From: Punctularia strigosozonata HHB-11173 SS5
Taxonomy: Eukaryota; Basidiomycota; Agaricomycetes; Corticiales; Punctulariaceae
Assembly: GCF_000264995.1 (NCBI RefSeq)
Contig: NW_006767433.1
Coordinates: 4,045,264 to 4,109,263, forward strand
Direction of reading: 5' to 3'
DNA length: 64,000 bases
Position numbers and translations under genes: made by a program. The notes below the pieces were generated by a model. That model had not been told where the DNA came from. It saw only the letters and a program-made list of their open reading frames with translations, and searched no databases. Numbering within the stretch: position 1 is the stretch's first letter; the number at the start of each line of letters is the position of its first letter. Shown here one piece after another: positions 1-64,000 of the stretch.

Positions 1-1502
1 TTCAGGACGACTCGCTTAACTTTGCGGTCGTCAAACTCATCGTGAGTAGCCTTAAAATATTTGGTCTATATATCATGTCCAACGTTGCGTCAGGTCGCCT
101 TGAATGAACAATTCATGGTCGCTGTGCTGCCATCGAGCCGCAAAACCCCTGAATCCAAGCACGTGGAAGAGCAGGGCTCACAAAATCGTGTTTTACGGGT
201 TCTCATGCGCCGTCTGAATTCCAGTCAAACATTCGGTGAAAGCATGATTTTCATGTTGAACCGTGCTAGCGGTTTGTGAGATCGCACATATCCTTGACCG
301 CCACTTAGTCCACTGCCTAGATCACAGCGCGGAAGATCGATGCATGCAGCTTTTGGTCCTCAAGATGCTCTACCTCCTCTTTACTACCAAGGGAACGTCA
401 GAGTTCTTTTATACCAACGACCTCTGCGTTTTGGTCGATGTCTTTCTGCGCGAGCTTGTTGACTTGGACGAGGAGAGCGAATCTGTAAGCAAAGTGCGAT
501 TACGAAAGTCGTCTCCGACTAACCATTATGCTACCACAGTTACGTCACACTTTCCTTCGTGTTCTGCACCCCCTTCTGACGAAAACGCAACTGCGGAGCA
601 TGCCATACAAACGGCCTCAAATCGTGCGCGCCCTCGAGTCGCTTGTTGAGAAGCCTGAGATCCGCGACATCGACCCCACCACGAAGCGCCTCGTTGAACG
701 CTGCCTCAGCGGTGAATGGTGCGTGCAAGAGGGTCTTCGGAAAAACAGCGCGCCACCACCTCGACAAGACACTGTCAGTCCCCTGTCCGCTGACGTGTCG
801 CTGTCGCGCGACGTGAACCCCGCGCATCACACGCGCCGACCCTCCACTCTCGGAAGGCAACGAAGCTTAAAGGGCAGCCGTAGCGCGGAGAATTTAAACG
901 CTAAGGTTAAGGAAGCTTCGGAATCGTCTTCACGCGAGAAACCTATGCCCTATCGACTAGAACACCTCCGCCGGTCCAGTAACACGAAGAACAGTAGCTC
1001 ATCGAGTCTTCCCATCATCGCCGCCACCGCTAGCGCGCACGCAGATCCGGCCTTCTTGGCCAAACGACGGGAGCGCGCAGATTCAGCGGATATACTCGAG
1101 TCGAACAGCACTCGCAGTTTTGCGCTCACCGTGGACGGCGCCAGCACGAGCATAACAGCCGTCCTCACGCAGGCGAAGGCGGCTGGGTATGACAAAGGTG
1201 GGCCTGGACTGGGCAAGGCGGTGGATGGTATCATCACACACTCATTCTCGAGCCCTCCCGCAATCGAAGGCGGGTCATTCAGAACTGCTTCCGCCTCGTC
1301 GACGACGACGGCACCCGCGAACAAGCCGGTGACACCGTCCAATACTTTCAACGCATCAGCTGCCGGGAAACCGAAGCGTCGAGCAGCGCCTCCCCCTCCT
1401 CCGGTCAAACCACGGCGCACGGCGCCAGCTATACCGGTGGGGCGAACGAACGGAGGCGCCACCATAGAGGCAATTGCCTCGTCACGTTCTCCGCTTCATT
1501 GA
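1..1502 (+). CDS. Ldb17/Dip1/SPIN90-family actin regulator (5' partial)
   Basis: The gene runs in from the left edge and ends at a TGA at 1500-1502. Exons read as <1-41, 94-271, 321-484 and 540-1502; all junctions are GT-AG and keep frame. The N-terminal part present is the leucine-rich SPIN90/Ldb17 domain, with segments such as FMLNR, CMQLLVLKMLYLLFTTKGT and LVDVFLRELVDLDEE, followed by LRHTFLRVLHPLLT. The C-terminal 250 residues are disordered and Ser/Pro-rich and end in a polyproline SH3-ligand patch (AAPPPPPVKPRR). Family knowledge: Dip1/Ldb17/SPIN90 proteins activate the Arp2/3 complex to make linear actin seeds at endocytic patches. The missing N-terminus lies outside the window. Family assignment is fairly sure; exact function in this fungus is inferred. 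Confidence 0.85.
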
Positions 1503-1771
1503 GCTGCGGATTGGCTCCACTTCGGTTGCTTCATGAACATGGAATATGTATGCCTGAGCAGGCCCAATTAAGGACGTTGAAAGCTCCGGACCGCAAACCT
1601 CTCAGTACACCCCCAATTTCCGGGCACTGTGTCATACTAGCATTGCCTCAAACAAATGCAATCATACGCACAAGGGCCATCTGTCCATCCTCTCCATTAT
1701 GTCGCTACGTATCGCCAGTATTATAAACTTGCCGTCCCCTCGTGGGGACGGGCACACCCATCCATATCATC

Positions 1772-3917
1772 CTATAATACCCACAGCCTCTGGTCACTAC
1801 CATTTCTAATGATTTCCTGATTCCGCCTGCGATATTGTACAGTTAAGACCCCGCATAGCGCGGAAGTCATAAGCAGGAACGCGCTATCGATCCGGTGGAT
1901 CAGTGCACGGATCGCCCGTTGGCTTGGACCCACGCACAAATTGGTGTAATTTCCGGTCTTGAACGCCGGCTTTTCATTGGACTTGTATATCCTGGATAAT
2001 GAAGCGTCGTCAGTGCACGAAAATTGATTGTCGTAGAATAATCACTCACCAGACTCCGACGATCTGCCCAATCGCCCCGGCCGAGATATTGAGCGGCACG
2101 CCAAGGGTCACTGATGTTGTGCCTCGTAGATTGGAAGACAGCCAGCCTAGTAGAGGTGGTATACACGCGAAGGAGAAGGTCGTGGCTATAACCAGTAAAC
2201 TGCCCCGTCATAATCTCAGTACCTCATCCGGGACTGTGCCAATTTTATGCATACCCGTAACGTGCTTTGAAGCGGTCACCATCCAAGGCAGCCAAGAGCA
2301 AGAATGATATCGAAGCGATCAGCGAGGTCACTCCGCTCGCCAAAGCTCGGCGATTCCAGCGATCGGCCGCAAATGCAACGGCGACAGCTGAAGGGACGAG
2401 TGTTAGCGTCGTCGACTGGTAAAGGGATTGGTTGCATACTGAAAACCCACGCGACAGCGTCTAGATAAGACGTTAGAGTAGCTTTTTGAGAAAGCGACAT
2501 TGCGCTACTCACAAGGAGGCACTCTGACGATGACGCGGTCCGTGAGCATACGAAGCCTATTCCGCAATTGCTAGTAGTACCCACGTGAAAAGATTGGCAT
2601 CACTACCAATATGTCAGAAGCGTTCACATCCACCCACTGCGGGTTCAGGAGAAATAGCGTACATTCCCTTATAATCCAGACCAGCCACGATTGTCGGCGC
2701 AAACAGCGAGAGCGACGAGAAGGGTGCCGATATTCCAATATACGCGAGATAATGCACATAAAGCCGCCAGTCCGTTAGCGTCTCTTTGGCCTCTGCCCAG
2801 GTCAACTCGTGTGAACCATGGGACGAGTTGTCGCCTGTGAGTCTGACTGCGGCTAATGCTTTCTCTTCCTCGGATAGCCTAGACGTACGATATCCGTCAA
2901 CAACAGTCGGCCAAGGTATTACAGGGAAACATTTACCATGATGATGTTTCCGGGTAGTTAGGCAGGCAGAACCATACGATTACGCTGCATATGATGGAAG
3001 GGATTCCTTCCAGGATGAACTGGAGGAAGCACATTAGCGGCAGCTCACGCACGATAGGGAGGTGATTTACAATCCATCGCCAGGCATGAATACCAGAGAC
3101 ATCGTCCATGAATGTGATGCCTGTTCCAAGGGCACCCCCAAAAGCCCCTACATTCGACCATCAGCCTGAACTTAGAAGATAGGGTCATGACTAACCTGCC
3201 AAGGTCGCAGATGCCAGGATCAAGGCAACGCGGACACTACGCTCTTCCGGGCGGTACCAGAAGGTGAGGTAATATACAAAGCCCGGGAAAAGTCCCGCCT
3301 CTATCGCTCCGAGTAGAAAGCGTACGACCGCAAGGCCAGCGAAATTCTAAGATCTATTAGCAATGGAATGCCGATCGCTACTGTGCATATACTCGTACCT
3401 GAACCGCGCCCAAGCACATCGTCACGATACCCCATGCACAGGTGATGAAGGCTATCCAAGGAGCAGGCCCGATCTTCTTGAGCCTGAGATTGTAAGGAAC
3501 AGGGCATGTGGCAGGTAGACAAGAAGCTCACAGAATATTGCTCGGTGTTTCGAAAATCATATACGCCACGAAAAAGAGCATCAACGCGGCATTGTACTGC
3601 CCAGTCGATATGGATAGGTCTTTCTCCAGAGAATGGCCCTTATCCTCCGCAGCGACCTTCGCATTCCCGATATTTGAGCGCTAGAGAGAGCGGTCTCGGT
3701 GGGCATCCACGGAATATTGATGACTTCAAGAGCTTACATCCAAATAACACAGGAGGTAAACCACGCACGCCAGAGGGATGATCCGTACGTCCTGTCGCCA
3801 AACGAGGCGTCGACTGTCCTGCTCCGAGTAGCTTGCAGCCTCGTTGGAGCTGCAGCTTTCTTTCAACACGAAGTCGCCTTTCTCGAAGTCCGCGTAGGTC
3901 GGACCAGACGCGGTCAT
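1772..3917 (-). CDS. MFS transporter, allantoate permease (Dal5/ACS) type
   Basis: Start ATG at 3915-3917; exon 1 covers 3738-3917 and encodes an acidic cytosolic tail followed by RIIPLACVVYLLCYLD. A splice to 3680 restores the family signature LD-RSNIGNAKV at the first loop. Later exons give YNAALMLFFVAYMIFETPSN, then KKIGPAPWIAFITCAWG, FLLGAIEAGLFPGFVYYLTFWY and RWIVNHLPI, all typical of the anion:cation symporter branch of the MFS (12 TM). The C-terminal half (TDWRLYVHYLAYIG, SLFAPTIVAGL) and a tail with IYKSNEKPAFKTGNYTN and YRRRNQEI also fit. The last exon reads to a TAG at 1772-1774. Family members import allantoate, nicotinate, biotin precursors or similar organic anions at the plasma membrane; the substrate cannot be told here. 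At least six introns; some middle boundaries were not fixed. Confidence 0.8.
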
Positions 3918-4635
3918 GGTGTCCGTTGAACAGGCAGTGGCACGGATAGCGTGTTGGTGCCTCCTGGGACGATACTTATGTTCAGATGATGAGGACGGAT
4001 AGACTGTTATTCCATGACATGGTACGATTCGGGTAGAGAAGGACGCGACGGCCGCAAACTCGACGGTTCCGTTGATGGCGAGTCCAATGAGGTCCAATGA
4101 CCATAATTAGCGGCTCCCACGGTCTTCGGCCCGAATCTTCCGGACTTGTGCCCCTGGGACCAATCTTCTGAATCTGATTGGATGCCAACCGCTGCAAGAG
4201 CTCGGTCTGATGTCAACGCAAGGCTAATGTACATCGAGTGGACCTGGAACGGATCATGATGCGTGTGTATACATATGTCGTGTGGGGTGCTAGGGTCTAG
4301 CACCACCCTTCGTCGTGATATGTACTGCTTCGTTCGTTTCTTTCGATATGTATAGCATACGGCCAGCGCCGAGGAAGGACGGTCCATGATTGTATCCGGG
4401 ATCGCGTACTGAATGGGCATCGACTATGCGCGTTTTTAGCGAGCCTCCCTGCGAGCACACAAGCGCATGTTTGGCTACGATGAGCAAAGAAGGAGAACGT
4501 GCAGCGTACCGGCAGTCAGCTGGCCTGGTGATTCTCAGCGATTTATGTAACAATTTGGCTCAGAGACCTATTGGACAGCGCTCTCAGCATTCCACCGATA
4601 TCGTGAACAAGACTTGCATACCAGCCACGGTGCGT
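3918..4635. other. Intergenic, no gene recognised
   Basis: Upstream region of the MFS gene. Open frames on the minus strand reach 137 codons but have no recognisable composition or splice logic and overlap each other in several frames. I see no coding sequence here. Confidence 0.5.
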
Positions 4636-4971
4636 TCAGGCTGAGCCTCTCGGGCGCGAGCCAGCTGGCCCGTCAAAGATGAGGCGCGAATGCGACGCGA
4701 ACATGGTGTTGCTGTATTGCTCCGAGTCCGGATTAGAGGGAGAGCTGACCGGGCGGGATCCGCTGGGACCGTTGAAGACCACCGGTGCAGGTAGGACGGC
4801 CGAGGACGAGTGCGTCGTGCGAGGGGCGTTGCCAGACAGGCTACCTCGGATGGTGTTCAGCGCTTGGCGGACTTGGGACATAGTGCTTGCGTTGAGGACT
4901 ACGTGGTAGCTCGTGTGCTGGGGCAAGATGGAAACGACGGTGATCAAGAGATCAGGGCGGACGAGAGCCAA
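4636..4971 (-). CDS. Hypothetical ORF, possibly a degraded gene end
   Basis: An open frame of about 111 codons ends in a TGA at 4636-4638. It contains the segment LALVRPDLLITVVSILPQHT, vaguely like the N-terminal strand-helix region of fungal UDP-glycosyltransferases, then a Ser/Pro-rich tail in which a short unit is repeated (VVFNGPSGSRP and LIFDGPAGSRP). An ATG lies within the frame (MSQVRQALN). No upstream exon could be joined convincingly, so this may be a gene fragment or chance ORF. Function unknown. Confidence 0.25.
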   Translation of the reverse strand: MALVRPDLLITVVSILPQHTSYHVVLNASTMSQVRQALNTIRGSLSGNAPRTTHSSSAVLPAPVVFNGPSGSRPVSSPSNPDSEQYSNTMFASHSRLIFDGPAGSRPRGSA

Positions 4972-5966
4972 TGTGCGGGCATTCGTGACGAAAGCGTGGT
5001 GTACTGCAACGAGCCTTTATATGCGTGGAGACAGTGATCTTGACACCGCCGAACTTGCGAAGCGCGGAGGGCAAGCGAGTTCCATTTCTGGACGACCGGT
5101 GATGGTTAACATGGGATAGCGTGCAAAGTTGCCAATCGGGTTGATGAGTCGCTCGCTGCAGGCAGATCGTGAACGAGCGGCGCGCATGAAAACAAGAGAC
5201 GACCGGGACGCTTCGGAGATTGTGCGGTTGTCATAGCCGGCGGCCACGGAACGCGGCCTTGGCATATGAATATGCACCGGTGGTATACAATCATGGGGAT
5301 TTACCCACCTGCAGCAGATTCATCAAAGACAATACGGGTACTCATTCCAGGCCCAGGGAGAGTTCAAGGAGGCAGTTTCAATGAAGAAAACCTGCGAGGA
5401 GTGCGCACGCACCCGGTATGGCTAATCAAGCTGCAATACTAACGGAGGATTGAATATTCAAATTACAAGTAAAACCTTCTCGAGCTATCTCCTACATCTG
5501 AACGGGTTCATCATACTCAATCACTGGTGGGACCATGGACCATTGAACTGCGCTCCCCTTCAACCTGGTTCCTAGAGTTTCCTCAAGTCACGTTTCCCTC
5601 TGTCGTACATCAAGCTCATGCAGCTAACACGACGTATTCCGCAGCACGACTTCCAAGGTGATGGACGATGTTCGGATGAGATGCCAGCATGCCACAGTGA
5701 GGTTCTGGGATGCAACTTCATTGCCTTTCCCGGTGTTCGAGTCCGCACTGGTGATGCCCACCAGTCCTTTGCGTCCTCGAGAGCTTCTCAAGAAGGCTGT
5801 TTATTTCACACTGCAGATAGGATGTCGGCAAATCCACGGTGGCCCATGCAAGAAGCCGGTGATCGACATTTGAGCGGACGATAACCATGGTCGCAGTCCT
5901 CGGATAGGGGCTAATGCGGCGTTGGCATGAACCAGTAGGCGGTGAACCCGGACGTTTGCCGGCGTT
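4972..5966. other. Intergenic, no gene recognised
   Basis: About 1 kb lying 3' of the F-box gene. Short open frames occur on both strands (for example 5017-5277 minus and 5618-5884 plus) but none shows domain-like sequence or a consistent exon chain. Confidence 0.45.
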
Positions 5967-7571
5967 CTAGCCGAACATCAATGTAACCACTTCTAGAATC
6001 TTCGCCCTGAACCATTCATCGTCAGCCTGAAGCCCTCCATGATCACGCAAAAACGTACCACCCATCGTCGACTATCGGACACAAACGTTCGTAGTTTGGG
6101 AACGGCGGTCATCAGAGTCCGAACCTCATATGTGGTCAACGAGGGGCGTTGACCGTGTCTGTGATGAGAATCATCCAAATCTACGAGTGTGTGCAGTGTC
6201 TTGGATGAGGACAACGCCATTTTGAACGGGGCCTAAGGCGTGTGAGTGACAATCGTTATCAGGGCTGATATTACTCACCATGTCTTTCACGGGTACAGCA
6301 ATGGATAACTTTTCCAGAGTGTTCGCATGGATACAAATACTCCGTAAGCTTTCCGCAGTGACCCCGCAGTTGATAAATGCAAGTTGTTTCAACGTTGCTC
6401 CATGCGCCGTAAGGAATTCGTGCAAGAACGGTTCTCCCACTTGGAGCTGATGGCTCATCTTCAGCTGCACGCTTCGTAATGAACATCCCCACTCTTTCAC
6501 CTTCGAGAATATCTCGGCCCAGAGAGTGGGGGTGGTGGAAGGTGTGAGCGAGCAGTGAGTGTCAAGAGCGAGGTGCGTCAAGCGCGGGAGGGATGTGACT
6601 GTGGCGCTTGAAACAGACATGGAACGCGGACTCTCCCAGGTGGTGAATGCAAGAGACGACAGTAGGGGCGTGAGGGAGGCCATACGGAAGACGGCGATGT
6701 GATCGACTTTGGGGCAATTTATCACATGAAGGCCGGTGAGCCGGGGAAGATGACCAAGGATGGTTTCGAGAATGTCTTCGTCGAGATCAGACGCTGACTG
6801 CATAAATCGTGATGTGAGTTTAGAGTCTTTCTGAGGAGTAGGGGTAGATTAACTAACATATAGCGTGAGGCTCGTGAGACTCCCGTTGCATGCAGCTGCC
6901 CACCTCGGCAAGATATCTACGACATTCCAGCTAGGGAACTCCAGCGTCAATTGCTTCAGGTTGCTCATACGCAGCAGGACCTCCCCCTGAGCTGGCGTGA
7001 GATTCGCCTGTATTCGCAGCTCTTGAAGGCGATCGGGGCGGGGAACGGCGAGAAGGAAGGCTGTGACTTCCTTAGTGGTGCAGACCAAAGAGGCAAGGTT
7101 GATAGAGAGGCGAAGAGCTTCGACAGCATTGCGCATGAATTCGGCACGTATGCTGTTACGGTATTCCGGGATGATGCGGATGTCTACGAAGGCGTGAAAA
7201 AACGAACAAGGTCAAGGATACAGAAACGTACCGACGGTTCGAACGTGAACAGCATACTCCGGATGAGTGAGGATTGCGGAGAAAGCGGTCTGTACCTGCG
7301 TCTCAAAGGTCAGAAGCGACAGCTTAATCAATTCGGGAGAACGGCACCGATGGATACTTCTTGCCCTGACTTCGTCTCATAGCTAGCGTCCGATACAGCC
7401 TGGGGATTACGCCAGCAAAAAACGCTCGGCTAACCAGCGCCACAGAAAGCAAATCGTTGGTCGCGATGTGCGCACAGATATGCCTTGAAACGGTAAGAAC
7501 ACTGGTGAACGGATTAAGATCAAGTGTCCGCACTCAACGACGTCAAGATTCAAGTTATTGGCGGATACCAT
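5967..7571 (-). CDS. F-box/leucine-rich-repeat-like protein
   Basis: Start ATG at 7569-7571 was chosen because splicing a short first exon onto the exon near 7477 gives NLNLDVVEHICAHIATNDLL, which continues SVALVSRAFFAGVIPRLYRT, a degenerate F-box. The rest is a solenoid of short strand-helix units with LRR-like phrases: LQELRIQANL, LKQLTLEFPSW, LTGLHVINCPKVDHIAVF, LTHLALDTHCSL, LKQLAFINCGV, LRTFVSDSRRW. The last exon reads ADDEWFRAKILEVVTLMFG and ends at a TAG at 5967-5969; it requires a very short intron (6027-6058, 32 nt). Families like this are numerous in Agaricomycetes and are presumed substrate receptors of SCF ubiquitin ligases. No substrate can be inferred. Confidence 0.75.
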
Positions 7572-8135
7572 GTTGACGAGCTCGTTTTACCGACGTTGTG
7601 AACTCAGGAATGAAAGCGTCGCGCGTCGGGAGGCGAGAAACCTGTGCCCGATTACGCGCGCAGATCACATGTCCGGTCGCTCTCGTTGTCTGGAGTCGTT
7701 GCGCTTTCGGCGCTGACGGCCATCCTTCTGCACTTGTCAGGCGCTCACTTCGATCAAAGAGTGATACTTGTCTGTCTGGTACTGCCTGTACAGTGGCTAA
7801 TTATCTTAGAAGCCATACGTAACATACTTCGCTCTGAAACAATCGTTCACGTCTTCCTCGTCCCAAGCATTTGTTGTGAGCTCTGGCTAGCTTTCAATTG
7901 CTGATCATCCTATGGTCTGTACCAAGTCTGTACCCTGAAATTATCAATAGTATCGAACCGTCGTCGCTCCGACTGCCAACGCTGCCCCGCGCATCATTCC
8001 ATCGCCCCTTGGACGGCGAATTAGGCAAGATGCCGGTGGTCACGTGCAAAACTATAACATCGCCGTTTGCATCCCCTCACGAGTCTGAGTATCGTCCGTC
8101 CACGCCACAGACGACGGTCAGGACGTCCAAGCACA
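7572..8135. other. Divergent promoter region between F-box and Sds3-like genes
   Basis: The two flanking genes point away from each other, so this 564-bp stretch should hold both promoters. No TATA box or repeat stands out, and the open frames inside it are not gene-like. Confidence 0.4.
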
Positions 8136-11100
8136 ATGTCCACCGTCGGCTCGCTCGGGTCACTCAGTTCAGCACCTCCCTCACCAGACCCATCCCACCC
8201 CCCCACGCCGAAACGCACATCCCTCCATACAGCCCAAGCTTCAGAGCCCGTCGGCTCCGACAGCGAGCTTTCAGAACTCACCGACGACGACGGCGACGAC
8301 GGCGACAACAGCCACTCTCGGCGAAGCACGAGCAGTAAGCCTGTGCGCCGCACCGTCAGACGCAAACGAAGCAATATCGTTCCGCCGGAGCCGTGGGGCT
8401 GGGCCTACAAGGGAGGCAAGAAACCCGAGGATCCCAACGCCGAGGAAGAGGAGGAGGAGGAGGAGGAGGAACATTCGGGCCCTCCGACCGCTATGGAGGA
8501 AGAAGAGGAAGAGGATCACGACGAGCGCCCAGGATCGCGTCGGCGCGGGATCGAGGTTGTCCGGGCCGACCCCGCGGTTGTGAACGATGAGCTCGACCTT
8601 GCCGAAGACGACAACGATGCGAGCTCGGACGCGTCAAATGACGACATGGACATTGATGACAAGGACATGCGCGACGATGCCGGCTCGCCCGACCTCACTG
8701 ACGAAGACGCTAGTGACGTCGACGTCGAGGATGAAGGGCCAAGCGGTATCCGCACACCAGCCGACCCTCAAGATGTCGAATCCGAAGAGGAAGCGGATGC
8801 AGAGGACGCTGAAGCCGAGTCCGAGGATGACGAGCCCGACATTGCAGAGGAAACCCAGATCCGAGCAGCTGCCGTGTTAGCCGCTACCGTAGCGGAAGCC
8901 GACGTCGACCTCACCGCACCACCCCCGTCTGCCATTCAGCCTGTGGTAGAAAAGGCCGCTACACTATCTATCATGGCTGGTGCCTCAGCACCCACACTCG
9001 GCGTCGCGAACCCTGAATCTCCCTCCGCATCCACCACCTCTACACCTTCATCATCACGTTCCGGTAGTCCAGACCCCGCTTCTACATCGAAAAGCCCGCG
9101 CGAAAAGCCCTCGGAGGAAGAACGAACTTCTGCGAAGGACCTCGTGAAGACGAAACCTCAAGAAGAGAAGGAAGAGCAGGTAGACGTAGACGACGCAGAG
9201 GCAGATGAACCTGAACTCGATCTTGAAATGGACTTACAGCCTGCACATCGAGCAGAGGCGCTCGATGCGATAGCTGTGATAGAGCTCAAATACGCCACGC
9301 TCCGAGAACAGCTATACGTGGAAAAGATGCATGCCCTGGCATGGGAGGAAAGCCTGGTGAAAGGAGGTGTGTTGTTGATGCAGTCATGCGGTTGGAATGA
9401 GCGCTGAAGACGATCTACAGGACATCATCCCGAAATGCTTTATCTTCACGACGAGTTGTTGAAACGACGTGATCGGAGACTCGAACTCGCCTCACGGCGC
9501 CGCGACTATGAAGTCGACAATGTGGCCAGAAAGCGTAAAGCTGATGAAGCACTTGTATGGAGTACATGGAAGGTGCGGCTCAAGCTATCCTCCCTGTCGA
9601 TCCGGCAGAATCATATCTAAGCGGAATTCACAGTTTCAAAGAGATCAGCTCCAGACCGACATGATTGCCGAAAACAACCGGAAAAGGAGGAAGCTGGAGA
9701 GGGAACGACGATCCCTCGAAAGACCACAACCCCGTGCGTTTCCTCGTATTTGTAGAGATACCTTGACCTGAACCTCGTGATACAGTGCGGCGCATACCAC
9801 ATCAGCCTCGCGAAGTACCGCCTGCCCCTAGCCTTCGCGAGATTCTCCGCAAAACACCTTTCATCTCTGCCTCCGAACAACTCAGCGCCAAGTCTTTCAG
9901 GAGCAAAAGACATGCCTTCTCCGCACTTGAAAGTGCAAATCCAGAAGACTTCACATTCCCCTCTCTTGCGAGTTTACGAGTTGAGGAAGTCGCCACCGAC
10001 CTCGACTTCTTGGCTCAGAATAAGCGGCCATTTGAGCACCAGCACTTGCAGCATCTGCACAACCCTCGAGTTATTGCCGGACCCAATCATTCTTTGGGGC
10101 CCATGGTACCACCGAACCCATATGACTCCTATGGACCTGCCTCAGGGATGATAGATCCTCGCGCGTACGACGTGCACGGCATAGGAGGACAGAAGGCGCT
10201 GCTCAACACACTGGTTCCGCTGCACGGACCTCCGGGTACACAGTACCCTCCATATCCTATCCCTGGGTCTTCGAAGCAGCATCCGCTTGCGTTCGACCAG
10301 GATGTAGGACCTGGGCCATTTGGGCACGCGCTTGGGCCGGGAGCGATGAGTGGACCACCTGGCCATCTCAGACGATCATCGTCACCATCTCACGGTCGGG
10401 ATCATGGAGTGGGCTCGTCAGCGCTACCAAATGGCCACGTGGCAAAATCCAACGGCTGGGCCGGGGGAAAACCGCCGACGCTCAATGAGTGGCCGAGAGA
10501 TGCTCCGAGGGCCGAATTCGACGAAGAACTACGATCGCGGGATAAGGAGGTGATGGAACGCCAACAAGCAAATCAGAAAGCCAAGGTCCGCGAACGGGAA
10601 AAGGATCGCGATATGGAACGACAGCGAGAGGTTGAGCGACAACGAGAGCTCGAGCACGACGAACGCGAACGTCTTGTCCAGATTCAGCAGCAGCAGCAGC
10701 AGCAATCTCAAGCACAATCCCAGGCGCTTCGGCATCAACATATAAGCCATTCGCTTGGTGTGGTGCATCAGCACCCACATCCGCACCAGCATGTGCACGC
10801 GACTCAGTACCAACATGTAGGACCACATCATCATCATCATCACCATCATGTTCACCACCACCATCCTCCTTCATCTCAGCCGTCGATCTCTGAGCCCGGC
10901 CCTGCGATCGGGCCCGGCGTTCCGCCCCCTGCACGCGAACGCGATAGAGACCGCTTGGTTGCCGGTTCTCAAACACGCGAACCTGAACAAGCCGCTTCCA
11001 CCAGATCGTATACAGGTACCCCTACGGAAGTGATCAACCTTACCTCTTCTCCGAACACCACGAAGCACTTGGCGCGATCACCTTATATGGCGTTCGATGA

Positions 11101-11875
11101 TCGTGATTCAGGCCCCGCTGACTTCGCTCGCGAGCGTGAACGTCTTCCAACGGTCGTGCAGGACGAACGCCCAGTCTTCGCTGGTACCCATCGGCTGAGC
11201 GGGCCACCGTCTGCAGCTGGGTCGCTGCTGGGTTCTCCGCGCGGGGTCTATGCCGGAGACCGTGAACGTGATGATCGTGAAGGAACTTCAGGTCGACCAG
11301 CGTCTTCGTCCATGTCTACCACAGGACAAGGATCGCTGCAAGTCACGGCGGGATTGCCACATCCGAGGCGAGATAGTTCCGCGTCCTCCCAATCCACCTC
11401 GCGCCTGGGGTCTTCCATGCTATCCCCACATCCAAGCAGTCATCAGCTCCCGCCCTCGAGCCCGTCCTCATTTCCGGGTGCACGCTCGCCCGTGAGGTCA
11501 TCTTTACCTCTTTCGGGCTCCTCCGGGTCCGCAGCCTTGGTTACGAGCCCGAACATGTCCATGAAGGAAGGAAGGCCAGCTTCGCCCATCGGCACCAGCA
11601 AGTTACCTTTGGGCCCAGGCATATCGTTCATTACTGGTCTGGGTGGACCGGGACGACCTGGCTCACCGCCTCTTCCGACGTCTTCACGAAACCCGAACGG
11701 CCCGTCATTGCCCACTGCGGATCGCGACCACACTATATCCGTGAGGGCGGGCTCGCCGGCTCCGCTGTTACCGCCCCTTCAACATCATCACTCTCCATCG
11801 CGCTTGCCTGCCACTGTGCCAGGTGGATCTATTAGCTCACGCTCCACGCCCATACCGGTCGCCGAAGGGCGGTAA
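8136..11875 (+). CDS. Sds3/Dep1-like subunit of a Sin3-Rpd3 histone deacetylase complex
   Basis: Exons 8136-9366, 9421-9572, 9622-9733 and 9786-11875 join in frame to 1194 aa. Residues 1-380 are acidic and disordered, with Glu runs. Residues about 385-530 form the Sds3 domain: an antiparallel coiled-coil beginning ALDAIAVIELKYATLREQLY, then HPEMLYLHDELLKRRDRRLE and IAENNRKRRKLERERRSLER, followed by a block with PSLREILRKTPFIS. The last 650 residues are low complexity: a charged Arg/Glu coil, a Gln run, a His-rich tract near residue 850 (DNA 10827-10864), and many Ser/Pro/Gly segments. A short VINLTSS motif resembles a SUMO-interacting motif. Family members bridge Sin3 and class I deacetylases for transcriptional repression. 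The length is large; yeast Sds3 is about 330 aa. Confidence 0.85.
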
Positions 11876-12651
11876 CATGAGCTATGGACCCTTTGGATCT
11901 CGTTTTCGTGCTGTATGTATATGTTAAGCTTCATTGACGTCTTAGGGATCCTGTTCGAGATAATATATGTACTGCTATAGTAAAGCAATGACTACGAGGT
12001 TCTGTTCAGTTGGGTTGCTTTACAGCTACATGTGGGCCTCGAATTAGCGGGCCACAAAGCCGTGCGAATCTTACACACAACGAGGCAACTACGTTTAACA
12101 CTCTTTGACGACGCCGTACATGACGAACACTGTTGCACTCGCCAGCCGCATCGATGCCTCGGACCCGCTGGAAATGTGTTATCATAACGTGCTGGGCTGT
12201 TCTTGAGGGGAAGATCGTCGATGGATCGAATTCCGAGGCTAAGCTGCCCAACGTCATCCCCGATCCAGCCTTCACGCAAGATTAACCCTCTGAATCCGAT
12301 TCCGCCTCCAGCAAGTTTGCAGACGACTCGTACGCCTGCGCCGCGGTACGTAACCTGGAAGCCTGCAGCTGCAGATACGGAATGATAGCGCTGCAAACCG
12401 GTTTTCAACGCTGTGCAGACCTTGCTGCTTACACGTGTTGACCATGCTCCGCGGTGGATAAGATTCCAGGCTCACACCTTCATCTATACATGGGCTATAC
12501 TATCGCAGGCTCGATGGTGCTATGATTGTCCGCAGATGCGCATGCAAACCATGAGGCCGCAGGATAAGGGGCACTAACACACTGCACTTAAGAATGCCGT
12601 TCCCCAGCATTGCGCTTGTTGGCATACCTCTTCGCCTATTCTTCTTTCGCC
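11876..12651. other. Intergenic, 3' of the Sds3-like gene
   Basis: Contains the presumed 3' UTR of the Sds3-like gene and the promoter of the DUF7587 gene. A minus-strand open frame (11992-12408) lacks recognisable sequence. No repeat or RNA gene seen. Confidence 0.4.
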
Positions 12652-14083
12652 ATGGGCATCCCTGTCTCTCCTAGGTCCGACTCTTCCGCTCAGGAGAGCT
12701 TCACTTCACTTCCTCAGTACGGCTTTGGAACGGAGCTGGCCTTCGACAAGCTCGTACAGAACAACCCGTTCCTGTTCCGCGTATACACTCCGAAGGCACA
12801 GTCACCATTCTACGATCCCACTGAGCCCTTTTTTGTCGGGCAGAAATTCGCCCATGATGAACAAGACGATTACTTCTCTATTCCCGTACGTGCGAAGGGC
12901 GACTCTCCCGAGTCGATCGCTTCCACCTCCACATCTGCGGGCAGCTCCTACGCAGACGCAGCCAGGCACCTCGATTGGACGACGAGGAATACATCACCGT
13001 ACATATCGACGTCGTTCAGCTTTGCATGGGCGGTTTGGGAGGCCGCCAGACGATACCAGAACAATGTGAAGCACGACGTGCATATCGCAGTGATCGACGC
13101 CCGAGCCCTGGTCGGTCGAGCTGTGACTGCGTTATCGCTGCTTCGCGAGGGTGCTCCGTCCGAGCGCCATAAGGATCATTGGAAGTGGTACAGAGTGAGT
13201 CGGCCCGTCCGCTCGTCATTTCACGGATCCTGACGCGATATTTGCAGTTCGCATCGGAGGCACAGGACGTGCTTGTCTTCGGGACAATACCCGGCGATGC
13301 TGTCTTGGCATCCATGCCTTTACTCAAGATCCTAGACAAACTTCCGAGCTACTTCCTGCGCCCGGACGGCAAGGTCGACTCCGCAGAAAAAGACAGCTCT
13401 CTATTCTCGCGGCTCGCCTGGGACCACTACACGAAGCCGAGCTTCAAGCAATTCTCCCAGGATATGTCCGACCAGTTTTCGCGTCTTCCTGCGGAACTCC
13501 GCGTTCGCGAGACCACGGCAGGGTACGCTAGTATCTACGTCGTTGCAAGGTGTACGCTGATCAAGACGCCAGATCCGTGCGCCTCGCCGCCGCTTTGCTC
13601 CAGGACTGGTACCATCAGTCGGTCATAACGGACACCGAGAAGGTGATGTCCACGATTATAGAGCTGGCGCTCGTAATCGCGCAGTGGCCCGCGCAGTGGT
13701 GGGTTCGCGAGCGTGCGGCAGACATTCGGGAGCTGGTCCGAGGTACCGCCAAGCTGGTCGTCGAAGAGGTCAAAGAAACAAGACGAGTGGCAGCGCTGAA
13801 GGAGGTTGAGCGTCTGCAGGATGTCGTGGCTGACGTGGAACGCATGGCTACCGCCTACTACAAGGAGGAGGCCCCAGCCCAGAAACCACCAAGATCCATC
13901 CCCCCTTCGTCCGAACCCATCACTACACGTCCTCACCCTGCACAGGGGCCGACTCGGGCGCCCCCGCAGTCGAAGTCGCGCGGCATCGCGTCCACGATCC
14001 TCGCGGGTGTTTGGTTCGGCACGGTGCTGTCGCTCTCCGTATTCTCGTCGCCGAGATGGGAGCTCGCCAACCACCTCACCTAG
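12652..14083 (+). CDS. DUF7587-type protein with a C-terminal membrane segment
   Basis: Exons 12652-13194, 13248-13522 and 13573-14083 give 442 aa in one frame. The core matches a family common in polypores: NPFLFRVYTPKAQSPF at the start, then LDWTTRNTSPYISTSFSFAW, VHIAVIDARALVGRA, DVLVFGTIPGDAVLA and TTAGSVRLAAALL. The ATG at 12652 is the first in frame; an upstream frame extension lacks an ATG. A helical region follows, then a Pro-rich linker and one hydrophobic segment near the C-terminus (IASTILAGVWFGTVLSLSVF) that may anchor it in a membrane. The biochemical role of DUF7587 is unknown to me; the fold recalls ADP-ribosyltransferase-like or toxin-like domains only loosely, and I do not claim that activity. 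Confidence 0.75.
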
Positions 14084-15482
14084 ATGTAGCGTTGCGCCTT
14101 CTGTGACCGCTACATCACAACCCCATTCCGGTTGCCCAGAAGATTGCCAGCGTCGGCCCCGCCTGTCGTATGGCCTGCCTGTTTGAATCATCGGACCATA
14201 TGGACGGCCGACAGTGTCTGTCAGGCAGGACGTACAAGACGATGGGGGCTTCACTTCCTGCTCGTGACCACGTAGCATCGCATCTGTGCTGGCATCGATC
14301 GCACGGGAGCTCGAACAAATGGCATCTCGGGTGGACGGAATCTCGAGACTCAAGCAGGGTCATAATGGCCCTTGTAGTTTTACGTATTTTCTATCCTTTT
14401 TATATCGATTTATACCGACATTTCCTGTTGTCGTTTGTGTCTAGAACTGTTGTACTTATATGCTGTATGCACCATGTACTGTATCGCTATGCTTTTCGCC
14501 TATGCGTTCCCGGACCCCGATCGTATTTGCATGTGAATTGATCCGGCACACGCGACTGCGTCGATTCAGAAATCGAGTCGTGTCTTCCACGATGGCTGGT
14601 GTCCAGGGATGCTATTAGTCCCTCCCGGTCACGATGGCCAGCTATCCCGGACTCGGAGGTGATGGAAGTGCCATCCCGTGATGAGACTGCGGGTCAGGTT
14701 GCCACCGTCAGCGTAGCATGTTTTCAACTTGGACATGTGTATTTCGGTGGTGATAGCGTTGCTGATGGCCGAGAACAAACCGTCTGCACCGTGCACGTAT
14801 GTACTTTCAAGCGGACGGACGAGCGGGACTCAGCGGGATCGGAAATCAAGCTCCCGCCGAGGTCGCTTCTTGGTGGGAACCGTCACCAAGCGCCTCGGAA
14901 TACGATCTCTGCGGCTCAACTTGGCCTCTCAGACCATCCGGATCCCAAGTTCTACCTGCTCCACTGACTTGCAGAGCGCAAATACTCCTTGGAAACAGAA
15001 CTCCTCATCTCACAAGCGGTCATACGCTCAATCAGCTGGCAACCGCCGCCATGATGGATCTGGCGAACTCACCCTCGGCTGGCGAGGGCATGGAAAGAAG
15101 TGCCGGGCACACCTTCGAAGAAATCACTTGGGTGCCGACCATCATTGCGCACTGCCGCGATGAACGCATATGCACCAAATATGCACTCCTGTTTGTGATT
15201 GTCCGAACGTACAGCAGGAAGAGCCACGTCGCCACCCTCGTTTCGGCACTTCTTCGATAATCCAGCGACAAGCCACGTTATTATTAACCGCTGCTACAAT
15301 CAAGGGTTATGGTCGGCCTGGCGCGGAGCGCTGCTCGCGCAGCGTTGGACTACGTACAGATGACCCTGCCGAACGACCGATTTTCGAAAGTTGCTTTTGG
15401 GGTACGGCGCTGGCGAGGCCATCGCGTGGTGCATCGAATTGCAACCAACTTCGGCCGTCTTGTACCTACGTCATATTCGAGT
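14084..15482. other. Intergenic, upstream of thaumatin-like gene 1
   Basis: About 1.4 kb with several mutually overlapping open frames of 70-150 codons (14599-15260) that show no domain-like sequence. Taken as 3' flank of the DUF7587 gene plus promoter of the thaumatin-like gene. Confidence 0.4.
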
Positions 15483-15490
15483 TATAAAAG
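15483..15490 (+). promoter_or_regulatory. TATA box of thaumatin-like gene 1
   Basis: TATAAAAG lies 78 bp upstream of the ATG at 15568, a plausible distance for a strongly regulated secreted-protein gene. The tandem paralogue has a similar box in a similar place. Confidence 0.5.
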
Positions 15491-15567
15491 CCAGCAGAAC
15501 GGTGTCATATTCGCTACGATTCCTCTTGGTCGTTCTTTCGTGCTTCATCTACGCCAACGACTCCACG

Positions 15568-17133
15568 ATGATGCTGCTCGTCTCGTCTGCTCTGCTTGGC
15601 TTCGCGTCTAGCGCCGTAGCCGCGAGGACCATGACAGTTACAAACGTACGTTCGAGCTAGTGATTCCAACCGTGTGCGAATTCGATGGACCTCATTAATA
15701 TTTTCCTACAGAAATGCTCGTTCACGGTGAGACCGTCCGTCATCGCTTGCATTGGCTGCATTCCGAGTTGTGCGCGGTTTTTTTGGCTTGCTTCTTCATA
15801 GATCTGGTGAGTAACGTAGTCACAACTGAGTTCTCGCGAACGCTGACCTCCATATAAGGCCTGCTATGTTCACCGATATGAGCATTGCCGGAAATACAGC
15901 GCCCGATTATCCGACGGGCTGGGAAGCTCCGAGCGGCAACAGCGTAAGCCACCGTCAAAACCCGTAATAGTTTGTTAATGGGTTTTATCAGGTTACCTTC
16001 GATTTGCCTGACAATTGGCAAGCCGGACGTATTTGGGTGCATACACTCTCGTCAATAATTATTTATAATACTGATCGCTATATGTGCAGGGTCGCCGGGA
16101 CTGCGATTTCAGCACGGACCCCGGACCAAACTCTTGCTTGACTGGCGGCTGCAACGGTGGCCTCGAATGCGCTACCACTGGAGGCACTGTATGGCCTGTC
16201 CCCGTCTCCAAGATCGACATAACCCTCTGACTTCTCTATCACGGACAGGGCGTTCCTCCGGCGACAGTTGCCGAGTTCACCTTCGACGGTACTAACGATA
16301 ACTACGACGTTTCGCTCGTCGACGGGTATGTCAGGTTTTCGGTTATTTTCCCTGAGGTATAATCGCTGATGTCACCCCATCATTATTTCAGATGTAAGTG
16401 CATATTGACATTATTCGATATGTTTGCAGTAAATCAATCTTGTCACATTTCACGTTTGCAGACAATCTCCCCATGCGCGTTGACAACACCGTCGGTTGTG
16501 GTGTTCCCAGTTGTCCGGTGGACCTCGCCCCAAACTGTGCGTGACGATGTGTGCATGACACCGCCTGGAAATCCTGACACGAATCACCACACGACAGGTC
16601 CCTCCGCGATTGCAGGACCGTTCGACTCTACTGGAGCAGCGGTGGGCTGTAAATCTGCCTGCTTTGCCAACCTCGATGGGGACCAAGGTAAGCGATTTTC
16701 CGCAGTGGTCACCCGTCGCAAGATATCTTCTGTAACATGGCCACCGTGCACTTGCAGCAAACAGCCCGAACTGCTGCAGCGGGCAGTACGGCACGGCCGC
16801 GACCTGCCCGTCCAGCAGTGTTCAATGTGAGTAGCCCAAATGCCGCATATAGACCACTATATTGAACGCAACTTGGACAGACTACGATTATTTCAGTAAG
16901 CATCCTTTCGCTTATCGGGTTATTGTCGGGTACTCAGCGCCGTTGTGCCGTGTTCTTCAGAGAGCAACTGCCCCGACTCCTATGCGTGAGTAGCGCCCAC
17001 GCATGGTCGACGATAAAGGATGCTTATCTCGACCCTTCTCTCCAGATATGCATACGACGAAAGCAGCGGCACTGCCCTCTGGAAGTGCGATGGAAGTCTC
17101 GAGGCTTCGTACACTATCACCTTCTGCCCATGA
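15568..17133 (+). CDS. Thaumatin-like protein, copy 1 (GH152 family)
   Basis: Fourteen exons join in one frame to 255 aa: 15568-15645, 15712-15726, 15802-15806, 15859-15943, 15992-16036, 16090-16188, 16249-16325, 16392-16393, 16462-16536, 16598-16687, 16758-16826, 16881-16895, 16961-16985, 17046-17133. A signal peptide (MMLLVSSALLGFASSAVA) precedes a mature chain with the 16 cysteines of classical thaumatins. Family landmarks are CSFTIWPAMFTD, the GRRDCDFS segment, AEFTFDGTNDNYDVSLVDGY (acidic cleft), CPSAIAGPFDSTG, NCCSGQYGTAATCP and YAYDESSGTALWKC. Such proteins are secreted; some fungal members cleave beta-1,3-glucan and act in cell-wall remodelling or fruit-body senescence. Exons of 15, 5, 2 and 15 nt are present. 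Tandem with the copy at 18493. Confidence 0.9.
15802..15806 (+). other. 5-nt microexon (ATCTG) of thaumatin-like gene 1
   Basis: The five bases supply Ile and two bases of Trp in the conserved FTIWPAM motif. They are bounded by a TAG acceptor (15799-15801) and a GTGAGT donor (15807). Without them the frame is lost. The same microexon exists in the tandem copy. Confidence 0.85.
16392..16393 (+). other. 2-nt microexon (AT) of thaumatin-like gene 1
   Basis: A TTTCAG acceptor, the two bases AT and a GTAAGT donor are adjacent. Splicing GG+AT+AC gives Gly-Tyr in the conserved VDGYNLP motif. Skipping the two bases puts a stop a few codons downstream. Confidence 0.8.
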
Positions 17134-18387
17134 GGCCGCCGCGATGTCATCTTGCGAAGAACCGTCCGTAATATTATTGTCTCGCGCTATGCTCCGATCA
17201 ACGACGATGAATGTGATTTTCCGTCCCGCGGTCGCTTGGGCGTCACGATGTCCTGAGTCGCTTGAAATTTGACCAGCGGCGCTGGCAGGGACGTATGGAA
17301 AGAACCTTGCACTGATCATGCTTCCTGATCTCCTTACGTCGGTCACTCCGTCATCGGATGTTTACCAGCCACCGTTTCCATCGATTCTCGTTCCTTCTTC
17401 ATGGCACATGGTGCGTCCATCAGCCTGGATATCGAATTCAGACTCCAAGGTTCGCCGTGGTCACGATGTCGCATACGCAAGTGAAAGTATTTGAGCGCCC
17501 GGGGATTTGGGTACCGGTTTGTCTCGGATTATGATTTCAAAAGACGTGCAGAGCACATGCCCATTGTCATGTGGAAGCGCCCAGAGAGGGCGTAGTGATT
17601 CCTATTTCCGTATCGTTGCCATGTCGTTCGGCGCGTTCGGGATGTTTGGACGGATCGGGGACCATCGACTGTTTCGGTCAACGGCGGCAGCCACAAGGAT
17701 GAGTGTGCATGCCGTTGGAGCCGATGAGGTGGACGGAGTGACCTAGCGTACTAGTCAGACGAAGTTGAGGTAAGGCTAGCCTGGTATATCGCGTTCGAAT
17801 TGCTGCCGTTGGCCGTCCACTATCTCGCACGGGGCCGTAAAAGAACTCGATGAGGCCCTTTGTATCTTGATAAAAAAAAGATAGATAATCCTAAGATAAC
17901 CCCCGTGAGGTTTCTGTCGAAGCCAGGCGGGCAGTGCGCATCAGGAAAAGAGGTTAAAGTGATCTCGCGAAGGGCGGCGGTCACGGCCTGACCTCATCAC
18001 GGGACACTTGGTGGTAGGTTGGGGCGTCATGGTCGTGTGTCGAGTATAGCACCTTGTCTCTCCGGGCTGCTTCCGTCTGCGGAATGGTTGCTGTCCATGC
18101 TGCTCCGAATCACGAGCAGCATCTTGCGCGGGTCCGTCTGACCGCGACCAAGTGCCTGCTCCGACAAACTGGGCAACCTCGCTTCATCGATGGCCGCTCC
18201 GCCGCGCGAAAGGCCATCGCCCGTCCTCAAATGGCATTTGTCCGGAACCGTCCATGTTCAAATTCGTTCGAGCGCACCGCGCGACGTTCTGGACCACGTG
18301 AAGATGCAGCGTTCAGTCCAGCAACTGGCTCCGGGCGTGCAACGTCCCAGTCCGCCGATGCTGCCACCGTCTGGACCGTACGAAGGG
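17134..18387. other. Intergenic between the two thaumatin-like genes
   Basis: Holds the 3' end of copy 1 and the promoter of copy 2. An A-rich run is present near 17870. No gene or further thaumatin fragment was recognised. Confidence 0.5.
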
Positions 18388-18397
18388 TATATAAAAA
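18388..18397 (+). promoter_or_regulatory. TATA box of thaumatin-like gene 2
   Basis: TATATAAAAA starts 105 bp upstream of the ATG at 18493, in a position comparable with the box of copy 1. Confidence 0.55.
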
Positions 18398-18492
18398 GGA
18401 CCAGCGACCGACGCCATGAAAGCACGGACGAACCGCACTGCAGCCCGCTCGTTCCTGCTCTGACGCATCCTCGCTCGTAACTCCTCGCAGCC

Positions 18493-19904
18493 ATGAAGAG
18501 CACATCCGCCGCCGTCCTTCTCTCCGCCGCTTCTGGCGCGTTCGCCAGGACTATGACCGTGTACAACGGCTGCCCGTTCACGGTACGTGCACCAGATATC
18601 TTGTCAAGGACATCCTATTGATTGTGTTTCACCGTCACATAGATCTGGTGAATTTTGGATGTACCGTTCATCTGAGAGTTGTATTGACGATTCGCCGTCA
18701 AGGCCCGCGATGTTCACGGACATGAACGTCCCTAACAATGCGGCGCCCAACTACCCTACCGGAGTACGTTCATCACCAAAACTTACCCACACTCTTATCT
18801 CATCCTAGCCATTGTCTCCAGTGGGTCGCCGACGCCTACACCCATGTCACCTTCACCGTGCCGGACAACTGGCAGGCTGGTCGCATTTGGGTACGTTGCG
18901 GATCGTTGCCTGGAGAAAGTGTTTGACTCGTCGCTAGGGTCGCCGTGACTGCGACTTTAGCACCAACCCCGGTCCCAACTCCTGCCTTGACGGAGGCTGC
19001 AATGGCGGTCTGGAGTGCGCCACGAGCGGAGGCACCGGTGTCCCACCTGCAACTGTAGCTGAGTTCACCTTCGATGGCACCAACGACAATTACGACGTGT
19101 CTCTCGTGGACGGGTGCGTTTCTCTCATGCATGCGAACATTGCCCTAAGCTAATCATTGGTTCACAGATGTGAGTCTGGTGATAAGATCCTGCTTCCGCC
19201 GATATTGACCATTTTGCCTCAGATAACCTGCCACTGCGCATCGACAACACAGTGGGATGCCCCGTCGCCGACTGCCCGGTTGATCTCGGCCCGAACTGTG
19301 AGTTTCAACTAGGCCGTCACCGTATACTACTTTCTTACATCATGGTTCAGGCCCTGCCCCGCTCCAGGGTCCGTTTGACTCTACTGGCTTCCCCGTTGGA
19401 TGCAAGTCCGCTTGCTTCGCCAACCTCGACGGCAACCAAGGTGCGCCGAACTTCTTATAACAACGCCCAGCCTCATCTCACGCTTTCACCCTTCTGCCCA
19501 CATAGCCAACAGCCCCAACTGCTGCAGCGGACAATACAGCACGGCTGCGACGTGCCCCTCGAGTGGTGTTGCCTGTAAGTACCGCACGCGTGTTCGTAGC
19601 GGACAAACACTAAATTATATGCACTTAGACTACTCCTATTTCAGTGGGTATCATCGTCTGCGGTTATCTACTTTTGCTGACCAATACCTGCGCCCTTTCC
19701 TACAAATCATACAAACTGCCATCAGAGAGCAACTGCCCCAACTCGTATGCGTAAGTGGACCCGCTTCGCAGGATTCTGCCTCGGATTTAATGACGCGATT
19801 CTCTGGATTCTAGGTACGCCTACGACGAGAGCAGCGGAACTGCCCTTTGGTCGTGCCCTGCTAGCAAAGCGGCCGACTACACCGTCACCTTCTGCCCTCC
19901 TTAA
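18493..19904 (+). CDS. Thaumatin-like protein, copy 2 (GH152 family)
   Basis: Twelve exons join in frame to 255 aa: 18493-18582, 18643-18647, 18703-18763, 18822-18890, 18938-19113, 19168-19169, 19223-19297, 19351-19440, 19506-19574, 19629-19643, 19726-19750, 19814-19904. It has a signal peptide (MKSTSAAVLLSAASGAFA), 16 cysteines, and the same landmarks as copy 1 (CPFTIWPAMFTD, GRRDCDFS, AEFTFDGTNDNYDVSLVDGY, CCSGQYSTAATCP, AYDESSGTALWSC). Predicted as a secreted beta-1,3-glucanase-like protein. The 5-nt and 2-nt exons of copy 1 are conserved. Compared with copy 1 it lacks three introns and has one extra (18764-18821), so the two genes have diverged in intron content as well as sequence. Confidence 0.9.
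18643..18647 (+). other. 5-nt microexon (ATCTG) of thaumatin-like gene 2
   Basis: Identical to the microexon of copy 1: it sits between an ATAG acceptor and a GTGAAT donor and completes the FTIWPAM motif. Confidence 0.85.
19168..19169 (+). other. 2-nt microexon (AT) of thaumatin-like gene 2
   Basis: CACAG, AT and GTGAGT are adjacent. GG+AT+AT restores Gly-Tyr before AAC CTG; direct joining of the flanking exons gives an immediate TAA. Confidence 0.8.
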
Positions 19905-20383
19905 AAATTTCTCTGGGTTGTGGATCAAACAAATCAATGTATCAATGTGGAATAACGGTGCTATGGAATGACAAGCAATTCGGGCTCGAGATCGTAACTG
20001 GCAGCAGATGATGTTGAATGATTGCGGCAGCGCGGGCTGCCCCCTACACCGGTCATCATCGCTCGACCGGTACGGTTGTCGGATGATTGCACGCGTACTC
20101 TACAAAGTACGGCTCAACCTTACCTAATAAGTTGAGCTGAAGCATCAGCGAGACGCTTATAGCCTACAGGAATGCGACCGTAATAGGTTGCATTGACCAT
20201 GGAGTGACTCTTGATGAAGGGTTTTGCAACAACCAAATTCGGAGGAATGCCCACCAAGACCTCAAGCTTGGTAAAGGTTACGAATTCGAGTCGGCATTGC
20301 ATGCCCTGAGTACTTCACCCTTTCACTGTTCTCAATCCAACCTGTTATTTGCTTCCGGCTATATACTCAGCACTGAAGCTATC
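19905..20383. other. Intergenic between convergent genes
   Basis: The thaumatin-like gene and the P450 gene converge here. No feature beyond presumed 3' UTRs was seen. Confidence 0.5.
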
Positions 20384-22661
20384 TCAAAGCGTCGCTTCAA
20401 CAATGACAGGTAAGGCGCCTTTCCTAAGAGCAAAACCATCTCGACTCGCTTTGTCCCATTCCGCCTGAGACCACCGTGCTTCGTCCAGTCTGAAGTTATA
20501 TTTGTGGACGAGGGTGCCTATGACTGTTCGCAGTTCCATCATAGCCAGAGATTTGCCGACACAGTTGGTCGGGCCTGGAGAATGCATGAGGCACAAGTCG
20601 GACAAGTCCACAAATAAGTGCTCACCAACGCTGAACGGCATGAATACCTCCCGCACAAGCCTGAAGTCCTTGTCTTGGCTCCATTTGTTATCCTTGAGCC
20701 AACGCTCCGGCTTAAATTCCTCTGGATGAGGCGCAACATAACGCGGGTCTCGGTGAACTACGGGTCATGTTAGCAAACATTGTTGGTGATACACGTATGG
20801 TGTTGCGCCTGCTCACTGGTATACGTCGAAACTTGCACGGAAGTGCCTGGTGGGACAAGGCTATGCAGACGCAGACTTCAGTCAACTGCGTCAGCCAACG
20901 GCCAACGGAATGATTCGACGTACTATTCGCCAATGAGCTTCGGTTGTTCGGTGCGAGGAAGGATGCGCTGGACACCGTTCGGAATGGCAGGTGCGAGCCG
21001 CAGAGTTTCATTACTGAAAGCCCTGGGATCAGTACCAATTCACGATAAAAATTTCCGACGCAACTTACATGACAGCATGCAGATAAGGTAAGTTGACAAG
21101 CGTCGAGGGATCCAGAATTTCGGTTTCTCGAGGAGCAACACTGTCAATCTCCGTTCTGAGGCGCCTATACGCCTCAGGATGCGTTACTAAGTAATAAAAT
21201 GCATTGCTCAAGGCAGTTCCTGTGGTATCTGACCCTGTGCATATGATGAGCTGCCGCTGCTTGGAGACCAAGCTCATTAGAGCCTCACCAGCTGCTACAG
21301 CAAGGGTCGCTTCGCTGACCAGCGTAGGGAATTGCAATTGCGTACTGCCTGCTCGTTCGTCATTTTCTCCCAGCTATCGACGAGGAAGTCAGACGGGTGG
21401 TTTTGTATGACCTCAAATAGGAAACGTACAATGTAGTAGAACAGGCCCTTCGTTGTCTGCCCACGAGCCATGCGAGCCTGCAGAACATCGGCTCCCGCCT
21501 TATAGAACCGTTTAGCGGAGCTCGATGACGGCGCAAACAGGTGGTAGAAATCCCGAATCCAGGGAATAGTGCCCAGTAGTTCCTGGAACCTACATTTGTC
21601 GTTTGAGACGCCGGTCCGGGGACCAAGAGAAAGACAAGCCGTACGCACCGAAGGCCATCTCCGATACTCTGCATGAGTTTTGCTTTATCCTCGCCAGCTT
21701 GCAGGAGGTTGAAAAGCCCGTCAAAACTGGCAAGCTCATGAGAAGGTGCGCGAACTGATAAGAAACGGATTCCTACGCGAAGTCACCCATGAAGTCGAAA
21801 CTATCAAACCACAGTTATTGGCATGTTATACCCAACGCGATCAAAACTTACGCCATGAAGCTCAACCAGTCCGCCAAATTGACGCTTCCACCCTTGCGCT
21901 TATCCAAAGCTCGGACAAGTTGAGACACGCGATTGTTTAGCATGCCCTCGTATTCCTTCAGAGATGATGCGGTGAACGCAGGTTCCCACAAGCGTCTGCG
22001 TCGTGAGTGCGCTTGAGGGTCAGAGAGCGAAAGGAGGGAGCCGAGGGACGTCGGAGGATTCGCGACAATGTATCCTGGGCCGTGGCCGTGATCAATACAT
22101 CCATCTGGATTGACCGAATGGTATGGAACGCGGTTACTCACTTTCGCTCTTACGGAAGGCGGTGTTGACACTGAACAGTGCGTTGACGGCTTTCGCATCG
22201 CATATATGCAGGTGATTCGGCCCTGGAGGTGACCATTTTTGGTGTGAGCGTTGGTGGAATAGTTGTTGAGAGGGTATACCTGTCCGAACTATCGGCCCAT
22301 AACGTTGATGCAGTGCGCGGTAATATCGATGTTGGTACCCGCCGGCGACCTTCCGCCAAGCCCAAAGTCTCGTTATCCGGCATACAACGGGCCCTGGATA
22401 ACGGTACAGAGGATGGAAGGGAGAGAGCCGATAGACGACCGTGGAAGACGCGATCACGGCGAGGTGCACGACGAGAATCAGCAGGAACGTTCGGACTGAC
22501 AAGGGCACGACGGCAACGCCAGCGAACGCGATGCATGTCGAAACGGGCAAGCCAATCAATAGAAAGACAATGAAGGACAATCGCCTGGGTTCCAAGTAGT
22601 GGAAGGACACATATCCTACGAGACCCGTGCTTAGAGCGATGGTAACCGCGGTATGGGTCAT
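20384..22661 (-). CDS. Cytochrome P450 monooxygenase
   Basis: ATG at 22659-22661, TGA at 20384-20386, with several short introns. The N-terminus is unusual in holding about three hydrophobic segments (around LSFIVFLLIGLPVSTCIAFA and TFLLILVVHLAVIASS) before the proline hinge YRYPGPVVCRI. P450 signatures are in order: the helix C region RRRRLWEPAFTASSLKEYE, helix I AGSDTTGTALSNAFYYLV, the K helix ETLR, the PERW-like FKPERWL, and the heme loop FSVGPTNCVGK, whose Cys is the axial ligand; this loop is interrupted by an intron. Family members are ER-anchored and oxidise secondary metabolites or xenobiotics. The chain looks intact. I cannot assign a CYP family. No biosynthetic partners lie next to it. 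Confidence 0.88.
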
Positions 22662-23694
22662 CAATGTGAATACGCCGACGGCCCTATCTTCATCGTCAGC
22701 CTTAAGTGAGGACGCAGGCGACTGCGTTACGATTTGACTGCATTAGAGGGATCATTCTCTCAGTCAGTTCCTCGGGGAACCGAGACTGCTTTCGGATGCC
22801 TCGAAACGTGACCGGATGCGTGTGTGTCGGTAGTTCTCGTATGGCGCAACATGCACTCCTATGAATATGGAAGACGAGGGGATACGATCATTAATTGCAT
22901 CGCTCACTTGGGTTGCACATCGTATTGGAACATTACTTATAGTTGGGTTCACTCTAGTCCACACGACTTCACCGCTGGTCTGCCCTGCCATTCGAGACCT
23001 CCCGCTCGCGATGGGCCCGGTCACGGGGATCGTAGTCCTGAGAGCGCCCGACAGCCTCCCCAGAACGCTGGCTCAGATCACCGACGGGTACATCGGGTTC
23101 GGCTGAGGAGTTGAAAGAAGTCACGTCCTCCGGGCTGGGAACAAGCTATAGCAGGACAAGAACATTGAGGGGGAGAATAAGAATGAATCAGGTCAGGACT
23201 TCATACCTTCTGGCCAGCCTCGGCCACGTCGCGGGGAGAGGATTGTGCGCCGGACCTCGGCGCAGTCGAGAGACGGGTTCTGAGGCTCTTCAGTCTGTGA
23301 GCCGGCCGATCCGTACATGGACATTCTGCAGCGCTCGTCAGAAACTGGTTAGACGAGTAGACGTGAGTCAGCGTACATGAAATACTAGGAGACAGAAGGT
23401 GACTCGGTGGGGTTCAGCTGAAGGTCGGTAATCGTTTTGCGTAGGGTCCGAGTACAGGTGCGGTATATGAGGTCGAGCTCGATGAGCATGACGCAAGCTG
23501 GAGGTGCAGTACATGACAACATGTATTTGAGGTTGCCCGAGAATGACGTTGAGATATGCGCTTGCGATTTTCCGAAACTCCAAGTCGTCGGCAACGGATG
23601 GCCACGAGAAGAGTGAAGGTAGGTAGGTAGTAGGTAGTAGTGTGGCGTCGAAGGCAGAAACTCGCGTCGGCTCTCCCTAGTCCAAACGTCGTTC
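22662..23694. other. Divergent intergenic region, P450 / hydrolase
   Basis: About 1 kb between divergent genes. A short minus-strand exon-like frame starting MSMYGSAGSQTEEPQNPSL (ATG at 23322-23324) occurs but leads nowhere convincing. The run gtaggtaggtagtaggtagtag near 23618-23639 is a small simple repeat. Confidence 0.4.
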
Positions 23695-24958
23695 ATGTCC
23701 TTGCCTCCTTTCCTTCGGCATTGTAATCTACGCAACGGTACATCGTACCATGAGGCAATATTTTTTCACGACGATCTGGGGCCCGCACATGCTTTGTGGT
23801 GGCCGTCCCTCCTGCGCGCGAACGACAACCAGAACCTAACTGTATTGCTTTTCATTCCTGGTTCGCATCAACTGTGTGAGGACAGCAGACCGGGTACTGT
23901 AGCTTACGACCTACGGCGTACAGGAAACCCTGGGTTGGTCGGCTTCTACGCGCCCTTTCTGCAGGAGATATGGGATGCCGCGAAGTTCTCGGGCAAGCAT
24001 CTCGCCATACTGGCTCATGGTCACCTTGGACATACGCCCTTCAAATTCGAGAGTGATCAACAGATATCAATTAAACACAATATCAGCTTGGCAGCCCAGG
24101 TAGCAAGTGCGACGGAAGCCTTTGATGCGATACGTTCGCACTTCGGCGCAAAATGCGAGATCCTTCTCGTCGGTCACAGCGTGGGCGCATGGATTACAAT
24201 GCAGGTCTGTGTTCCATTTTATCTACATGTATCTTATCCTGATTATCTCCTAGGTTATGAAATCAAGAGGGGAAGACGTCGCGGGAGCTTTCCTTCTGTT
24301 CCCCACCATTACACACATCAAGGATGTATGTGACAATGACCGAAATCCCTTTCCAATCATGTCTCACTCATGTTCAGACACCCAACGGGCGTTCCCTGTC
24401 GGTGGGTTTATCAAGATCGATTATGACAATTATTGTGTCTCATGCCCGCTCCTAGATGCTCTTCCACCCCCCTTTGCCTGCGATTGTCTCCCGTTTATCG
24501 ACAGCACTTCGACTGCTTCCCACACGTGTTCTTGCGTTTCTGTTTTCCGATTGGCCTCATGACCAGCTGCTTGTCTTGCAGAACTTCCTTCACAGCTCTT
24601 CCTGCGTATACGCGTCCTTATCTATGGCGCACGAGGAAATGCTGTCCATCACGGATCTTGACATAGTGCTTGTGGACAGCTTTAAAGACAAGCTGTGGGT
24701 TTATCTCGCTGAAAAAGATGACTGGGTCGGCCCCCATAACAAAGACACGATCTTGAGGGCATTCGCGCCTGTGGAAGCTGAACATCATGGAAGCGTGAAA
24801 ATCGTGCATGGCCGCGAAGATATCCCGCATGCATTCTGCATAAGTGCGGCACACAATACCCGACGTACCGGGTTCACCGCTGACAATGACATGTAGATCA
24901 CGGCAAACATCTCGCAGATCAGTGCTTTTTGTGGCTTACTGAGGGAGAGCTCCTATGA
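23695..24958 (+). CDS. LDAH: Lipid-droplet-associated hydrolase (LDAH family)
   Basis: Exons 23695-23860, 23924-24204, 24254-24325, 24378-24401, 24456-24843 and 24897-24958 join in frame to 330 aa. The alpha/beta hydrolase fold is clear: LLFIPGNPGLVGFYAPFL holds the oxyanion strand, GHSVGAW the nucleophile elbow (Ser), and IPHAFCINHGKHLA the catalytic His near the C-terminus; the segment YLAEKDDWVGP probably carries the acid. The sequence TPNGRSLSMLFHPPLPAI crosses two exon joints exactly as in the family. Homologues (human C2orf43/LDAH) sit on lipid droplets and act on sterol or neutral-lipid esters. A 24-nt exon (24378-24401) is notable. The start is the first ATG in frame. Confidence 0.87.
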
Positions 24959-25397
24959 TGAACCAGCCGAAACGGCGTGGAACTTGCCGGTAGCTTATGG
25001 CGCTTCAGAACGTGATCTAGACAATAGGCCGTTCTTTGACGAGTCGTAACAACTGCATTGGTAGACAAGAGTACCCGTCGGCAGTGGACCATTCCTTTAG
25101 CAAGGCGATACCGTCCATTACCTCCGCGATGTTCTCCGACATTTTACGCTCAGCTATCAAGCACCCACAAAAGCTCGCAATCGCGATGCCTCTTGATATA
25201 TTCTTTTATTCTCCTTGTGCAGGTGTCTGCCATGGTGACGTTCTCTTTAGCATCCTGTTGTCATCTTGTTCCCAGTTGCGTTTTGGTAGCACCAAGCCGA
25301 CGTCGACAGATATGTTTTCCACATCGCCGGAAACATATAAGTATTGCCATCTCAAGAGGCGCAGGTTCCGTAAAGCACAATCATACTCAAGCCTACG
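24959..25397. other. Intergenic
   Basis: Promoter side of the following gene. No recognisable coding sequence or repeat. Confidence 0.45.
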
Positions 25398-27123
25398 ATG
25401 TCCGCCGCCGAATCTGCTAGCCAACCGTCCACTCCTGCCGTAAAGATTTATATCACGAAATCTGAAGCGGAGGATTGGGATCGCCACAAGGTGAGTAAAC
25501 GAGCCCTCACTTCGGTAAGGGTCCATTCTCATACATGCACCGGCCAGATCATGGCATGGCTTGCCCAAACTTGCGCTCCAGACGTCTACATCTCGCCGAG
25601 CAAGAGAGATTGGCGTTTACACTGGCTGTACCGTCATGTTATTTTACCAGCTTGGTATGTTATCATTACCCCCCCTCTATATACCGCCAACATCTCACGC
25701 CACCAAAGGAAACGGCGTCAACCGACGGTGGAAATAAAAACCAAGGTGGTCGTGCCGGGACAAGACTCGTCCATACAGGTTCATTTTTGGTCGGCTCTCG
25801 GTAAGTAGATTTGTGGCACTCAGGAAATCGTCCAGAAGGGGATGACAGACTTTATGTCTATAGCGTGGATTATCTCCATCGACTTCAGCGCTCGAGCTCC
25901 TCGATCTCTCGAGATATTGAGCGCGAGAAGTCTACTGCGTCTATACGCCAGATGGTGTCTGGCATTCCGCCGGCACTGGAAATACCTTGACCATGTCAGG
26001 TATCACGCGCCGAGTGTCATGCACGCGGTATGGTACAAGGACGGCCGTCCTGAGCTCATGATTAACTGGGACTGCATACACCATGACCACCCTATCACAC
26101 GCAAACGGCGTGCCTGTCTCGATATGGCGTCTGGCCTGGTCAAGTCTGTCCCTCATGGAAAGCATGAAGGATCCACTTCCTGGAACCACGACGAGTCATC
26201 AGCGTGTTTCTTCGCGTACGTACTTCTCTGATAGTCTGTGTCAATCGTTCCAACTGAGATTTGGCTGTAGACGGCAGTGGAAAACGTGCGAAGTCCTACA
26301 ATCAACATCGATGAAGCTTGATGTCGTTGAAATGTCTCGCGGCGCTGTGGCAGCTACGCTGGATACCTGCGTTCTCTGCGACAAATGCAGGGTTCAGATG
26401 GAACAAGCCGAGGTTCAGGAAGCTGCTCAAAGTGAGTCATCCCTTGCGCTCCTCCAATCTCTTGTATTGACAGGCGACCCAGCTCCAGCGGATGAAACTC
26501 TTCCGTCCTACGGACAGGCTGATGGAGGGAGCCCGCCAGAAATAGTCGCGAGCGGTGTGCGCATACGTCCTCAATGGCTCTTCGATTTCGGATTCCGGAT
26601 GTTGTTCGTCCAAATCGGGCGTGCAGCTCCAGATCCCGACAACTTCGATCACGCCCAAGATCAGGCTGACTTCGCCGACCTCGTCGAAACGCTTGGAATT
26701 GATTCCAGCCCCATACCGCTGCGAATGGTCACATACATCCCTGAAGGACCAACACCTGCCGAGCCTGATTCGCCCTCGTTCGATCCGCCTGCATACTCGT
26801 TATCACCTCCCAAGATGCCTGAACACGAATATCTGGCATTATGGCCCAATTTCGATGAATATTCGCCCCGTGCCCGAGCACCTTCGTCCCACAAGCAGGA
26901 GCGCACCCGGTCTAAGAACGTAGACAATAAGCCGCTCTACCCAGGAGCTCCATCATACATATCACCGGACCCTCCCATGCAAGAACCAGTCTCCCAAGCG
27001 CAAGCTCAGGCCAGTAATGGACCCGGGAAACCGATCTATCCGGGAGGGCCAACGTCTATTGCGCCGAATCCGCCGCGGCTTCTACCGGATAGTCTTGCTC
27101 ATAATCGTCGCCTCAAAATTTGA
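25398..27123 (+). CDS. Unrecognised multi-exon protein with repeated Pro/Gly tail
   Basis: Exon 1 starts at ATG 25398 (MSAAESASQPSTPAVKIYIT) and ends at a GTGAGT near 25492. Later coding pieces with protein-like sequence are QKGDDRLYVYSVDYLHRLQR and, after further introns, a long last exon (about 26274-27123) with CVLCDKCRVQMEQAEVQEAA, a CxxC pair that might bind metal. The C-terminus repeats a short unit: KPLYPGAPSYISPDPP and KPIYPGGPTSIAPNPP. Exons between 25550 and 26270 could not be fixed with certainty, because two frames look plausible. I recognise no family. It is probably a lineage-specific cytosolic or nuclear protein. Confidence 0.5.
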
Positions 27124-27195
27124 TTATCGTTGGTAGACAAGGGTAGAGACTCCGCCGAACGCCGCTGTGTAACAGTAATCTAGTCATGATACATA

Positions 27196-28416
27196 CTAGA
27201 ACAGCATCTTCAACAGGGCGGCTGTAGTGTTACTCGCTCCTCCCGCGTCCTCGTTTATATCCCCGGCACCGGGGGTATCGCCAAGTGGATCCTTGCTGCC
27301 GATCTGCCCGACGACATAATAACTGAAAAACAGAACTTTGAATGTAAGGGCTAAACCGGCGTGAAGGGCACCGATGACGATGATGATCAATCGCATCGCC
27401 TTTTGTTCGGCCTGTGATGGTGGTTCAGAAAACCGGTTGAACACGAAATTTCGGGTATTACGCACGGAAGCAAGGATGGGGTAAACGTTCGCAACCAGGA
27501 AGTAACCCGACAGCCCGAATGCGACGCCGACCAGAACCCAGCGCAAGATTGGGACAGGTATGACACATAAGATCTACATGAAGGCGTTAATACCTGTCAT
27601 GTATTCGTAATCGATCATTCTCGTTACCGAGACGGGGATCCATATGAACTGGCCATAGCCCCAAATAGCGACGGCTTCAACCATACTCCATTCGCCGACG
27701 CCGAGGTAGCGTAGCGCAAGCCACAGGAGTACCGGTACTCCGAGACCATAGGCATACACGAGAGATACCGCGATGCTCAGCAGGTGGAAGTCATAGTCGT
27801 AGTGGGCAGAGTCTGGGTGCGAAAGGTAGGACGATATTGAGTGCGCCAGAGAGGACGAGAGGAACAGGCAGAATATCAGCGTGGAGAGGGTCCAGAATGG
27901 CCCATAAAGATCTGGCGCTGGAGACAGGTGGGAGGTACGATACGAGGAGGAAGTCGGCAGAAGGGTGGTATAACAGCGTTGTAGAACCTGACGAAGATCA
28001 GCAAGAAGACATTGAACGAGGGGTTGGGCGCTCACGGTCTTGGTATCGACGTCGAAGTACTGTTGATAATAGTCTACAGTCCAGAATCCACCGCCGGACT
28101 TGCGTGGGGTATCCTCAAAGTAACCTATGGACGTACGTTACTGTGAGACTGTATCCTGCAGTGACAGAGTTTCCTCACCGCTCCCTGACCTCCCTGGTGA
28201 GCGGGACCCATTCGCATTGGACCCAGCGTTGGGATCAAGGTATGCTGGGTGGACCAGTTAAGCCTTCGGACGCGACATGCAGGCTGCCAGCATACATTTG
28301 AATTGGAGTCCTTCCGGCCCTTCTTCGAGCCTCTGTTGGAGCAGAAGGTCAATGACTGGGCGCCACCGCAATGTTCTTCAACGCACATCGTCAGATTCTA
28401 CTGAGACGTATGCCAT
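27196..28416 (-). CDS. YIP1-family Golgi membrane protein (YIPF1/2-like)
   Basis: ATG at 28414-28416 begins MAYVSVESDD; an intron then joins RLEEGPEGLQFK. The central exon gives YFEDTPRKSGGGFWTVDYYQ and QYFDVDTKTVLQRCYTT, the conserved cytosolic entry of Yip1 proteins. Five hydrophobic segments follow, including LYGPFWTLSTLIFCLFLSSS, LLSIAVSLVYAYGLGVPVLL, AVAIWGYGQFIWIPVSIL, RWVLVGVAFGLSGYFLVAN and LIIIVIGALHAGLALTFKV. The stop is the TAG at 27196-27198. Yip1-domain proteins bind Rab GTPases and act in ER-Golgi vesicle traffic. The gene is divergent from the BAH-PHD gene over about 210 bp. Exon boundaries in the N-terminal third are less certain. Confidence 0.85.
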
Positions 28417-28626
28417 GTTGGTTGTGGAAGAAGGCGGGGTCAATAAACGAGTAGGCGCGTCACTGCTCTCGACGGAACGCGCGCGACCTTCCAGGCTGTG
28501 CAGCATCAGGCAGCATTGAACAAGCACCCCACGCGGTTATCAGTCCCATTCATAACCTCCGGTCGCTACTTGCCGTGCTCGTCTGCGCCCCTCCACACTG
28601 GCCTCTGATACATACACGGTGGCATA
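28417..28626. promoter_or_regulatory. Short bidirectional promoter, YIP1 / BAH-PHD
   Basis: Only 210 bp separate the two divergent start codons, so the promoters must overlap or be shared. No TATA element is visible; housekeeping control is likely. Confidence 0.4.
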
Positions 28627-30057
28627 ATGGCCCGAAACCGCAAGGGCAAGAAGGTTGCCAAGCAGACGAACAAGACTCTCGAGGATGTCGCCACCGACGG
28701 CATGCCGACCGAGGCGGAGTGGGCAACCATGCGTCCAGTGCATGGATTCACCCCGAATGGTGACGGTGAAATCACTTTCGCCAAGGGCGCATGGTAAGCT
28801 TCCCTTGCGTACCCTATGGCCCTAAAATCCTGGACGTGTGCAGCGCACGTATACTACCGCCAACGGATGGCACCGGGCGCACTTTGGAACTTCACGAGTA
28901 TTGGATTGCGAAGATCCGCGAAGTGCGTGAACGAGGTGGCCGGTGGACTCTCACAGCCATGTTCACGTACGACTTTGCTGATGGGCTGCTCCTAAGGTAA
29001 TCGCTCGGACCCCGATATCTGGGCTCTTGTACAATGGTACTGGTCCGCTAATGACATCCTCGCTGAGAAGATCAGAAACTTGTATGCGCTCGCGACTGCG
29101 TGATGAGCCCCTGCTGACTGTCACTGTCATCAGTGACTCCAACCCGTATGGCAAGTTCGAACGCCTGAAGAGCGATCATTACAACTTCGTGTCCGCTCTA
29201 TGCTTCGATGGTGGTCCCCTCCCCACTCTCCCTGCAGTCAGGCTCATGTGACTTCTAGGCCTCGCTGATATGAGATGGTATGACGAAACAACCGCGGACC
29301 CTCCTCACGTTGGCCCTGAAGACTTTTATTACCGTGCGATGTACGAACACCTCAAGCGCAGAATTGATGCACGTGTATGCGGCCCTGAACACCGCGCGTT
29401 CTAGACTGAATACGTGATATCCTGATGGTTCAGTGCAAGCCTAGAGTATCATGCATATGCGACCGAGCGTACAACCCGGATGACGCGGATCCGATGCACT
29501 ATTGCCCGCGTCCGGACTGTCTGCGCTATTTCCACCGCTCCTGCTTGAGAGGAGCGCAGGGCGGTGACCTTGACACGAGCGTCAACGCCGACATCGCTAG
29601 AGGAAAGCGGAAGTCAAGCTCGGACCCGACAGAACGGGCGCTGCGCCGGGCAGATCTTCTGCTCGGTTCTTACTCTCAATGCGACCTGCCGCATGAATTT
29701 TCGAAACGGGTTCTCCGTGGCGCACCCCGGACCGCGAAGCGCCGCAGGGGATCGAAACGGAACGCGCCCGCAGAGGACGACATACCGGACGGGATTCCAA
29801 AGTCCCTCGTTCGGATCGCGGGCCAGCCCATCGTTCGCGGCGGCGCGTACGGCGTCACAGGCAATCTGCGCGCCGTTCGCGCGGCGCGAGAACGCGTTTT
29901 CAGCATCTTGGAGGGCCGGCAGATCGAGGACGCTTGGCCTGACGCCCTGTTCGGCAAGGGGGCATGGGAGAAGGACGAGGAGGGTTGCATGGCGAGAACG
30001 CTCGTTTCCGACGAGGTGCCCGCGTTGAAGTGCCCGAAATGCCTGGGCGCAATCTAG
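28627..30057 (+). CDS. BAH-PHD chromatin-reader protein
   Basis: Exon 1 (28627-28793) encodes a basic start, MARNRKGKKVAKQTNK, and FTPNGDGEITFAKG. Following exons form a BAH domain: LELHEYWIAKIREVR, DIWALVQWYWSANDIL, YGKFERLKSDHYNFVSALCF, then VGPEDFYYRAMYEHLKRRI. The long last exon (about 29430-30057) holds a PHD finger: CICDRAYNPDD, CPRPDC, FHRSCL. The final Cys pair (CPKC) comes only four residues before the stop, 162 residues after the previous Cys, behind a basic, disordered insertion. BAH-PHD proteins such as Neurospora EPR-1 read repressive histone marks; that role here is inference. Several introns; the stop is TAG at 30055-30057. Confidence 0.82.
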
Positions 30058-30810
30058 TAAGTCGCGGACGGACGGTCTCGTCCCGCAACGGTCTCACGGA
30101 TTTCACCATCGCTATCGAGAGTTGTTATTATCACTGCTTATTGCTTGCCGATGTCGCTGTTGTTGCTATCGCTATGCATTGTCACGATGTTCTCCGTTGG
30201 CCTGAAGGGCTCCAATGAAACCGGTTGATTCGATAAGCGTGATCACATGCGCGAGTTCTCTCATCCAGAAAGCGGGTGGCGGTCGGCATCAAGACCAAAC
30301 GTACGGCAAGTAAGCGCAATTTCTTGGGCGTACGTAGTAGGTGATCGATGACCTGCAATCCATGTTAGCCAGAGACGCATGCAGAGCTCACAGCCTGACC
30401 TTCTGCTTGTGCTATCCACACCGGTGAAGTGGGTCAATGGACGATATCGATCCCATCCTTACGCGCCCAAGAACACCGCGATGCCTAAGCGCGGTACCTG
30501 CGTCCACGGCCCCGGCGGATAAAATGGAAATGCCAGCAACGTGATAACGGGGGGATTTGTTTGGCCCGGGGGAGCGGAAGGTTTGACAGCGCGCCATGGC
30601 AGCGGACGAAATCGGAGATATAGAGAATCGATGCCGGTCAAGCCGTTGCCACATGTTGTACAGAGAGACGACCACACAGAACCCATGACAAAAGGAGGCT
30701 GCGATCCATAGCGTTACGAGGAGGGACACGGACGCGAAAAAGTCCTGGTCAAGGACGCGCGCTCGTCCGGAAGGGGTATACAGGGGGGAAGGAGCACGGA
30801 ACGGGGAACT
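30058..30810. other. Intergenic between convergent genes
   Basis: 3' flanks of the BAH-PHD and velvet genes. Minus-strand open frames at 30412-30729 have hydrophobic stretches but no start or splice context that convinces. Confidence 0.4.
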
Positions 30811-32395
30811 TCAATCCGTCGAGTAGCCTTCCGAGTCGTCGCTCTCCTGCTTGATCTTCCTGCGTCGCCCGTGCGGCGCCTGCTGCAGCGCGCTCCCGGC
30901 CGTGCTTGCGGAGGGGACCGATGGCACCTCGGACGCGTCGGGCACTCGTTTCCTTCGACGTTCTGTCTCACGAAGGTTGGTCCGCACACCCCACACGGAT
31001 ACGTGCTGAGGACGGCGTAAGAGATCCGGGTACTGGTTTGTCAATCGAACGATAGCGAACCTTTGTCAGTGCGGTAGACGCCGGCAGACCAGGGAATTCT
31101 GCGAAAGACCGGCCGTGAGTTAAGGACCGGTCTGCGGTATACGATAGAGTTGAGAAAACCTTTGGTCGAGAAGACTCGGAATCGTCCGCCGTAGCACTCT
31201 GCGAGAATCGGGACAAGGCCGGGCGGATGTGCCGTCGGAGAGTAAATGTCGAAGAATCGGTATCGCAATATGAACGATCCCTCGATCTTCACCGCCAAGT
31301 CCTGGGATTCGGAGTCAGCCCGGAGGTGGAACGCCGGCCAAGCGAGTCGAACGAGACTGACGGAAAAGACAAACATGATCGCCTTTCTCCCCTGATGCTC
31401 GAGGGAACTCGCTTGCGCGACGGTGGTTCCGGCGAGTGCCTTTGTGCACATGGACGACTCCGTGATGGGGAATCCATCAAAGTGGGCGAGGACGCCAGGG
31501 TCGGTAGGCTCGGCGCTCGATCCATGCGAACTCGAGGATCTTGCCGTTGGCTGGGATCGGGAAGGGACCGGAGGCGTGGGCGATTCCGACCGAGGGGGTT
31601 CCGTGGCTCTCGACGGCGTCGATGGCTCGGGACCGCGCGGGAGGGCCGAGTACGGATGAGATATCCGGAGCGAGGTGAGACTAGAAGGAGAGATGTCGAC
31701 GGCCTCGGCGGGAGAAGTGCTGCGCCGTCTTACGGGCTCAGGCTTGGGTTTCAGCCCCGCGCCGCGCGGGCGCGCGTCCGTCGGAACGGGGAACAAGTCG
31801 ACGTGACAGATGTGGCCAGAGCTTTGGTGCCTGCGACAGAGAGATGGGGTGAGGGTCCAGGGTGATTGAGAGAGAGCACGATGGTGAACGTACGTGTACT
31901 CCAGCTCGTGCTCGGTCTCGCGCGCGGTATCACAGTGGCGAACCTCGTAGAGGTAGAGCTTGAGGATCGGCGGAGGGTCTGACTAAGCGATCAGGACGAG
32001 GGTATAGCGACGGTGAGTATGGAAGAGCAGCACCCAGGGGCCTGCGGTCTGGAGAGCTTTAAGTCTGGCGAAGATATGGCGGGGGAGGAGGGGGGACGAC
32101 ACGGACCTTTCACCGCGTACTTGCGGCCGAGGTCGGCCTATACGAAGGAGGGAAAAAATAAATAAAAAAGATGACGGGGTGCGGGACTGGCGGTACACAC
32201 CTGTTGGAGCTCCTCGAGCTCGGCGCGCACGGTGAGCCCGGCGAAAGGGCCATGGGCAAAGGACGTCGGCAGGCCGATTCGGGACGTGTACATGACGAGC
32301 GCCCAGGAGAAATTTACGGGGCGGGAACTGGCGGGAAGTCGGTGGACTGGTGCGGGTTCGTGCGTATGCAGACGAGGTCCGGGTGTTTGGCGCAT
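30811..32395 (-). CDS. Velvet-family transcriptional regulator
   Basis: The ATG chosen is at 32393-32395; MYTSRIGLPTSFAHG further in is an alternative start. After GPFAGLTVRAELEELQ an intron joins ADLGRKYAVK, then DPPPILKLYLYEVRHCD, the velvet entry. The second half is unmistakable: DLAVKIEGSFILRYRFFDIY, PILAECYGGRFRVFSTK, EFPGLPASTALTK and VWGVRTNLRETERRRK, joined over three introns. Between the halves lies a Ser/Pro-rich insert of about 130 residues, as in many basidiomycete velvets. A basic, acidic-ended tail (GRRRKIKQESDDSEG) leads to the stop at 30811-30813. Velvet proteins bind DNA and coordinate development, secondary metabolism and light response. I cannot tell VeA, VelB or VosA type. 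Confidence 0.85.
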
Positions 32396-32625
32396 GCACA
32401 AGTCGCATTTAAACGGCGGGTGGACCAGAGCGAGGCACGCGTACGGGCGGAGGGGGGGTCAATGCTGGACCTGAGTTGTAGCCAGGATGCGCGGGTGCTC
32501 CACTGTGTCGGATACAACAGAAGGGCGGTGGACGGTGCAATCCATGAACGTTCCGTTCGATCTGGGGACGTAGAAGGAGACCGCTCGGCCGTCCTCTTTG
32601 GACTCTCCCATCGCCGGCCGCGCTC
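32396..32625. promoter_or_regulatory. Short bidirectional promoter, velvet / EEP copy 1
   Basis: About 230 bp between divergent start codons. GC-rich; no TATA box seen. If the velvet start is further downstream the region is correspondingly longer. Confidence 0.35.
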
Positions 32626-34097
32626 ATGCAGATCCGTGAGTGCCTCGCGAGCGTCCTTCCGCACCTCATCTATCTCCCGCTCTGGGCCCTCGTGGACACT
32701 TACGGCTCAAGTAACCACCTGCCCCTCGCGCCGCCGTCCACCGCGCTCACCCTTCCGCAGATCCCGCAGGCACCGTCGATGGCCCGTCCAACGGGATGCG
32801 CATCGCGACCTACAACCTCCGCTACGACTCCATCCCGGACAACATCACCGTCCAGCAGTCCCTCAGCCACCTCCCGGACCCGCTCACCGAACCCCTCTTT
32901 CTCCACAAGCACGGCGAGCAGCCCTGGTCCAAGCGCAGGCTCCACGTCGCCCACCACATCCTCAGCGAGAACGTCGACGTCTTTTGTGAGTCGCAGCTCC
33001 ACCTGTGCCTCTGCGCGTTCACACCGCCACGGCCCCGCAAGGCGTCCAGGAGGCCCTCATCCGACAGGTCAACGACCTCCAGGAGCTGCTCGGCGACGGC
33101 TGGGACCATGTGAGTTGGAGCCGACGACGTCTCTTCGGCGCTCACCGCGCGTGCCGTGCTAGATCGGCATCGGCCGCGACGACGGCAAGCAGGCTGGAGA
33201 ACATAGTGCCATCTACTACAGGAGGTCCGTGGTCGCGAGCGAATGCGTTGGAACGCCACGGGCCGCAGCTGACGATCAGTCCCTGTTCCAAGGTCATCCA
33301 TCAGGCTAAACTCATGGGACTCGTTCTGGCTCTCGTACGTCGGCTGAACCCCTCCCTTTCCGTCTCGTTCGTTCACCGCTTTGCTCCACCCGCAGTCTCC
33401 AGCCGTTTGAACCGTCCAAGCATCCCGATGCCGGTTCCAGGAGAATCTGCACCGCAGCACACTTTACCCTGACTGGCTCGAACGCGACTTCGAACTTTAC
33501 GCTGTTGAACACCCACCTGGACGACCGCTCGGATGATCAGCGCAAGCTGGCCGGCGCGATGTTGCTCATGCGCGCCCGTTACGAGGCTGCGAACACAGGC
33601 GGCCCGGTCTTTGTAGTCGGCGACTTCAACAGGTACGTGACGTACGGGATTCCCTTCGGTAGACCCGATGCTCAATACTCCTCGTTCAGCCCGCCTACCG
33701 GTCCCGACGCTGGCGCCTACAACATCATCACGGGCGCCATCGCTCCCGTACCGGTCCCTGCAGACTTTGAGGAAAAGTACAAGGTCAAGCGGGCCACCCT
33801 GCCCGACTTCAAGCTGCTCGATCTACGTGCGGTGGTCCCGCGACACGTCGTCGGCACCAACTACGCGACCTTTACCGGCTTCACCGCTCCGGACGACGCG
33901 TCCATCTGGTCGCGCATCGACTTTATCTTTGGAGCCAACAACGGGGGATGGTGAGTGCTCGTCTTATGACCTTCCGATGCCTCTGACGAGACCATCGATC
34001 CAGGGAGGCCACGAGGTACAAGGTCGATACGGCCTTGACGGACGACGGTACATTAGCTAGCGACCACCGGCCCGTCTTCGTGGACGTTGTACTCTGA
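32626..34097 (+). CDS. Endonuclease/exonuclease/phosphatase (EEP) protein, copy 1
   Basis: Eight exons join in frame to 353 aa: 32626-32710, 32761-32985, 33042-33109, 33163-33224, 33305-33334, 33396-33632, 33690-33950, 34004-34097. The N-terminus (MQIRECLASVLPHLIYLPLW) is hydrophobic and may be a signal peptide or anchor. EEP motifs follow in order: MRIATYNLRYDS, VQEAL (metal-binding Glu), SFWLS, LLNTHLDDRSDDQRKL, VFVVGDFN, RIDFIF and the terminal SDHRPVFVDV. This is the DNase I/sphingomyelinase fold; fungal members of this branch are small and often secreted, with DNase, RNase or phosphodiesterase activity that sequence alone does not decide. It is tandem with copy 2 and has two more introns. 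Confidence 0.88.
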
Positions 34098-34585
34098 ACG
34101 ATGCCTTGTGTATCATTCGAACATGATGGGTCGCAAGCACGCGCACGATTGCTCGACGTTGCCGAATGGCGTTTGCGCGGGCGACCCCACGTGAGCCGTC
34201 TTCGATGGCCTGGTTTGGCCGGCGCACCGTCAGGCGGACACCCCGCACGGCCATCGAAGGACTGATATTCACGAGACGCCCGCGGCTGATGCTCGAGAAG
34301 GCCCATCTTGACTGGCCTGTGACGAACGTTGAGCGAGGGCTCTTCCTTCTCAAGCACGTGCGCGCGCTTCCCGCGCATCCATCTCTCCAATATGCATGCT
34401 CTCCGGCGCCTTCTGTCTCTCATACTTCCCGTCTTCAGTCTACCGAGCTACGGCTTGCGCTGATCCGTGTAGATGACAGGGCGTTTACACATGTTCGTGT
34501 CATGGTCATCTCGTCTAGCCTAACTACATAAACGCCGTCGATGGGGGACGGCTTCCGGCAACACTCTCCGGTACGCGCCAGACCG
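34098..34585. other. Intergenic between the two EEP genes
   Basis: 488 bp holding the end of copy 1 and the promoter of copy 2. No element recognised. Confidence 0.45.
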
Positions 34586-35914
34586 ATGTCGTTCAAACAG
34601 CTTTTCCTCGCGGCCCTTTTCGTAGGATGGTCCAGCGTGGCCCGCGGGTTCCGCATCGCCACCCATAACCTGCGGTTTGACTCCATGCCGGACAACATCA
34701 CGGTCCAGCAATCTATCGCCGCGCTGCCCGACCCGCTCACGCAACCTGCATTCCTCGCGCTCAGTGGAGAGCAGCCGTGGTCGACGAGGCGTATCAAGAT
34801 CGCCCAGCACCTCATTAGCGAAGGTCTCAGCCTCTTCGGTGATGATTACATGTTCCTTTAGGATCTACTACTTCCTCTCATCAGCCGTACAGGCGTCCAA
34901 GAAGCGCTCGTTAGGCAGGTCAACGATCTCCAAGAGCTCTTTGGCGACGAATGGGCGCACGTACGTCGTCGCCCCTGAGTCTCTGGCGCGCTCCTTGTCG
35001 ATATTGAGGATCCCTCTCGTGCGCAGTTCGGTGTCGGCAGAGACGACGGCGCCGAAGCAGGCGAATTCAGCGCCATCTATTACAAGAAATCCGATGTCAC
35101 GCTGTTGTCCAACGACTCCTTCTGGCTTTCGTACGCGTGTGGTCATGTCACGGTCATGCCTTGCATCTCAGTATTCCATCCTGTCCCAGGAACGAACCGT
35201 TCGACGCTGGCTCCAAGTTCCCCGGCGCTGGATCCGTGCGCATCTGCACCGCGTCGCGCTTCACGCTCAACACGGGACCCAGCGCGCCCGTCAACTTTTC
35301 CTACCTGAACACGCACCTCGACGACAAGTCGGACGACCAACGCAAGCTGGCCGCGTCCATGATCCTCATCCGCGCCCGTTTCGAAGCCGCGACGCACAAC
35401 AACCCCGTCTTCGTCACCGGCGACTTCAACAGGTGCGTCCGTTCTGATCCATCCCCTCTCCCGCGCTCTCCGTCCTCCTCCCATGCTCACGCCCCGACAG
35501 CCACGAGACCGGATCGGACTCGGGTGCGTACGAGATCATCACCGGCGCCGCCACCCCCGTCGCCGTGAACGCGACCTTCGCCGCGAGATTCGCGGTTCCG
35601 GACGACGAGCAGCCGGACTTCAAGATGCTGGACTTGCGCGCGCAGACGGCCAGGATCAACGTGGGCGCCAACTTTGCGACGTTTGCCGGGTTCTCCGCCC
35701 CGAACGACACGTCGCAGTGGGGGAGGATCGACTTCGTGTTCGGAGGCAGCAACGGGGGATGGTACGCGCCAACGACGATCTATATACCTCTTGGTCGCGT
35801 AGGTCTGACACGCTGTTCAGGAACGTCACCGGATACAAAGTCGATACTTCACTCACCGACGACGGCACAGTGGCCAGTGACCACCGTCCTGTTTTCGCGG
35901 ATATACAGATCTAA
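34586..35914 (+). CDS. Secreted EEP-family protein, copy 2
   Basis: Six exons join in frame to 340 aa: 34586-34838, 34893-34960, 35027-35130, 35190-35432, 35501-35761, 35821-35914. A clear signal peptide (MSFKQLFLAALFVGWSSVARG) leads directly into FRIATHNLRFDSMPDNIT. Catalytic motifs match copy 1: VQEALVRQ, SFWLS, LNTHLDDKSDDQRKL, VFVTGDFN, RIDFVF and SDHRPVFADI; the final His is the general base in this fold. An ATG 45 bp upstream in frame exists, but the chosen start gives the proper signal peptide. Introns coincide with those of copy 1 except for two lost or never gained. Likely an extracellular nuclease or phosphodiesterase. Confidence 0.9.
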
Positions 35915-36222
35915 TGTAGCCCAACGATGATGATGGCATAATTTGTAGCGTGTACCCGACCGATCGGCACTCGGAATGCGAAAGGTCCTGTGCATCTCAT
36001 ATGCTCAGCTATATGCGATTCATGAAAGTCGTCGATTTTGTCAAGATCAGATAGATATCGACAAGGTGCTATTCCATAGAGACTATCATTCAATGCGATA
36101 ATGGGGCAATGTCCGAGGCCGACGCAGTGATGCAGGTACTAACTAATGTCCTCGAATGCAGATAGCAGCAATCGGAAGAAAGAACGTACAAATGTCTAGG
36201 GTATGTATAGAGATATAGTCCA
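35915..36222. other. Intergenic between convergent genes
   Basis: About 300 bp of presumed 3' UTRs of the EEP and FKS1 genes; nothing else seen. Confidence 0.5.
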
Positions 36223-39200
36223 TTACAAGTTCTCACAAATCGAACAGTGAATGTTGAGTGACGACCGCAACACCGCCGCTGCAAAAGAAAAAAAACGGAG
36301 ATCAATACGCGATAGCAACGATCAGTCACAGATTGTACTCACGGACGGTGATGAGCGTCGCGAATATGCCGATAACAAGCAGGTAGATTGTGCCGTATTT
36401 GAGTACGATCCATCGCCGTTGTTTCTTCTGCTTGAGGGAATACAGTGGTGGTCTTATCTGCTTCGAAGGGCGAAGCCAGACTAAGTGGGAGAAGGCAGTT
36501 AGCACGGCTTAGCGAAAGGTTGGAAAGATCCATGACTCACAAAGCGCCGTCGCGTGGATGCGGTCGAAATATGGGATGAGAAGAGGCGGCGTCAACATGA
36601 ACAACAGGAAGTGACCAATAAGCAAGTCGGAGCTCCAGAGCGACAGCTCGATGATTTTGACGACGAACTCGCGCGCAGGCTGCGACATAGCGTGGTTGCC
36701 CAGCCCGCGGCCGTACCACTTGCCGGTCCACCAAGCCCGGTTGGTTTCGTCGTGCTTGAATTCACGAGAGAGGAACACTGAGATAAGGACCTTGTGTACG
36801 GCGCGCTGGATCGCGATCACGGCAATCAGGCCAATCACGGCGTGGGGGAAGTTCCAAACTTCGAGGAACCACTGGGAAACAGCGAGGTGAGCAGCGACCA
36901 AGAAGGGGCACTACGTCACGTACCAGGAACTCGAAGAAAGCAATCATGCCGGCTACGCCAAGGATATGAACAACGAATGCCATCACTGAACCGAACTTCG
37001 GGAACGAGGAATCGAGCATGGGTCCCAAGAACAGCGAAATCATGAACTGCACGAGCAACACCGCACCGTTCCAGACGATTGGTCCGAGGGAAATTATGGC
37101 AATCCGGATAAGCGGGCTTGGTGGAGTCTTGCCTTCAACGGGGAACGATTTCACGAACATGTAGGCGACGGTGAAGAGGATCGCCATGACGATAGGGAAG
37201 ATAACCTCCGAAACGATGACAGCCCTCCACCCAGCTCGTGGGACGTCACCGGATAATTTCTCCGACGGTTTGCCAAGTTTCTTCTTTTTGTAACCTGTGA
37301 TCATCGTACGGCTTAAGCGGCAATATCCAATCCAGGAGTTGTTGTGAGAGCGCGAATTGCCACGACTCATCCAGCGCAAAAACTCTCTGCATGACTGATG
37401 AGGTCATGCTCGGTCAAATAAACTGGATGCTCACCGATAATCAATGATGAAGTCCGTCACCGCGAATTGATGAGGGTTGAACATGAATGGCGCAACACAA
37501 AGGGCCAAGGTGGAGATCCAGAAGTAGATGAGGTACGGAGTCCAAAGCGAGACCGTGACGTAGAGAAGCATGAGAAGGGTCCTCATGCCGAAGTAAATGC
37601 TAGGTCCGGCGAACCGCGAGTATAAGATAGCGAACGAGATACGTGACGTCGCGAATCCACGTCCGGTAGCGATGTAACGGGCGCCTCCGAATGTTAGGTT
37701 GCTGAGAATCGAATGCGTGTATATCTGCGTCGAGAAAACCTCGAATACCGGAGAAAGCGACATGAACTGCTTCCCAAGTCGAAGTATGGCCCGCACCGTT
37801 CCTCGTTCAACAAGCTCTGTTTCGAGTATCAGAAGCAGTCCTGTGCTGCAGGAACGGAGAATCACTCGCCTTGGAGGAACAAGGGTAAAAACGCAATCAT
37901 AAACACCAAGAAGATGCTGATTATGCAACGATCAATCCAGTCGTAAACGGGCACCAGGTTGTAACAGCCACCCTGGCCACCAATGAACTGTCCAGAAGAC
38001 GTGTACTTGCAGATCGTGAGTTGGGAGTTAAGGGTCCCCAAGAAGACCACTGTAGAATATTCAGAGGAGATCAAGGTCGAAAGAATGATCACTCACTTGT
38101 TACGATGAAAACCTGCACGGACAAGATGACGAGCATGTTGTTGATGTGGAAGCCAGGGTGACCGTAGTAGTAAGTCAAGAACCGGTCGATGGGAAGCTGC
38201 GTGCCTAGATAATAGTACTCCCGGCTGAGCATCTGCTCGCCCATGCCAGTCCCTAGCTTTGTAGTGAAGTTGAGGATGGTACCGAAGCCGAGGTCACGAC
38301 CCTTGCCACATTGATAGTATTCAGTATGTTTGATTCTGCCTCCTCGTCCGAATGCGTTCATGCCAGCGTAAATGTCTTCATTAAGATGAAGACCCTTCTG
38401 CGCCTTCGAGACACCGCCCCGAGTGTTCATGAAAAGCCCGTTCAGGAAATCCGGATGGCCGTAGTGGAGCTTGCCGCCGATCCAAGCGAGCGACCGAGCG
38501 GCAAGCGTACCAAACGTCTGCTCCTTGCCGGCGGCAAGGTCACCAAGTATACCAATGTTCTCCGAGAAAATGTACTCGCGGGCACCGACGATGGCAACCG
38601 GCACGTGCTGGGTCTTCGGATTGGCACCCCAAGACGAATACGGGTTCTGGTTGTTTGCGACGGAGTATTCCTCAAATTCGCCCAAAATATTGCGGATCTT
38701 GAGGCACTCTTCGAGGTAGTTATCTTGATTGGCATCGATAAGCTGCAAGTATTCACCGCGATAAAAGATGATGGCATGATTCTGGTTGTCCGATTTTCCG
38801 TCTCCAAGGATAGGATTGCCGGGCAGTTCGATGCGGAATTTGGGGCGCCTGCGGCCGGTTTCAGGGACGAACTCCGAATGACCGTCGATGAGAGCCGAAT
38901 ATAAGCGAGGGTCACCCCCTTCCTTGCGCGGGGGTTCCTGATCCAGGTACGCAATTTGCAGGTCCGGATACGCGCGCAGCAGGAACTCAGCGTTTTCGTG
39001 CTCCTCCTTGTTGAAGTTCGAGTATCGTTGCATGGAGACGATGAACTTGAACTTGCGACGTGACATGCGCTCGAGTTCGCGCTCAAGTTTGTCGGTATTG
39101 CCGCCAAACAGTTGAACGACTTCCGGATTCTCAACGCGATAGAGGAGCTTGATAGCCTTCGCATAGTTCATCATGCCGGCCACCGTCCGGTAGAGCGTCT

Positions 39201-42131
39201 GCGCGCGCAGTGAAGCCCAGATGCGGGTGCGAAGAGTGTACTCCGGGGCAGCACTCTTGAAGCCGATGCAGTAAAAGGGTAGGTCATCCGTCTTGGCGTT
39301 ACCCTTTTCATCACCGAACGGACTGGGCCCGTTGTACATCTCGGATTCTTCCGCAAGGATCTTTGTATCTTTGACGAAGTTCTGCCACTCAACCGGATGA
39401 AGCTGCTTGAGGTACTCAAGAAGCGTGACTCGCGCATGCTGATCCTCCTCACGAATGATTTCACGAAGCGACAGGAGAATCTGACAATAAAGGTAAGGAA
39501 ACGTTATAACCTCGACAAGGAGATCAAGCGGACCTTTTCACTGTAGTGGGGGGTTAGGACCGTGAACGTCGGCATGGCATCCACGGGAAGCGGCTCAGGC
39601 ACGGCAGTCGTCAAGCTCTGAGCGAAGAAAGAAATCCGGCGCTCCGCCTCGCTGCCCGCAGGGAAGAACTCCCCCTTGAGTTTCGGGTCATTCTGGGATA
39701 GGAAGAAAGGCGGTGCACGAAGACTACGACGGCCATCCGGAGTGTCGATCTGGTGGTACAGAAGCTTCTGCACGTGCTCGATGGAGAGCAAATGCTCGCG
39801 ATACATCGAGATGATGATCGCGTTCCAAATCTGCGATACGAGGACCTAGTGGACGTCATGTTCAGTATGGAGAGAAGAATATAAAAATGCGCGTTACCTT
39901 GGGCTTGTACTTGACTTCCATGTCCTGCGTTGCCAAAATCTTGGCGTAGATCCGCTTGGGTAGACGGGTGAAGATATCCTTCCACGGGGTCCAGATCGAC
40001 AATCCCAGAGCGAAGCTTCGGGCAATGCTGAAGACCGTGTTCCAAATGACATACCACAGGAACGTGTCCAGGAAGAACAGGACGAGGTCCATGATATACA
40101 TGATCGTGAGGGTGAATGCTGCCTGGTTACGACAGAGGGCGTTTCCGAAGAGCTTGTCATTACATCCCTGAACCTTCATCCCAACCATCACGCGGATGGG
40201 ATCGCGGAAAGAAAGGGTGAGGAAGAAGTAGGATTCGGTGAGTTTGCACCCGAATATAAGGAACCATAACAAGACGGAGCCGAGCCGAGCCGGAGTGCGC
40301 ATAGAGGGATAGCTGGCCGTGAACGTCTGCGAGGCGAGATACTTCCTACTCTTGCCAGCCACTCGGTCGCCGAACATCCGTGCCGAAGGCATGATAGCGA
40401 AAAGGAGGGTGGCGACGACGGAGATGAAGAACTGGACGATACCAAGGATGAGCGATAGCGAACCAGTGTTCTTGTTGCCTTGCGCGATCGCGATGTAAAT
40501 CGTAGGGCCAGCAGTCAGCGCGAGGGTTACAAACAGGAAAAGGAGCCGACGGGTGAGATGAGATGTGTTGTTCCAGGTCATGGGGATGTACGTGAACTCC
40601 ACGAGCGTGGCGAGTATCATGATGCCCGTGGCTACAGCACCACCGAGTGCCGTGGCTGACCAGTGCATGGCAGCCGAGGGAGAGCTGGTACCGCTAGGTG
40701 CATAGATGGTAGGGGAATTGAAGGCAGTGTAGTACCAGTACATGGAAACGTGGATGACCCATATCCGGTTGAAGTTGACGAGCAAATGACCAAAACTCCG
40801 CTTTTCGTAGTATGTCTTGAAGAAAACACGGTTCCAATCAATGCGATCGAACTTCATAAATCTTTGGGCCGGCGGTATATCAACAAGGCGTTGCTAAAGG
40901 ATATGTCGGTATACCGGTTGGGAAAAAAATTGTGAGATACAACTTACCTTATCCGTGAGCACAATCCGTGCGATGCCTTCTGGGTACCAAAACAGCTGGT
41001 TGACATCGTCGTACCCGATGATCTGATCGTGATCCTTCTCTCTCCTGACGAACTTGCCATCGACCACCTCGTATCCCTGGTCACGTATGAAACGGTACAG
41101 GGGCTTGATGACCGCATGCAAGTAAAGCCCCTCCGGAACCGGGTCGACACGGTTCTGGCACTCCGGACTACGGTAGTAGTCGTCCGCGCACTTGAAAATG
41201 AAACACAAGCACTCGGGCACGAAGCGAACTTGCGCCGCTTCGCCCCAACAAAGGAGATACAGGGCGATTTGGCGCATTCGATCATACGCGCTCATATTGT
41301 TCATCGCCTGCCGCCACCGCTCGAGAGCACTGTTGAGTTGTTTCTCAGCCCCCCGACCGGTCCGTCGCTTCACGGACTTGATTCTGTTGAGACCAGGATT
41401 CTGGGTCTGGCCAACAGCGTCGTCAAGGTCCAACTGGGCGGCGAAGTACCATTTGCGATAGTTTGCGTTTTGCCCACCAATGTAGTCTGCGTGGAGAGTA
41501 AGAAGGGCCTGAGCAGGCGGCATGCGCGAAGCACGACTGTCGAGAAGCTGCATCAGGAAATCAAACTGCGGGTATCGACGTCAGCTTTGCACAGCATGAA
41601 CAGAGGGCAAGGAATAATTACCATGTTACGCATTGAATCACGTTGAAAGCCAAATTTCTGTTGCAGATCGAGAAAGATATCCTCGATTTCCTCTTTCGAC
41701 AACGGGATCTGCCGCTCAGCGGTCCAAGCTGGATACGGCTCACGCCCGTTCGTTGGCCCGTAGTCGACAAAAGTAGGCGTTGATGATTCCGAGATGCCCA
41801 TTCGTTGAGGAGGGCCCAAGGATTCCGCGGATGGCACGTAATGAGGTCCGTTGACATCGTAGTCCGAGTCCGTGTCCTGTTGGGAATACGGGTCATATGC
41901 GCCGTGGTGGTCGTAATAGCGCTCAGCATCTGCAGGTCCGTTGCTACTGTCAGAACCAAGGGTGTCTCGCCGAAGAGGTTGATCCAGTTGGTCCGAGTCG
42001 TTGTCGTAGTATCTGTGTGGGAGGGTGTGTTGGGGTGCGTTGAACGGATCATGACCATGTGAGTCGGACGGTGGGGGCGACGCGGCTGGGTAGAGCCCTT
42101 CGTGCGAGTGGGTTCGTGGATACTGCGACAT
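36223..42131 (-). CDS. FKS1: 1,3-beta-D-glucan synthase catalytic subunit
   Basis: ATG at 42129-42131; about ten exons; a final short exon after the donor near 36338 ends in TAA at 36223-36225. Expected length is close to 1,770 aa, normal for fungal FKS proteins. The N-terminus is a hydrophilic tail rich in Asp/Tyr/Pro. Then come the FKS1 domain-1 block ([20 protein letters not shown]), a first set of TM helices (near 40857-39950), the large cytosolic glucan-synthase domain ([80 protein letters not shown]) and a second TM set. It is a GT48 enzyme in the plasma membrane that makes cell-wall glucan from UDP-glucose with Rho1; the echinocandin target in yeasts. It looks intact. Confidence 0.95.
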
Positions 42132-42777
42132 TGTGCGCGACGACGACAGTGGTTAGCTGCTCTTCGTCGTCGGCGTCAAGGTCGTAGTAGTGGGCGTCGT
42201 GGAGGAGGCGAGGAAAAGAAGGGCACTGAACGTGTCACCCGTCACAGTCAAGGCATTGTCCCCGTTCCCTGTTCAATTACGGCTGACGTCACTGTCACGC
42301 CGGGCAGGCGTTGATGTGCACGGACGATAACGCCGTCTTGGACTGCATCGACTGCAATTTATCGTGCTATCCAACCCTGTCCTCATTTGTATTCGTAGGA
42401 ATAAGTTAGAGGAAAATAGGCCAGACGACTGGCATTTTTTCCTTGGGCAGAGCGTGTCCGTATCGCACCGAAAGGGAACCTACCCCGGAACTCTCACATG
42501 CAAGCCGTCCGCAGTGGGAGGCATCTCATAAATACCGGTCGGTGGCCGCGCCTGTGGGGACAGCCGCATCAACACAACAACGCAGGTACGGCCAATCCGG
42601 CCGGGGCATCGTACGAACCCATGCCGCACGGCAGCTGACGCAGCAACACGATTGTTGGGCCTTTCTGAGCCCGTGCTTGAAGATGATCATCGGTTGGCAC
42701 AGTGCAACGCCAAGACCGGGTACTTACATCGGTCAGCGGTCTCGCGTAAACGTCTACTCCGGTCCTGTTTACGGTGA
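42132..42777. other. Upstream region of FKS1
   Basis: FKS1 promoter and 5' UTR. No clear TATA element; a plus-strand frame across 42443-42925 looks non-coding. Confidence 0.4.
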
Positions 42778-43380
42778 TCATGCGCCGGGCTGTAAGTACA
42801 TGACCGTGACTATGACCGTGACTGGTTCTATAACCCATTTGCACTTGCGCCCACATGAAACGCGCAGTTGTCCCCGGCGACCGTTTTTCGTAAGGGGTTC
42901 GAGGACTTCGACGAAGGCCAGGTAAGCAGAGAATGCCGTTTCCAGAAGGAAGAGCGGTGCTCTGTCACCGGTCACAAACGAATCGAGTGGTAACTTTGTA
43001 AGTGCATAATTAAGCGCTTGAGCTGCGACTGAAGGTGCGACAGGAGCAATTGAATCCAGGCCGTTTACCTCTACCGAACTTTCGGTAGAAGCGGCTCGCG
43101 TGCACGTCAAATAAGTTCGACCCGCCATGAAAGAGCTGACTACGTATGCATTGCTGGATCCGGGATTCTCGAAGCGACACAGGGTAAGCGGGCCATTGCT
43201 CCGAAGCCTGTCCACTTCTCTGATCCATGCATGCCAATAGTCGAGACAGAATGGATCGTGTATCGCTGTTGGAGATGACATCGTGCGTACCACTTGCCTT
43301 GAGACTACTGCGGGACATGCGGGGTCAATCCAGCGGCATGCCTGGTATACCGCACTCCTCGCTGCCTTTTCGAACCTCAT
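42778..43380 (-). CDS. Hypothetical protein
   Basis: A single open frame of about 200 codons from an ATG at 43378-43380, starting MRFEKAARSAVYQACRWIDP. It is mixed alpha/beta in composition with no signal peptide. The last 30 codons look intronic: a GTTTCATG donor after GRRGQLR at about 42862 and an acceptor near 42792 would join a different tail. I recognise no family. It may be a lineage-specific gene. Confidence 0.4.
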   Translation of the reverse strand: MRFEKAARSAVYQACRWIDPACPAVVSRQVVRTMSSPTAIHDPFCLDYWHAWIREVDRLRSNGPLTLCRFENPGSSNAYVVSSFMAGRTYLTCTRAASTESSVEVNGLDSIAPVAPSVAAQALNYALTKLPLDSFVTGDRAPLFLLETAFSAYLAFVEVLEPLTKNGRRGQLRVSCGRKCKWVIEPVTVIVTVMYLQPGA

Positions 43381-43474
43381 CGCCTCAAACAGACATGTAG
43401 CATCTCTAGCGCGCTAATCTTATCGGCTGTGGACACGCGAGAACCATTCAACGAGACACCCCTCTCCTCACTGT

Positions 43475-43823
43475 ATGTTCTGCGACATTATGGTATGCAC
43501 TCCCCTTGTATCTTCGAATCGGACTCCCCGCGGACTTTGTGCACTCAGTACAGTTCTACAGCTTGTCGGCACTGTTGCATGGCTTTCACGGGTAGCTGGA
43601 CGTGAATTTACCGCCTACAATGCCTGTCCCTTTACAGGCAAGTACCGCAGGATTACCTGACAGCGAACATCAGGCTGCACAAATTGATCGCTGACGTTGT
43701 CCCGTTTCTAGTCTGGTATGCCTTTTCACACGTCTTCCAGCCATTGTATCAATGCTTTTCTGGCCTGTGCTCTTGACTGGCCTAAATCCCGGCAGCTCAC
43801 TGCTTGATTATCCTCCCGGGTGA
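43475..43823 (+). pseudogene. Relic of a third thaumatin-like gene
   Basis: The frame from 43475 contains REFTAYNACPFT (to 43637), equivalent to TMTVYNGCPFT of the intact genes and preceded by a hydrophobic signal-like stretch. A splice from 43638 (GCAAGT donor) to a TCTAG acceptor at 43711 yields TCTG at 43712-43715, the counterpart of the 5-nt microexon (giving T-V-W). A further piece from about 43763 reads PVLLTGLNPGSSLLDYPPG, aligning with PAMFTDMN...NYPTG, but it lacks an AG acceptor. The conserved Trp after PTG is replaced by TGA at 43821-43823. No later exon could be found, so the copy is truncated and dead. It lies 24 kb from the intact pair. Confidence 0.6.
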
Positions 43824-44330
43824 GCCCTACTCTGTCTCGACACTTTATGCAGGAATCTAATGGGAATCAAGATGGCAAGCTGATCCCTTCACTTGGGTCT
43901 CTTTTCAAAACTGCCGCAAAGCAATCATGGAAGGTGGCAATGGCAATGCTCACCATGCGAGCAGACAGGGTGCTGTTGTGTTCGCCGATTGAGAATATGG
44001 GTAAATTGACTATCTCGCGAGAAGTAGCGACAGGATACGGCTCTTACAGGGACTGTGCAGTGAAGTTGACTCCATATACTCAGGAGAGACGAGCACTGCT
44101 GTGGCAGAGTCTGCAAGGATTGTTTCAACTCTGATACAACATATAGTGTCCTGTACTCCTACAGCATGGTTCCTAAGGAGTACTTTCTGCATGTGGTGTT
44201 CACCCCGGGCCCATCCTAATATTCGTTGTGCAATAGACAAAGATATAATACTTTGACAGTTTTCACATATCGAGAACCACGTCATCATCAGACCCAATCC
44301 GACCATGATCCTCCATCCCATTCAAACTAG
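43824..44330. other. Intergenic
   Basis: 3' side of the sulfatase gene. No further thaumatin homology or other gene was seen. Confidence 0.4.
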
Positions 44331-46283
44331 TTATTGCCGCTCATATTTGGCCCACTGAGGTCCCTCCGCCTCAATAATATAACCGATCTCGCAACTCGTG
44401 AATTCCACCCGTGGGAGCTGAGTGTAGTATGCATTGTACTGCGGCTTCAGCGCATCCTCAAGGCTTCGCACCTCCCCAGTTGGGTGGAGTGATTTCCAGG
44501 GATTAATGCATGCATTTCCCACACAGGATTTGAGCACCAGGAGGAGAGCATCTAATCGGGGCAGCAAGACTGAGCGGCCTGGGAGATGTAGTGCTGCGTT
44601 TCCTGTGTAGGTGCCGTTTGGTGATCCTGTTGCAATGAGATTGTACATCTGGTAGGGGTCTGTGGAGAGATCGTACAACTCTTTCTTGTTGTTGCACCAG
44701 ACCGAATAGTATAGATTGAACGACCTGCCAACCAGGCGCAACGCCTTATAAGTATTATTCGTTGGGCGTTCCCCTAGTACTCGATCAGTTTCTACTTCCC
44801 ACGCAGTACAGCGTTGAGTCTCACCAGCGTGAATGCCCTCAGGGATAGCGATCCCCCAAAACTCGACATTGGCATGTTCGTGACGCGAAAGAGCTGCATC
44901 TGCAAGGCCTTGCTGTGTCAAAGGAATGACAGCACCATCAAAGCTGCTGTGGAGCTTCAGGCCTAGGAGGCTGAAAATAGTTGGAGCGAGGTCGGTGTGT
45001 GTTGTAACGATGTCTGTGACCTTGTTTTGAGGGACTTCAGGTCCTCTGACTATAAGCGGGACATTGATGTCTTCCTCGTAACCGCATGTCTTTCCCGGTT
45101 GCAAACGGTGCTGGCCAATGTGGTACCCATTATCGGCAGTGTATATTATGTATGTGCTGTCGAGGAGCCCACGTTGTTCGAGACGAGTGATGAGACCGTC
45201 GATCATCTCATCAACACTCTGAAGGGCACGAAGGCGTTGCCGATACAGGTGGTCGTTGTAGTCGACGTTGCTCTTGTTTTGCTGAGGCAGTTCAAGAACC
45301 CAGTTAGCTCCAGATGACTGTATATTGCGAGTTAGAACATGGCATTCAGGACCCCACAACAGGACCATACCTTTTCCGGGTTGAAACTGTCTGTCCGCGG
45401 CACACGAGCATTCTGGAAGAGTTTCTCGTGACGTCTCGCAGGCTGTGGCTCGGTGAATACACCATCTTTTACGTTGGCGTGTGGTGCGGTAGGCGCTACA
45501 GCGAGGAAGAACGGCTTTCCAGCGTTGACGGCATCACTGAGGAAACCGTACGCCTTTTCGGCAATCAAGTCGGTCTGATAAACACCATCGTGAAGGATAG
45601 GAGGGTTCTTGTTCCGTTGGAATGTACTGTTGTAATATTGATACGTGTAAGGGTCAAGGAGAAAGTCCTACCAGTGCGTGAATATCCAACTGGTACCATA
45701 CCATATCTGATACGTACCGAGCCGGTGAAGCCAGAGGGGAAGGGAGAGTTATAGTTTTCGACTGTATGTGCGTTGAAAAGTTTTCCAGTGTAATACGTGT
45801 TGTACCCAGCTTCCTGGAGCCATGGAAAGAGCCAATCATCATTGAGTCCTTGAGACACGAACTTCGGATATCCCCCTAGAGGATTGATTAGGATTCAATC
45901 ACCCAATGAGGGCACTACGAACCATAAGGAGGGCTCACATTAGTCACGTTGGTATTGTGCGCAGATTTTCCCGTCCAAAGGCTAACGCGAGAGGGGCAGC
46001 AGATAGCAGTCGTGCAGAAATGTCGTTGGAATAGTGTTCCCTGTTTGATGAGATGTCTTTGCAGAAACGGCATATACTCGAGTGAGTCAAGCCGCAGGTC
46101 TTGGTCGTCAGTGAGGATAAAAAGTATATTGGGCTCCCCTGACGTCGGAAAATTCTCGAGTGCGAGATTCGCCTGTGATTCATCTGAGCCAGGTCTCTTC
46201 GGAGTGGTTGGTACGGCTTTGGGGGCGAGCAAGATACGCAGCAACACCCCCAGAGGAATCCATGTTGATAGCTGCATGAACAT
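44331..46283 (-). CDS. Sulfatase (arylsulfatase family)
   Basis: ATG at 46281-46283 (MFMQLSTWIPLGVLLRIL) gives a signal peptide or anchor; the frame is open further upstream without an ATG. Sulfatase motifs are NILFILTDDQDLRLDS (metal-binding Asp pair), then CCPSRVSLWTGK, the C-x-P-S-R formylglycine site, and GYNTYYTGKLFN. Later exons give FFLAVAPTAPHANVKDG and the ADNGYHIGQHRLQPGK segment with metal-site Asp-Asn. The C-terminal domain runs to a TAA at 44331-44333. Several introns (for example around 45710-45662). Such enzymes are secreted or membrane-linked and release sulfate from aryl or carbohydrate esters; the substrate is unknown. Activation needs a formylglycine-generating system elsewhere. 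Confidence 0.88.
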
Positions 46284-46889
46284 GTATATGCAAACAGTGA
46301 TAGGCCACCGTGGCCCGTGATAGAGGCTGTCGGATAAATGCAAAGTCTCGCTCAGAATCCTGTGTCACTCCATATGTACCAGGATTGCGTGCTTGTTCTC
46401 ACTCCGGTTTGCGGGGGCCGCGTGGGGACAGTGACAAGAAATGTAGGTGGAAAGCAAATTATCACAAAGACCATCTCGAATACAGTTCAATTCGCGGCGA
46501 GATCGAGGAATCAGAGGACGGGCGTCGAGCAGGCAGGCGGCAGTGCGCGTGCCTCTGGTAATACCCTTCGTTGCAGCAGTGGCACCACGCACTGCGCCTC
46601 GACGCGCTCTGGCACCACGCATTGCGAAACCGGCCGTTTGGTCTGGTGCGATGCCTCCATGCCACAGGCTACGATTCCGAAGGACCCAAACCAGATTTTT
46701 TATTCAAACTTAAAGGCATACGGCATACTTACGGCCGCGTTATATATAATATAACACGCCGCGCGGTCACGTTTTCTTTGCCTTGACCTCACGCGTTCAC
46801 AAGCCTGAGTAGACTTCTCTCTCCTCAACCACATTCGTCGATCAAGGACGTAGAATCCCATCGTTCGAAGTGCTCAACTTGGCTTGCGC
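46284..46889. promoter_or_regulatory. Divergent promoter, sulfatase / orphan gene, with TATA-like run
   Basis: About 600 bp between divergent genes. An AT-rich TATATATAATATAA run at 46741-46754 lies 136 bp upstream of the plus-strand ATG at 46890. A near-direct repeat TGGCACCACGCAyTGCG occurs around 46579 and 46610. Confidence 0.45.
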
Positions 46890-48527
46890 ATGGAGGCCCA
46901 GGTTCAGGCTGCTTTCCCTCACGAGCCGGCGCAAACTGCAATATCAGAGTCTGCTGCTGCTCAGACCAAGGAGGCGGACACTAGCCGATTATCCGAAGAT
47001 ACCGAGTCCAGCGATGATGATGAAGAGCCTCAGGTCACGAATCCCTCAGCAGATATCCGTGTGAGCAGTATCTCGCCTGATACTACACAATCTCGGAAGA
47101 AACGTGTCCTTCTACCCCTCATTCCGTTGATCGCCGCCAGACTCAAGTCGCGCCCGCCCCAATCGCAAAGTATTCCGCACCTCGACAAGCTATCGCAATT
47201 TGTGGTGGGGTCAACCGTGCGGGCTTGGTCCGTATGTGCCCCCACGAGGGATGAAATTGCCTGCATCGTGCAAGCTTGCATCCTAGGCGGCGATGTGGGG
47301 TTATTCATCAAGACGTTCGTGGTTCCCTACGTCGCCGTATTCCCCGGCTAATTTCATGTACCCTGATAGCGTATGGTCGGCGTTGAAGACAGCAACGAAC
47401 TCGCATACCAGCATCGTGGACTTCATCAGGGAGTTGCAGATGTGCCGTGCCGAGATGTGCCGTGCCGAGATCTCCGCAGGCTCTTCCGATGATTCCTTCT
47501 CATCACTGATCAGAGAGGCACTGACTTTTGCGATCCAGAAGGCTTCATTCACCGCGTACACTCCTCAACCAGCCTACCCCTATTATGGCCTCGGTTGATC
47601 CACGACACCTCCTCATGTCAACCGTGCCAAGGCAATCGAGCTTCTGGAATTGGCTTCAGCGCCAGCGGTGTCACGTATTGCGAGCTCGTCTTGAAGCGTC
47701 TCCTGGAATCCGCATATCTCACGCCAGCGTACATTGAGAACGTCCTCGCGCCTTTCCTACCAGAGTTGCGGCAATGGGTGACGAAGCACCAAATTCAACT
47801 CGACTCGAAGCCTTTCAGTGATACGTTCAAGATGATTGCCTATCTTTGGGTAACGAAGGTCCTTGGACCCAAGCCCTCCGAAGCAACCCAGCATGTTGCG
47901 CGAATGCGGAGTCACGATTGCACTTGTGCACCTTGTACCGAAATCTTCCGGTTCCTGACCACGAGTCCGGAGAGGAGCCACCGGTTAGAGTGCATAGGCG
48001 CACCGAAACGCAGGCATGTTGAGCAACAGCTCCTGACATACGCAGGTTCTTGCGCACAATGGTCGACGATCACAACTAGTCCTCAAGGCTTATCGGTACG
48101 TAAACACTTGCCTGTGCATGATGATACTCGTGCAAATAGACTCGTTACTATTTTCCAGGTCATGAAGACCGATCTGATTTACCAGCCCATCAAGTGGAAA
48201 GCGACACTTGCACAAAGCCCCAGCATCTTGAAATCAATCTCGGACAAACCGGAAGTCCTGCGGTCAGTCTTTGGCGCCGATTACCAATCGATGGCCGATC
48301 TATTCTACGGTCGCAAATCTATCAGCAACATGATATCCAACTCGTTGCGATCAGCACCGGGTGCGGGCTTACCATCAGTTTCCTTTTCGGACCCTGCTGG
48401 TCGTGGTGCCTCCAATTCATCTGCAACGGCAACGCAACTTCCGACGACTTTACCTTCAGTAGCCACGCAGCCCAGTCGGAAGCGTAAAGCAACCTACAAT
48501 GTGGACGACGTCATTGATCTCACTTAG
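46890..48527 (+). CDS. Protein resembling the C-terminal part of basidiomycete 2OG-Fe(II) oxygenase proteins
   Basis: ATG 46890 (MEAQVQAAFPHEPAQT). Exon 1 runs to 47314; a 55-nt intron (47315-47369) joins VWSALKTATNSHTSIVDFI. The last exons give LKRLLESAYLTPAYIE, CTCAPCTEIFRFLTTSPERS, RLECIGAPKRRHVEQQLLTY, TSPQGLS and WKATLAQSPSILKSISD, and the chain ends VDDVIDLT. From memory, the Cys-rich, GAPKRRH and SPQGL blocks form the C-terminal half of large basidiomycete proteins that start with a prolyl-4-hydroxylase-like oxygenase. Here no oxygenase domain precedes them; exon 1 is an acidic, disordered start. The joint around 47600-47650 is uncertain and may hide a frameshift. Function unknown. Confidence 0.55.
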
Positions 48528-50847
48528 GGTCCGACCCGTTGTTTATGTAACATACGTCTCATAGCATCACTGCCTTGACATAGTACCATACTAAACATGA
48601 TGAATATAAACCCACATCAACCCTACATCACGGCGAATGACGCTGCAGTGGGCGTGGTCGTTACGTACAAGGGGGCGTGAGTGAACACAAGCCATGAGCT
48701 CGAGCGTTCAAGAGCGGTCCGAGGCTTTTTGGCGTTGCGCACGGATATTCGATTCTTTCGATGAAGAGTAGGGATTATCGTCATGCCGTGGTGCGTGTTG
48801 CTGATAGACTGAGGCTGTCGTCACTAGCATGCACCTAGTCCCCCACGCGCAGATTTCAGATGCCCAACCCGTCGGAGTTCAGCTAGTACTAGGATTCGCG
48901 AGGATGTCAGGGTACTTGCATCAGCTCGAAAATCAGGCTCTCGAATCCGGATTTGGGAGGATGAGATCCAGTACCGGTATTCTTTCTGCGGCGACGATCC
49001 AAAGATTTGGAGCAGTTGGTACCCGTTCATTGGGAAGAGCTTTTGTGCCAGCGCGCCCTGCGATACATGAATAAGACATGTCAAGTTGTCAAAACGCCCC
49101 GAATGTGTAGCAGGCATGATCCTCGCACCCATGTAAGCCGGGTCTGCGTGTGCGATGATCTGTATGCGCTGCGCTCGCGGCACTATCCAAAGGTCACGAC
49201 TCGGAAATCTACGCCCGATTTGCCGCACGGTGGAATGAGGAAGCAGTGACGACATGAACATCCGCTACCTTCGAAGTCGCCCGTACGCGTGGATCACATT
49301 TATGTGATCATTCCAGTGAGATGATGGAAGACTTGGACTTGTAGCTTTGAAGAGGACGGTCACTTCGTCCTATCGAGAGACATCGTAAATTGGTGCGGCA
49401 TCGGCTCGTGCCGAGAGTAGCCTCTCTTGCTCCACTACATGAAGCAGGCTTTCCCGTGAACCCTTTCTTCGAATGAATGCACGTTGCACTGCGACTCGCT
49501 ACAACCGCCATTTGCAAAACAAGCTTACGCATTTGGCCGAACTCTCGCGTTAAGGTTCCCTGACCACCTTTCATATCGAGACGCCGATTCTCCGCTCTGC
49601 GTCCACCCATTCAGTCAGAAAGCAAGGTCGCTTGGGGCGACAGGTCATATGCTTACTACTTCCGGTCTCGGTTTTATCACGGTTCCCGATGCTGGGATGC
49701 ATCAGAGTGGTATGGCCGCTTGCAATCGCACGACATTTTGCGTCGGGTACTCGGCGGCATTTATATACCCTCTTGTCCAGGATACTTGTAGCCAAGTTTG
49801 CAAGAAGTCGTGGACCGGTCTGACGCCTCATGTTGCATTTCCTCTGACCTTCAATCTCCGAGGCTTGTTCACCGAATCAATGGCATGTTTCTGCCACGTT
49901 TCTTCCTGGGCGGCTGATTGTGATGTGTGTCGCGATCGAGACTGCTATCGTACGGATCAGGGGACCAGCGCACAGGAGGACACGGGGTAGACGAACAATG
50001 GCAAGTGATGCCTCCGGTTGGCGTTCTTGCGGAGCAGCACGTATCTGCGTGCGAAGAATGCCTGTGGTCGGACTTGCGATTTCCCCCCTGGCCCTGCACC
50101 TGCGAACGTGTTGATAGATGACCCCACGTGTCTGTACGTCCCATTGATTCTGCACAACGCATAGTGTTGTAAGCGAAGTCGGAGCCGTCTATCATCGCAT
50201 CAGGAGCCTCAGTGGGGGCGCTCTGACAGAACGTGATGGTGAACGCGTCAACGCAGAGAGGGAAGGTTTATACTTGGCTTTCGGCACCTCTGGTCCGCCG
50301 GCGGGCTACGCAATAAGAAGGAACACTTGTGTGAAGAAAGCAACTATTACTCCCGGAGTTCCCATGGTTGATGATAGCACGCTGTATTCAGCTATTTGTA
50401 GTGCCAATTCGGCGGATGTAACGCGCTGTTCAGAGACGCCGTAGCCAGGGATATCTAGCAAGGAAGACCGCCATACGTGGAGAGGTGCTTGGCTCGTGCT
50501 TGGTTGCAATCTCGGTGCAATCGGTAATCTTGCGCCAGAGTTTCGCGGAGTTGGCCCACGGCTACTTGCGGAGCCTTCTTTAGGCGCTTGGCGAGCAACT
50601 GTTCATTAATATCTTCGTCGCTCGTTCTCGTCGTGGCGCTCCCTGGCGACACCATCTTTCTTGTCGACTGGCCCTTCGCCTCGACATTTCGTTATATACG
50701 TGCTACAGCGGTATAGATCCCAGTCCGAGTCGTCCTTGCAGCCGCCGCTCCACACCAGTCCGGCCATCTCGTCTCCGCCGGCAGAACAAAAAAGCCTATT
50801 CTCTCGGACCAAGACTGCATCCGCCACGGCGGCTCCCTGTCGGCAGG
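48528..50847. other. Long gene-poor stretch
   Basis: 2.3 kb upstream of the zinc-cluster gene. Open frames exist (48824-49261 minus, 145 codons; 49484-49990 plus, 168 codons) but their sequences show no family signal, and splice-site chains could not be built. It may contain decayed sequence; no terminal repeats were seen. Confidence 0.4.
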
Positions 50848-53800
50848 ATGTCGAAGAGTGGTCGCGGAGACGATTCTGAGGTCCGGTTGAAACAGCAAGA
50901 GATCGAGCAGAAACGCGCGCGAGGCGCGATATCCTGCGCTGAATGCCGGCGGTGAGTTCGCGTTCTCGACGTTGCACCCGCCTTCGCCAGATTCTTAACC
51001 TCGGCCCTTGCCTCAGTCTGAAGCTTAAATGTGACAAGGTCAGTTGTCCTGAGCCGGGGACGCTCGCTCGCTCTGAGGTGATATTGACGGCAAGCTGCTC
51101 GCAGAGCGTACCTTGTGGATCGTGCAGGCGCAGAGGATGCGAGTCCATATGCCCTAAGTAAGTCAAGCATGCCAACCTTCGAACAAGAAACGTATTGACA
51201 TTCGGACTCAGTGGTTAGTTAATCATGCGTGCTACTACAGAGTACGCTCATGCTCACGACGCACATGGCACGCTGCAGGCAAGCTTGTAACAGGGCACGG
51301 CACTCGGTACGTTCCGGTAAATTTATGCTACTCAGGTATACTGATCGTGCTCGCAGCTTTGTACTGGCCGATACAGATCGGTTGCACAAGAAGATGGCAG
51401 ACATGAGCGAACGCATCAGGTGAAGTGGCGTGTAAAGGCGTTACTTCTAATCATGGTTGAACTCATTACCGAATGTTTCGGCCTTTGTAGGCAACTTGAA
51501 GACGCACTCTCAATCGCGCAGGTTGGGAAACCCCTTGTATTGTATATTGCATCGCTCTGACGTGTTGAGGACAGTCGTCTTTGAGCCATGAACCGCATCC
51601 ATTGCTTTCAGCGGACAAGATGAAAATCAAATCGAACCTGGAAATGCACGCTGCTGTCAACGAAGATAACGACGCAGGTTTCGGTCCGAACGGGCAGAAC
51701 GAAAGTGATACCGACTATATCGATGCTTTCGGGACTTTGGCCGTGCATGAAGACGGCGGGTCAACATTCTACGGCCGTTCAGCTGGTTCAGAGGTGATTA
51801 TCTGTTGATCTCTCTGCGTATCTGGGACGCTAACATGCTGCGGTGGTGCAGAGCCTCATGATTGTGAGTGGTGTAGCTGCAGTCATCTTACGTGTTCCTT
51901 ACCTTGTGTTGATCTAGGGAACTGAAGATGGACCGCCTACGCCCCTCGCCTCAGCATCGAGGGATGCCGCTACCATACTCCCTCCAGACATCGCACACTA
52001 CTCCTCTTCCCTCCCTCTTGCCCTTGGACCGCTACCGCCAATGAGCTTCCAGGACATGATTCGGCGTTATCTACCGCACTGGGAACGTGCTAGAGAGCTG
52101 GCCGACATTTACGAGGAATACGAAATATGGTTTTTCCAGGCTGTCACCCGTCGTCAATTGGAAGAGCAACTGCTGCCAATGTTCTATGTCGAGGCTCCTC
52201 GCTCGACTACCTCTCTTCCGAGACCGGGTCCGCATGATCTGTACGCCCCTCTTATTTCGTGAAGGCATTTGCGGCAGCTGAGTTGTTCACAAAGGGCCGT
52301 GGTGTTTGTGGTTTTTTGTCTCGGAGCCATCTTCGACAGAAACCGCCCAGCCCCTCCGGAGAGGAACGCCGAGGTATGCCGTCAAACCTCAGAGAATCAG
52401 CGACACGACCGACATCCGTTGTAGTCCGAACTGTATTATCATCTCAGTCGGGCTGCATTAAACTTACAGCCTATACTCGAGCATCCCTCGTCGTTGTCGA
52501 CCGTCCAAACGTTCTCCACCCTGGCGATATATCAAGCCCTCACCTGCGACGACAATGCCATAGAGGGCCTCTGGGCAAACATGGGCTTGGCTACGAAGGT
52601 AATGGGACATTGTCATCACAGCGAATCGAGGTACTTACTCGCGCATCACGGTAGCTCGCACAGAGCGTGAGTGCTCTGTATGGACTGGTTTACGCATGCT
52701 TAACCTCGTTGAACATTCCAGATCGGTTTACGTAAGTCTCCAACCTAGTGACTACGTATGTTCCACATGCTGACTGAGGAATAAGATCGGGATTGCGCGA
52801 GATGGGGCCTCTCGAACCTCGAAATACACGCACGCCGATGCTTGTTCTGGGAAGTGTGTACCACTGACTGCTGGGTTGTAAGTGAGGATTTGAGAGGGTA
52901 TCTTCCGAAGCGTGATATATTTCGACAGAGTCTGGCGACCGGACGAATACAATCATTCCCAATAGCCCACGTCGACTGCGAGCTAGCACTTGACCCGGAC
53001 CAGACCCTTTCTGAAGATGGACAAGTCCAGTCCAGTCGTACGTGGATACCTGCTCGTTCCTCCTGAATTCACAGTAACCTGTCAACGCTAGTACCGGCTT
53101 GGAAAGCCCGCTTTGGAGCGAAGTGTTTATCTGTTCTCGCGGCATCACTCACGGCAAAGGTCCCTAAATACAGCACCATCTTGGATATCGATCGTCAATT
53201 TCGAGATATGGAACTCCCCCACTTTGCTCAAGGCGGAGTTCCACAGAATGTCGGGTTGAGTGCGACCATGCAGTACTTCATGCCACAAAACTATACGCGG
53301 TATGGTGCGTTTGTACCAACGAGGTTTTGTTATGGATTTACGCTGACATGACTTTTCGCGAATGCTAGCCATGATGTACCTCCATCGTGTGTTCTTTGCC
53401 CAAGTACATCTACATCTATTATAAATGACCCCGTAAAGCTTATCTCTCTCGTCAGGCACTTGTAGACCGGACCGGAGATCCGCTGAAAAGCCCATACGCG
53501 CCGTCTTTTCTTGCCGGATATCGCGCAGCATGCGAAACTGTCAGCCTGCTTAGGCAGCAGTTCGATCTCTTTCCTTTGGAATTGGCCAGGGTATGGGTGC
53601 TTTGGACACATGCATTCAGCGCTACGTTGAGTACTGCCATACTTCGTCTCGTGTCTCTTCTGTTTACCCCTAATCAGATTTATGATCACGTCGGTTGTCA
53701 CACATGCATCAAGGTCCAAAGTTGCTCAATCAGCTCTTGAGGAGATGGACAAAGCCCGTGCTCTCTTTGAGGATGCTGCCCGGATTGGTGGTCGCGCGGT

Positions 53801-54730
53801 CAAGTTTGTGGTGAGCCTTTGGGCTTATAGCATCACATTGCTATCTAAACATCGGTTTCTTAGCCTAAAGTCCGGCACTTCTTTGAGAAAGCTCACCAAG
53901 CATTTTACGCAAGTCAAGGGCAGGACGTTCGCAGACCGGATATTTTCTCACCGCGTGGCGCCGATGAAGACAAGGAAAAACTTCACATCTTCTTAGGAAG
54001 GACGAACAAGGTTTCCACGAAGTCGGCGAGCTCACCCCCTATGCAGCACGAGCCCAGTCCACCTCCAGTTACACAAGTGCAAGAATCTTCCGTGCGCTAT
54101 GATTACGATCCGAACATGCATCCCCACCTGGCGCGAGAGCTTAATGAATTTGGGCAGCAATTCGAGGACCCTTCGTTCAGGCAGCCTGTCTCCTACGAAC
54201 CTAGAGCTTATTACGAACCCCAGTCGCATGCCTCCGGCAGCTATAATACTCATCATCATCATTACCACTCTACCGGCCATCAGGAACCGAGCGCATCTGG
54301 TCACCATTACGTTACTCCCCCTCCACGTAGCAACTCGCAGGGACACTCCTCTTCATCTGCATCACCGGTGGACAGCTGGGCACACGCGCATGATATCGGC
54401 ATCAGCATGCCCGTATTACTTCAGCAACAGCACACACACCAACCGCCGATTCAGCATCCCTATTCCATGCATCAGCCGCCCAGCCATCCTCAGGCTTCTG
54501 GCCACCTTCCCCGTGTGCTACCTCCGCGTCTTAATTCACCCCCACTCGTGCACTACGATTCAATGCCTCGGGAGCTGCCAGTTCCGGTACCACCTGCATT
54601 GAGCACTCCGCAATCGTCCGTGCAACCTGAAGGCGGCCTGCAAGAGATGTGGACGTCCTTCATGCAGCAGGCTGAACTGCCCACCGCGCCAACGCAATTT
54701 CCCTTCAGTGGTCCAGGCGTGCGCAGATAA
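50848..54730 (+). CDS. Zn2Cys6 transcription factor with fungal_trans domain
   Basis: ATG 50848 (MSKSGRGDDSEVRLKQQEIE). Splicing three short exons gives the zinc cluster CAECRRLKLKCDK-SVPCGS-CRRRGCESICP, a C-x2-C-x6-C-x5-C-x2-C-x8-C pattern. A coiled-coil follows (FVLADTDRLHKKMADMSERI, RQLEDALSIAQ), then SMSFQDMIRRYLPHWERARE-type sequence of the fungal_trans domain, NLQPILEHPSSLSTVQ, RCLFWEVCTTDCWVSLATGR, STILDIDRQFRDMELPHF and RQQFDLFPLELARVWVLWTH. The last exon (about 53990-54730) is a His/Pro/Ser-rich disordered tail ending in an amphipathic LQEMWTSFMQQAE segment. At least twelve exons. A nuclear regulator; targets unknown. A similar gene family is widespread in Polyporales. Confidence 0.85.
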
Positions 54731-55007
54731 TCGTTTCATGCCATGTTCATGTATTGTGTACGTCCGCTCTTCACTTTTTCTTAGATATTCTTGTCAGCTC
54801 TGTTATCCTCTCCTTTCAAGCATCGTCTCGCATTGTTGTGTTTAGCTGTGTCAATTTGTTATCGTACGTTATATAGCTTTCTTGTAATGAACGAGAGTTG
54901 CGGATTAATTCCATATGAGTACTGTCGAGCCATGCTCTGTAGATGAGAGGAGTCGCTCGTGAGAGCATGCTATCGAGGGCTTCGACCGTAATGAGGACTG
55001 CGCCGCC

Positions 55008-55858
55008 TCAACTAGACATATTGGAGGCGACATGGTCCGCCGTCGCGTATGATGCCCGCATACCGGCTTCCAGAGTTCGCCAGTTTTCATCGAGCATACT
55101 CCAAAAGTCTTCGGTACAAACGCCCAGTTGACATCCTAGATTCCAGAACGCCATGATGGAGTCGCGACGATTTTCAGGTGACATGCGCTGTAGCCTATCT
55201 GAGGCATGGGCCGGATCGTACAGAGAGTCTCTGAACGGCTCGAGGAAGTCGGGATCCAGCGTGCGCAGAAGAATCACAGGCACCCGGTATGTTGTGAACT
55301 CGGCGCAAGGGGCTTCGACAGGCAAGATAGTACCGATTTCCCCACGTGGTGCCCACCTTCCGAGCGAGACCAAGCACGTGGATCCAATATCGTCCAGAGC
55401 GTCGAGGAGAGTCAGTGGAAGGTGTATGGTTTCCTGCTTGGGCCCAGTGGCGGCAAAGGTACGTAAGGGAGGAAAAGAGGAGCAATATGCTGCCATGACG
55501 AATGCGTGTATCGGAAAGTACTTGATGGAAGAACGATCTGACGGTCCGCTTATTGCGGCGATGACATGCGTAGGGAGGGAAGTCGTAGGTTGAACGACGC
55601 TCTTTAATTGTACATTGCGAGGCAAGGCACCGGTATCACTTGGGATCTTGACTGTGGTCTGTTCCAGGGTCTGTCGTAGCCTATGGAGTAAAGAAAGGAT
55701 CACTTTACTGAGGATTGAGACCCGATGTCAACTTACACCTCGCCATTGCACTTGATTGACCGGAAGACTTCGTCAGCAGGAAGCTCCGCTAGCTCCGGCG
55801 CGACTCTGGCCAGGGCAATTCGGTTGATGTTGCGTTGAGCGGGCCGTCGGAGAGACAT
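55008..55858 (-). CDS. Possible Clp1-like (clampless-1) basidiomycete protein
   Basis: ATG at 55856-55858; exon 1 encodes MSLRRPAQRNINRIALARVA and PELAELPADEVFRSIKCNGE; a GTAAGT intron joins VLRQTLEQTTVKIPSD. The long second exon carries YFPIHAFVMAAYCSSFPPLR, LGRWAPRGEIGTILP, RVPVILLRTLDPDFLEPFRD and an alpha-helical end (GCQLGVCTEDFWSMLDENWR). The opening and the PIHAFVMAAYC-SSFPPL block recall Clp1-like proteins of mushroom fungi, which are needed for clamp-cell and dikaryon development, but the following block differs from what I remember, so the link is tentative. Stop TGA at 55008-55010. The coding sequence itself looks solid. Confidence 0.6.
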
Positions 55859-56352
55859 CGCTTTGGGCAACATGATCCAAGTGCGCATCCTTATATCAGG
55901 ACGATCCCGCCGGTGGCTTTTTGCGTGGGTCTCAACGGCGTCGCCGCTGTGGAATCCATACTTCCGAGAACACGTTTGAAAGGCAGTCGAAGTAGTAGCA
56001 TCATTTCGGACGCAACGAGCTCAACTTCTGAACGTGGTCATGAAAGAGCGGACGCAACGAGCTCAACGGTGCATGCAGGGCCACAGCCGCCTATCCCAGG
56101 GGCAGCTTGCAACAAAGAATGGCATTCACATCTTAGTGGCCTGTTATGAGTGATAAGAAAGACCGTGCTGAGTAACTACGTGACATGAGAAGGAGCTCCT
56201 TCAACACGGGGACCGATATACCTGAGAGTGGTGGTATTCTAGGTTCCACATAATATTTGATCGGGAGCATGAAGGCGATAGACTAGAATAAGAGAACACA
56301 GCTTTGCTCTACGCCGCAAGGCCACAATCCGGAGAGGTGAACCGTGGAGGAA
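55859..56352. other. Intergenic with a 19-bp direct repeat
   Basis: Upstream of the Clp1-like gene. The 19-bp unit CGGACGCAACGAGCTCAAC occurs at 56007-56025 and again at 56049-56067. A plus-strand frame covers it but overlaps the start of the minus-strand gene and is not convincing. Confidence 0.5.
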
Positions 56353-56838
56353 TTATCGTGGAGTCGGACGTTGAGAAGTTGAGCTGATACCAGTCGGTTT
56401 TGAGTTGGCACCAGCTTCCTGTTTGACGCCCTCTGCTTTGACTTTCCCTGATTTGCCTTTGGATATGGGTCTGACTGCAGGAGCCACGGGCATGACCTTT
56501 TTTGCTCGTTTTTTCCCGTTACGCTTAGACCTTGGGGCGTGTTCAATGAGATCGTCTCCTGATGTGATTAACCCTCAGTGAGAGGTTTTACGCGGTTGAG
56601 AAATATGGATACCGGAGTCGCTCGCGTCGCTTTCACTGTTGGAACCAGTTACCGCCATCCTCTAACATGATTCGACATATGGACAATCAACTTACTCGTA
56701 TTTTGGCTGAGCAGGCGACAGATCCTTGATTGTGGCCGGCGTAGCCTGTCCGAGTCCAGCAGCATCGGGCAGTGGCTTGTCGTATTGGCTGGCAGGTGCC
56801 TGGGGAGAGGATGTGTCGCTGACTTGTGTGGTAGTCAT
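56353..56838 (-). CDS. Small lysine-rich protein
   Basis: Exons 56696-56838, 56592-56659 and 56353-56558 join in frame to 138 aa. The chain starts MTTTQVSDTSSPQAPASQYD, continues with PDAAGLGQATPATIKDLS, an acidic-serine patch (GSNSESDASDSG) and a strongly basic part (HAPRSKRNGKKRAKKVMPV, ISKGKSGKVKAEG). It lacks hydrophobic segments and looks nuclear, perhaps histone- or nucleic-acid-binding, but no family is recognised. The two introns are 36 and 33 nt, unusually short; reading through either gives a stop. The clean frame over both joints supports a real gene. Confidence 0.6.
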
Positions 56839-57377
56839 CGGTGGAGAAGGATGAGATGTAGTGGAAGAAGGCAGAGCAGCAATTCAACGTGTATATATAC
56901 CTACGAGCGCGTTTCACAAACGGCCATTGACACGCAGACTGTGAGATCTGAGCGGCCAGTGCTTCATAGCCTTGTGTATGGCTTCGCGGCATCGTGCACA
57001 CCGACAGGCAGCGGGTCATCCCGAGTTTGAGCCGAATGGGGACAACTTGCTGCGAGATAGAACAGGTAGACGAGGCCTTCGCAGCTGTCCCAAGTGAGCG
57101 TGTTCGGGTGGAAACGCAGATCCCTAGCAGAGTCAAGGCTGAATGGTGCATGGTCTCGAGTTCCCCACAGCCCCTGTTGGGCTGTATCGCTGCGGTGTCC
57201 GACATTCATATGCTCCTAGCCAAATATGTCTGACATCATGTATAGCCCTGCATTGCCTGTATATGAGAAGGTTGCAGCGGAAGGAGCACGCTACTTATCG
57301 GCAAGCGCATAGCCACCTCATGGCCGCCCCCTCTTTGAAAATCATCAGTACCTTGGCATCGCGCCAGACATCGAGTT
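56839..57377. other. Divergent promoter region, small basic protein / DBP4
   Basis: 539 bp between divergent genes. Minus-strand frames here are not gene-like. No TATA box was picked out. Confidence 0.4.
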
Positions 57378-60212
57378 ATGGAGGCTGTCGCTGGACCTTC
57401 AAACCATTCGGACAAGCACCGTACGAAGAGGAAGAAAAAGCCATTGCCCAATAACAAGAAGCAACAGAAATTGACCGAAAAGCAAAAGATTGCGGCGCTC
57501 GAAGACGCTGTTGCTCAGTTCGTGCGTAGAAACACCTAACGAGCCTGCTTGTAATCTCATGTTGATTAAGGAGTCTAGGTGCCACACGATGGGCTGAAAG
57601 CGTTTGCAGAACTGCCCATATCTGAAATCACCAAGCGTGGTATGCTCACCCTAGTTGAAGCATAACCATACTCTGATCACTCTCATACAGGTCTGAAGAA
57701 GGCGTGGTTCACTGACATGACCGATATTCAATCCAAAAGTTTACCACTATCGCTCAAGGGCAAGGACGTGTTAGGCGCTGCTCGTACAGGCAGTGGAAAG
57801 ACACTTGCGTTCCTCGTCCCGGTTCTGGAGCTGCTGTACAGAAGAAAGTGGGGACCTCAAGATGGCTTGGGCGCTCTGATAATTTCTCCTACACGTGAAC
57901 TGGTATGCACACGCTATATTCCATGCCTTCCGTATCCACTGACACCGGCGCATGCAGGCAGTCCAAATTTTTGAAGTTCTACGGTCCATCGGAGGATATC
58001 ACAACTTCTCCGCCGGCTTGGTGATCGGAGGAAAGAATCTGAAAGATGAACGAGACAGACTTGGACGCATGAACATTCTCGTCGCTACCCCCGGTCGTTT
58101 GCTGCAGCATATGGACCAGACGATTGGATTCGACTGCGACAACTTACAGATACTAGGTACGTATGACAATGACTGAGGGATATCAGAACATTCATCAAGT
58201 CGGGAACTAGTCCTCGACGAGGCTGACCGAATATTGGATATGGGATTTTCTCGGACCCTTTCTGCACTCCTATCCCACTTACCCAAGGGCCGACAAACAC
58301 TCCTCTTTTCCGCAACGCAGACTCAATCCGTCCAGGATTTGGCTCGCCTCTCCTTGCAGAATCCTGTGTTCGTTTCTACTCAACATGCCTCCGAAATCAA
58401 CACCAAGGACCCGTCCAAGATATCATTAACGTCCACGGATTTCATCCCGAAAACCCTTGAACAGCACTATGTCGTCTGCGAGCTCGATCAGAAGCTCAAC
58501 CTGTTGTTCTCCTTCATCAAGTCTCATCTGACGTCGAAAACACTCGTTTTCCTCTCCTCATGCAAACAGGTCCGCTTTGTCTTCGAAACCTTCTGCAAAT
58601 TGCATCCAGGCGTGCCTCTCATGCACCTACATGGCAAGCAAAAACAGCAGACACGCATCGACATTTACCAAAAGTTCATCGCTTCGAAGCATTCGGTGCT
58701 CTTCGCAACGGACATCGCAAGCAGGGGCCTCGACTTTCCAGGGGTTGACTGGGTGGTGCAGGTCGACGCTCCGGAGGATGCTGATACGTACGTGCATCGC
58801 GTGGGTCGAACCGCGAGGTACGAGAGCGAAGGGAAGGCATTGTTGGTACTCTGTCCGAGCGAGGAGGAAGGCATGCTGCGCCTGTTGGAGAGCAAGGGCT
58901 TGCAGGTGGCAAAAATAAAGGTGAAGGGAAGCAAGCAGCAGAAGATCGACAATCAGTTGCAGAACCTTGCGTTCAAGGATCCGGAGATTAAATATCTCGG
59001 TCAGAGGGTGAGTTGCCTTGTCACATAGGCGTATGTGCAGAATGCCTGACGATCGGTCATGCAGGCATTCGTTTCCTACCTTCGCTCCATCCATCTGCAG
59101 AAAAACAAGGACGTGTTCAAGCTCAGCGAGCTGCCGATTCAGGCATTTGCAGCCTCACTTGGTCTACCCGGAGCACCGAAGATCAAGTTCCTGAGCAGAG
59201 AAATTGCGAAGCAGAAGAAGAATGCTCCAAGAATACAGCAAGTGCAAGAGAGCAGAAAGGCACATGAGGCAAGCGAGGACAGAAACAGCGAATCAGATGA
59301 GGAGAATTCGGATGAGGAGCACGCACCGGGTGAGGAGGATAAGAAGGCGGAGGGCGCCGTACCTTCTACCACATCAGACAAGGCACGTTCCCACTCAATT
59401 TCTGGTGTCCATACACTGTGTTGAACGCAGCCCTCGCAGGCGAAGGCCGTGCGCACCAAGTACGACAGGATGTTCGGACGCAAAAACCAGAGTGTTCTCG
59501 CGGACCATTACACCAAGCTTGTGTCCCATGATGATATACCAGACCAAGAGGAAGAAGATTTCATCACCCTGAAACGTGCCGATCATGCCCTCTCAGACGA
59601 TGATCTACCCGCGTCGTCGCAGTTATCGAAGCGTAAACTGAAGATGGGCGAGAGCAAGAAACTCATGGCGAAATTCAAGCAGCCAGCCCAGAAGTTGATC
59701 TTCGACGAGCAAGGAGAAGGGCACCAGGTTTATGAGCCCGTTGCTGGGGAGGTGTTCGTCAAGGAGCAGGGTGGCGAGGCAGGCGTTCAGGAAGCAGGCC
59801 GACGATTCGCGGAGGAGCGTCTAAAGGAAGTGAAGGATGCAGACATCCGGGATCGAGAAGAAGCGAAGGAGAAGAAAAGGGAGAAAAAGAGGAAGAGGAA
59901 GGAGAGGGAACGCGGTGTTAGTTATGATTCATCCTTCAGTGACCATGCCACAAAGGTGCTGACCAGACCATCACGCAGATGGCGATGTCCGACACCGAGA
60001 CCGCATTGGGACCCACTGTCAACTCTCTGGATGATGACGGTTATGTGTCGCCTGAATTTGAACTGCCGTCAGAGTCGGAAGACGCATCAACCCCCCCTGC
60101 GAAAAGACCTAAGAGCTCAACCAATGGTGAAACCCTTGGGCCTCGAAAACAAGCCACATCGCTTGAAGAGGAGGAGGAGTTGGCATTGCAGATGCTACGC
60201 AGTCGTAGATGA
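57378..60212 (+). CDS. DBP4: DEAD-box RNA helicase Dbp4/Hca4 (DDX10)
   Basis: ATG 57378 ([20 protein letters not shown]). DEAD-box motifs follow in order across several short introns: Q motif ([10 protein letters not shown]), I (AARTGSGKT), Ia (SPTREL), Ib ([10 protein letters not shown]), II ([16 protein letters not shown] intact), III (SAT), IV ([14 protein letters not shown]), V ([17 protein letters not shown]), VI (HRVGRTARY). The C-terminal extension ([44 protein letters not shown]) is diagnostic of the Dbp4/DDX10 branch, and a long charged coil and acidic tail end at TGA 60210-60212. It acts in the nucleolus, releasing U14 snoRNA during 18S rRNA maturation. Essential in yeast. The chain looks complete. 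Confidence 0.93.
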
Positions 60213-60374
60213 TCATTGTCGACACGTAGTCACTACTCTAGTTCATGAAGTATTGCCTTGCAACACGTCATGGCTGTGACTGCTGCGCGGTCCCAGTTCG
60301 CGTGTCTCGGATTCGAAAGCCCTAAGCCCGTGGCTTCCGTCCTTGCGTGTCAAAATCAGTTCTTTGCCGAGACC

Positions 60375-60380
60375 TATAAA
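60375..60380 (+). promoter_or_regulatory. TATA-like box of the REEP/HVA22 gene
   Basis: TATAAA 43 bp upstream of the ATG at 60423, which would imply a very short 5' UTR. Confidence 0.35.
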
Positions 60381-60422
60381 GGCGCGAGCGGCTCTCTCAT
60401 CGATTGATCACTGGTTGGCACT

Positions 60423-61621
60423 ATGCTCTTTCACTTCACCTTCAGGATCATCAGGTGAGTCACCGCCTTGTGGTCTGGAATAGGGACGGGGCTGAAGGGC
60501 ATCGTCTGTATAGTTCCATTACTGCCTTTCTATACCCAGGCTATGCTTCCTACAAGACCTTGTCCCAACGACCAGCCTCTGAAGCTGAGCTAGAACGCTG
60601 GTTGATGTACTGGTCCGTTCTCGGTGTGTCATAACGCACACATCCATGCGGAACACCGCTCATACACCTTGATTCGCAAGGATGCATCATCGCCGTTGAA
60701 TACATCGCAGAATGGGCCATATCATGGCAAGTGTTTCATAGTTGCGCGCTCAAGCCAACAATCTGATCTTTGCGAAGGATCCCCTTTTACTACACTTTGA
60801 AGACGCTTTTCCTCCTCTTCCTCGCTCTTCCTCAAACACAGGGCGCCACGTTCATCTATACAACGCTCCTACAGCCTTTCTTCCATGAACATGAATCTGA
60901 GATCGATCGCACCATCGCGTCCTTCAAGGCGCGCGGATACGTCTTGCTGCAGAATCAACTGCGACGAGCATGGGCCTATGTTGCACAAGCCATCGGTCAG
61001 GCGCCCCCTGGAAGCTTTGCCCCTGTGCCAAACAATGCTGCTGCGAATGCCGGCGCTCCTCCTACCATGAATGACCCCGTTTCCGGACCTGCTCAGATGC
61101 TGGGCAGTTTCTGGCGCAACTACGGACCATCAATCGTGGCTTCTGGCGCAGCATTCATGCAGTCTGCGCAAGCCGCAGCGGCAGCCCCCCCTAGGAGAGA
61201 CCCGGCGCTGGATACTCCGGATCTCAGCACCAGACCCAGTGCCTCGAGTTTCAGGCAGCCCTCCTCACAGTCCGTCGTGGAGAGACGTCGGCAGCTCGAG
61301 GCCGAGCTTGCTTCTCTATCTAAGGAGCCCGCTCCATACGATGTAGGCGAGGCTGCGCCCTCGATGCCCATTCCTCAGCCATCCGGCTCCGTCCAGATCC
61401 ATTCTTCTGGTTCATCCGGCTCACTGCGGGAACGCACGACCAGCAACCCGATGCATTTCGAGGACATCGATGTTCCTAGTGACGCGGAGGGATACGACAC
61501 TGGCTCGGGCCTTGAGAGCGGGCCGGAAGGAACTCATCCTCCGAGTGCGGCGAGGCGGACAAGTTGGTTCGGGTGGGGCGGTCCTGCTCAACAAGGCTAT
61601 CAACGAGTGAAGAGCGATTGA
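60423..61621 (+). CDS. TB2/DP1/HVA22 (REEP/Yop1) ER-shaping protein
   Basis: Exons 60423-60454, 60514-60623, 60681-60726 and 60778-61621 give 343 aa in one frame. The TB2/DP1/HVA22 domain is SSITAFLYPGYASYKTLS, ELERWLMYWSVLG, CIIAVEYIAEWAISWIPFYY and LKTLFLLFLALPQTQGATFI, with the hairpin hydrophobic segments that wedge into the ER membrane. A C-terminal tail of about 220 residues is disordered, Ala/Pro/Ser-rich, with a short coiled segment (VVERRRQLEAELASLSKEP) and an Arg/Trp end (RRTSWFGWGG). Family members tubulate the ER and link it to traffic. The third intron (60727-60777) starts with GC instead of GT. The start is the only ATG giving the conserved first exon joint. Confidence 0.87.
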
Positions 61622-62697
61622 TATCCCGGATTTGCCTGGATGCGTCGCTGACAACAGCCGGATGAACCTATGGAATGTATTATAGCCACCTTAGCGACTC
61701 GCTCTCTTCGTTGTCCCTGTCAAGCCAGTGCATTTACAGACTTATTACGTTGTCATTGCTCCCTGTCGCCGAGGATGTGTCGCCTATGCTTACCCATGGT
61801 TGTCAGTTGGGTAATTTGAGAAAGGCGCCGGTGTTCGTCGTTGACTCTCGAGCACATTCTGCACGCAACAATTCATTGACGAACACGAGTGTGAAAATAG
61901 AAGTCTATATGGTATACATACTTTCGCTATCAGCGTACTACTGCGTGTACTGCATGCACTTTCATAGCAAGATCATCTTGGCGTTGAGTCAGACCTCAGC
62001 TTCGCGGGTCACACGCTGAAAACATATACACTTTTACTATCATCTCCCATTGTCGCCTTGGCTGCGCTCGTTCGGTAGCCGGTCATCATACCAAGAGGAT
62101 CGCCTCTCCGTCCGCCTCCAGCCTATCCCAAGTAGGATCATGGTCGTCAGCATGGAAACCACACTCATCTCTCACATCTCGACCGCTCAACCAGTGCATA
62201 GATGAATTTCCGAAGCTAGCGCGGATTACCTATTGCGCTGCATATCCAGTCTCTCCTCGAGCTCCAGACGCTATCTATCAAGCAGCGCTCATGGATGACA
62301 CGTTCCTTCTGATGCCCTTGACCGTGGATCGCTGCCAGCGATAGTCGTCTCTCTCGCATCTTGGTTGCCTGATCGCAGTCATTGCGAACCACAGCAACTT
62401 GCCTGCTTCTTCATAACCCTGCTGCTTTCTGAATTCGGTCCGGAATATTCAGTCGATCTCGGCGAAGACTAGGGCGCACTCATAACGGGATCATCATGGA
62501 CCATCGTATGATCTCTTGCGTGCTTTACATAGTTTCCTCTTTGATTGACATTGCCTCTCAGTTTGAGCTTAGAAAGCTACGAGCTCGTTCTTTACCCATC
62601 CAAGCATTTTTAGTTATCACCCCACACGCCATATAACTGTAACATCAAAGTCTCCGCGGTGACACGTCTACCAAAAGGTTACCATAAACCTCCGAAC
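61622..62697. other. Intergenic, no gene recognised
   Basis: 1.1 kb after the REEP gene. Short frames only; no tRNA-like or repeat structure seen. Confidence 0.45.
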
Positions 62698-63026
62698 ATG
62701 CGCGCTTCATGGGATGGTCCCACTCGACATCCGTACCGTTACTCGACTCCCGTACAGGGAACAAGAAGTCCCGGTGGTCCCTCGAGCGTGCTGCCCGTAC
62801 GTCAATCCTCGACCTTCATTGGCTTATCATAGTTCATAACTACGTGCAGCCGATGACTACGGAGGAGGACCTCCTGGAGCAATATAACGGTCGCCCACTG
62901 TTCCGAGCAAATACTGAACCGTCGGCACCTGCGGGTTGGTACTCAGATACTGCTACTCAGAGGAAGAAAAATCCTTTGGCGCGTGCCTTCAAGGTCAGTC
63001 CAGCGTCCCTTACACCCCGCCTGTGA
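62698..63026 (+). CDS. Small hypothetical protein
   Basis: ATG 62698 (MRASWDGPTRHPYRYSTPVQ); exon 1 ends at 62796 before GTACGT, and a 53-nt intron joins PMTTEEDLLEQYNGRPLFRA at 62850. The second exon continues NTEPSAPAGWYSD and KKNPLARAFK. It could stop in the same exon at 63024-63026 or splice on from the GTCAGT after AFK. About 90 aa, hydrophilic, no family recognised. Confidence 0.35.
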
Positions 63027-63269
63027 TCGCTGTTTGCAACAAATGCAACCCATTCGTCGAGTTCATATTGGCGTCTTTCGTTGACATCAAACTTTCACAC
63101 ATTTTCTCCTATACTTTCGCGGATTGCGATGATTATCGTCTCGTGTCGTGCTGAGCATAGTGTGAATAGAAAATCGCCTCGGGATGGAAAAGGTTAACCC
63201 GCGGGAGTCGATAACGAGACTGGCGGTATGAATTTGGGCGGAATACATGTATTGCACCATAGCGTTTGT

Positions 63270-63467
63270 TCATCTGATCGCGTCCTCGTTTCCGGCGCGG
63301 CTCCTCTTCGGCGTGCCCTTGACGGGAGACCCGCCCGCCTTCCGTTTGGTGGTGCGCGAACGCGTCGATGACGTTTGAGTGACCTCTTCGAGCGTACTGT
63401 TAAAGCGGACCAGAGACTGCGAGTGAACTGCGTCCTCGGCGCGCTTGGCGGAGCGCGTAGCTGGCAT
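63270..63467 (-). CDS. Short basic ORF, possibly a nuclear protein or last exon
   Basis: 65 codons from ATG at 63465-63467, starting MPATRSAKRAEDAVHSQSL and ending in a basic tail (KRKAGGSPVKGTPKRSRAG) that resembles a bipartite nuclear localisation signal with S/T-P sites. It may be an independent microprotein or the last exon of a gene whose start I could not find. Function unknown. Confidence 0.3.
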   Translation of the reverse strand: MPATRSAKRAEDAVHSQSLVRFNSTLEEVTQTSSTRSRTTKRKAGGSPVKGTPKRSRAGNEDAIR

Positions 63468-63595
63468 GCAAGACAACGGATGTAGAGACCTAGCACCCAA
63501 GCTGAGCAGCAGTCGTTGCGGCCAAGGAGCATGCATCCTACACTATGAGCCCCAGAATGGGTTGCTACCAACCACATGATGGGGGATATCGACCA

Positions 63596-63742
63596 TTCAC
63601 CCACGGTCTGGTCGATATGTGGTTGATTGAGGCGATGTGGGTGATTGCCTTGGATCACTCATGGTATGGTCTATTGTATACAATCACCCACTGTATCCGT
63701 AAATACTAATGTCGGCCAAAGTCAATGGGTGATTTTCACCCA
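63596..63742. repeat. Cluster of inverted TGGGTGA/TCACCCA motifs
   Basis: TCACCCA occurs at 63597-63603, TGGGTGATT at 63638-63646, AATCACCCA at 63682-63690, and a perfect palindrome TGGGTGA-TTT-TCACCCA at 63726-63742. That is five motif copies within 147 bp in alternating orientation. Confidence 0.6.
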
Positions 63743-63918
63743 CTCTACCAGTGGGTCGTGCCAGTGCTGATTGCACAGCAGCGGCAACGCGCGCGGTCAA
63801 GCTGCACAGCCCCTCGTCCAACTCATCTCCCGCCAATTGCAACAGCGCCAGCGAAGACGGTAGACGCAGGGTTCACTCTCGCCATGGCCAAGGGCACGGG
63901 CCTTGGTAGAGTCATGCC

Positions 63919-63942
63919 ACTCTCTGAGCCTGCTCAGAGAGT
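63919..63942. repeat. Perfect 11-bp inverted repeat
   Basis: ACTCTCTGAGC (63919-63929) and GCTCAGAGAGT (63932-63942) are exact reverse complements separated by two bases. Confidence 0.6.
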
Positions 63943-64000
63943 ATGGGTCGGGAGATGGGGTGTGCGTCTATAGCGGTCGTGCCCACCGTTGCAAGATGAA

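Follow-up and report, generated by a model that had tools for sequence, protein, structure and literature searches.

A predicted two-nucleotide exon in two tandem thaumatin-like protein genes of Punctularia strigosozonata

Two neighbouring thaumatin-like protein (TLP) genes of the basidiomycete Punctularia strigosozonata HHB-11173 SS5 are predicted, with high confidence, to contain a real and constitutive exon of only two nucleotides, AT, at 16392-16393 in copy 1 and at 19168-19169 in copy 2. Within the motif DGYNLP the exon would complete the Gly135 codon with its A and open the Tyr136 codon with its T. It sits between two introns of ordinary size (66 and 68 nt in copy 1, 54 and 53 nt in copy 2). 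Each of these has a donor and an acceptor to itself, and the two would be removed successively by intron definition. The case is built on the sequence of the joint, on the need for the two bases to keep the frame, on their conservation in two paralogues saturated at synonymous sites and on the constraint upon the protein; from these we infer the splicing itself and its sequential order.

The window, that is the whole 64,000-nucleotide stretch analysed here, lies on contig C1 of a 33.57-Mb fungal genome. Positions are counted from its first base unless another locus is named.

Table 1. Positions in the window of the two genes and of the features at the joint, from our own exon/intron models
Feature	Position	Strand	Remarks
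Copy 1, thaumatin-like protein gene	15568..17133	+	14 exons, 255 aa
Copy 1, exon 7	16249..16325	+	ends ...SLVDG(GG), phase 2
Copy 1, upstream intron	16326..16391	+	66 nt, GTATGT...TTTCAG; branch-like CTGAT, A 22 nt before the 3′ splice site
Copy 1, predicted two-nucleotide exon AT	16392..16393	+	third base of Gly135 and first base of Tyr136
Copy 1, downstream intron	16394..16461	+	68 nt, GTAAGT...TTTGCAG; GTCAC at 16 nt
Copy 1, exon 9	16462..16536	+	starts AC-AAT-CTC (Tyr-Asn-Leu)
Copy 1, competing acceptor GTTTGCAG	16422..16429	+	with donor 16326 keeps the frame without AT
Copy 2, thaumatin-like gene	18493..19904	+	12 exons, 255 aa
Copy 2, upstream intron	19114..19167	+	54 nt, GTGCGT...TTCACAG; branch-like CTAAT at 14 nt
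Copy 2, predicted two-nucleotide exon AT	19168..19169	+	place homologous to AT of copy 1
Copy 2, downstream intron	19170..19222	+	53 nt, GTGAGT...CCTCAG; branch-like TTGAC at 14 nt

Gene models and reading frame

Copies 1 and 2 are adjacent in tandem on the same strand. Both proteins belong to the thaumatin family PF00314 and match its profile over the full length (positions 1-209 of 209) with 220.5 and 217.3 bits respectively, above the curated cut-off of 27.4. The copy 2 protein is identical to that of copy 1 at 198 of 254 aligned residues.

At the copy 1 joint the order is GG (16324-16325), a GT-AG intron of 66 nt, the bases AT, a second GT-AG intron of 68 nt and, from 16462, ACAATCTC. A preliminary description of this DNA had listed GG, GTATGT, AT, GTAAGT and the second intron, and the bases were found exactly where it had placed them. 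With AT included, the joint reads GGA TAC AAT CTC, encoding Gly-Tyr-Asn-Leu within DGYNLPM in a protein of 255 residues. When AT is skipped the frame runs DGQSPHAR to a stop at residue 142, in agreement with the early stop foreseen in that description. Retention of the upstream intron, or of both introns, gives a stop at 147; if only the downstream intron is retained, the frame is shifted and stays free of stops over the modelled length. The homologous place in copy 2, which the preliminary description did not mention, has the same arrangement of GG, intron, AT, intron and ATAACCTG, again giving Gly-Tyr-Asn-Leu, and omission of AT here brings a stop right behind Gly (residue 135). In both genes the two bases are bounded by AG and GT, as TTTCAG-AT-GTAAGT (16386-16399) in copy 1 and as TCACAG-AT-GTGAGT in copy 2.

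Splice paths through 16249-16536 of copy 1 were enumerated with GT or GC donors and AG acceptors; a path could contain one intron or two, none shorter than 20 nt, and any internal exon was limited to 60 nt. There are 1422 such paths; 190 are open and keep the frame, and a single one of the 1422, the AT path, yields SLVDGYNLPMRV. The corresponding region of copy 2 (19037-19297) has 873 GT/GC-AG paths, four of which yield the protein: the AT path itself, plus three paths with GCGTTT at 19116 as a GC donor. Once AT donors and AC acceptors are allowed as well, 36456 paths with 53 hits are obtained for copy 1 and 25958 with 24 hits for copy 2; besides the AT-exon path all have non-canonical ends, and these extra paths were judged implausible. 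The claim that only AT gives Gly-Tyr-Asn-Leu thus holds among the GT/GC-AG paths of copy 1, but an open frame is also reached without AT, through donor 16326 and acceptor 16429.

Splice sites and intron lengths

A position weight model of splice sites was derived from 33 of the 37 introns of three genes (copies 1 and 2 and a paralogue, copy 3), leaving out the four that flank AT; these introns come from the homology-guided models that we ourselves had built for the three genes, which counts as a point against the AT exon. All 33 start with GT and are 47-82 nt long, and their lowest donor score is 2.1. On this scale the donor hexamers flanking the AT exon outscore 15, 31, 17 and 21 of the 33 other introns, and the flanking acceptors outscore 22, 27, 32 and 29 of them. 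Branch-like YTRAY motifs precede three of the four flanking acceptors, at 22, 14 and 14 nt. In the downstream intron of copy 1 no YTRAY was found at a distance of 8-45 nt from the acceptor, which is a further point against the AT exon; 13 of the 33 also lack one. Taken as a single intron the whole joint would measure 136 nt in copy 1 or 109 nt in copy 2, vs 47-82 nt for the others.

The same protein would arise in both copies if one non-canonical intron began 2 nt further on (AT-AG, 16328-16461, in copy 1; GC-AG, 19116-19222, in copy 2), giving DGYNLP with no two-nucleotide exon. The Gly and Tyr codons would then read GGG TAC in copy 1 and GGG TAT in copy 2, in place of GGA TAC and GGA TAT on the AT path. 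The start of such an intron coincides with the GT-AG donor of copy 3 (GGGT/GTAAGC), and the GC-AG intron of copy 2, which delivers the protein without AT, does count against our reading. The two donors, ATGTCA and GCGTTT, would however be non-canonical in two different ways, whereas 33 of 33 training introns start with GT, and the introns would be 134 and 107 nt long, vs 47-82 nt. Moreover, the hexamers immediately upstream, GTATGT at 16326 and GTGCGT at 19114, match GTRNGT, and the conserved YAG-AT-GTRAGT would serve no purpose. We therefore regard a non-canonical single intron as very unlikely.

Protein constraint and the public protein

The homologue set comprises 229 distinct proteins, merged from the best 120 each of 1203, 2624 and 644 hits, and includes the public protein P0121. 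The ten columns at VSLVDGYNLP are ungapped in all 229 of these listed homologues; the Tyr position is occupied by Tyr in 192, Phe in 25, Ala in 9 and Ser in 3. Omission of AT breaks the frame, with the stops at 142 and 135, at this conserved motif. A number of the homologues come from contigs of about 1 kb in jgi or lgn sources, and we take these to be transcripts; among the matches listed, the identity of jgi/lgn homologues over the compared part does not exceed 82%, and none is near enough for this species.

P0121 is an NCBI protein of P. strigosozonata HHB-11173 SS5 and equals copy 1 except for a shorter N-terminus and two places. At the joint it reads SLVDGYNLPMRV. Three small exons of our copy 1 model are evidently missing from it, namely exon 3 (5 nt), exon 12 (15 nt) and exon 13 (25 nt). 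To all appearance P0121 is a gene model rather than a cDNA, and it could have been fitted to homologues.

We note that the 5-nt exon, ATCTG (Ile-Trp), is found in both copies (15802-15806 and 18643-18647), flanked by two short introns; at this place P0121 reads TVRPPA, vs TIWPA in our model. The 15-nt and 25-nt exons, both missing from P0121, are also common to copy 1 (16881-16895 and 16961-16985) and copy 2 (19629-19643 and 19726-19750). A query with residues 77-136 of copy 2 gave no public record of the copy 2 protein in the best 120 of 644 matches, the top match being P0121 (95%). Copy 2 (18493-19904) may be unannotated or badly modelled in public data.

The constraint on the motif bears directly on the path through 16429. 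Copy 1 might be spliced by one 104-nt intron (16326-16429, acceptor GTTTGCAG) with AT unused, either as the main form or as a minor isoform. The frame then stays open to the natural stop and the joint reads DG-KSILSHFTFAD-NLP, with 11 residues replacing Tyr136. The acceptor scores 6.4, the same as that at 16391, and a branch-like TTGAC stands 21 nt upstream of it; these are points against the AT exon. Nevertheless, the product would carry an insertion in a motif for which all 229 listed homologues are free of gaps, its Pfam Thaumatin score is 201.9 bits vs 220.5, and a 104-nt intron exceeds all 33 others (47-82 nt). The preliminary description had itself named a second acceptor of this kind, keeping the frame with no AT, among the results that would refute its reading; because of the insertion and the intron length we did not count this path as a refutation. 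An in-frame insertion path at the same place in copy 2 (19149-19222) is open, but its donor scores -2.7 vs the minimum of 2.1 among the 33; there are 11 open single-intron paths in copy 2, and the donors of the best eight all score about 0 or less. P0121 reads DGYNLP, though this may reflect fitting to homologues. Splicing to 16429 in place of the AT exon thus appears improbable, and its product is possible as a minor isoform of copy 1.

Conservation and chance

Of 105 four-fold sites, 76 are different in copies 1 and 2, and all ten homologous intron pairs align no better than shuffled sequence (p 0.14-0.81). Despite that divergence YAG-AT-GTRAGT is retained in both. Since the same AT is found in copy 2 while four-fold sites and introns have diverged, the AT exon and its signals look to have been kept by selection. 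The two AT exons are paralogous and hence do not represent independent origins.

In the 64-kb window the pattern YAG-NT-GTRAGT occurs twice on the + strand, at the paralogous sites 16389 and 19165, and not at all on the - strand. Each inter-exon segment was also subjected to 20,000 dinucleotide-preserving shuffles, with its first 6 and last 3 bases held. AG-NT-GT with at least about 45 nt on either side appeared in 6.7% of shuffles for copy 1 and 1.9% for copy 2, or 0.095% jointly; YAG-NT-GTRAG appeared in 0.04% and 0.01%, and in 0 of 20,000 jointly. The AT motif at the joint is more than chance. It is extremely unlikely that the genes are pseudogenes, or frameshifted at the joint, with AT as a fortuitous match: both copies hold 255-aa frames and full PF00314 matches, 198 of 254 residues are identical despite saturated synonymous divergence, and even the loosest motif has the joint chance of 0.095% given above.

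Related genes and origin

Among related genes, copies 1 and 2 have the AT exon and copy 3 does not. Copy 3 is a third intron-rich paralogue, on contig C4 (locus L007; 257 aa in our own model), and has a single intron, GGG T/gtaagc...ag/AT AAC, where the downstream intron lies in the other two copies. That a paralogue manages without a two-nucleotide exon is a point against our reading. The Tyr codon is interrupted behind its T in all three genes (GGG T/AT in copy 3, GGA T/AC and GGA T/AT in copies 1 and 2), each of which has GACGGGT at the joint. The GTs overlap here; the donor of copy 3 is the second (GG-GT-GTAAGC) and that of copies 1 and 2 the first (GTATGT, GTGCGT). In a distant TLP gene on contig C5 (L006) the motif is, by eye, uninterrupted by an intron. 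DNA of relatives was also sought by pattern: 38 matches in genome contigs and 49 in viral contigs included no relatives, so the exon is not traceable outside this genome.

Two further features of copy 3 were observed. Our model of it contains small exons of 8, 11 and 13 nt (1062-1069, 2055-2065 and 2127-2139 of L007). Two of its introns lie 1 nt off those of copies 1 and 2 (Trp T/GG vs TG/G; Tyr /TAT vs T/AC), as if they had slid.

The state in copies 1 and 2 would be derivable from that of copy 3. The donor would have moved 2 nt up to the overlapping GG/GT, a frame-neutral change, and a second intron would have arisen together with AT, for example by tandem duplication of the unit 'intron + AT'; combined with the donor move, such a duplication would produce the arrangement of copy 2 and leave the frame unchanged. 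Alternatively, there could equally have been intron loss in copy 3. To look for traces of a duplication, the introns on both sides of AT were aligned to one another and to the intron of copy 3. These eight comparisons, between introns that are saturated, gave p values from 0.023 (copy 3 vs the downstream intron of copy 1) to 0.993 (copy 3 vs the upstream intron of copy 1), none of them firm evidence given the number of tests. The boldest scenario would be a one-step, frame-neutral tandem duplication with a 2-nt donor slip, maintained by selection across a very old gene duplication, perhaps widespread in the TLPs of mushroom-forming fungi and representing the smallest known nuclear exon of the Basidiomycota; we put it forward as a speculative proposal that is rather unlikely to hold in full. 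If true, such an origin would be a standing example of intron duplication making an ultra-small exon.

Splicing of the predicted exon

The acceptor and the donor on either side of AT are 2 nt apart and probably could not be occupied simultaneously, so two successive reactions would be needed, in either order. The preliminary description saw a puzzle here, in that so small an exon is not recognisable by exon definition. According to the available text of PMC2397502, intron definition is believed to be the main mode of splicing in fungi, and for this reason a two-nucleotide exon poses no recognition paradox: as each intron is an ordinary unit, nothing need span the AT exon. Nor is the size, which had been called extreme in any eukaryote, a puzzle: exons this tiny are rare, but 1-nt exons have already been reported in plants and in another fungus (PMC4674806, PMC12940212, in the parts available). 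The central reading of the preliminary description, a two-nucleotide exon, has the best support of those considered, and its presence in copy 2 as well adds to this; the recognition puzzle falls away, and the uniqueness of the frame needs the qualification given above.

A stwintron was considered and rejected. No internal intron interrupts a donor, branch or acceptor; the donor and acceptor of each intron are complete, and the mRNA would retain AT. Stwintrons, as presented in the accessible portions of PMC7138796 and PMC6616335, resemble the present joint in that two short introns are removed successively by intron definition, and a donor-duplication scenario has been given for their origin. 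They differ from it in that neither intron here breaks a splice element of the other and two exonic bases are kept.

Comparison with known systems

The AT exon is best viewed as another case among the known ultra-small exons, with unusually clear evidence from paralogues. What follows on published cases refers to the parts of each paper that were available. Single-nucleotide exons are described in APC11 of Arabidopsis (PMC4674806), in plant APC11 and VPS55 (PMC8831610) and in CYP621A of Fusarium (PMC12940212); according to the last paper, a 2003 microexon survey found exons of 2-5 bp in Arabidopsis, Drosophila and human. The Fusarium case is similar in several respects: an ultra-small exon lies in the Gly codon of a conserved motif in a fungal nuclear gene, it is bounded by AG and GT, its omission breaks the frame and a relative without the intron lends support (PMC12940212). 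It differs in that the exon is 1 nt rather than 2 nt, belongs to an ascomycete and is backed by 20 orthologues (24 genes) and 18 SRA reads (PMC12940212), whereas here there are two paralogues known from genomic sequence alone. The plant APC11 and VPS55 exons are likewise essential for the frame and conserved in related genes, with other copies lacking them (PMC4674806, PMC8831610). Unlike the present exon, they were tested by constructs, RT-PCR and RNA-seq (PMC4674806, PMC8831610), and the plant introns are longer, with a 422-nt segment in Arabidopsis APC11 (PMC4674806).

The P450 genes of Phanerochaete chrysosporium, likewise from a basidiomycete, are also intron-rich, with short introns and very small exons (PMC1184071); the microexons there span 2-10 codons, the shortest stated being 6 bp (PMC1184071), and an 8-nt exon in CYP5141A1 is named in PMC12940212. 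The 1-nt exon of fungal mitochondrial rnl also lies as a minimal exon between two adjacent introns (PMC12308204), but that gene encodes a mitochondrial ribosomal RNA with no reading frame and its introns are group II rather than spliceosomal (PMC12308204). In Ganoderma lucidum, another basidiomycete, splicing likewise matters for the product of a thaumatin-like gene, through alternative splicing controlled by PRMT5; this case, unlike ours, concerns retention of intron 4, and the available part of the paper describes no microexon (PMC10715077). Our literature search, which covered titles and abstracts with most subscription papers outside it, returned no 2-nt exon in a fungus; two papers that it did return for a 2-nt or 2-bp exon, on a rare-disease database and on primate HLA-F, are unrelated to judge from title and abstract, and the available parts of PMC3048497, PMC11121469 and PMC12409088 contain nothing on a 2-nt exon.

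Significance

The genes carry a warning for annotation: automatic gene models of intron-rich mushrooms lose or distort small exons, P0121 being a case. If confirmed, AT would place a 2-nt exon in a nuclear gene of a basidiomycete. Within the literature searched (most subscription papers lying outside), it would then be the second fungal spliceosomal exon shorter than 3 nt, after the 1-nt exon of Fusarium. Confirmation would also mean that such an exon outlasts synonymous saturation between paralogues, and that the fungal spliceosome copes with exons having no space for exon-bound factors.
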